A stretch of DNA of 37,013 nucleotides from NCBI GenBank assembly GCA_007618135.1, contig PHFX01000169.1, positions 1 through 37,013 of the forward strand. The letters run 5' to 3'. Source of the DNA: Candidatus Brocadia sp. WS118. Lineage in GTDB: Bacteria; Planctomycetota; Brocadiia; Brocadiales; Brocadiaceae. Below the pieces are notes generated by a model, which was not told where the DNA came from, made no database searches, and worked only from the letters and a program-made list of their open reading frames with translations. A program made the position numbers and the translations under genes. Positions 1 through 37,013 of the stretch are shown piece after piece (within the stretch, counting starts at the first letter, position 1; every line of letters starts with the position of its first letter).

Positions 1-1373
1 TTCCATGAACCATGCGCCATACCCTTGTAAATGTATGTCTGGAAATATCCAACGCTCTCAAAACACAGACGCTCAATGTCAGAGCAGTTCGACATTCTGA
101 ATTCTCCAGACTCGCCAGCCTTACCACCAAACGCCGGATCATCATGATAAGCGCCAATCTTCAAACTCCATACATGCTGACCTGACCAGTCAGGACACAA
201 ATCCTTTGGCATGGGATCAGCAACACCATCCTTAACAAGGTCTGCTGCAACCTTGAAGGTCTCACGATACTTTAAACCTGCATCCTTAACCGATTCATCC
301 ATAGCCTGCAGGTTTTCCTTCGCAAATCTTGGTGAATGGCAATCGTCGCAAACCGATGCCCAACGATCTCTCTTCTCTTTCCATATAGGCGCGCCACGAT
401 CGGCCATCGACATACCCATACTGGCGTATACCGTGCTGAACCTCTGTACGTTGTGATGACCGCCCCTCATATGGCAATACTGGCAGGTTGGGCCAACATA
501 ATCAGCATCAGCCAACTTCTTTGTCCAATCGAACTGCTGCGGATCCCACTTGTTCACCTGATATACCGTACCATGAAGACCGATATCATATGCCTCCCAG
601 TCCCTATGGTCTTTACCCCAGTGACAGGTCTTGCACTGTTCTGACTTCCTTGCAACCTTCGGATCAAACTGATGCCTCTGGTGGCAGGTGCTGCACCTTT
701 CTTCCGGGCTGGTATGACAGAACGTGCAACCAGCCGTATCTCCTGGTGGCCTTTCAATTGACCACGCACATTCCACCTGCGCAAAGCTTGAACAGGAAGC
801 GTGTGAACCAATACCACCCTGACCCTGCTCTGAATACTGGGTCTCATGACATTCGCTCGTACCACAAGCCTTCGATGACGGCATGGTCAACTTCTGGTGA
901 TTGTTGCCATGGCAGGTATCACAACCCGTTGGACTTGGTTCAGCCCTGGAATGAGCGCTCTTCTTATAGTCTCTCACAATGCCAGGGGTGATAACCGAGT
1001 GACAGCCTATACACTGATCCAACTGGAAGGTACCCTTAATCGGGTTTGAAGGCCTTACCTCATCCCTGTTGTACATATAGTCAGGAATGTAATAACGGTA
1101 TGCAGGTAACGTCTTCCAGAATTTGCTATATTTTCCTGGATAAGGCGGTGCACCCGAGTCCTTAGGATATCCCATATATTTTGCGCCCAAACCAGAGAAG
1201 AACACCTTACCGTTGTTATCCGGTTCGCCTATCTGTCCATATACTTCGTGCGGTACCCAGTGGGTGATAATTTCTACGGCCTTTGCCTCTTTTGTCATTA
1301 GGCTGGCAACCATCCCTATTGTTCCACAGCCGATGAATGCAGATGCCAAAACCCATTTCCAAAATTTAACCAT
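1..1373 (-). CDS. hdh: Hydrazine dehydrogenase (HAO-family octaheme cytochrome c), C-terminus beyond window
   Basis: Oxidises hydrazine to N2 in the anammoxosome, feeding four electrons into the anammox electron-transport chain. The minus-strand reading frame gives 457 residues before the window edge, so the C-terminus is missing. An N-terminal export signal (about residues 1-32) precedes eight c-heme motifs: CIGCH 121, CDTCH 151, an expanded CGTSECH (CX4CH) 170, CTFCH 216, CSTCH 227, CKTCH 247, CQYCH 297 and CDDCH 342. The segment around 440-457 (VGYFQTYIYKGMAHG) is where HAO-family proteins place the tyrosine that cross-links to the P460 catalytic heme. The CKTCHWGKDHRDW stretch is typical of anammox hzo/hdh cluster-1 proteins. 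The start is set by AGGAGG (as GAGAAAGGAGGATATA) just upstream of ATG. A paralogous hydroxylamine-oxidising HAO is the alternative, judged less likely from the sequence pattern. Confidence 0.9.
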   Translation of the reverse strand, partial: MVKFWKWVLASAFIGCGTIGMVASLMTKEAKAVEIITHWVPHEVYGQIGEPDNNGKVFFSGLGAKYMGYPKDSGAPPYPGKYSKFWKTLPAYRYYIPDYMYNRDEVRPSNPIKGTFQLDQCIGCHSVITPGIVRDYKKSAHSRAEPSPTGCDTCHGNNHQKLTMPSSKACGTSECHETQYSEQGQGGIGSHASCSSFAQVECAWSIERPPGDTAGCTFCHTSPEERCSTCHQRHQFDPKVARKSEQCKTCHWGKDHRDWEAYDIGLHGTVYQVNKWDPQQFDWTKKLADADYVGPTCQYCHMRGGHHNVQRFSTVYASMGMSMADRGAPIWKEKRDRWASVCDDCHSPRFAKENLQAMDESVKDAGLKYRETFKVAADLVKDGVADPMPKDLCPDWSGQHVWSLKIGAYHDDPAFGGKAGESGEFRMSNCSDIERLCFESVGYFQTYIYKGMAHGSW

Positions 1374-1810
1374 TATATCCTCCTTTCTCTCATTTTTCTC
1401 GTGATGTGAAATAACCAACACTCAACCATTCAACAATATTTTCCTGAAACGAGATTCTATATAAGCATAATATAAACACCCCCCTTCATGACAAATTTTT
1501 ACACAGCCATAAGCATTTTCCTCATAGAAATTAAGCGCTGCAATGAGTTTTGCATCGAAAACAATATATTTTGCTGAACAGGTGCATTATTTTCCCCAAG
1601 CCAAGTACGATGATGACATAAAGAAACGTGGGCAAAAGAAAAATTGCACATGGTGCCAAAAAGAGAACCGTCAATCTTTTTAATACAGAGAATGTTATTA
1701 ACATTTTTGACTCCTTTCTCCAGCCACAAAGACACAACCACTTCATGTAATTGTGTCTTTGTGGCATACTTGGTTAAGAATTTAAAATCTTAAACCTTGA
1801 ATGAACAACC
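1374..1810. other. Intergenic region upstream of hydrazine dehydrogenase
   Basis: This stretch should carry the hydrazine dehydrogenase promoter and 5' leader. It contains the gene's ribosome binding site (near 1380-1388) and a perfect 15-bp inverted repeat described separately. Short minus-strand reading frames between 1499 and 1767 overlap each other and show no recognisable protein features, so they are not called. Confidence 0.5.
1723..1765. repeat. Perfect 15-bp inverted repeat (dispersed element type)
   Basis: GCCACAAAGACACAA at 1723-1737 is matched exactly by its reverse complement at 1751-1765, with a 13-base spacer. There is no following T-run on either strand, so a classic intrinsic terminator is unlikely. 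Similar cacaaagacac/ctctgtgg words occur near 5770-5795 and 26028, suggesting a dispersed genomic repeat. It lies between the end of the small secreted gene and hydrazine dehydrogenase. Confidence 0.6.
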
Positions 1811-2260
1811 TTATTTTTCCGATAGCAAGGTATCGCCTTTGCCACCTGCTATATCTTTAGATGCCGGGTCTTTTCCCACCAGACAAGTGTCCAGATATAT
1901 CTTTCCATTATCAAATTTGCTATATCGGGATTTAATCATGTCCCCAACACTGACATTGACCGCCTGTATTTGTTGATCTTTGTTGAATTTCACGGGATGG
2001 AACACCCTTTCCATTGGTAATGAAATATCCCCCCTAAAGAATTCTGTGTGTTCACAGAAAAATATTTGTACATCTGTTCCTTTCACTCGGAGTATCCCAT
2101 TATCGTGATCGATTGAAGTTATTTCACCCTCGATTAAGGCATATTTGTAATACTTTGGATCAAAACCCCAATCACCTTTGTTCCCGTTTGCCGCGAAAAC
2201 ACCGGTTGATATACATGCGATAAGAGACAGTGCCATTATTCTTAATATATGAGCCTTCAT
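1811..2260 (-). CDS. Small secreted protein of unknown function
   Basis: A 149-residue protein with a clear Sec signal peptide: basic start, hydrophobic core about residues 6-22, and cleavage probably after GVFAA. The mature part is rich in beta-prone segments (for example YALIEGEITSIDHDNGILRV), suggesting a small OB-like or beta-sandwich fold. Two cysteines are present and no heme motif. AGGAGGG sits 6-7 bases before the ATG, so expression is credible. It reads in the same direction as hydrazine dehydrogenase and ends about 440 bases upstream of it, so a functional link is possible but unproven. I do not recognise the family. Confidence 0.75.
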   Translation of the reverse strand: MKAHILRIMALSLIACISTGVFAANGNKGDWGFDPKYYKYALIEGEITSIDHDNGILRVKGTDVQIFFCEHTEFFRGDISLPMERVFHPVKFNKDQQIQAVNVSVGDMIKSRYSKFDNGKIYLDTCLVGKDPASKDIAGGKGDTLLSEK

Positions 2261-2796
2261 AGCAATCCCTCCTAAAAAATGTTTTTTTGTAATGGTACAC
2301 TGTTACGGCCTTCTGACAATCCTATAAGCCTTTTTCCACAACATCGCTTCCCTTCTTAACAACCTGAAAAGATACAGCGCTGTTACATTAATTTCTTCTC
2401 ATTCTGCACTTTTAAAAAACAAATCACGTGCCAGCACCTTCAAACCCAACCTAACAATTATACTAGCAATAGATTACAACTTGTTAAGAACCAGCAAATA
2501 TACTTACGAAATTTTGAAAAATAACGAAATTTAGTTTTTGTTCACGACATTTCGTGGCGAAAATGGGTAGCCTTGAGCATGGAAAATACTTGGTAATGTT
2601 AAGTTGAATAAGGTAGGTTAAACGGAGTGAAAACGCCACAAAGAAAAATAATGCTGGTGGATTCAGAAAGGCAGACAGCACCTCATATCTCATATTATTT
2701 CCGATACGTCATAGAATTCCGCGATGTTCAATCAAGGCTTTCTTTGATATGATTACATGCGGTAAATCTCTCCTTATTATCAGTGGATGAACGATC
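2261..2796. other. Intergenic region between divergent genes
   Basis: This region separates the minus-strand secreted protein from the plus-strand PLP enzyme, so promoters for both should lie here. A 69-codon minus-strand frame at 2484-2693 has no ribosome binding site or family signature and is not called. No convincing hairpin or RNA gene was seen. Confidence 0.4.
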
Positions 2797-3807
2797 ATGA
2801 TTCAAGAGAGCGAACTTTATAGAAAAGTAGCAGGAGCCTGCCGGCTGGAAACGACTGAAGCCTTTCGCCTTCAGAGTCGTATTCATCGTTTGCGATGGTT
2901 TGGCCGTTCAGAGATATGGGTCAAACGGGACGATGAGCTGAGCTTTGGCGTGTCGGGAACCAAGTTGCGTAAACATGCATCGCTAATCCCTGCATTAAAA
3001 CAACAGGGGATTGAGGAAGTGGTGGTAATTGGCGGGGCGAATTCAAACAACGTACTTTCAGCGGCTCAGACCCTGACAGAAAATAATATCAGGATAACTC
3101 CTTTTTTACTTGGACCTCTACCTCAGAAAATCGGTAATGCAAAGTTGCTTTCACTGTTTGTTGATGACTGCGAAATCCAGTGGATTTCACGCTCCCGATG
3201 GGCTGATTGCGAAGTCTTAGCCAACGATTACGCTGAGAACAGAAGGTCTCAGGGAATAAAGATTTTTGTGCTCCCTGAGGGGGCGCATCATCCGTTGGCA
3301 TTGCCGGGTTCTTTAAGTCTACTCGTCGATATCCTTCGCAATGAGAGGGAATCAGGGGTTCGTTTCGACCATATTTTTATCGATGCCGGCACAGGGATGA
3401 TTGCACAGTCTCTCCTGGCCGGGGCTGTCGCCCTTGAGAGGAAGACGATATTTCATGTCGTGGTTCTGGCAGGTTCGTTTGATGAATTCCAGGCGGGATT
3501 GTCCAAAGTTATGCAATACACCAGGGAGTTTTTTGATGTTTCTCTTGGACAAGTACCTGATTACTATATGTATTATCCTGCGACCGCAAAGTCATTCGGC
3601 AGTACCAATAAGGCTGTTTTTGAGGAAATAAAGCGTATTGCCAGAGAGGATGGGGTTCTCACTGATCCCGTGTATTCAGTCAAGATGTTTCTTACGGCAC
3701 GGCAAACGATTCTCGACAAAAAACTTGAAGGGAATATCCTCCTGATTCACTCCGGAGGAGGACTGGCCTTAAGTGGTTTTATGGATCATCCAATGTTCAG
3801 CGTATAG
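2797..3807 (+). CDS. PLP-dependent deaminase / D-cysteine desulfhydrase family protein
   Basis: This belongs to the tryptophan-synthase-beta-like (fold type II) PLP enzymes, close to ACC deaminase and D-cysteine desulfhydrase. The 336 residues match the family length. Residues 40-60 read IWVKRDDELSFGVSGTKLRK, in which K56 is the expected Schiff-base lysine. The GGANSNN segment near 79-85 and HSGGGLALSG near 318 are the expected substrate- and phosphate-binding loops. The canonical ACC-deaminase GGNK is SGTK here, so D-cysteine desulfhydrase or an unassigned amino-acid lyase is as likely as ACC deaminase. It is a cytoplasmic single gene. Its ribosome binding site is weak and the ATG is chosen by homology length. 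Confidence 0.8.
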   Translation: MIQESELYRKVAGACRLETTEAFRLQSRIHRLRWFGRSEIWVKRDDELSFGVSGTKLRKHASLIPALKQQGIEEVVVIGGANSNNVLSAAQTLTENNIRITPFLLGPLPQKIGNAKLLSLFVDDCEIQWISRSRWADCEVLANDYAENRRSQGIKIFVLPEGAHHPLALPGSLSLLVDILRNERESGVRFDHIFIDAGTGMIAQSLLAGAVALERKTIFHVVVLAGSFDEFQAGLSKVMQYTREFFDVSLGQVPDYYMYYPATAKSFGSTNKAVFEEIKRIAREDGVLTDPVYSVKMFLTARQTILDKKLEGNILLIHSGGGLALSGFMDHPMFSV

Positions 3808-4033
3808 GAATTCAATGTTAGGGCTGAAAAGCCGTCGGGATATCGGGGAGGTTAATAAAGCCCATCAGCACGAAGGTGTTTTTTGCATGAAGTCCAATAT
3901 CGAATATCGAAGGATAAGGAAACCTCATAATTCGAAATTCTTTGTTTGCTATTCGTTATTTATTGCCCGGCTAAATTAATACGTAATAGCACCTTATACT
4001 TGCATATTGAACGATTAACTATTAAAATACGTC

Positions 4034-4414
4034 ATGGAATTAAATCATATTGGTATCACAAATAAAAGCGAAGAACAGGCGCTGCAGTTTTATCGTGATT
4101 TTTTAGGTCTTGAAAAGACAAGGGAAACTCTTTTAGCCCCGGAACTTTCAGAACAATTATTTTCTCTTTCTCATGAGGTCAAAGTACTCGTTTTTGAAAA
4201 GACAGGGATAAAGGTAGAGGTATTCATATCTGATTCTCATCACGCCAACCCCAATTTCGCCCATTTCGGTATCATGCTGGACAATTTCTCAGAAGTAACA
4301 GAAAAGGCCCGGCGGTCAAACGTTGACATTATCGTGGGAAGATATAAGGATAAGACCGTGTACTTCCTCAAGGATTTCTGCGGCAACCTGATTGAAATAA
4401 AACAAAAATCGTAA
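4034..4414 (+). CDS. VOC-family (glyoxalase/bleomycin-resistance fold) protein
   Basis: A 126-residue protein with the paired beta-alpha-beta-beta-beta modules of the vicinal oxygen chelate fold. The start LNHIGITNKSEEQALQFYRDFLGL is typical of glyoxalase I and methylmalonyl-CoA epimerase relatives. The four positions that usually bind metal are all filled: H5, E62 (in VEVF), H77 (in AHFGI) and E121 (in LIEI). This suggests an active metalloenzyme, but the substrate cannot be assigned. There is no clear ribosome binding site ahead of the ATG. The gene stands alone, convergent with the HNH gene. Confidence 0.8.
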   Translation: MELNHIGITNKSEEQALQFYRDFLGLEKTRETLLAPELSEQLFSLSHEVKVLVFEKTGIKVEVFISDSHHANPNFAHFGIMLDNFSEVTEKARRSNVDIIVGRYKDKTVYFLKDFCGNLIEIKQKS

Positions 4415-4591
4415 ATTACGTAGAAGGTGGACACACCAAGTTTGTATTGATGGAAGGTAGCTGGTATAAAGGCAACAGCCGGTGTCCGGGAGAAAGAGGT
4501 AGTATAAAAAGATAACCCGCAAGAGCATTTCAGGATGTGCTTTCCTGGCAAAAGCAGATCGTTTGTATTGCCTGTTTAGCGGCTCAGTGTT

Positions 4592-4915
4592 TTATTTCCC
4601 AAAATGTTCTGCCGTATCCTGCTGTTTCAATTTGTTTAATACGATTTCTGCCGGGGTTAAATACCTTTTCTTATTATTGCACGCCTTACAACATGGCACG
4701 ATATTCCCCCTTGTACTTCTGCCTCCCCGCGCTAGTGGCACCACATGATCCATGGTAAGTTCATGCGGGAGGAAAGTTTTCTGGCAGTAATAACATATCC
4801 CCTGGGAAATCTTATTCTTCCACCACTGAGATCTTCTCACCGCCTGAGCCTTCAGCTTTTCCCTGACAATATGTTTCTGATCTTTCTCTATATGAATCCA
4901 TTCAGACACGGTCAT
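4592..4915 (-). CDS. HNH endonuclease
   Basis: A small HNH nuclease of about 107 residues. CYYC at 41-44 and CKAC at 76-79 form the structural zinc site. The ββα-metal core reads DHVVPLARGG from 56, with the catalytic histidine in DH, then GNIVPCCKACNNKK. This pattern is that of stand-alone McrA-like HNH proteins, seen in phage, restriction and housekeeping contexts. Start ambiguity: an ATG at 4915 lies almost on top of the AAGGAA ribosome binding site, while a GTG two codons later (4909) is spaced normally, so GTG may be used. No methylase or phage genes lie next to it, so its role is open. Confidence 0.8.
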   Translation of the reverse strand: MTVSEWIHIEKDQKHIVREKLKAQAVRRSQWWKNKISQGICYYCQKTFLPHELTMDHVVPLARGGRSTRGNIVPCCKACNNKKRYLTPAEIVLNKLKQQDTAEHFGK

Positions 4916-5091
4916 TTCCTTTGCAAATATTAATATTGCCTGCTCGTAGAAAACAAGAACATTTCCCGCTATACCCGAAGTTGTAAAATTTCACAACAAT
5001 AAACCAAGAAGAACGAAAAACACCATAAAAAATGTACCAGAAATCAGGGATATAATCAAGGAGATAGCAGAAACACATGGAAAGATATTTA

Positions 5092-5355
5092 CTATGGTAT
5101 GGCACAACGCAAGAGGGGGCGTAGAGCAATATTTAAGCAATTTACCATCTTAAAAACAAAAGAGACATTTTTGTGTGAAGAATCGTTTGCGTTGCTTGTG
5201 ACATCAGGGGAATGGTTGGCAAGTTTTATAAATTCTGCCTTGAGAGATTTCAATTCGGCAAGGACATTGTACCTTTCATTGTCAAGTTCGGCAAGACGGG
5301 ATTCTTTATGTGAAATGGCTGGTATTATGACGCTACGCCTTTCGTTATCATTCAT
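5092..5355 (-). CDS. Hypothetical protein with N-terminal coiled coil, possibly a gene remnant
   Basis: An 87-residue frame. Residues 15-45 (HKESRLAELDNERYNVLAEL onward) are charged and heptad-like, predicting a short coiled coil. The C-terminal third changes composition and looks like non-coding sequence, so this may be the 5' end of a longer gene that has decayed. The ribosome binding site is weak. No family was recognised. Confidence 0.3.
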   Translation of the reverse strand: MNDNERRSVIIPAISHKESRLAELDNERYNVLAELKSLKAEFIKLANHSPDVTSNANDSSHKNVSFVFKMVNCLNIALRPLLRCAIP

Positions 5356-5806
5356 CGGATAGTCTTTTCTTGGATATACTCACTTTTTCACATTGATTAT
5401 ACGAATTTATTTTACTATAACCCTTTGCAATCATCAAAAGATTAACTATCATTTAAGATTCGACCATCTGGATTCAAGTACTTACAAATTCTGATTACAA
5501 AAGCGAGCCATGCTTTCCTTATAAGCAATGTCTTTGTTCAACTTATAACCGGACACTAGTGAACCAGGTTTCATCCTGTTTTCTCTCTGGATTTCTCCAA
5601 TTTGTTTAAGCACCTCAGCCACTCACATTGGTTTGACTTCCTGGCTTGCCCACTTCATACCTCCACCTTCCTGCCTCCCCTTGACTAACAGTACCATAAC
5701 CGAAACGGACATCGTAGCCGTAACCGAACACCTTGATTTCCTTTGTTTTCCATCATTTTTTTCTGCGCTCTTTGTGTCCTCTGTGGTGAATTATTACAAC
5801 TGCTTT
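5356..5806. other. Intergenic region with a possible decayed small ORF
   Basis: On the minus strand from 5658 an ATG with GGTGGAGG directly upstream opens a frame that meets TGA after 11 codons. It then continues open for 46 more codons to TAA at 5482 (VAEVLKQIGEIQRENRMKPG and onward), which reads as protein-like sequence. This may be a broken small gene. A tttgtgtcctctgtggtga word of a common dispersed-repeat type lies near 5780. Confidence 0.3.
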
Positions 5807-6505
5807 TTATCTGTTATCAAAAAAACTTTTAAAAAAGCCAGGCACCTCGGCCTCAAAGGTCAGTTCTTTGCCGCTGCGCGGATGCCGAAACGTCAGATAG
5901 TGAGAATGAAGGGCCAGACGGCTCTTCGGCTCGCCTTTTTTACCATATTTATCGTCACCGACGAGTGGATGTCCCTTCTCAGAGAAATGAACCCGTATCT
6001 GATTTTTTTTACCCGTTAATAATTCAATCTCAAGCAAACTAAATCTTTTTGCCTCTTTTAACACCTTGTAACGGGTTTTTGCCAATTCCCCTTTTCTTGA
6101 ATCCTTAACTGAAAAAACTTCATAATCATCGCTTTCGGCTAAATACGAAGTGATTGTCCCGCTTTTTTCAGTTAATATTCCATGAACCACGGCTACATAT
6201 TTTTTCTTGACGTTTTTCCATTGCAGCTTAAGATTTTCTTTGGCTTCAGCACTCTTGGCAAAGACGAGAACGCCAGAAGTGTCACGGTCAAGTCGATGCA
6301 CAACAAAAAGTTGTTTTGTTGATTTAAAACTACCCTTACGTATATAGTTGGTTAAAATGTGATGGGCGGTTTTTTCTCTTTCATACGTTGCCTTTACCGT
6401 CAATAAGCCGGCGCTCTTATCGATAACAATAATATCCCGGTCTTCATAGAGGATCGTTAAGCCCTTGGGTCTGTGCCTAAAAGGTATTGGCTTCATTTCT
6501 TTCAT
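5807..6505 (-). CDS. RluA-family RNA pseudouridine synthase
   Basis: Converts specific uridines to pseudouridine in rRNA or tRNA. The 232 residues open with ILYEDRDIIVIDKSAGLLTV, the usual first strand of the RluA/TruC catalytic domain. The active-site motif HRLDRDTSG is at 70-78 with catalytic Asp73. The LLTGKKNQIRVHF and GHPLVGDDKYG blocks follow, completing the fold. There is no N-terminal S4 domain, which places it with RluA, TruC or the short family members rather than RluC/RluD. The exact target cannot be told. The ATG start has a poor ribosome binding site. An in-frame ATG three codons later is possible. Confidence 0.88.
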   Translation of the reverse strand: MKEMKPIPFRHRPKGLTILYEDRDIIVIDKSAGLLTVKATYEREKTAHHILTNYIRKGSFKSTKQLFVVHRLDRDTSGVLVFAKSAEAKENLKLQWKNVKKKYVAVVHGILTEKSGTITSYLAESDDYEVFSVKDSRKGELAKTRYKVLKEAKRFSLLEIELLTGKKNQIRVHFSEKGHPLVGDDKYGKKGEPKSRLALHSHYLTFRHPRSGKELTFEAEVPGFFKSFFDNR

Positions 6506-6722
6506 AAGTTACGAATATAATCGGGATAGCGGGATGTGTCAATAAAAATAGGTAAGCACGTGGGGCTTCATCATTTCAGATAAGATCCTGAAAGTAGATG
6601 AAGGTTCGCTTTCGCACTTGAAATTATTGTATTTCTCATATAACATAAAATCACTTGCTTGAAGAGTATGTTAAGAAACATGCAATTATTCCTCAAAATA
6701 AGAACTTCGAAGGAGGTGTCGC

Positions 6723-7031
6723 ATGATTGCCGAGATTAGTGTGATTCCTATCGGGAAGGGAATTGACCTGGCAAGTCACGTTGCTAGCGTTGTCAAAATT
6801 ATTGATGCGAGTGGATTGGATTACAAGCTCCATGCCATGGGTACGATCGTGGAAGGGGAGAGTGATCGGGTATTTGATCTGATCAAGAAATGTCATAACA
6901 AGATGTTGGAATTATCAGAAAGGGTGTACACCACCGTAAAGATAGATGAGAGGAGAGACAAAAAGGCAAAGATGCTCGATCATAAAGTACTGGCTGTAGA
7001 AAAGGAACTCCAAAAGAGTTTGAAAAAATAG
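6723..7031 (+). CDS. MTH1187-family thiamine-binding protein
   Basis: A 102-residue member of the MTH1187/YkoF-like (DUF77) family, which forms ferredoxin-like tetramers and binds thiamine or related pyrimidines. The diagnostic opening IAEISVIPIGKGIDLASHVA and the central LHAMGTIVEGESDRVF are intact. AAGGAGG lies 6 bases before the ATG. The DJ-1/PfpI gene begins about 40 bases after its stop, so the two are probably co-transcribed. The precise ligand is inferred from the family only. Confidence 0.85.
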   Translation: MIAEISVIPIGKGIDLASHVASVVKIIDASGLDYKLHAMGTIVEGESDRVFDLIKKCHNKMLELSERVYTTVKIDERRDKKAKMLDHKVLAVEKELQKSLKK

Positions 7032-7074
7032 GAGTATCCGGAATATGTGAGAGTTAATTATGGGGGAAATAATT

Positions 7075-7689
7075 ATGAGAAGCAGATTTATTTTGCCATG
7101 CCTGGTCTTTACCTCGTTTCTTTTATCAGGTATGTTTATTGATCATATAATGGGGGAAGGTGTTATGCAATCTGTAAAAGGGAAAAAAGCCGTAATGGTT
7201 ATTGCCAGTAATAATTTCAGGGATGAGGAGTTGTTAAGGCCAAAGGAAGTTTTGGAGAAAAACGGCGTAACCGTCACCGTAGCCTCTTCTTCATTAAAAG
7301 AGTCTACAGGTATGCTGGGGGCAAAGGTAAAGCCCGATATCCTGGTTACTGATATTCATGTGACCAATTATGACACGATTATATTTGTCGGAGGGTCTGG
7401 TGCTAATGAATATTGGGATAATCCAACTGCCCATAAGATCGCGAATGACGCAAACAATGCAAAAAAGATTGTAGGGGCTATTTGCATTGCGCCGGTAACC
7501 CTTGCAAAGGCAGGTTTGCTAAAAAACAAAAAGGCTACTACCTATTCCTCGACAGTAACGGATATAAAATCTGCCGGTGCAAACTATACGGGTGCCGATG
7601 TGGAAAGGGATGGAAACATCATTACTGCCAGTGGCCCTGCTGCAGCACAAAAATTTGGAGAGGTTATTATCAAGGCGCTCAGTCAGTAG
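7075..7689 (+). CDS. DJ-1/PfpI-family protein with N-terminal membrane/signal segment
   Basis: The core (KKAVMVIASNNFRDEELLRP onward) is a class-I glutamine-amidotransferase-like domain of the PfpI/DJ-1 type. Its nucleophile-elbow cysteine sits in VGAICIAPVTLAKAG. Members act as proteases, glyoxalases, deglycases or stress chaperones; which applies here is unknown. The ATG at 7075 follows GGGGGAAA at proper spacing and adds a hydrophobic segment (ILPCLVFTSFLLSGMF) that could export or anchor the protein. An ATG at 7060 is possible. An ATG at 7165, preceded by GGGGGAAGG, would give the usual cytosolic form without that segment. The gene follows the thiamine-binding gene closely. Confidence 0.8.
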   Translation: MRSRFILPCLVFTSFLLSGMFIDHIMGEGVMQSVKGKKAVMVIASNNFRDEELLRPKEVLEKNGVTVTVASSSLKESTGMLGAKVKPDILVTDIHVTNYDTIIFVGGSGANEYWDNPTAHKIANDANNAKKIVGAICIAPVTLAKAGLLKNKKATTYSSTVTDIKSAGANYTGADVERDGNIITASGPAAAQKFGEVIIKALSQ

Positions 7690-7737
7690 GGGTATGATTT
7701 GAATGTATAGTAAGCGCATAAAGAAAGTTGTCCTTGC

Positions 7738-7800
7738 GCGGGCGCCCTAGCCAGAAGCAATCTCTATATTGGGATTGCTTCGCTGTCGCTCGCAATGACC
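7738..7800. repeat. REP-like palindromic element
   Basis: GAAGCAATC at 7754-7762 pairs with GATTGCTTC at 7773-7781, followed by gctgtcgctcgcaatgacc. This word set (gattgcttc...cgcaatgac) is typical of short dispersed palindromic repeats found between genes in many bacteria. There is no T-run. Confidence 0.5.
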
Positions 7801-7896
7801 AGCACATGTCAACTTAATTTATAAGCATCATTTGAGTAAAAAGAAGCAGGCAGTGGGGAACGGATAGATTACCATAACATTGTATTATAGCGGGAT

Positions 7897-8424
7897 ATGA
7901 AGAAGCATATTTTATTATCCGGTAAACCCGGTATAGGAAAGACATCGGTAATTAAAAAGATACTGCCTCTGGTGGAACTGGATGCAGGGGGATTCTTTAC
8001 AGAAGAAATTCGTGTTATGGACAGGCGTATGGGCTTTAGGATCGTTACGTTGGATGGTACGGATGGTATCCTGGCTCATATTGAGTGTAATAGCAATTAT
8101 AAAGTTGGCAAATATCGGGTCGATCTTGATTCCTTTGAAAAGATTGCCATACCAGCATTAGAAGATGCTATAAAGAGCAAATCAATCGTAGTAATCGATG
8201 AAATTGGAACCATGGAACTCTTTTCAATACAATTTAGGGAATTGGTAAGGAAAATCCTCAATAGTGATAAAACTCTTCTTTGTACGATCAAAGAAAATGG
8301 TGATGCTTTTACTGAAGAAATAAAAAACCGCAGGGACATTGCGCTCATAACGGTAAATTATGAAAATAGAGAGACCTTGCCGGAAAAGGTGTTGGAGATG
8401 TTGAAGACAATGAAAAAGTGTTAA
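7897..8424 (+). CDS. THEP1-family nucleoside-triphosphatase
   Basis: A 175-residue P-loop NTPase of the THEP1 (NTPase_1) family, which hydrolyses NTPs in vitro but has no settled cellular role. Walker A is GKPGIGKTS at residues 9-17. The family hallmark AGGFFTEEIR follows at about 30-39, and Walker B reads IVVIDEIGTMEL near 98-109. The length matches archaeal and bacterial THEP1. A plain GCGGGAT precedes the ATG. The gene stands alone between intergenic stretches. Confidence 0.87.
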   Translation: MKKHILLSGKPGIGKTSVIKKILPLVELDAGGFFTEEIRVMDRRMGFRIVTLDGTDGILAHIECNSNYKVGKYRVDLDSFEKIAIPALEDAIKSKSIVVIDEIGTMELFSIQFRELVRKILNSDKTLLCTIKENGDAFTEEIKNRRDIALITVNYENRETLPEKVLEMLKTMKKC

Positions 8425-9058
8425 AGTATATGCTTCTCAATGAATAAATGGTATTATAAATCAATAAAAAATATCCCTTCTTAACCCTCATTCGTCTGCT
8501 TTGAAGATTTCTCTTTCTCGTTTTGGTCAAAGCATCCTCATAAAAGCAAATCCTAAAAATCCTACCATTCTTTGAATAGACGTCTTAAATCTACACGCAT
8601 AAGTGCTCAATCCATGATATAAGATTACGGCTATGTATACAATCGTTGCAAATTCGTCGTGTTACAAAAAGTAGCAGCTTTGTTCCAGCTCTTATTACCA
8701 GGAATTGAATGCATTCACATATAATCTCCTCAGAAAATGTTACTATTGGTTATGCTACATCTGTGCAAGTCCTATGACATCATACTTTTTTCATCTATTT
8801 CCTAACATCAATCATTATATGGTGTTACAACTATAAAAAATAATAAAATACTTTTTAAGATTTCGCGGCATACTATCTGCTCCTTGCCTAGTCGTGGTGG
8901 CAAATTATTATTTACATCTTATTTTAATTTATTGCAGATCATTTTTTGTCGTACTTTTATGGTGATCTGCATATTAAGAGAGAGCATGGGCATATGTCTA
9001 CCCCCCCCCTGCGTATCTCTTAACTTAAGATAATAAAGATACAAGGAGGAAATAAAAA
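8425..9058. other. Long leader/intergenic region ahead of the sigma-factor gene
   Basis: It holds a perfect 8-bp inverted repeat (GCAGATCA at 8934-8941, TGATCTGC at 8963-8970), a run of nine C at 9001-9009 and the AGGAGG of the sigma gene at about 9044. On the minus strand 8527-8661 a 44-codon hydrophobic frame without a start might be a decayed membrane-protein tail. No RNA gene was recognised. Confidence 0.45.
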
Positions 9059-9907
9059 ATGGAATTTGCGCTCCAGGTTTACATGAAAGATCTAAAAAAA
9101 ATATCTCCGCTTACGATGGAAGAAGAGCAAGAGTTATTCAAAAAACTTAACGGGGGCGATTTAGAAGCAAGAGACTCTATTGTAACGGCCTATCTTCCCT
9201 TGGTTATAAAGATTGCTGGTAGGTTTGTCTCCTATGGAACTTCCCTTTTGGATTTAATTAGCGAAGGGAATATTGGGCTTATCCGGGCTATGGAACGATT
9301 TGACTACACGCTAGGTCAGCGTTTTGGCAAGTATGCTTCGTGGTGGATTAAATGGACTATTCAGCGCGCATTAATTAATAATTCAAAGACCGTACATATT
9401 CCCATTTATATGGCTGAACGGATTTCTAAGTGGAAAAAAATATCTTCGAGGTTGTCAAATACCCTTTGTAGAGTACCCGATCGAAACGAAATTGCACAAG
9501 CTTTGAATCTTAATGAAAAACAGGCTCGGTGGGTTGAAATGGCCGTAATGCATACCTATACTCTGACGAAGACGAGGTCAAAACATGATGACTCTGCAGA
9601 ACTTAGCGAGCATATTCCTGATGAAAGTGTAAAAATGCCTGATGATGAGTTGATTGAATTACACGACAGGAAAAAGTTGATGAAATTGCTTGAGACAATT
9701 GATCGTCAGGAGGCAAAGGTGTTAAAAATGCGATACGGGTTTGATAACGCAGAACCCATGACACTTCGGGAAATAAGTAAAAAGCTCAATATCAGCCGAG
9801 AGTGGGTGAGAAAGATCGAAAAAAAGGCCTTATCAAGGTTAAACCAACTCATGAGCTGTCATGAGCAATTTATCAATGAGAAAAGCATGCTCAAAAGTGC
9901 CTGTTGA
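9059..9907 (+). CDS. RNA polymerase sigma factor, sigma-70 family (RpoD/RpoS-like group 2)
   Basis: Directs core RNA polymerase to a promoter class. The 282 residues carry a region 1.2-like start (ALQVYMKDLKKISPLTMEEE, 3-22). Region 2 (about 38-110) has the core-binding SLLDLISEGNIGLIRAMERF and the -10-recognising YASWWIKWTIQRALI. Region 3 covers about 115-190. Region 4 (about 215-270) has a helix-turn-helix MTLREISKKLNISREWVRKI for -35 recognition. The acidic region 1.1 of the housekeeping factor is absent, and the RpoH box was not seen, so it is an alternative group-2 factor. AGGAGG lies 9 bases before the ATG. The long leader with a hairpin and a C-run suggests regulated expression. Confidence 0.9.
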   Translation: MEFALQVYMKDLKKISPLTMEEEQELFKKLNGGDLEARDSIVTAYLPLVIKIAGRFVSYGTSLLDLISEGNIGLIRAMERFDYTLGQRFGKYASWWIKWTIQRALINNSKTVHIPIYMAERISKWKKISSRLSNTLCRVPDRNEIAQALNLNEKQARWVEMAVMHTYTLTKTRSKHDDSAELSEHIPDESVKMPDDELIELHDRKKLMKLLETIDRQEAKVLKMRYGFDNAEPMTLREISKKLNISREWVRKIEKKALSRLNQLMSCHEQFINEKSMLKSAC

Positions 9908-9973
9908 GAAGGGAGTCATGCTGAGAGTGTTCTCTGCGGCTCAGCCCGAGTTTTTAAAGTAGGAGGAGATAAT

Positions 9974-10159
9974 ATGTTAAAGGGATTTTGTTATAGTTTT
10001 ACGGTAGTGGGGGCTTTGATGTTTGGTGTTGGCGTTATAGATACTGCTTTTGTTGGTTCCGCTATAGCAGAGGAAAAGAAGTGTGATAAATGCGGGCATG
10101 CAACATCAAAGGCAGAAAATGATTGCAAGTGTGAGTGTCATATGCAAGGCCCTAAATAA
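9974..10159 (+). CDS. Small secreted Cys/His-rich protein
   Basis: A 61-residue protein with a signal peptide ending about AIAEE. The mature peptide is only about 28 residues: KKCDKCGH, a short charged stretch, then CKCECHMQ. The CxxCxH and CxCxCH spacing could bind a metal ion or form disulfides. CECH is not the standard CXXCH, so heme attachment is not expected. AGGAGGAG precedes the ATG at good spacing. It lies 66 bases after the sigma-factor gene on the same strand and is followed at once by a strong hairpin terminator. Family unknown. Confidence 0.7.
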   Translation: MLKGFCYSFTVVGALMFGVGVIDTAFVGSAIAEEKKCDKCGHATSKAENDCKCECHMQGPK

Positions 10160-10193
10160 GAAGCAATTGGTACTATTTAGGTGTGTTGGAAGG

Positions 10194-10235
10194 ACAAACA
10201 AAGAGCCAACCCATATGGATTGGCTCTTTGTTTGT
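10194..10235. terminator. Bidirectional intrinsic terminator
   Basis: ACAAACAAAGAGCCAA at 10194-10209 pairs perfectly with 10220-10235 across a 10-base loop (cccatatgga). The AT-rich outer stem gives TTTGTTTGT on the plus strand and the same on the minus strand, so it can stop transcription of both converging genes. Confidence 0.8.
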
Positions 10236-10259
10236 AAACAGTCTTACACAACTAGTCGT

Positions 10260-11483
10260 TTAGAAGTTTAACTCATATCCTACGGTTGGGACCCAATCGG
10301 CTCTAATCCCGTCTTCATTGAGCGGTGTTAGCACGTTAGCATATACAAGCGTTCCCAGTCGCGGACTCCACTTAAAGCCTATTGAAAAATCTACAATATC
10401 GTTGCCAATATCTCGTTGTTCTATTTTATGATTACCAATAATATCCAGTGCAAAAGAAAAATAGTTATTCCCACGAGAAAATGCATAATCAGCGCCGGCG
10501 GCGTACACAACTCTGTCTTCCCCGTCACTTCCACTATTAAACTCATACCCCACATTCAAATGTGGTGTAATGTGGTTAATATTTTTTGAAAAGATAAGAA
10601 ATGGTTTTACACTAGTCCTGCCCGTTCCTAAAAATTCATCTTCGTCTCCTGTTTGCAGCTTTATATCGAGTGCAGAGGTAAAATCTACCCATTTAGAGGT
10701 AACCAGCTGATATTTGTTTCTCAAGAATATATCGCCCAGACCGGTTGATGCACCAGAAACCGAGTCGCTAATCATATTGCGTGAGTCGAAGCTGTAACCC
10801 AGTATTTCGCCAGTTACCCCTTTTTTCCTGGTCTGATTTAATATCCTTGCGGTACTATCGATATCGAGTTGAACCTGTAAAACAGGCACAAGTATAGAAA
10901 TGTCCCAACGGTCGGTTATTCCATAGGTACCGTAAAAGGAAAATAGATTACTCTCTACATCTACGTCAAATTCCATTTGAAGCAAATTTTTATTTTTTTG
11001 CTTTTCATCCAATAACACAACAGACGTTAAGTGGTGCAGATCTTCTCCTTCTAACGTGGAAAAGTGAATGTAGGTATAAGAAAAACCAAAATTTAATTTT
11101 CCTTTTCCCAAGGTAGAGGCCCTTTCGGCAAAAATAGGCCCAAGACTATCTGTCGTCCGTGTAAATACCTCTAATTTACTATCGTACTGAAAAGTAAAAC
11201 CACCTCCTGTCGAACTGACAGGGAAAGACCCCTTCCCGGTGTTTAATTCTGAATTGAGCGTTTGGATTTCTTGAAATGAATCGAATGGTACTTGTACGGT
11301 TGTCTCTACGTCTACTATGTTTCCTGAGGTATCTTGTTTTTCAAATACCCTTGTTACCGGAATACCATTTCCACCATATAAAGTAGTTAGTAAGTCAGAA
11401 AGACTGCTGCATAAACCGTCAGTTATAATAAGAGTAACCGTTGATAAAGTGACAAGCATAAATACGATATATCTTATTACCAT
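10260..11483 (-). CDS. Outer-membrane beta-barrel protein (MetA-pathway/transporter-like)
   Basis: About 407 residues with a signal peptide (VIRYIVFMLVTLSTVTLIIT). From residue 120 it has alternating amphipathic strands such as GKLNFGFSYTYIHF and FSFYGTYGITDRWDISILVP, ending in the aromatic C-terminal ELNF expected of outer-membrane barrels. The GYITDRWD-type and TGLGDIFLRNKYQL blocks resemble the phenol-degradation MetA-like (PF13557) barrels of unknown cargo. The ATG at 11483 is preferred. A TTG nine codons upstream (11510) also keeps the frame open, but neither has a strong ribosome binding site. The end abuts the bidirectional terminator. Confidence 0.75.
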   Translation of the reverse strand: MVIRYIVFMLVTLSTVTLIITDGLCSSLSDLLTTLYGGNGIPVTRVFEKQDTSGNIVDVETTVQVPFDSFQEIQTLNSELNTGKGSFPVSSTGGGFTFQYDSKLEVFTRTTDSLGPIFAERASTLGKGKLNFGFSYTYIHFSTLEGEDLHHLTSVVLLDEKQKNKNLLQMEFDVDVESNLFSFYGTYGITDRWDISILVPVLQVQLDIDSTARILNQTRKKGVTGEILGYSFDSRNMISDSVSGASTGLGDIFLRNKYQLVTSKWVDFTSALDIKLQTGDEDEFLGTGRTSVKPFLIFSKNINHITPHLNVGYEFNSGSDGEDRVVYAAGADYAFSRGNNYFSFALDIIGNHKIEQRDIGNDIVDFSIGFKWSPRLGTLVYANVLTPLNEDGIRADWVPTVGYELNF

Positions 11484-12392
11484 AGAAAGTCGCGTATGTG
11501 TAAATTGCAATTCTTTATGAGGGTAAACTAGTTGCCAGAATAGAATACACCCCTAAATACAATGCGTAGAGAGAGCTTCTGTTCTCTCCGCTCACGGGTG
11601 TCTCATATCAGGAAATCTGTTACTCTTAATGAAATACATGGTACATATCGGATCGTCGTTTCAGAAAACTAAATTGGAGCCATATTTTTAAATGTACCAT
11701 AATTCTACCAGTATTTTAAGGACATTCAAGATAATGTTCTTAGTTAATATCTGCTCTTATTTATAAACCATTTAAATAAGGCATGATATATTTTAATAGA
11801 AATTATGATTTGGTGAAAAAGGTCTGACTGAAGGATCGTGAAGCAACTTCAAGGGCAAAGCTCATCTGAAGCTATAAAGCTTGTACCGATTTGATAAAAA
11901 AAGATTTGGTTTATACAGAGATGTATGTGGTACAACAGAACGATGGTTTTCTATAGAGGAGATTATGCAAGCTACCTTTTGCTGGGATGTCATCATTTTG
12001 ACGACATCCCAGCAAGAAGGAGGGATAGGAGGAGAGGTAATTCGGCATTTGTGTTTTGGTTTATCAGTGCTTTAATACCGACTTACCGCTAGAAATATTA
12101 GCACGAACTATGCCAATCATAAAATATATTGCCTGGCCGGAAGAAAAATTTTGAGCCAACCCCTTTCTTTGATTATATAGTGCTGAATATAGTATATTAT
12201 AACAACAATAATACAATATGTAGTAAATATAATTGGCCATTTGTGCTGAGTTTGCCTATTATTGATTCAATAAGATAATGGTTATAATAGGTATAAACGA
12301 AAGTTGTAGCCATGATCGGCAATATTCATGTTTATAATTTGTACAACAACGTACAAATATTTGACAATAGCGTTGCATAAATAGACATTAAA
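11484..12392. other. Long intergenic region with structured elements
   Basis: AT-rich DNA between two minus-strand genes. It contains the hairpin described at 11981-12013 and a wider TTGTACC (11881-11887) / GGTACAA (11929-11935) pair just before it. A 64-codon frame over these repeats (from TTG at 11881) is not credible. A 36-codon ATG frame at 11965 has GAGGAG upstream but runs through the hairpin. The 3' part is featureless AT-rich sequence. Confidence 0.45.
11981..12013. repeat. Perfect 11-bp hairpin
   Basis: GCTGGGATGTC at 11981-11991 pairs exactly with GACATCCCAGC at 12003-12013 around an 11-base loop. Pairing continues imperfectly outward (ctttt / aagaag). There is no T-run on either side. 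It may be part of a small RNA or a palindromic repeat. Confidence 0.6.
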
Positions 12393-14525
12393 TTATTTTC
12401 TTGAAATAAAAGATTCGATGAAAAGGATAAAAAGGGTAAGAAGCAGGAAATGCCCCCAAAGTGTTTTCTTTGCTTCTCCAAAAAGCACGTCAGATTCTTC
12501 ACCTCTATGAGAGGTTGTTATGCTAAGATTTGTGCCACCCATATATACCTCAATTTCATTTTGGCTTATTTTCTCCAGGTTCGATTCGGCAGCATCTATA
12601 TTCACGGGGAAATACGCGGGGAATTGTGGATGCAACTTTTCACCAACGGTAACAGCATAGATGCCAGGCATGTTTGTTTCTTTATATTCAAAATATTTTT
12701 CGTTATCAACAAGTTGTTGCTGTACGATGGCTTGTGTGCCCTCAGGATTGGTTGTTTCTATAGCGTTTACATCATAAGAAGAGGGATATTGCCAGCTCTG
12801 TTTAACTAGGATTTCTTGAGAGATTTCTTCTGGTATACCTCCAGTCATATATCTGCACAATTGTTGCATGACCGGAAGGAAAAAGGATTTTACCGGAAAA
12901 TCCGTCCAATCCCGATCAATCGATGCGGTAAAGAGCACCGACTTACCTCGTCCGACTTGTCGTTCAATAAGGGCAGGGGTATCATTAGAGAAGGAAATTA
13001 CCGTCTTACAGCTTCCCAATGGTGTTGGATCAACATAAAACATACGGTAAAAGTTTACCAACGGCAACGTATCGATCTGGGTTTCTGAAAGCATACGTAT
13101 AACAGGGTGTATTGGTTCTGCGACCTTTAAATGAAGAGGCTGTTCTTCTGATAGCGGGCTATTACCAGAAAAAGTCCTTATCGTGTGGAGCCGGTGCGGG
13201 AGGAGAGCGCTGAATGCATTATTGTAGTAATCGGCTTCCACCTTGTTGCCGAGGGTAAAAATGACCGATCCTCCCTCTCTCACAAAATTTTCAAGCTCCT
13301 GAATTTTTTCCGGTGGCAAAGTTTCCACATTGCATAAAAAGACAATATTGAAATTGGCAAAGGTTATGTTATTGATTTCGTGGATAGAACATATCGATGG
13401 TTTTATAGATGATACGTGTTCGCGTCCCGGGTTCAAGGCCTTTTCCAGATAAAAGGTTTCGCTTTCATAAATATTTGTCCTGGGGTCACCATCAATCAAT
13501 AGGGTGTCAATGGTGTGTGATGCATTGATCGTGAAATATCGTTTATTGTCACCTTTTAAATTATCCTCTGAAATTTCAACCCAACCGAGATGATCTTTCC
13601 CTTTTTCTGCGGTAACGAAAAATTCCTTTGTTTCTGATGCGTTGGCTTCAATATTGAAAAATCCCTGAGTTAATTTTTTTCCGTCAAGAAACACAGATGC
13701 CGGGAGATCCTTTGTCCGTACCGGCGAAAAATTAGAAATGGTTACCTTGATATGACCTTCCGCATTTCTTTCCAAGAGGTTAAGATGGGGCTCGACGTGA
13801 GTAATAGCTATATTTTTTAACGTTTTACCTTCAGATACATCTATGATATGAATTCTGGATACATGCCTCCGTAATTTTTCATGTCCGCTCTTGAACCAAT
13901 GCGGATCCCATCCGTTTCGTGTCATATCGGTAATCAGAAATATCCGTTTTGCTGATGTCTTGGCAGTTGCTAAAATCTCTACTGCTGCATCGAGTGCAGG
14001 CGCAATATGGGTTGCTGTAAAGCCGGGCTGAGATTGGTCTATGAAGTTTAAAAGATGTTTTTTATCATCTTCTAATTCCTGGAGAACCTGGAATGCTGTG
14101 CTGGAAAGGGTAATTACCGCGGCTTTGTCATCTTTCTTCAGAGCATCAACAATCTGCTTTGCAGCCGTTTTCGCGGACAAAAAAAACGATCCGTGATGAT
14201 CTGAATACTGCATGCTGAACGAATCGTCGATAATAATGACGTTGCTCGTGGGAATGTTTTTTTCTTCAACGCCTCCTCCGGAATTTTTTATAAAAGGCTT
14301 GGCAAGAGACAGGGCAAGGAACACAATGAGGCAAACCCTCAGGATTAAAAGGACCAAATGGCGGAGTTTGAATTTTATCGAAATGCGCTTATTCGTTTCT
14401 AACAAAAAGTCAATGGCTGCAAACTTATGAGACACGGCCTTTCTTTTATTTATAAGATGGATAATAATGGGAATACTTGCACCCAGGATACCTAATAACA
14501 AGATAGGGTTAAGAAAGGATAGCAT
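12393..14525 (-). CDS. BatA-type membrane protein with VWA domain
   Basis: A 710-residue protein starting with the BatA/aerotolerance N-terminal module: LSFLNPILLLGILGASIPI, HLINKRKA and a second membrane helix about 56-76. A VWA domain from about 95 to 270 has an intact MIDAS DDSFSM (D100, S102, S104). The middle of the protein is beta-rich and Ig-like (NFSPVRTKDLPASVFLDGK). A glutamine-amidotransferase-like region with LLIDGDPRTNIYESETFYLE and NFVREGGSVIFTLG follows. A last membrane helix (HFLLLTLFILFIESFI) ends the chain. Such proteins act in the membrane with MoxR ATPases and DUF58 proteins, which are the next genes upstream. A 219-base gap separates it from DUF58, and no strong ribosome binding site was seen. 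Confidence 0.88.
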   Translation of the reverse strand: MLSFLNPILLLGILGASIPIIIHLINKRKAVSHKFAAIDFLLETNKRISIKFKLRHLVLLILRVCLIVFLALSLAKPFIKNSGGGVEEKNIPTSNVIIIDDSFSMQYSDHHGSFFLSAKTAAKQIVDALKKDDKAAVITLSSTAFQVLQELEDDKKHLLNFIDQSQPGFTATHIAPALDAAVEILATAKTSAKRIFLITDMTRNGWDPHWFKSGHEKLRRHVSRIHIIDVSEGKTLKNIAITHVEPHLNLLERNAEGHIKVTISNFSPVRTKDLPASVFLDGKKLTQGFFNIEANASETKEFFVTAEKGKDHLGWVEISEDNLKGDNKRYFTINASHTIDTLLIDGDPRTNIYESETFYLEKALNPGREHVSSIKPSICSIHEINNITFANFNIVFLCNVETLPPEKIQELENFVREGGSVIFTLGNKVEADYYNNAFSALLPHRLHTIRTFSGNSPLSEEQPLHLKVAEPIHPVIRMLSETQIDTLPLVNFYRMFYVDPTPLGSCKTVISFSNDTPALIERQVGRGKSVLFTASIDRDWTDFPVKSFFLPVMQQLCRYMTGGIPEEISQEILVKQSWQYPSSYDVNAIETTNPEGTQAIVQQQLVDNEKYFEYKETNMPGIYAVTVGEKLHPQFPAYFPVNIDAAESNLEKISQNEIEVYMGGTNLSITTSHRGEESDVLFGEAKKTLWGHFLLLTLFILFIESFISRK

Positions 14526-14744
14526 GTCTTATTTACCAACGTCAAAAATCAAAGGTGTAAGATAAAATACGTGGGAAAAATAATATCTCGTCCAACTGCA
14601 AGGAGGCGAACTCGGTTGCTGGCAATCCGATTCGTATTGAATTTTGATGTAGCATGTTGACTTTTTACTTTGCATTCCAAAGAAGTTAAATAATATATTA
14701 TGGAGCAGTAAAGCAGGATAGCAATCATTAATAAATGGCTGGTA

Positions 14745-15659
14745 TCAAGTCTTGTGGACTGATTGCAGGGAACTTTCTCTTCTTGCAAGAAACTTGATTA
14801 ATGCCTGATCCATTGGTGTTGACGAATCAATGAGCCAGTAATCTATTTGATTTTCAAGGCAGGACTGTTTGAATTGTTCAAGAAAGGAATTCATTTCAGA
14901 GAGATATTGCTCCTTCATGGATTTAGGATCTGCCAGGATATGTCTTTCATCCTCCATTGATTCAAAAAAAGTCACCGTCTCGAAAGGGAACGTCAGTTCA
15001 TAGGGATCGAGTATATGGAACAAGATAACTTCGTTTTTCTTAAATTGGAAATGTTTTAACTGATGGATTATTTCTTTTACATGGTCGAAAAAATCAGAAA
15101 TGATAATAATTAAAGATCGACGGCCAATCTTTTCGATAAAGTCATTCAATACGGCGCTGATATTTGATTTTCCTGCGGTTTTTAGTTCTGTCAGGACATT
15201 CAGTAACGTGTGTAGGTGTGCAATACGGGACCTTGGCGGTATGTAATGCAGCACCCTGTCACTAAAGCTGATAAGCCCAACCAGGTCAGATTGTTTTAGT
15301 AATAAATAGGATAATGATGCCGCCAGAGTAGCAGCATATTCAAACTTGCTGATGCCCGTTGATTTATAACCCATCGATCCGCTGGTATCAAGGAATAGAT
15401 AACACCTGAGATTGGTTTCTTCTTCAAATTGCTTGACATAATACTTGTCGGTCTTTGCCAGCACCTTCCAATCGATGTGTTTTATCTCATTGCCGGGAGA
15501 ATATTCTTTATGTTCCAGGAATTCAATACAGGAACCTGTGTATGGACTTTTATGGATACCGGATAGAACGCCGTCGACAAGAAGTCTTGCGCGTAATTCC
15601 ATATTGGCGATCTTAGACAGCGTTACCGGATCAAAAGGGTTTCCTGTCATGCCACTCAT
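14745..15659 (-). CDS. DUF58 (VWA-like) protein, MoxR partner
   Basis: A 304-residue DUF58 protein. The family signature EYSPGNEIKHIDWKVLAKTD at about 53-71 is followed by KYYVKQFEEE and the VWA-type MIDAS DTSGSMG at 91-97. ISDFFDH near 190 supplies the later metal-site segment. These cytoplasmic proteins pair with MoxR ATPases to assemble or activate other complexes. It starts 11 bases after the end of moxR, so they form an operon. AGGA lies close upstream of the ATG. A second ATG three codons later is less well spaced. Confidence 0.92.
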   Translation of the reverse strand: MSGMTGNPFDPVTLSKIANMELRARLLVDGVLSGIHKSPYTGSCIEFLEHKEYSPGNEIKHIDWKVLAKTDKYYVKQFEEETNLRCYLFLDTSGSMGYKSTGISKFEYAATLAASLSYLLLKQSDLVGLISFSDRVLHYIPPRSRIAHLHTLLNVLTELKTAGKSNISAVLNDFIEKIGRRSLIIIISDFFDHVKEIIHQLKHFQFKKNEVILFHILDPYELTFPFETVTFFESMEDERHILADPKSMKEQYLSEMNSFLEQFKQSCLENQIDYWLIDSSTPMDQALIKFLARRESSLQSVHKT

Positions 15660-15670
15660 TTTTCCTGATT

Positions 15671-16684
15671 TTATTTCGAATGTTCCTTGATGGTATCAAG
15701 TAATTGGTTTATTACATGCAGGGACGTCTTTCCTTCAGCCTCAGCAGTGAAATTTGTGATAATGCGGTGCTGCAAGATCGGTCTGGCAATTGCGCGCACG
15801 TCGTTACACGTAGCTGCAAATCTCCCGTCGAGGAGTGCGCGTGCCTTACTTCCGAGAATAAGAAATTGGGATGCGCGGGGCCCAGCCCCCCAGTTGATCC
15901 ACTTTTTTATAAAATCAGGCGCACTGAGGTCTGTTGGTCTCGATGCACGGACCAATCTGACGGCATATTCAAGTACATAATCGGCGACAGGCACCCTGGT
16001 AACCAAATCTTGAAGGCTCATGATTTCCGCGGGACTGAAAACCTTGTCTGCCCTCGGTTTAAAAGCGGATGTTGTAGTCCGTACAATTTCAAGCTCCTCT
16101 CTTTCAGAAGGATATTGGACATTAATCTGAAACATGAACCGGTCTAGCTGAGCTTCTGGCAAAGGGTATGTCCCCTCCTGCTCAATGGGATTTTGGGTGG
16201 CAAAAACAATAAACGGAAGATCAAGAGCGTATGTGGTTCCGCTTGCGGTGACTTTATACTCTTGCATCGACTGAAGCAGTGCTGCTTGTGTTTTCGGAGG
16301 TGTACGATTAATTTCGTCGGCAAGCAGGATATTTGAAAAAATCGGCCCTTTAATAAACTTAAAAAATCTTTTTCCCGTTGCGTGATCTTGTTCTAGAATA
16401 TCCGTTCCGGTAATGTCTGCCGGCATAAGATCCGGAGTAAATTGGATACGGTTAAACTTCAGATTCAAAACATCCGCAAGGGTACTTACCAGCAGTGTCT
16501 TGGCAAGCCCCGGTACTCCAACAAAAAGACAATGTCCTTTGCAAAAAAGGGCAACAAGGAGATGATCGACAACCTCTTCCTGTCCAATGATGACCTTAGC
16601 AAGTTCCTTTTTTATCTTATGACGTCCGTTGACTATCTTTTCTATAGTTTGATGATCTGTTGTATCGGTTTCGGTGTGGTTCAT
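15671..16684 (-). CDS. MoxR-family AAA+ ATPase
   Basis: An AAA+ chaperone-like ATPase of 337 residues. Walker A GVPGLAKT is at 56-63 and Walker B ILLADEINR at about 119-127. The sensor-1 region FVFATQNPIEQEGTYPLPEA follows, then an AAA lid with the GAGPRASQ motif (in INWGAGPRASQFLIL). The motifs are complete, so it should be active. It is the first gene of the moxR-DUF58-BatA set, transcribed away from the ammonium transporters. No good ribosome binding site is visible before the ATG. The true start could be a few codons downstream. Confidence 0.93.
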   Translation of the reverse strand: MNHTETDTTDHQTIEKIVNGRHKIKKELAKVIIGQEEVVDHLLVALFCKGHCLFVGVPGLAKTLLVSTLADVLNLKFNRIQFTPDLMPADITGTDILEQDHATGKRFFKFIKGPIFSNILLADEINRTPPKTQAALLQSMQEYKVTASGTTYALDLPFIVFATQNPIEQEGTYPLPEAQLDRFMFQINVQYPSEREELEIVRTTTSAFKPRADKVFSPAEIMSLQDLVTRVPVADYVLEYAVRLVRASRPTDLSAPDFIKKWINWGAGPRASQFLILGSKARALLDGRFAATCNDVRAIARPILQHRIITNFTAEAEGKTSLHVINQLLDTIKEHSK

Positions 16685-16702
16685 AGGAATAATAAAAAAG
16701 AG

Positions 16703-16776
16703 CGTCGGTGTTGAAGTTGCTCAGATAAGCCCAAAACTGAGCTAATTGCTACCAAGGCTTTTCCCCAACACCGACG
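16703..16776. repeat. Nested inverted repeat (possible structured RNA)
   Basis: CGTCGGTGTTG at 16703-16713 pairs perfectly with CAACACCGACG at 16766-16776. Inside it, GCTCAG at 16719-16724 pairs with CTGAGC at 16737-16742. The folded unit is 74 bases long and is not followed by a T-run. It sits just outside the moxR start, in the shared divergent region. Confidence 0.55.
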
Positions 16777-17118
16777 ATTTATAACTTTTACCAAAAATCG
16801 GACTATTTGTGAACGAAAATTTTAAAAAGTAAAATTCACTAGTCAAGGGAAGTCTGGCAATAGGTAATTCGTTATGGCTGAAATAAACCAAGCGATGAAC
16901 CGGATGAAAAAATGTTCTAAATCAATTTATTGACAATAGTTAATAAAAACTACGGCGTTGACAATGGAGAATAATGCACAATGCCAATATTTTTTTGTTA
17001 TGGCTTTTATGTCATGCTTGTGTTGATTATAAATAAGTTATATCTAATTGATTATACATGAAATGCATAATTATAAAGCATAGCATGGATAGTTTGCAAA
17101 AAGACCATAACTTATTTA

Positions 17119-17135
17119 TTGGAATAATAATTGCC
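17119..17135 (+). promoter_or_regulatory. Candidate sigma-54 promoter ahead of amt1
   Basis: TTGGAATAATAATTGCC has GG at 17121-17122 and GC at 17133-17134, the required 10 bases apart, and keeps the TTGC -12 core. The -24 core is TTGG rather than TGGCAC, so it is a partial match. The location about 180 bases before a nitrogen-assimilation gene is appropriate. Confidence 0.3.
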
Positions 17136-17314
17136 ACTTTTAGATTAGTTTCCGTTTATCTATCCTACTTAATAGGATCTATTTTTTTTCAAATCATGTA
17201 GTAATGAACCTTAGGTAATTAAGGAGGTGAGCGATATATAAAGAAAAATTTATTAATCTTGTTGTAATTAATCTGAATAAAATGTAGTATTTTGGGAGGA
17301 GAGGGGTTAAATTT

Positions 17315-18868
17315 ATGAACTTTGTTACCAATAAAATAAAGATACCTATGTGGTTATTGTTTGTAACTTTAGGGGTACTTGCTTTAAGATCAGGAATTGT
17401 CTACGCAGCAGATCCAAACGGTTCTCAAACGTATTCGGACAGCATTGCAGGACTCAAATTTTCGGTTAATTTTATCTGGACGTTACTGGGCGCTTTTTTA
17501 GTATTTAGCATGCAGGCCGGATTTGCCTTTCTCGGTGGATTTTTAAGGCAAAAGAACATGTTGAGTTATATGGCTCATTGCTTTATAGATTCTACGTTCG
17601 GTGCCATGGTTTTTTATTTTTTTGGATTTGCCTTTATGTTTGGCGGCTCAAAATTAGCGCCAGGACTTGAAGATGGCAATGCCTGGATCGGGAACGATGG
17701 GTTTATGCTTTTGGGAGGCTCATATGATGTTCAGACGATTATGTTTTGGCTATTCCAGATGGTATTTGTCACGAAGGCAGTTTCAATTATTGCAGGTGCG
17801 GTAGCGGAACGGTTGAAATTCGGGGCATATCTTATTTATAGCTTCCTGATGTGTGGCCTGATTTATCCGATATACGGGCATTGGGTATGGGGTGGCGGTT
17901 GGTTGAGCACACTTCCCTTTGGCGCAGGGGTAAAAGATTTTGCCGGTTGTGCATGTGTGCATACGATTGGAGGAATCATGGCATTTGTTGGGGCATGGGT
18001 GCTTGGTCCGAGGAAAGGGAAATACAATCCTGACGGTTCTCCCAACGCAATTCCAGGTCACAATATTGCCTATATGGTTATCGGTACTTTTATCCTTGCA
18101 TTTGGATGGTTCGGTTTTAATGCCGGCAGTACCCTTGCTGCGACCGATTTGCGTATTTCTGTGATTGCAACGAACACCTTTCTTGGCGCCGCAGCCGGCG
18201 CCACGGTGATGTTGTTTTTAACATGGGGTATGACAGGTTATATTGATGTCCCTTATATCTGTAACGGTGCGCTTGCCGGGTTGGTTGCAATAACGGCTCC
18301 TTGCGCCTATGTTGCACCATGGGCTTCTGTGGTAATTGGAGTGGTTGCAGCCTTAATTATGAGGGGAACGATTTGGCTTGTAGAAGTAAAGATGAAGGTT
18401 GACGATCCGCTGGGTGCAGTTGCTGTACACGCGGCAAACGGTATGTGGGGCATGCTTGCGGTAGGTTTCTTAGCAGATGGCACCTATGGTGGGGTAAGCG
18501 GATTAATTACCGGTTCCGGATGGCAATTATTGGCTCAGTTTATCGGGACGGTAGTTGCTTTGGCCTGGGCATTTGCATGGGGTTGCGGCGTGTTTTTTAT
18601 AATAAGATATCACATGGGCGTCAGGGTGTCCGATCTTGTTGAGTTTGAAGGTATAGACATACATGTTCACGGTTCACCGTGTTATCCGGTAGAGGAAGGT
18701 CTCGTTTCCATTTCCGGAGAAGTAGTTGAGGAGCAGAAAGAGATGGACAGAGAGCAACTGTCTATACTTGAAAAGGCAATAAGCAACGATGCTACGCGGG
18801 AAAAGATCTACTCTGAGAAGCTTGGCAGATGGGTTTATGCATTGGTAAAACCGTCAAAAAAGAAATAA
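17315..18868 (+). CDS. amt: Ammonium transporter Amt1 with C-terminal extension
   Basis: A trimeric inner-membrane ammonium channel or transporter. After a signal peptide (about 1-32, ending VYAADP) come eleven predicted helices. Key residues are present: GHWVWGGGW around 189-196, D208 in KDFAG, and the pore twin-histidines H216 (CACVHTIGG) and H372 (AVHAANGMWG). The cytoplasmic tail begins FEGIDIHVHGSPCYP (about 444-458) and then runs some 60 residues further than usual, with a charged EVVEEQKEMDREQLSILEKA segment. The first-helix motif reads FLGGFLRQKN instead of the usual LEAGFVRxKN. GGGAGGAGAGG precedes the start. A P-II gene follows 56 bases downstream. Confidence 0.93.
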   Translation: MNFVTNKIKIPMWLLFVTLGVLALRSGIVYAADPNGSQTYSDSIAGLKFSVNFIWTLLGAFLVFSMQAGFAFLGGFLRQKNMLSYMAHCFIDSTFGAMVFYFFGFAFMFGGSKLAPGLEDGNAWIGNDGFMLLGGSYDVQTIMFWLFQMVFVTKAVSIIAGAVAERLKFGAYLIYSFLMCGLIYPIYGHWVWGGGWLSTLPFGAGVKDFAGCACVHTIGGIMAFVGAWVLGPRKGKYNPDGSPNAIPGHNIAYMVIGTFILAFGWFGFNAGSTLAATDLRISVIATNTFLGAAAGATVMLFLTWGMTGYIDVPYICNGALAGLVAITAPCAYVAPWASVVIGVVAALIMRGTIWLVEVKMKVDDPLGAVAVHAANGMWGMLAVGFLADGTYGGVSGLITGSGWQLLAQFIGTVVALAWAFAWGCGVFFIIRYHMGVRVSDLVEFEGIDIHVHGSPCYPVEEGLVSISGEVVEEQKEMDREQLSILEKAISNDATREKIYSEKLGRWVYALVKPSKKK

Positions 18869-18912
18869 AGATTGCATGTGAGAACGAAGTCGTTTCACGG
18901 TATTTTTCATGA

Positions 18913-19263
<351 letters not shown>

Positions 19264-19290
19264 CCCAAGTGGTTCAAACAACTTTTTTTA

Positions 19291-19327
19291 GCAGACATTG
19301 TCCCGTGGGATGCGGGACAATGTCTGC
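19291..19327. terminator. Perfect 15-bp hairpin between glnK1 and amt2
   Basis: GCAGACATTGTCCCG at 19291-19305 pairs with 19313-19327 around a 7-base loop (tgggatg). No U-tract follows, so it may be a weak terminator, a processing or stability element, or an attenuator. It begins 28 bases after the P-II stop and ends 27 bases before the amt2 start. Confidence 0.6.
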
Positions 19328-19354
19328 AATTTAGATGAAGACATCATATTGAAA

Positions 19355-20719
19355 ATGCGCACATTCATCTTCTTCCTTGGACTTATCGTTGGAATGGGAT
19401 TTTTTTTATTCCATCAGGTGTTTGCTGGAGACCCTAGTGGTGCCAATACCTATTCTGAAAGCATACAGGGATTAAAATTCTCTGTAAACTTTGCATGGAC
19501 GTTACTCAGTGCCTTTTTGGTGTTTAATATGCAAGCTGGATTTAGCTTCCTTGGTGCAGGCTTTGTTCAAAAGAAAAATACGCTCAATTACCTCTCCATG
19601 AGCTTTATCGATTTTTGTGTTGGGGCATTGGTTTTTTGGCTCATCGGTTTTGCTTTGATGTTTGGAGGTTCTCAACTGGCCCCAGGCCTTTCCTGTGGGA
19701 ACCGTTATATTGGATATAGCGGTTTTTTGCTGCTTGGTGATTCCTATGACGTATCAACGGCAGCGCTGTGGATGTTTCAGATTATGTTTGCTGCCACTTC
19801 CTGTACCATCGTAACGGGTGCTGTGGCAGAACGTTTTAAATTTCATGCACATGTAATTTACAGTGTCTTTGTCTGTTCGGTGCTTTATCCAATATTCGGA
19901 CACTGGATGTGGGGGAAGGGATGGCTGGAATTGTTGCCATTCGGGGTGGGCGCCCGAGATTTTGCTGGATCAGGATTAGTGCATGGAATGGGTGGTTTGA
20001 CGGCATTTGTTGCAGCGTGGATGGTAGGGCCAAGATATGGAAAATACAACCCTGACGGAAGTCCCAACGTCATTCATGGTCACAATCTGCTTTACATCGT
20101 AATCGGGACCCTTACCTTACTCTTCGGGTGGTTCGGGTTTAATGCGGGGAGCACCCTTGCCGTAACTGAACTTCGGGTGTCTATCATAGCTGTAAATACC
20201 TTTTTGGCTGCCGCATCGGGCGCCGTTACCCTTCTCTATCTTTCATTTTGCATAACAAAAAAATCAGATATCATCATGACCTGTAACGGTGCGTTGGCAG
20301 GTTGTGTTGCAATTACGGCATCAGGCGCATATGTACCGCCTTGGGCTGCAATCATTATAGGAATTATTGCCAGTTTAATCACACGAGTTTCTCTTTATAT
20401 CATTGAAACTAAATTAAAAATAGATGACCCGGTAGGCGCTATTTCTGTGCATGGAGCAAATGGACTTTGGGGATTGCTTTCCGTGGGTATCTTTTCTGAC
20501 GGAACATACGGGGGCGTAAAAGGGTTGATTGTAGGTTCTGGGTGGCAGTTGCTGGCACAATTTATTTCCTGTATTACGTTAATAGCGTGGTGTTTTTCTG
20601 CTGGCTTCCTTTTTTTCTTCGTTTTAAAACGAACGTTTGGTCTTCGGATACCTGTTAATGCCGAACGCTCCGGTATAGATGTCTATGAACATGGCACAAG
20701 TTGCTATCCTGGAACTTGA
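19355..20719 (+). CDS. amt: Ammonium transporter Amt2
   Basis: A second Amt, close in sequence to Amt1 (shared TYSxSIxGLKFSVNFxWTLL, NPDGSPN, GWFGFNAGSTLA). From the ATG at 19355 it has 454 residues with a signal peptide MRTFIFFLGLIVGMGFFLFH. D202, H210 (GLVHGMGGL) and H366 (ISVHGANGLWG) provide the conserved pore residues, and GHWMWGKGW the periplasmic loop. The C-terminal tail stops soon after RSGIDVYEHGTSCYP, so it lacks the Amt1 extension. The frame can be extended upstream to a TTG at 19298, but that segment is the hairpin described above and is not protein-like. No P-II gene follows it directly, so it may share glnK1. Confidence 0.92.
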   Translation: MRTFIFFLGLIVGMGFFLFHQVFAGDPSGANTYSESIQGLKFSVNFAWTLLSAFLVFNMQAGFSFLGAGFVQKKNTLNYLSMSFIDFCVGALVFWLIGFALMFGGSQLAPGLSCGNRYIGYSGFLLLGDSYDVSTAALWMFQIMFAATSCTIVTGAVAERFKFHAHVIYSVFVCSVLYPIFGHWMWGKGWLELLPFGVGARDFAGSGLVHGMGGLTAFVAAWMVGPRYGKYNPDGSPNVIHGHNLLYIVIGTLTLLFGWFGFNAGSTLAVTELRVSIIAVNTFLAAASGAVTLLYLSFCITKKSDIIMTCNGALAGCVAITASGAYVPPWAAIIIGIIASLITRVSLYIIETKLKIDDPVGAISVHGANGLWGLLSVGIFSDGTYGGVKGLIVGSGWQLLAQFISCITLIAWCFSAGFLFFFVLKRTFGLRIPVNAERSGIDVYEHGTSCYPGT

Positions 20720-21295
20720 TCCTTCAATACTGTCGGGTACCTTGCAGGATTCTGAATTTATAGCACATTCATAAAAATATTTTTGGTTTCAATCTCGTCA
20801 GTAACAAAATTCTGTGCTCTTCTCGATTCTTTCCGTATGTCAAAAGGCATTGTTCTCGTTTGCAGCAGGCCTTTTCCTAATTAAGATACTTTTCAAATAT
20901 CCTTACCGTTTCCTAGCCTTGACGCGATATCAAGGATAAATACAGATGGTAAGAGTGAATCTGCTAACTCAATTATGCTGGACAAGTATTTTTGGCTTAA
21001 ATAAGCCATTTGTATGTTAGCAAAATTCATGCAAAATGATTAATATACAATAAAAATAAGTCCTAGCAACTCAATTTATAAATGGTTATATAATTATTAA
21101 TATGTAATAATTCATTTTGGTTTATAATGTGCTCAAATAACTGGTAAAGTTCAAAAGTAGATACAAAATAATATCTATAAATCAGAGCAAAAATAAAGTT
21201 ATCAGGGTTTAATAATATTTATTGTTTGCTATAAGGTGGCACTCTTCAGATTTTCCCATTATCGCATAGTATCCTGAGCTATGAGAGGTGTATCT
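20720..21295. other. Intergenic region before the diheme cytochrome gene
   Basis: AT-rich, with a small GGCTTA/TAAGCC pair at 20993-21006 and a CCTTGA...TCAAGG pair near 20918-20936, neither followed by T-runs. TGGCAC at about 21237 matches a sigma-54 -24 core, but the -12 GC is missing. GAGAGG ahead of 21296 is the ribosome binding site of the next gene. Confidence 0.4.
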
Positions 21296-22240
21296 ATGTT
21301 CAATCATTATTTCCATGTCTGTCAGGTCTTAATGTTTTTCGTGTTCGAATTCTTAACTTTCCCAGTATTTTCACAAAACTTTGTAGTTAATGGGATTTTA
21401 GAAAGAAAAGAACAGGAAATGGGTATCAAAGATAGTATTGTACGTAAAAAATCGCTAATCATCAAAGACAAACGAGTTTACATCCAGATAGTACTTGATG
21501 AAGGCGCCAGAAATATTACAAACCACAAGAGATTCAAAGAAGTGTCGTATTTGCTGCCAAAAGAAATCGTCTATGATGAAACAGTCCGGCGCATATTTTA
21601 TTATAAGGATAATACCGAATTTGAGGTAGGAAGGGAGAAAAGCTTTTTAGGATTTATGCCCTACATTGCCTTAGCCGATGGGGTAACGATAGCAAGTTCC
21701 CCAACAGATGCTAAATTATTGATTTCGTTCAATAAAGATTGCCAGGGGATTCCGAAATCAATTATTCATTCAGAAGAGGAAATGGAAGTGACTTTGAAAA
21801 AGAAATGCGGGCAGTGTCATATTTTAGAATATATATTTGCCCATAAAAATTGGGTAGAAGAAGATATATTGCATGCGTTCAATAGGATGCAGATGGGCAA
21901 CGAAGAAAGATTCACGCCTGACGAACAGAAAATAATTGATCTTTTTAAAAAATATCAGAAAGGCGAGATAGATAAGGGCAGACTCGCCGAGTTCAAATCA
22001 TTAAAGGAAATTGGAGAAAAAGATGTTACTGCTTTTACCGAAGGGATATACATGACCAATTGTGTGCCTTGTCATAACCCGTCAAAGATGTCGGATGTCT
22101 CATTGTTATATACAAAACGCAGATGCAAGAGTATTGTTGACCGGATGAAGGAAAAAGAGCCATCCCTGTTTCTCCAAAAAGACATGGACAGTTTAGCCAG
22201 CTATTTATGGGAAATAAAGCTTAGACCGTACGAGAATTAG
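21296..22240 (+). CDS. Exported diheme c-type cytochrome
   Basis: From the ATG at 21296 (GAGAGG correctly spaced) the protein has 314 residues and a signal peptide (MFNHYFHVCQVLMFFVFEFL). Two CXXCH motifs, CGQCH 171-175 and CVPCH 256-260, lie in two small c-type domains. Each is followed by a conserved NRMQM or DRMKEK segment whose methionine could be the sixth ligand. The N-terminal 165 residues contain no heme and are beta-rich (KDKRVYIQIVLDEGARNI, KEVSYLLPKEIVYDE), an unrecognised domain. It should act in the periplasm-like compartment or anammoxosome as an electron carrier or sensor. Its place between amt2 and amt3 is unusual. An ATG at 21281 is less likely. Confidence 0.82.
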   Translation: MFNHYFHVCQVLMFFVFEFLTFPVFSQNFVVNGILERKEQEMGIKDSIVRKKSLIIKDKRVYIQIVLDEGARNITNHKRFKEVSYLLPKEIVYDETVRRIFYYKDNTEFEVGREKSFLGFMPYIALADGVTIASSPTDAKLLISFNKDCQGIPKSIIHSEEEMEVTLKKKCGQCHILEYIFAHKNWVEEDILHAFNRMQMGNEERFTPDEQKIIDLFKKYQKGEIDKGRLAEFKSLKEIGEKDVTAFTEGIYMTNCVPCHNPSKMSDVSLLYTKRRCKSIVDRMKEKEPSLFLQKDMDSLASYLWEIKLRPYEN

Positions 22241-22394
22241 TGTTTTTCATCAGAGGGGAGGTGGTAGGATGAGACAATGAAGAATGAAGCTTTTGATCTG
22301 TAGTTTTGTTTGATGAAAGTATCTGATGGATGATGTTCTCTTGCATGTGGTTTAGGATAAAAAAGGTGATTAATAACTTTTAAAGGAGAGGTTT

Positions 22395-23735
22395 ATGAGA
22401 AAAGGGGCCTTTTTAGGTGTTTCATCGATTTTTGCATTGTCGATGATAATGCTCTATGCATCAAATGCGTTAGCGGCTGATGCACCGCAAATTGATAAGG
22501 GGAATAATGCGTGGTTGTTAACATCGTCGGCGTTGGTTTTGATTATGACACCTGGTCTTGCCTTGTTTTACGGGGGTATGGTGAGGGCAAAGAACATGGT
22601 AAATACGATGTGGTTGAGTTTTATTGTTATGTGCATTGTGAGTATACAGTGGGTACTTTATGGCTATAGTCTTTCTTTCGCTCCCGGGGGTTGGTTTATT
22701 GGCGGTCTTCAATGGTGCGGATTGGGGGCAGGTACGGTTGGACAGGCACCGAGTGATCTTTATGCAACATCAATACCCCATCTCACTTTTATGACTTTTC
22801 AATGTATGTTTGCTATAATTACGCCTGCACTGATGACGGGTACCTTCGCAGAACGGTTTAAATTCAATGCATGGCTCTTACTGATCCTCTTATGGACGGC
22901 AGCGGTCTATGCACCTATGGCGCATTGGGTATGGGCGACAGACGGATGGCTGTTTAAATTAGGAGCCTTGGATTTTGCCGGGGGAACCGTTGTTCACATT
23001 TGCTCCGGCGCATCTGGCGCTGCAGTGATGATGCTTGTGGGGAAACGGAAAGGTTACCCGAAAGAAATTAAACCTCCTCATAATTTGCCTTTCATGATGC
23101 TGGGTACTGGCTTACTGTGGTTTGGGTGGTTTGGTTTTAATGCCGGTAGTGCCGTGGCTGCTGATGGGCTCGCTGCAAGTGCATTTGTAGTTACCAATAC
23201 CGCCGCGGCTGCAGCCGGATTTACCTGGTCTGTTCTGGAGTGGATACATCACAAGAAACCCACGATACTGGGCGCTTGTTCAGGTGCTGTAGCAGGATTA
23301 GTTTCTATTACACCGGCGTCGGGTTTCGTAGGACCTATGGCGTCGATTGCGATAGGTGTTGGTGGCGGACTTGTGTGCTTTTACTGTGTAACAAAAATGA
23401 AGAAGGCCTTAGGATATGACGACGCCCTTGACGTTATCGGCGTACATGCAATGGGTGGAACTTGGGGGGCGTTTGCCACAGGGATCTTTTGCAGCACAGC
23501 GGTTAATCCAGCAGGAGTCGATGGTCTCATCTACGGTAATGTTGTTATCATTGGAAAACAGTGGATTGGCATCGTTGCTGCATGGGCATGGTCTTTTGGT
23601 ATAACAACGCTGTTAGGCTGGTTTGTACAAGCAACGGTTGGTTTGAGACCTAGCGAGTCAGAAGAAGTTGCCGGTCTGGACATTTCTCAGCATAAGGAAA
23701 TTGCTTACCACTATTATGAGACCGAAAGCACGTAA
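22395..23735 (+). CDS. amtB: Ammonium transporter Amt3 (AmtB-type)
   Basis: A 446-residue Amt of the classical AmtB subtype, distinct from Amt1/Amt2. The signal peptide ends NALAADAP. The first helix carries GLALFYGGMVRAKNM. D193, H201 (GGTVVHICSG) and H351 (DVIGVHAMGGTWG) are the expected pore residues, and MAHWVWATDGW the periplasmic loop. The C-terminal signature reads AGLDISQHKEIAYHYYE, where most Amts have HGE. This tail contacts P-II, so the change could matter. AAAGGAGAGG precedes the ATG. glnK2 follows 89 bases later, and the pair ends at an intrinsic terminator. Confidence 0.94.
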   Translation: MRKGAFLGVSSIFALSMIMLYASNALAADAPQIDKGNNAWLLTSSALVLIMTPGLALFYGGMVRAKNMVNTMWLSFIVMCIVSIQWVLYGYSLSFAPGGWFIGGLQWCGLGAGTVGQAPSDLYATSIPHLTFMTFQCMFAIITPALMTGTFAERFKFNAWLLLILLWTAAVYAPMAHWVWATDGWLFKLGALDFAGGTVVHICSGASGAAVMMLVGKRKGYPKEIKPPHNLPFMMLGTGLLWFGWFGFNAGSAVAADGLAASAFVVTNTAAAAAGFTWSVLEWIHHKKPTILGACSGAVAGLVSITPASGFVGPMASIAIGVGGGLVCFYCVTKMKKALGYDDALDVIGVHAMGGTWGAFATGIFCSTAVNPAGVDGLIYGNVVIIGKQWIGIVAAWAWSFGITTLLGWFVQATVGLRPSESEEVAGLDISQHKEIAYHYYETEST

Positions 23736-23812
23736 TTATCGATGATGTTGTTATCCTTAGGATACCATGAGTCGATTCATTGCTCAAGAAATTAAGGCAT
23801 TCTCATTTATGA

Positions 23813-24163
<351 letters not shown>

Positions 24164-24195
24164 TAGGGATTTCTTTTTTTGTGGTATGGTACGAT

Positions 24196-24234
24196 GGGCG
24201 TTGAGCTCGGCAAACTCAACGCCCTCGTTTTTTT
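24196..24234 (+). terminator. Rho-independent terminator after glnK2
   Basis: GGGCGTTGAG at 24196-24205 pairs perfectly with CTCAACGCCC at 24215-24224, followed by TCG and seven T at 24228-24234. This is a textbook intrinsic terminator closing the Amt/P-II block. Confidence 0.92.
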
Positions 24235-24252
24235 ATAACTTTATTTGATACT

Positions 24253-25071
24253 ATGATTAATCAGGAAGCAGACTCACTGCCGTTATGGTTTTTTCAAAAT
24301 CTGTTGAAATATAAAGAAATACATCATTTTGTCTCATCGAGAGTGGGCGGTTTCAGTGATCAACCGTATGACTCTCTTAATTTGGGATTTCATGTTGGCG
24401 ACAACCCGGAAACGGTGCATAAAAACCGCCAACGGCTTGCCCTGTCCGTTGGAATTCCCCTGAAGCATTTTACTTTTAGCAGTCAGGTTCATGGAAGTAA
24501 GGTAAAAATTATAACAGCAGATGTACGAGGCAGTGGTGCGTTTCATGACGGCATAGCCTTAAGCGCAGCCGATGCTATGGTAACAAATATTCCTGAGATT
24601 TGTCTTATGGTTCTCCAGGCTGATTGTGTCCCCTTTCTATTCTTCGATGCAAAGAAAAAGGTAATAGGAGTTGCCCATGCAGGTTGGAGAGGGACTGTTC
24701 GCAGGGTGGCACAAAACACGATTAAAGTATTAAAGGAAAATTTCTGTTGCTCGCCAACCGATATTTTTGTGGGAATAGGACCATCCATTGGACCATGCTG
24801 TTATGAGGTCGGCCCGGAAACTATTGCTGAAATCAGGAAAATTTTCGGTGATGAAAATAACTATATCCAGCCTGGTAATTTTCCGGGTAAGAGGTATTTC
24901 AATCTATGGGAAGCAAACAATGCCCAATTAATACACATGGGCATTCCGGAGAAAAATATTGAAATCGCCCGCATGTGTACGAAGTGCAATCATACCCAAT
25001 TCTTTTCATATCGCCATCAAAATGCGGGGACAGGAAGATTTGGGGCAGGAATCATGCTGAAAAATGTATAA
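24253..25071 (+). CDS. pgeF: Peptidoglycan editing factor / multicopper polyphenol oxidase-like (YfiH family)
   Basis: A YfiH/LACC1-family enzyme of 272 residues; characterised members act as purine nucleoside-active enzymes or in muropeptide editing. Hallmarks are SSQVHGSKV (about 76-84), LQADCVPFLFFD (about 122-133), GVAHAGWRGTVRR (about 138-150) and IGPSIGPCCYEVG (about 175-187). Together these contribute the His/Cys/His zinc site. The start follows the previous terminator by only about 18 bases, with no clear ribosome binding site, so a short or leaderless transcript is possible. It is convergent with the MTA phosphorylase gene. Confidence 0.88.
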   Translation: MINQEADSLPLWFFQNLLKYKEIHHFVSSRVGGFSDQPYDSLNLGFHVGDNPETVHKNRQRLALSVGIPLKHFTFSSQVHGSKVKIITADVRGSGAFHDGIALSAADAMVTNIPEICLMVLQADCVPFLFFDAKKKVIGVAHAGWRGTVRRVAQNTIKVLKENFCCSPTDIFVGIGPSIGPCCYEVGPETIAEIRKIFGDENNYIQPGNFPGKRYFNLWEANNAQLIHMGIPEKNIEIARMCTKCNHTQFFSYRHQNAGTGRFGAGIMLKNV

Positions 25072-25131
25072 TGAAATTCTCTGTCATTTCCTCCCAACCT
25101 GAACAAGCCGGAAGAGTTTTTGTTTTATGAG

Positions 25132-25995
25132 TTATCTCAGATATTTACCAAAGATAATATCCAGTTTCTTTTTTGTGCTTTCTGGAATGAGATCTTTATG
25201 CGTTACAATGGCATTCCGGACTGCTGTCGAACATGCACAGGTTCTTTTCTGTTCAATTTTAGGGATAACTGTTTTAAGAATTTGTTTTGCAGTTTCGGCG
25301 TTTTTATTCAAATTTCCAATAATCATTTCAAGGGTTACGACTTCTTCGCTCACATGCCAGCAGTCATAGTCCGTAGCCATGGCAAGGGTACTGTAGCAGA
25401 TCTCTGCCTCCCTCGCTAGTTTTGCTTCCTGGAGGTTCGTCATACCGATAACACTTACGCCCCACTGGCGGTATACTTGTGATTCTGCGCGCGTGGAGAA
25501 GAGGGGACCTTCCATACATAAATACGTGCCGCCTTTGTGGGCATGCACGCCTATTGATTTAGCCGCATTATAAAGGGTGTCGGCCAGTGTACCACATACG
25601 GGATCGGCAAAACTTACATGGCCAACAATCCCTTCTCCAAAAAATGTGCTAATCCTGCCCCGTGTTCTGTCAAAAAATTGATCCGGAATCACAATATCTA
25701 AAGGCCTTATTTCCTCCTTCATGCTTCCTACCGCGCTGACGGCAATGATATGTTCCACCCCCAGCTTTTTCATCCCGTAGATGTTAGCCCTGAAGTTAAG
25801 CTCTGAAGGCAAAATGGTATGCCCTTTACCGTGTCGTGGCAAAAAGGCTACTCTACGTCCTTCCAGGGTGCCTACGGTAAAACAATCGGAAGGTTTGCCA
25901 AACGGTGTCTCAATTGATACAGATTTTACCGCCCTGATTCCTTCAATGTTATAAAGTCCGCTGCCACCAATAATGCCGATCATCTGCTCTCCCAT
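25132..25995 (-). CDS. mtnP: S-methyl-5'-thioadenosine phosphorylase
   Basis: Cleaves methylthioadenosine with phosphate to adenine and methylthioribose-1-phosphate for methionine salvage. The protein begins GIIGGSGLY. LPRHGKGHTILPSELNFRAN (phosphate and substrate binding), IPDQFFDRT, CMEGPLFSTRAES and MTNLQEAKLAREAEICYSTL follow, then ATDYDCW with the aspartates that favour the 6-aminopurine. These support MTAP over inosine or guanosine phosphorylase. The ATG at 25995 gives about 287 residues, typical for the family, with AAGGAG upstream. An upstream start at 26031 would add an atypical basic segment. An ATG four codons downstream also has a GGGAGA. Confidence 0.9.
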   Translation of the reverse strand: MGEQMIGIIGGSGLYNIEGIRAVKSVSIETPFGKPSDCFTVGTLEGRRVAFLPRHGKGHTILPSELNFRANIYGMKKLGVEHIIAVSAVGSMKEEIRPLDIVIPDQFFDRTRGRISTFFGEGIVGHVSFADPVCGTLADTLYNAAKSIGVHAHKGGTYLCMEGPLFSTRAESQVYRQWGVSVIGMTNLQEAKLAREAEICYSTLAMATDYDCWHVSEEVVTLEMIIGNLNKNAETAKQILKTVIPKIEQKRTCACSTAVRNAIVTHKDLIPESTKKKLDIIFGKYLR

Positions 25996-26337
25996 TTTAC
26001 GTTTTCTCCTTTTTGTAGAACTTTTTGCCACAGAGGCGTGAAAAGTTTATTTTCTCAAGGCCAGTGAGTCTTCATGACCTAACGTGATAGTCAAAAATAT
26101 GAACTGGTGAATTATGCTAAAAGTCCCCCGTTCATGTCAATAAATAAAAATTGATGTGTCCTGTCTCCGTTGCTATAATCATGAAAGTTAGATAGAATCC
26201 TCATCTTCGTTCATCGATTAACCTTATGTTTTCAGGGATTTGTGGAATATTGAATGCGGATTGAATGTGATAGAATCATGATAATTATCCATGGAAATCT
26301 TTGTATTTTTTTAATTTAAAGACGAGGAGTATTTCCC
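25996..26337. other. Divergent intergenic region between mtnP and polX
   Basis: AT-rich sequence that should contain promoters for both neighbours. A gccacagagg word near 26028 resembles the dispersed repeat seen near 1723-1765. GAGGAG at 26324-26329 is the ribosome binding site for polX. No hairpin or RNA gene was recognised. Confidence 0.4.
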
Positions 26338-28062
26338 CTGAAGAATCATGAAATTGCATCGTTGTTTGAACGAATTGCCAACATCCTGGAACTCAAAGGG
26401 GAAAATACGTTCAGGATCAATTCATACCGAAAAGCTGCACGGGTAATCGGTGATTTGACGGAGGATATTGAGGAGATTGCCAGGACACAGAAATTGACTG
26501 AGATTCCTGGCATAGGGGAAGGTACGGCGGAAAAGATTATTGAGTATATTAATACCGGAAAGATGGCAAAATACGAAGAGGTGAAGGAAGGGGTTTCTGA
26601 AGAAACGGTAGCCCTGATGCAAATACCGGGTTTAGGTCCAAAGACCGTGGCGATGTTAAACCGGGAGTTAGGTATCGTTGGTTTGAGTGACCTTGAGAAT
26701 GCCTTGCACGATGGTAAATTAAAAGGGTTATTTGGAATCGGTGAAAAGAAAATTGAAAATATACTCAAGGGCATTGAATTGTTCAAGACGAGTCAGCAAC
26801 GAATATCTATCGGAATAGCGTATCCCATTGTGAAAAGGATTATAGCAGGGTTTCGGCATAATGCTCAGATTAAGGATATCCAGGCTGCCGGTTCATTGCG
26901 GAGGATGAAAGAAACGGTCGGTGACATAGATATCCTCGTGTCTGGTGCAAAAGGGGTGGATGTTGTGAAGTCCTTTGTCACTATGCAGGGGGTAACGCAG
27001 GTATTAGCGGCGGGGGATACCAAAGGAAGCGTTCGGGTTGAGGAAGGTGTGCAGGTTGACATGCGGGTTGTTCGCGAAGATGAGTTTGGTTCGGCATTGC
27101 AGTACTTTACCGGTTCAAAGGAACACAATATCCATCTCCGTGAGATCGCTAAAAAGAAGGGATTCAAGATCAATGAATATGGCATTTTTAAGGGGGACGA
27201 AAAGATTGGAGGCCGACGCGAAGAGGAAATCTACACGATCCTGGGGATGGATTGGATACCGCCTGAACTGCGTGAAAACCGGGGGGAGATCGAAGCTGCC
27301 CGGGAGAGAAAATTGCCAAAACTCATTGAACTCTCAGATATTAAAGGGGATCTCCACAACCACTCCAACTGGAGCGATGGTATCCCCACCTTCGAGGAGA
27401 TGGCCAATCATGCCATGAAGATGGATTACCACTATCTTGTGGTTTCGGATCATTCAAAGTCACTTCATGTGGCACATGGCCTGAAAGACGAAGAGCTGCT
27501 TGAAGAGATTGAGGAGATCGATAGGCTGAACAAAAAGTTTAAAGGGTTTACGTTGCTCAAGGCCACCGAGGTGGACATCAAGGCTGACGGTGCATTGGAT
27601 TTTTCTGATAAACTGCTGGAAAAGCTGGATGTCGTTGTTGCTTCTATTCATAGTGGTTTTAAACAGGGGAAGGAAAAGATTACCGAACGAATGATTGCGG
27701 CCATTCATAATCCTTATGTGAATATCATTGCCCATCCTACAGGTCGATTGATCAGCAAACGTGAGGGATATGAAGTAGATTTGGATAGGGTAATTGAGGC
27801 TTGTTCAGAGACAGGTACCGCCCTTGAGATTAATTGCTATTACGACCGGCTCGATCTGAATGATATCAACTGTAGAAAGGCCAAGGAGGCAGGGGTCATG
27901 ATTGCGATTAGTACGGATGCCCACCATGTGGATCAAATGTGGATGATGGAATTAGGTGTGGGGATAGCGCGCAGGGGATGGCTGGAAACCAAGGATGTAT
28001 TAAATACCCTTTCCGTTGATACATTGAAGGCTTTTTGCATGAAAAAAAGAAATAGGACGTAA
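26338..28062 (+). CDS. polX: DNA polymerase X family with PHP domain, probable CTG start
   Basis: A bacterial PolX of about 574 residues, a gap-filling repair polymerase with a PHP exonuclease domain. Helix-hairpin-helix segments (TEIPGIGEGTAEKI, QIPGLGPKTV, GLFGIGEKKIENI) occupy about 55-145. The nucleotidyltransferase motif VGDIDILVSG is at about 194-203, with VDMRVV at about 240-245. The PHP domain has DLHNHSNWSDG (about 338-348), VVSDHS, IAHPTGRL and STDAHH. Homologues begin MKNxEIAxIFxxIADILEIKG; here that alignment requires CTG at 26338, which has GAGGAG exactly 8 bases upstream. A TTG at 26362 is the conservative alternative and would cut eight family residues. All catalytic residues look intact. 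Confidence 0.9.
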   Translation: MKNHEIASLFERIANILELKGENTFRINSYRKAARVIGDLTEDIEEIARTQKLTEIPGIGEGTAEKIIEYINTGKMAKYEEVKEGVSEETVALMQIPGLGPKTVAMLNRELGIVGLSDLENALHDGKLKGLFGIGEKKIENILKGIELFKTSQQRISIGIAYPIVKRIIAGFRHNAQIKDIQAAGSLRRMKETVGDIDILVSGAKGVDVVKSFVTMQGVTQVLAAGDTKGSVRVEEGVQVDMRVVREDEFGSALQYFTGSKEHNIHLREIAKKKGFKINEYGIFKGDEKIGGRREEEIYTILGMDWIPPELRENRGEIEAARERKLPKLIELSDIKGDLHNHSNWSDGIPTFEEMANHAMKMDYHYLVVSDHSKSLHVAHGLKDEELLEEIEEIDRLNKKFKGFTLLKATEVDIKADGALDFSDKLLEKLDVVVASIHSGFKQGKEKITERMIAAIHNPYVNIIAHPTGRLISKREGYEVDLDRVIEACSETGTALEINCYYDRLDLNDINCRKAKEAGVMIAISTDAHHVDQMWMMELGVGIARRGWLETKDVLNTLSVDTLKAFCMKKRNRT

Positions 28063-28256
28063 GAGGGGTACCCAAGAGAAGGTTCTTATCAAGCGGCAAG
28101 GTAGATGATAAGGGCAAAATAGATTCGGGTCATTGTGAAAATGAGTGGGTAAATCCGGAAATCGCAAGGCTCTGGCGAAGCTGCAAAAGGCAGAAGAATG
28201 CAGCAGTTCTGTGATCAAGGTATGACGATGCTTTTGTTGTTTTGTGGAGAAGAATT

Positions 28257-29351
28257 ATGAAGAGTAAGGTCTATTTTATCAAGGTAGAAAATGGTGAAGG
28301 TGTTTCTTCCGTTGCAAAAAAGACGAAACGGCTCTTTGATTTTGCTGGCTTTGCAGATGCGATTCGTAAAAACGACATGGTGGCAGTAAAAACCAGCTTT
28401 GGCGAAAAAGGGAATATTGGACATCTCAAGCCGCCGGTCATCAAGGCCGTTGTTGACAAAGTAAAGGCGTGCCAAGGCAAACCCTTTTTGATAGAGACAA
28501 ACACCCTGTATGTCGGTCGCCGTACCAATGCCGTTGATCATATCTCACACGCCCACGATCACGGTTTTGGATATGAAAATATCAGCGCCCCCATTATTAT
28601 CGGAGACGGGCTCTTTGGTGAGCATGGCGTGCAGGTGGAGATCAACCAGAAACTGTGCAAATATGCGTATGTCGCTGGCGTAGCTCAAGCAGCAAATGCC
28701 ATTGTCTCAATTGCACATGTGACAGGACATCTGGCAACGGGTATGGGCGCCACACTGAAGAATATTGGGATGGGACTCTCCTCTCGCGGCGGAAAACTGG
28801 CCCAGCACTCAGGTGTAATCCCTCAAATCCTGAAGAAACGGTGCAATGCCTGTGGTGCGTGCGGCAAATGGTGCCCGGCGGGGGCAATCCAGATGGATGA
28901 TCAGCTTGCTGTTATTGATCCAAAGATATGCATCGGGTGCGGGGAATGTCTGGCCGTTTGTCAGTTCGGTGCTGTGAAAATTGCCTGGGACGAAAATACG
29001 GTCAATCTTCAAAAAAAGGTCGCAGAATACTGCCTTGCCATTTTAAAAGGAAAGGCCGGTAAGGCCGTCTTTTTCAATTTTCTGACCCATATCACCAAAC
29101 ACTGCGATTGTATGGACAAACCATTTCAACCTGATATTACTGACATTGGTATCGTTGCATCCATTGACCCTGTTGCCATTGAAAAGGCAACCGCGGATAT
29201 TATTCATGACCACACCGGAAAGGACTTCTTTAAAGATGCCTGGCCTCAAATTGATTATACCATTCAAATTGCCTATGCACAGGAGATTGGTCTGGGCAGT
29301 ATGGATTACGAATTGATACCTTGTGGACAGGAAGCCGGTGTTGTAGTTTAG
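28257..29351 (+). CDS. DUF362 protein with two 4Fe-4S ferredoxin motifs
   Basis: A 364-residue cytoplasmic protein. The first part is a DUF362 domain (MVAVKTSFGEKGNIGHLKPP, GDGLFG, ISIAHVTGH-like VSIAHVTGHLATGMGATLKN). Two 4Fe-4S motifs follow: CNACGACGKWCP from residue 196 and CIGCGECLAVC from 225. The DUF362 domain resumes after them. Such proteins are thought to be redox or metal-centre proteins of unknown reaction. The start at 28257 follows GGAGAAG at good spacing. An in-frame TTG five codons upstream is not preferred. It follows polX by about 190 bases and is convergent with the HAD phosphatase gene. Confidence 0.87.
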   Translation: MKSKVYFIKVENGEGVSSVAKKTKRLFDFAGFADAIRKNDMVAVKTSFGEKGNIGHLKPPVIKAVVDKVKACQGKPFLIETNTLYVGRRTNAVDHISHAHDHGFGYENISAPIIIGDGLFGEHGVQVEINQKLCKYAYVAGVAQAANAIVSIAHVTGHLATGMGATLKNIGMGLSSRGGKLAQHSGVIPQILKKRCNACGACGKWCPAGAIQMDDQLAVIDPKICIGCGECLAVCQFGAVKIAWDENTVNLQKKVAEYCLAILKGKAGKAVFFNFLTHITKHCDCMDKPFQPDITDIGIVASIDPVAIEKATADIIHDHTGKDFFKDAWPQIDYTIQIAYAQEIGLGSMDYELIPCGQEAGVVV

Positions 29352-29420
29352 ATGAAATAGGAAGGATTGCCCATCTTTGAGTTATTCAGTAGGTTTCTCA
29401 TCTCTTCAGAAGAGGCTCAT

Positions 29421-30098
29421 CTACAAAGAACTCCCTTGTACCATGATATTCAGAAGACGCAGAAGCTCCGTCGGCCTTTTAATCAATAGCCGCGCGCCAT
29501 TTTCCAGCAGCTCTTGTCCCGAACGGAAGCCCCAGAGGGCTCCCACGGGATACATACCCGCCGCCACGGCGGTCTTCATATCGATGGCGGTGTCGCCAAG
29601 GTAGACAAACTGTGATGGCAGGATATTGAGAAACCGGGAGATTTCCATTGCACCCGACGGGTCTGGTTTAAGAGGCACGATATCGCGCTGCCCCAGCACG
29701 AGATCAAATGTCCATTGGGGAAAATATTCACTTACACACCTCTTGGTAAAATCGTCCGGCTTGTTTGATAAAACAGCCATTTTCATGCCGTGCGCTGCCA
29801 GTGCACCAAGCATTTCTGCCACCCCGTCATAAGGTCTGGTCTTTATCTTCCATCCTCGTTCATATTCTGCACGGAATGCCTGGACACAATCATGAATAGT
29901 AACATCATTCCGTCTGTTCTCAGGGAGGGCGCGCCTCATCAGCACAACCGCACCATCACCCACCATGTAACGATATACATTCATATCATGCGTGGGAAAT
30001 CCGTTCCTCTCAAGAACACGATTTGCAGCGCTCGCCAGGTCTTCCAAAGTGTCAAGGAGTGTTCCATCGAGATCAAAGATTACGGCTTTAAATCGCAT
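29421..30098 (-). CDS. HAD-family hydrolase, phosphoglycolate phosphatase-like
   Basis: A 225-residue haloacid-dehalogenase phosphatase. Motif I is IFDLDGTLLDT (D9 nucleophile, D11), motif II AVLSNKP, motif III the lysine in PLKPDPSG and motif IV VYLGDTAIDM. The helical cap between about 15 and 85 fits the Gph (2-phosphoglycolate phosphatase) subfamily, which detoxifies a by-product of DNA repair and oxygen damage. Pyrophosphatase or other small-phosphate activity is possible. GGCGGA precedes the ATG. Confidence 0.85.
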   Translation of the reverse strand: MRFKAVIFDLDGTLLDTLEDLASAANRVLERNGFPTHDMNVYRYMVGDGAVVLMRRALPENRRNDVTIHDCVQAFRAEYERGWKIKTRPYDGVAEMLGALAAHGMKMAVLSNKPDDFTKRCVSEYFPQWTFDLVLGQRDIVPLKPDPSGAMEISRFLNILPSQFVYLGDTAIDMKTAVAAGMYPVGALWGFRSGQELLENGARLLIKRPTELLRLLNIMVQGSSL

Positions 30099-30192
30099 AG
30101 CATCCGCCTTTATAAATGATCCTGCTAATTATGAATTGACATCTTTTCCGGTATACGATAACATGCTGACAGCAATAAAATAAAGAGAAAAA

Positions 30193-30270
30193 GTAGGGGC
30201 GAAGCATTTGCCGTCTTGTACTTGTATATGAACACATGTATGCTAATGATAGCAAATGCTTCGCCTCTAC
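30193..30270. repeat. REP-like inverted repeat
   Basis: GTAGGGGCGAAGCATTTGC at 30193-30211 pairs with GCAAATGCTTCGCCTCTAC at 30252-30270, with one wobble mismatch and a 40-base loop. The aggggcgaagcatttg core is a well-known dispersed palindromic repeat associated with RAYT transposases. A RAYT remnant lies at 34.1-34.5 kb. Confidence 0.7.
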
Positions 30271-30407
30271 ACTGCGCGGTAAACATCACCATTATTTGAA
30301 TTTTTCAAAAAACTAAATTGTTACGAGAAAAAAGCCTGATGAGAAGGCTCCCCGGGAACTAATGACCCGTAATCAGCTCGAAAACGAGCAAAGGTGGGTA
30401 TACTCAG

Positions 30408-31853
30408 ATGACCAAAGACCCGATATCCACATCATGGTTTTCCATAAGCCGGCGAAAGATGCTGGGAAGTCTGCTGGTGGGGATAGGCGCTTTGCTTACC
30501 GGTTGCGGCATGACTTTCCTTGGACAATGTGCCAGTGATAAAGGCAAAGTCCTGCTCAATCGTGTTCCAGACCTTCCTCCAGGCCTTCGGGAGGCTGTCC
30601 GTTTTCCGCTGATTGAAGCTCTCCAGGGTCGGCGTGCCCGCCGTTTTGCACTCGGAGCCTCAATTCCAGCAGGCCCTCTGGCATTTACTTCACAATACGA
30701 CCCGATGCCGCTCAGCGAACTGGAACAGATGATGGTACTGCTGGCGGTCGGTGGCAATACCGGATGGTTCTATCTGCATCCTTACAACCCCAGGTATGCA
30801 CCGCACATCCCAAACTACGCCAGCGCCTCAGGCGGACGCACGTTCCCTTCGGCTGCGGGATTCCATACGAGCGAGTTTTTCTATACCGATGATAATGGCG
30901 TATATTTTCTCTCCACGCGCGACGCCCCTTCTTTGGTCGGGCGTAATGCAGACGGGACAATGGATCTAAACGCCTATTTACAGACCCATCGTTCTCATAT
31001 CCGCAAGCTTAAAGATGGACGCATGCACATACCCGCCAATCCGGCCCACATCGAAATGCATAACCCCTGGTGTGTGAACCTGCCGGGGAGTACCCTCATT
31101 ATGCCTGTGGCCGATCTTGCCCAGCATCAGATTGCCGCCCTCTGTTATCTGGTTCAGAATGGTGCGTGCATCTATGATGATATTCACAAAAACCCCATCC
31201 CTGGGATGGAACGGTTTCGCTCCCTGGTCGATGTGGAACATCCATATCCCCTGACATACATCGAGCAATTGACGCTGACCGAAGCAACCGCGGAGATTTC
31301 AACCGCCTGTTATTCAGGCATGCTGATGTTACAGGCAATGGGGCTTGGCGGCTGGATGTTCGACGGAATCACCCCCCTCAGCATCCTCGGCGCCAGCGGC
31401 GACCCCAAGGTACCCGGACTCGGATTCCGGTATGACACCAACGAGCGCTGGCCCCTGCCGAATGTGACCGGCCTGCCCGGTGTATTCGAAGGCTACTGTC
31501 CGCCTCATTATCCCACCATGCGGGCTGCAGTGGATGCGCTTGTCACACGCAAGTTCGGTCCTGGTGGTCCGTTTCATCCGGAAACCCCTGGCCCCTACCG
31601 CGAAAACCAGCGAATCCGTGGAAGCGGTGAGATACACAGCGAGGAATTCAAGGAGTGTGTTGTTACCATGGCACAATATATCTTCGACCGCTTCGGTAAA
31701 TTCCCGGGCGTTGTTCCCACGCTTTTTATGTTAACGTATCTCCAGGCCCATCACCTTGACTTAGAGTTTTATGACAAACACTTTAGTCCCGGGGCGTATC
31801 TTGAAACGCACGCCCACCACATGAAGCTATGGCATGCTGCGTCTCCGTCCTGA
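30408..31853 (+). CDS. Probable lipoprotein of unknown function
   Basis: A 481-residue protein with an N-terminal SRRKMLGSLLVGIGALLTGC segment. This combines a twin-arginine-like SRRKM, a hydrophobic stretch and a lipobox whose Cys33 would be lipidated. The body is rich in Pro, His and Gly and shows no repeats or heme motifs. PLSELEQMMVLLAVGGNTGW and LTEATAEISTACYSGMLMLQ faintly resemble nitroreductase-fold segments, but I would not assign that fold. GGTGGG precedes the ATG. The gene is richer in G+C than the amt region and borders the cassette block, suggesting transfer. Family unknown. Confidence 0.75.
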   Translation: MTKDPISTSWFSISRRKMLGSLLVGIGALLTGCGMTFLGQCASDKGKVLLNRVPDLPPGLREAVRFPLIEALQGRRARRFALGASIPAGPLAFTSQYDPMPLSELEQMMVLLAVGGNTGWFYLHPYNPRYAPHIPNYASASGGRTFPSAAGFHTSEFFYTDDNGVYFLSTRDAPSLVGRNADGTMDLNAYLQTHRSHIRKLKDGRMHIPANPAHIEMHNPWCVNLPGSTLIMPVADLAQHQIAALCYLVQNGACIYDDIHKNPIPGMERFRSLVDVEHPYPLTYIEQLTLTEATAEISTACYSGMLMLQAMGLGGWMFDGITPLSILGASGDPKVPGLGFRYDTNERWPLPNVTGLPGVFEGYCPPHYPTMRAAVDALVTRKFGPGGPFHPETPGPYRENQRIRGSGEIHSEEFKECVVTMAQYIFDRFGKFPGVVPTLFMLTYLQAHHLDLEFYDKHFSPGAYLETHAHHMKLWHAASPS

Positions 31854-32000
31854 CTGTTTTAAGACATAAGAAACCAAAGGATTTGTCGGGTTCCTGCAAT
31901 GGTCCTCAATCCATCTCCATAATGTTGATGATACCCACTCTTCCAGTTTCCATGCCACGGGATGGCTTACCCTATAAACTAATTTTAGAGATTTATTCAA

Positions 32001-32018
32001 TAGCCTATTTTCAGGCTA
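32001..32018. terminator. Short hairpin after the HD-domain cassette
   Basis: TAGCCT at 32001-32006 and AGGCTA at 32013-32018 form a 6-bp stem around ATTTTC, between the convergent lipoprotein and HD genes. It is a weak candidate terminator without a clear T-run. Confidence 0.3.
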
Positions 32019-32028
32019 ACCGCTCCGC

Positions 32029-32460
32029 TTAGGCGCCAAGCCCTCGCTCCAGAACTTCTTTCACTTGCTCGTACTCCTTGAGACGTGCGTAATCCCGTTC
32101 CGTCGGATTAGCGATACGCTTGAGATCCATGTTGTCTGCGACATCTGCGAGTTTTACGGCCCGCGCGATGGGGTTGCGAACAGCTCGGTGGGCTGCCTCA
32201 AGACGAGACTCCCCCGGTAGTTTCGTAAGGACTCGGACCGCCTCAACAACCTCGGCGGGGAAACCCTCGGCCTTGAGATCCTCAAATGTGACCAACGTAT
32301 CTTCGACCACGTCATGCAAGATCGCAGCCATTTGCTGACCCGGCGTATCAAGAGACAACATGAGCCGAAGCGGGTGAAAGACGTAGGGAGCGCCAGCCTT
32401 GTCCACTTGGCCTGCATGAGCTCGCGCTGCAATTTGGATGGCTCGTTCAATCGTGCTCAT
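32029..32460 (-). CDS. HD-domain hydrolase (RelA/SpoT-like), integron cassette gene
   Basis: A 143-residue stand-alone HD domain like the (p)ppGpp hydrolase half of RelA/SpoT. It has AARAHAGQVDKAGAPYVFHP (first metal His), AAILHDVVEDT (the HD pair) and VKLADVADNMDLKRI (final Asp). All metal ligands appear present. Small relatives hydrolyse (p)ppGpp or other nucleotides; the actual substrate is unknown. AGGAA is 6 bases before the ATG, and the start lies 14 bases after attC2, the normal layout of an integron gene cassette. Its stop overlaps GCCTAAG, a degenerate attC end. High G+C content sets it apart from the host genes. Confidence 0.85.
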   Translation of the reverse strand: MSTIERAIQIAARAHAGQVDKAGAPYVFHPLRLMLSLDTPGQQMAAILHDVVEDTLVTFEDLKAEGFPAEVVEAVRVLTKLPGESRLEAAHRAVRNPIARAVKLADVADNMDLKRIANPTERDYARLKEYEQVKEVLERGLGA

Positions 32461-32474
32461 GGCTGGTTCCTAGC

Positions 32475-32546
32475 GCCTAACGCTCACGTTGACCGGCCGC
32501 GGCGAGCGAATGCGAGCCAGCGGTCTGGTCGAACGTGTTGTTGGGC
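32475..32546 (-). repeat. attC2: integron recombination site (72 bp)
   Basis: Read on the minus strand it starts with GCCCAAC (RYYYAAC) and ends with GTTAGGC (GTTRRRY). Inside, CACGTTCGACC pairs with GGTCAACGTG, leaving one unpaired C as in true attC sites. A G+C-rich centre completes the fold. It separates the PD-(D/E)XK-like gene from the HD gene. Confidence 0.85.
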
Positions 32547-33443
32547 ATCAGCAGGTTCACAACCACGGGCAAGCACCGGAGCATTGGGTTTCGATGTCTT
32601 CGAATGTAATCCAAGCAAGCCGGGACACAACTGTCGCCCGTCGATCCCAGTGCGATGTGGAAGGTCACGGGCAAGCGAGTTCGGATTCGATCGATAATCC
32701 TCGAGCAGCCAACCATACAACCGTGAATGAGGGTGCTTGCGAAATACCTCTGGCGTGAGAAGCGCGAATAGTGACAGCTCCGGCCTCCGAGCACCAAAGG
32801 CTGCCGGGAGGTTCGGGTATCGGTCGAGCATCACGTCGATGCACCGCGCGACTTGGTTGCGGAGCATGTCGAACGACACGTGCGAGGAGATGTCCGAGAG
32901 AACCTTTGCCTCAACCAGCAAGGAGAAACCATTTCTGGGATTTACGATCACGGCGTCGAAGTGAGTGGCGCCTTCTAGTGGGCGCTGCGTTCCACGCGCG
33001 GCGGCATCGAGGACGTATGGGATGCACTGCCGGGCGCGAAGATTCTTCCGGAGCCAATCGATGTAAGACGTTGGCGAAGGAGCCTGAGCCTCAAAGTACA
33101 ATGCCAGGTCTCCCTCAAGGCACTCACGCCACGTACCGAGGCCATCAAAAGGCGGCTTCTCCCCGAATGCCCTGGAGAGCAGGGACTCAAGCGCAGAGCC
33201 TCGGTTCGGGTGCCCGAAGAGATACTTCAGGGTGCCGGCGGTCCAGAAGCGCTCGTCCTTTTCGATCTGCCTGGCTAGCCGGGCAGCCGTGATGGGAATC
33301 CTTGTCGTATCTGGATTGTGCGCCAGGAACTGCCGATACCGTGTGGCACTTCTCTCGAAATAGTCGAGCTGACCGTCTACGTCGACTAGGAAGTGCGGCC
33401 TCATCTGGTCTCGCGTGAAGCGGAGGTACTTGTCGTCGATCAT
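32484..33443 (-). CDS. PD-(D/E)XK-like nuclease-fold protein, cassette gene, probably frameshifted
   Basis: About 319 residues as the open frame reads. The segment THFDAVIVNPRNGFSLLVEA, followed by KVLSD, has the D-x(n)-ExK arrangement of the PD-(D/E)XK nuclease fold. The rest is alpha-helical and not assigned. The ATG at 33443 has AGGAAG correctly placed and starts 16 bases after attC1; an ATG at 33467 lies inside attC1 and is rejected. Near 32649 the frame loses coding character, while the alternative frame gives WDRRATVVSRLAWITFEDIE and stops at 32557, 10 bases before attC2. One inserted base restores this, so the gene is probably frameshifted or the sequence has an error here. Confidence 0.7.
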   Translation of the reverse strand: MIDDKYLRFTRDQMRPHFLVDVDGQLDYFERSATRYRQFLAHNPDTTRIPITAARLARQIEKDERFWTAGTLKYLFGHPNRGSALESLLSRAFGEKPPFDGLGTWRECLEGDLALYFEAQAPSPTSYIDWLRKNLRARQCIPYVLDAAARGTQRPLEGATHFDAVIVNPRNGFSLLVEAKVLSDISSHVSFDMLRNQVARCIDVMLDRYPNLPAAFGARRPELSLFALLTPEVFRKHPHSRLYGWLLEDYRSNPNSLARDLPHRTGIDGRQLCPGLLGLHSKTSKPNAPVLARGCEPADAQQHVRPDRWLAFARRGRST

Positions 33444-33458
33444 GTTGTTCTTCCTGCT

Positions 33459-33593
33459 GCCCAACATTAAGTATTTTATCCGTAGTTGAGCAGGATAATA
33501 AAACCATACCGATTATACCTGAATCTGTGAAAAGAGAAAGAAACTTATCCTTCCCTCTTCGCTAGCTCAATTACGGATAAAATACCGTTGAAC
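33459..33593 (-). repeat. attC1: long integron recombination site (135 bp)
   Basis: On the minus strand it opens with GTTCAAC (RYYYAAC) and closes with GTTGGGC (GTTRRRY). The arms GTATTTTATCCGTAATTGAG and the reverse complement of GTATTTTATCCGTAGTTGAG pair over about 21 bases with one mismatch, around an AT-rich loop of about 73 bases. Size and layout fit long attC sites. The cassette that should precede it is no longer recognisable. Confidence 0.75.
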
Positions 33594-33638
33594 GAAGCCG
33601 CTGCACCCCACACTATGGGGATTCAATCATACGGCTTC
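33594..33638. repeat. Nested small inverted repeat beside attC1
   Basis: GAAGCCG at 33594-33600 pairs with CGGCTTC at 33632-33638, enclosing CCCCA/TGGGG (33606-33610, 33616-33620). It abuts attC1 and may belong to the lost preceding cassette or to the transposon remnant. Confidence 0.4.
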
Positions 33639-33825
33639 TCGGTAAAATACTTTTTTTGTTACTTGTGTTGTTGATATTTGTCAAGAATGCTGTAGGAAAC
33701 ATCATGTTTTTCCGGAGATATTTTGAAAATTCAGGTATTCTTTCAAGGTATTTGCTCAAAAAGGGCGTACTTCTCCCCTTTGTACGGTAAAATACACTTC
33801 CCTATGAAATAAATCAAGACTAAAA

Positions 33826-34047
33826 TTACACCTCCCCGGGCGGTGAATGAATGAGGGGGAGTAATGTTTCTCTCCTCACCATCCTGCCTTTTCCACAACA
33901 AGGGCATATACGGGGATCAATCCCGGTAAGCCTGGTACATAATTCTTCCCAGCTCTCCGGTGCAGCTAGCTCTTGTTCATCACTGGTGGAAGCCCCGAGT
34001 ATCTCCTTACAGAGCCTTATCTTTGCCTTCCGATTCCGGTTGGGCAA
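33826..34047 (-). pseudogene. IS91-family transposase C-terminal remnant
   Basis: A 73-codon frame ending WEELCTRLTGIDPRICPCCG and KGRMVRRE, the zinc-finger-like C-terminal tail of IS91/ISCR-type transposases. The HUH catalytic core is missing. The 5' end is cut off at the GGGCAAG tandem repeat. No IS ends were recognised. Confidence 0.65.
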
Positions 34048-34065
34048 GGGGCAAGGGGCAAGGGG
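34042..34065. repeat. Short tandem repeat, GGGCAAG x 3
   Basis: Three exact copies of GGGCAAG at 34042-34062, followed by GGG. They mark the broken 5' edge of the IS91 remnant, next to the RAYT remnant. Confidence 0.7.
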
Positions 34066-34081
34066 TCACCTTGATTAGTGA

Positions 34082-34514
34082 TTAAATTTCTTCTAATCGT
34101 TTATGAATTCCAGCATCTTTCGATATCTGTGATTTCATAATCGTTACCCGCCGACTGATGGAAGAATAACCAAGACCAAACAAATTGCCAATCTCCTGAT
34201 TATTATACCACCCTGTGCTCCATAAAAGATGGATCAATAAATCACGATTGTGTTTGTCTGAATCGCATATCCTGGCGGATTGTAAGAAACATTCGTATTG
34301 CATTGTAATACCTTTGCGACTTTCTCTAAGATGGTTTTAGGATTGGTATCTCTTAAAACGTGCCGCTTCTGAGGAATTTCGCCATCAGTTTTTCGGACAA
34401 ATATCTGGACCTGATATCGTCAACAAACTTCTGTGAACCTAAAAAAAGGCCGTGCCAGAAATCTTCCCATATTCTTTTCTCTTCCCGGGAATATCTTTGG
34501 GTCGTTTCTCTATT
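34082..34514 (-). pseudogene. RAYT (REP-associated tyrosine transposase) C-terminal remnant, multiple frameshifts
   Basis: Three reading frames in order spell the C-terminal half of a Y1/RAYT transposase. The first has FWHGLFLGSQKFVDDIRSRY and LSEKLM. The second has EIPQKRHVLRDTNPKTILEK and VAKVL. The third, open from 34303, has KHNRDLLIHLLWSTGWYNNQ and EIGNLFGLGYSSISRRV. The last part is the DnaA-C-like helix-turn-helix common in these proteins. The catalytic HUH and Tyr part is absent. At least two frameshifts make it non-functional, though the 73-codon 3' frame alone could still be translated as a solo helix-turn-helix. Confidence 0.65.
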
Positions 34515-34733
34515 TATTTATCATTTTTCAAAAACATTTGCTATACTAACGGGGTTATTTTTTAACTGCAAATAATATATATCGTTTACAAACATGTCAA
34601 AAGCATTTATTTTACGGACACACCGTAATTTTATTGATTTTATTTGATTTGAAATGATTTAATGTTTTATTATATGAATAATCGATTCATTAGGAGGGGA
34701 TGTTAAACCATGATTTATGGGGAGCTTTGAAAA

Positions 34734-36809
34734 ATGAAGAAAAAATCATCCGGAAAAATAATTTTTTCCTCTATTTGTGTCATCATAATTTCGGTTGCAA
34801 TACTCATTTATCTGGGAAGAGCAGAACCAATTCTTGAAATCGCTCCAACGAAATTGGATTTCGGAAACAAAGAAACCAAAATGTCCCTTACTCTGAAAAA
34901 CAAAGGGAAAAAAAAATGGGCTTTTCTGTCTTTTGTGAAAACATTACAGTATGAAATTGATATCCCGAATGAAAGTGACTGGATTTCGGTTTCTTTAAAA
35001 TCCGGATTATGTGGAAAACAGGAAGAAAAAAACATCCCCATTGTTGTTAACAGAGATAAACTTTCTGTAGGGATGAATCGGGGAGAAATCAATGTAAAAT
35101 CAAATGGTGGGAATCAAACTTTTGAAATAGTTGCGGTGGGTGTAAAAGAAGAGAAGATTATAAGCATAATAAGCCCCCATGCCGGAACATCATTAGCAAT
35201 CGATGATGACATCACTATTCGCTGGTCGGCGACACCAAATATAAGTAATCATGTTGATATCCTTCTGTTACGAAACGATTCTATCGTAGAAAATATTGTA
35301 AGTTCTTACAATTACAGAAATGACGCCACCGGCAACGGAGAATTTAAATGGACACCAAAAAGTCCCCTTCGCCCCGGAGAAGAATTATACACGATGCGGA
35401 TTGTTGAGTCTTTAAACAAGAATGTATTTGCCGAAGTGCCCTCTCTGAAAATTACTTCTTCTCTGACGAAACTTCACCTGAAAAATATTACTACAGCACA
35501 CCAAAAGCCCAGTACTCTTCAGTTTATCTTTTCTCTTCGGGACCAAAATAATCACGCTGTCCTGATCGATCCTTCAAAATTTAATTGGAAAAACCTGAAA
35601 ATCTGGGAGAATAATGAAGAAATTGATTACTTGGAAAGCCGTCCTTTTCTCTATACACAAGACGATTTTCAACTTCAAGTCATGCTGGTGCTGGATTTTT
35701 CTGTTTCAATTAAAGCGCAGCAAAACGGCTTTGAAACCATGCTTGCCGGAGTAAAATCCTTGATAGATCGTCTTAAAGAAACCCATCAGATAGGCATGGC
35801 TGAATTTCACAGGTCGGATGAAGCGCCTCTCATTATACAACCATTTACAACCAATAAACAAACTGCAAAAGACGCCGTTGATAACTTTATTAAAAAAGGC
35901 ATCTATAGCGATTTTTCGATTTGCTGGGATGCTGTTTACAGCGGCTTAAAAGAGTTTCCATCAACACCTGATCCAAAAACTTTCCGGGCTTTAGTCTTTC
36001 TGTCGGACGGTTATGACAATGCCAGTGTTCGGCAACCAGATGACCTGATATCCCTTGCTAACAAACGGGACGTCCACATTTATGTTATTGGTCTTGGCGA
36101 TGTTCGACGTCAAGAAATTTTGGAAAATATCTCCGCCAAAACGGGAGGTACGTACGTTCATGCTGAAGACATGAACGTTTTTCTTGACCGATTTAAACAA
36201 ATTATTGAAGATCTGGGAGGACAGTATAAAATAAGTTACATAACGCCAAAAAAACCAGAAGACGGAATTTTTACCGTAAAAAGCGAACTCACCTATAAAG
36301 GAATTACCGGTGTTCCACCCTTAGAAGATAAGATTGATCCCTCTCTTGTATTCGGAAAAACAAACCAGGGAGTCATTGCTTTCGAAATCCATCCATTAAT
36401 CAAAGACGAACGCGCTGAAATTTTCATGTGGTGCGAACATGTGCCACGATACATTAATACCTTCCGTTTTCATTTGAAGACAGACAAGCCTTTTAAAATT
36501 TCTTCAGTGCCTGCAAGTAATGGAGGGATATGTGATGGCTGGAATGTCGTCAATAAGGGAAATGGCTGGTACCAGATAAGTTCACCCGACCCAAAAGATT
36601 TATCACATGATTTGGAATTTGGCCGTTCCGGGCTTATATGCAAAATTTCTATTGATAACATTAAAGAAGAACACTTGGAAATACCTTTTTTCCTGGATAA
36701 CTCAGTCTATAAATTCGGCCAAACATTCTATGGCAGAGATGCTTTAGAAATCGACGCTAATAAAAATTGGAACAAGATACTAGTAATTTCCAAAAAGCAA
36801 CAACAGTGA
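34734..36809 (+). CDS. Membrane-anchored VWA-domain protein with N-terminal beta-sandwich domains
   Basis: A 691-residue protein with a single N-terminal helix (IIFSSICVIIISVAILIYLG, about 9-28) as anchor or uncleaved signal. Next comes a BACON/Ig-like domain (EIAPTKLDFGNKETKMSLTL, about 35-137). A second beta domain of the Kre9/KNH type follows (ISPHAGTSLAIDDDITIRWS, about 146-240). The VWA domain (about 312-500) has an intact MIDAS DFSVS (D321, S323, S325) and VFLSDGYDNAS. About 190 further residues are beta-rich. The exported VWA domain suggests protein binding at the cell surface or a compartment boundary. GAGGGGA lies some distance upstream and the ATG has only GGGGAG nearby. No partner gene is adjacent. 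Confidence 0.8.
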   Translation: MKKKSSGKIIFSSICVIIISVAILIYLGRAEPILEIAPTKLDFGNKETKMSLTLKNKGKKKWAFLSFVKTLQYEIDIPNESDWISVSLKSGLCGKQEEKNIPIVVNRDKLSVGMNRGEINVKSNGGNQTFEIVAVGVKEEKIISIISPHAGTSLAIDDDITIRWSATPNISNHVDILLLRNDSIVENIVSSYNYRNDATGNGEFKWTPKSPLRPGEELYTMRIVESLNKNVFAEVPSLKITSSLTKLHLKNITTAHQKPSTLQFIFSLRDQNNHAVLIDPSKFNWKNLKIWENNEEIDYLESRPFLYTQDDFQLQVMLVLDFSVSIKAQQNGFETMLAGVKSLIDRLKETHQIGMAEFHRSDEAPLIIQPFTTNKQTAKDAVDNFIKKGIYSDFSICWDAVYSGLKEFPSTPDPKTFRALVFLSDGYDNASVRQPDDLISLANKRDVHIYVIGLGDVRRQEILENISAKTGGTYVHAEDMNVFLDRFKQIIEDLGGQYKISYITPKKPEDGIFTVKSELTYKGITGVPPLEDKIDPSLVFGKTNQGVIAFEIHPLIKDERAEIFMWCEHVPRYINTFRFHLKTDKPFKISSVPASNGGICDGWNVVNKGNGWYQISSPDPKDLSHDLEFGRSGLICKISIDNIKEEHLEIPFFLDNSVYKFGQTFYGRDALEIDANKNWNKILVISKKQQQ

Positions 36810-37013
36810 TACAATGCATCCACGCACGACAGGTATACTTTGCGATTGGTCTTGTTTAAATCTTGATATATAGTGTCTGAACGGAAACACTAAATAGCCA
36901 GGTAAAACAAGACAGAGCAGGTGGAAATAGTTAATGAATCGTGTTGAGTATTTTTGCGAGATAGGGTAAAATATGGCTTAAACAAAGGGATTTATGCATA
37001 TTGATGGGGAAAA
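36810..37013. other. Right-edge intergenic sequence
   Basis: No reading frame, hairpin or RNA gene is supported in these last 204 bases. Confidence 0.4.

Follow-up and report, generated by a model that had tools for sequence, protein, structure and literature searches.

Does the region around positions 32029-33593 of this DNA hold an integron cassette array without an integrase, and are both of its long inverted repeats attC sites? The original prediction, made from the sequence alone, held that they are. Here, we analysed the window, i.e. the whole stretch of 37,013 nt on contig C232, together with the rest of the genome and with related genomes. We conclude that 32014-34042 is very probably what decay has left of an integron cassette array, and that it meets the chromosome at a junction common to a relative. 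Its features and flanks, listed in gene direction, are the following.

34072-34497, minus strand: left array flank with an 84-aa ORF, aligned in the locus comparison with the relative G015 (89%)
33463-34042, minus strand: truncated remnant of an IS91-family element, with a C-terminal piece of its Y2 transposase (about 33832-34047); 89-90% identity to copies L067/L071
33459-33593, minus strand: 135-bp palindrome, the 3' terminus of the IS91-family element plus the GTTGGGC that opens the PD cassette; about 21 copies in related genomes
32557-33443, minus strand: cassette gene 1, PD-(D/E)XK-like, beginning MIDDKYL; 22 relatives, invariant D...E-x-K
32475-32546, minus strand: canonical 72-bp attC between both cassettes; covariance model R1, bottom-strand fold
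32029-32460, minus strand: cassette gene 2, a 143-aa HD-domain small alarmone hydrolase; HD_4, spoT_relA, 7smg
32014-32034, minus strand: collapsed attC of the HD cassette, GCCTAAG-CGGAGCG-GTTAGCC, and array/chromosome junction, common to G015
30408-31853, plus strand: conserved chromosomal gene, right array flank; 89% identity to the gene adjoining the G015 array

Read along the minus strand, the IS91 remnant (34042-33463) leads through the palindrome (33593-33459) to the start of the PD gene at 33443, and this gene is followed by the attC (32546-32475), the HD gene (32460-32029), the collapsed attC (32034-32014) and the chromosome. The ATG of the PD gene lies 15 nt past its GTTRRRY box and that of the HD gene 14 nt past its own, with AGGAA(G) before each, in line with the predicted start of both genes 14-16 bases after a site. 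Their G+C contents, 0.59 (PD) and 0.57 (HD) against 0.42 in the remaining window, are as unlike the host as was claimed. This spacing, the shifted composition and one genuine attC bear out the reading of both genes as cassettes. By what is known of integrons, the cassettes would have been inserted by an integron integrase acting on the folded bottom strand of attC, at G|TTRRRY. Searches of the window for Rfam families, tRNA and tmRNA gave no matches. The 84-aa ORF of the left flank has no Pfam match; we take it to resemble the C-terminus of a REP-associated-type transposase. Three ammonium transporter genes cluster elsewhere in the window (17315-23735), which is no more than compatible with the anammox host presumed in the original prediction; a search for hydrazine synthase gave no match, in the controls either, and is thus uninformative.

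In the close relative G015, the counterpart of the gene at 30408-31853 precedes an attC, a cassette for a PIN toxin and antitoxin (named by sequence), a homologue of the hydrolase (72%) and another site resembling attC. The GTTAGCC|TGAAAA junction is identical in the window and at the last attC of this syntenic array, and the far flank also matches. The PD gene is absent from the G015 array. Hence, one array site carries different cassettes in two relatives. The comparison with relatives, proposed as a way to find an empty site, showed an array with other cassettes at the same place in G015. Since a hydrolase homologue sits at the same chromosomal place, its presence here is not purely the result of a recent insertion. 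The attC of the hydrolase cassette is down to about 20-21 bp in both genomes (32014-32034 in the window, 6.2 bits by our covariance model with filters off). Its collapsed form, at 32014-32034 here and at about 4480-4520 of L138, was perhaps produced by a deletion across the palindrome.

Might the two genes simply be native to the chromosome, and the repeats ordinary terminator-like palindromes? The hydrolase homologue that G015 has close to its copy of the flanking gene would fit, but the G015 locus itself has canonical attCs and other neighbours, the PD gene occurs in only 2 of the 75 genomes of the class, and the base composition of both genes departs from that of the remaining window. This explanation, already disfavoured, is barely credible. 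Contamination or an assembly artefact might be suspected in a draft genome of 5.04 Mb in 299 contigs with 3.4% contamination, and the PD gene is frameshifted. Yet both flanks match the same locus in G015, a single-contig genome, and we consider an artefact very improbable.

The 72-bp attC and the integron integrases of the genome

The site at 32475-32546 is a genuine attC. It has R''=GCCCAAC and R'=GTTAGGC boxes, its R and L arms pair, the stem carries a bulge, and as DNA its bottom strand folds with a z of -4.7, against -2.4 for the top strand. To search for such sites we used R1, a covariance model built from 22 attC sites of 57-88 nt, 17 of them from related genomes and five from class 1 integron plasmids, with no site from this genome; the standard IntegronFinder model is separate. 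Given this range of lengths, R1 penalises long or atypical attCs. An earlier alignment that included long sites (A2) aligned poorly and was discarded. Within the window R1 has a single match, the minus strand of 32475-32546, at 46.4 bits (E 6e-9).

Two full attC sites had been claimed. Both inverted repeats are present, with boxes of the RYYYAAC/GTTRRRY type at each, and a motif-plus-stem finder gives both 32475-32546 and 33459-33593 scores of 31-35, whereas ten shuffled versions of the window never exceed 28. The claim stands for the first site but not for the second, to which R1, penalising long or atypical sites as it does, gives 8.8-9.8 bits with filters off, and which is the end of an IS91-family element.

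A covariance-model search with R1, in the window and genome-wide as had been suggested, recovered many more sites than the one in the window: R1 has 23 matches in the genome at E<0.02 (about 22 besides the window's), several of them in same-strand groups (C69, C142, C47). At E<=0.001 there are 14 matches in this genome, against 0, 0 and 1 in three control genomes of non-relatives; Desulfofustis has 3. At this threshold all 33 genomes searched in the host's family have matches, from 1 to 29 apiece, and integrons thus probably keep supplying these bacteria with foreign genes. An integron integrase gene (IntI) scores above the cut-off in 14 of these 33 genomes.

None of the 29 integrase-profile matches of the genome falls on the window's contig. 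The array was thus rightly called integrase-less as far as the window goes, but the label fails for the genome, where the proposed search for intI elsewhere uncovered an intact gene on contig C36 (TIGR02249, 364 bits against a cut-off of 265) and two relics (C213, C234). The C36 gene is oriented divergently to an attI-like core and a pair of cassettes with attCs (G000:C36, L027 7746-9016), one for an uncharacterised 159-aa protein (P0004) and the other for an addiction-module antitoxin and a ParE/RelE-like toxin. Its product could act in trans on the attC at 32475.

The cassette genes

The first cassette gene is frameshifted at about 32638. The homologous C-terminus, ...RLAWITFEDIETQCSGACPWL, continues in the other frame up to a TGA at 32559-32557, 10 nt ahead of the attC, and the uninterrupted ORF runs on into the attC, to 32484. 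True decay and a fault in the assembly could each account for the frameshift. One search gave 22 relatives of the protein, from many bacterial and archaeal phyla. Across 21 aligned sequences D163, E178 and K180 are invariant, i.e. an acidic residue and an E-x-K motif, in keeping with the PD-(D/E)XK-like label. The protein matches nothing in Pfam, NCBIfam or PADLOC. Its predicted structure (pLDDT 77.7) has weak structural matches throughout (best Z 4.8), among which PD-(D/E)XK nucleases are prominent. The gene probably encodes, or encoded before the frameshift, a nuclease.

A homologue 58% identical, in another genus (G033), also sits in a cassette array, with other attCs. Beside the relatives elsewhere the motif-plus-stem finder mostly detected no attC. 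R1 matches occur directly upstream of the gene in Desulfofustis (L043 5917-5980) and beside the relative in an Eisenbacteria MAG (L041 965-1083 and 2975-3096). We found no relatives on plasmids or phages. Two further relatives lie between direct repeats that score far above shuffles. In Thermodesulfatator autotrophicus (L049 6001-6906) the repeats are perfect over 18 bp and the gene, to judge from its flanks, apparently lies between pheS and pheT; in a Chloroflexi genome (L045) they span 40 bp at 92.5%. These repeats suggest a single-gene mobile unit.

The second cassette gene was rightly predicted to be of the RelA/SpoT HD type. Its product exceeds the Pfam cut-off for HD_4, scores 57.7 bits with spoT_relA, and is closest among solved chains to 7smg, a (p)ppApp hydrolase, over nearly its full length (E 1e-33, 119.6 bits). 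It has one HD domain, of the kind found in RelA/SpoT hydrolases, and no synthetase, as in small alarmone hydrolases. To judge from these similarities, its substrates are probably alarmones such as (p)ppApp or (p)ppGpp. The idea that the two genes are defence cargo found no support, as neither matches PADLOC.

A palindrome at the end of an IS91-family element

At 33459-33593 the boxes are R''=GTTCAAC and R'=GTTGGGC; the arms of 21 bp mismatch at one position, the spacers are short and unequal, and no extrahelical base is clear. About 21 copies of its DNA occur in related genomes, at 76-96% identity. Homology runs leftwards from the window copy for up to 580 bp, at 89-90% identity to L067 and L071, and in intact copies it extends into a gene for a 404-aa Y2 transposase (Y2_Tnp, PF04986, E 6e-58 in L071), of which the window retains a C-terminal piece only. 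By comparison among these copies, which also served to map the ends of the element, 33459-33593 represents the 3' end of an IS91-family element that is truncated and abuts a cassette boundary. A VCR-like attC family, specific to the lineage, had been considered as the only explanation of the palindrome and was dropped because homology continues into the transposase gene. An attI site was discarded as well, as the intact integrons L101 and L102 carry attI without the palindrome.

The right boundary of the copies reads ...CTTAAT|GTT or nearly so, with the exception of one decayed copy. The four bases after this GTT fit RRRY fully in 13 of 21 copies and at no fewer than three positions in 18 of 21; against an expectation of 1/16 the full fit gives a binomial p of about 3e-11, which is a guide only, since the copies share ancestry. 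Mostly, a ribosome-binding site and a start codon come next. The left end reads GTT|GAACGAAACCGCTTCGCGGTAG, and most of the examined copies have an attC or attI directly against this end (GTT|GAAC). An attC matched by R1 ends at the boundary in L065, L068, L087/L094, L096 and L098 (those of L065, L096 and L098 belong to the training set of R1), weakly in L069, and is cut off in L030. The flank is attI-like beside integrase genes in L028 and L085, and by sequence similarity in L098. In L089, L092, L095 and L106 it does not clearly show either. The same genome holds a divergent element on a 3.1-kb contig (G000:C211, L030), where a tyrosine recombinase gene and a Y2 transposase element are bounded by GTTGAAC and GTTAGGG: its left end is GTTGAAC, and on the right GTTCAAC and a 15-bp palindrome arm are followed by GTTAGGG and a gene start.

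How did the element come to lie at such sites? Its Y2 transposase might carry it into attC and attI sites at their GTT core, in which case the palindrome would be an oriIS-like terminus that mimics an attC. IS91 has a GTTC-type target adjoining its origin end. Intact copies run from the transposase gene into the palindrome without a break, the fixed right boundary opens with GTT, a clear extrahelical base is missing and R1 does not detect the site. We give movement by the transposase an even chance. It leaves unexplained, however, the GTT at both boundaries and the complementarity of R'' (GTTCAAC) to the left end (GTTGAAC).

This complementarity is exact, as cassettes need, and recurs in the divergent C211 element; with both ends at integron crossover points in most copies examined, it speaks for another reading. 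On that reading the element would itself be an integron cassette with the palindrome as its attC, and would owe its place between cassettes to IntI instead of the transposase. There is a precedent in ISCR28, an IS91-like element of sul4 integrons with attC sites at its end, for which passive shuffling as cassettes was suggested and both possibilities, cassette and target, were raised (PMC12772301). Against it, R1 does not recognise the palindrome, in which neither a clear extrahelical base nor a balanced unpaired spacer is seen, both features being tied to attC recombination (PMC2727003). Placement by IntI is a serious candidate whose probability falls somewhat short of one half; were it true, the second of the predicted attC sites would be functional. 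At that probability, the element may have become an integron cassette in the host's family, or may hitch-hike as one, the 3' palindrome acting as attC and the 5' end supplying the R' half to match. Integron integrases would then spread a transposase-bearing element among arrays.

Comparison with known systems

Cassette arrays are known from many phyla, and that of the window is one more case. As in CALIN, its single-gene cassettes are bounded by attC, share one orientation and have no integrase nearby. In this sense it was aptly called CALIN-like, but it keeps one attC detectable by the model and the genome has an intact IntI elsewhere. We count one canonical, one atypical and one collapsed attC. 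IntegronFinder 2 by default requires at least two attC sites for CALIN (PMC9024848), and with R1 detecting one the array would fall below this default. The HD gene resembles small alarmone hydrolases of the 7smg type in being a single HD domain of 143 aa and differs from them in being carried as an integron cassette.

A CALIN-type remnant is ordinary; the interesting part is the IS91 element tied to integron sites. Less ordinary, in particular, is that the ends of a transposase element fall on crossover sites of integrons, and do so in many genomes. Such an element would join HUH-type single-strand transposition with single-strand attC recombination. Its palindrome can also mislead attC finders and human readers, who may see an attC in what is possibly a transposon end.

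Like ISCR28, the window's element belongs with IS91-family transposases, occurs in an integron context and has an attC-like 3' end. The likeness is drawn by description, and the window's family differs in being dispersed among the host's relatives with both ends at crossover points; unlike ISCR28, some of its copies carry a tyrosine recombinase gene. The IS1111-attC group and group IIC introns are likewise mobile elements at integron recombination sites, but they use an IS110-type enzyme or a reverse transcriptase, whereas the enzyme here is a Y2 (HUH-type) transposase.
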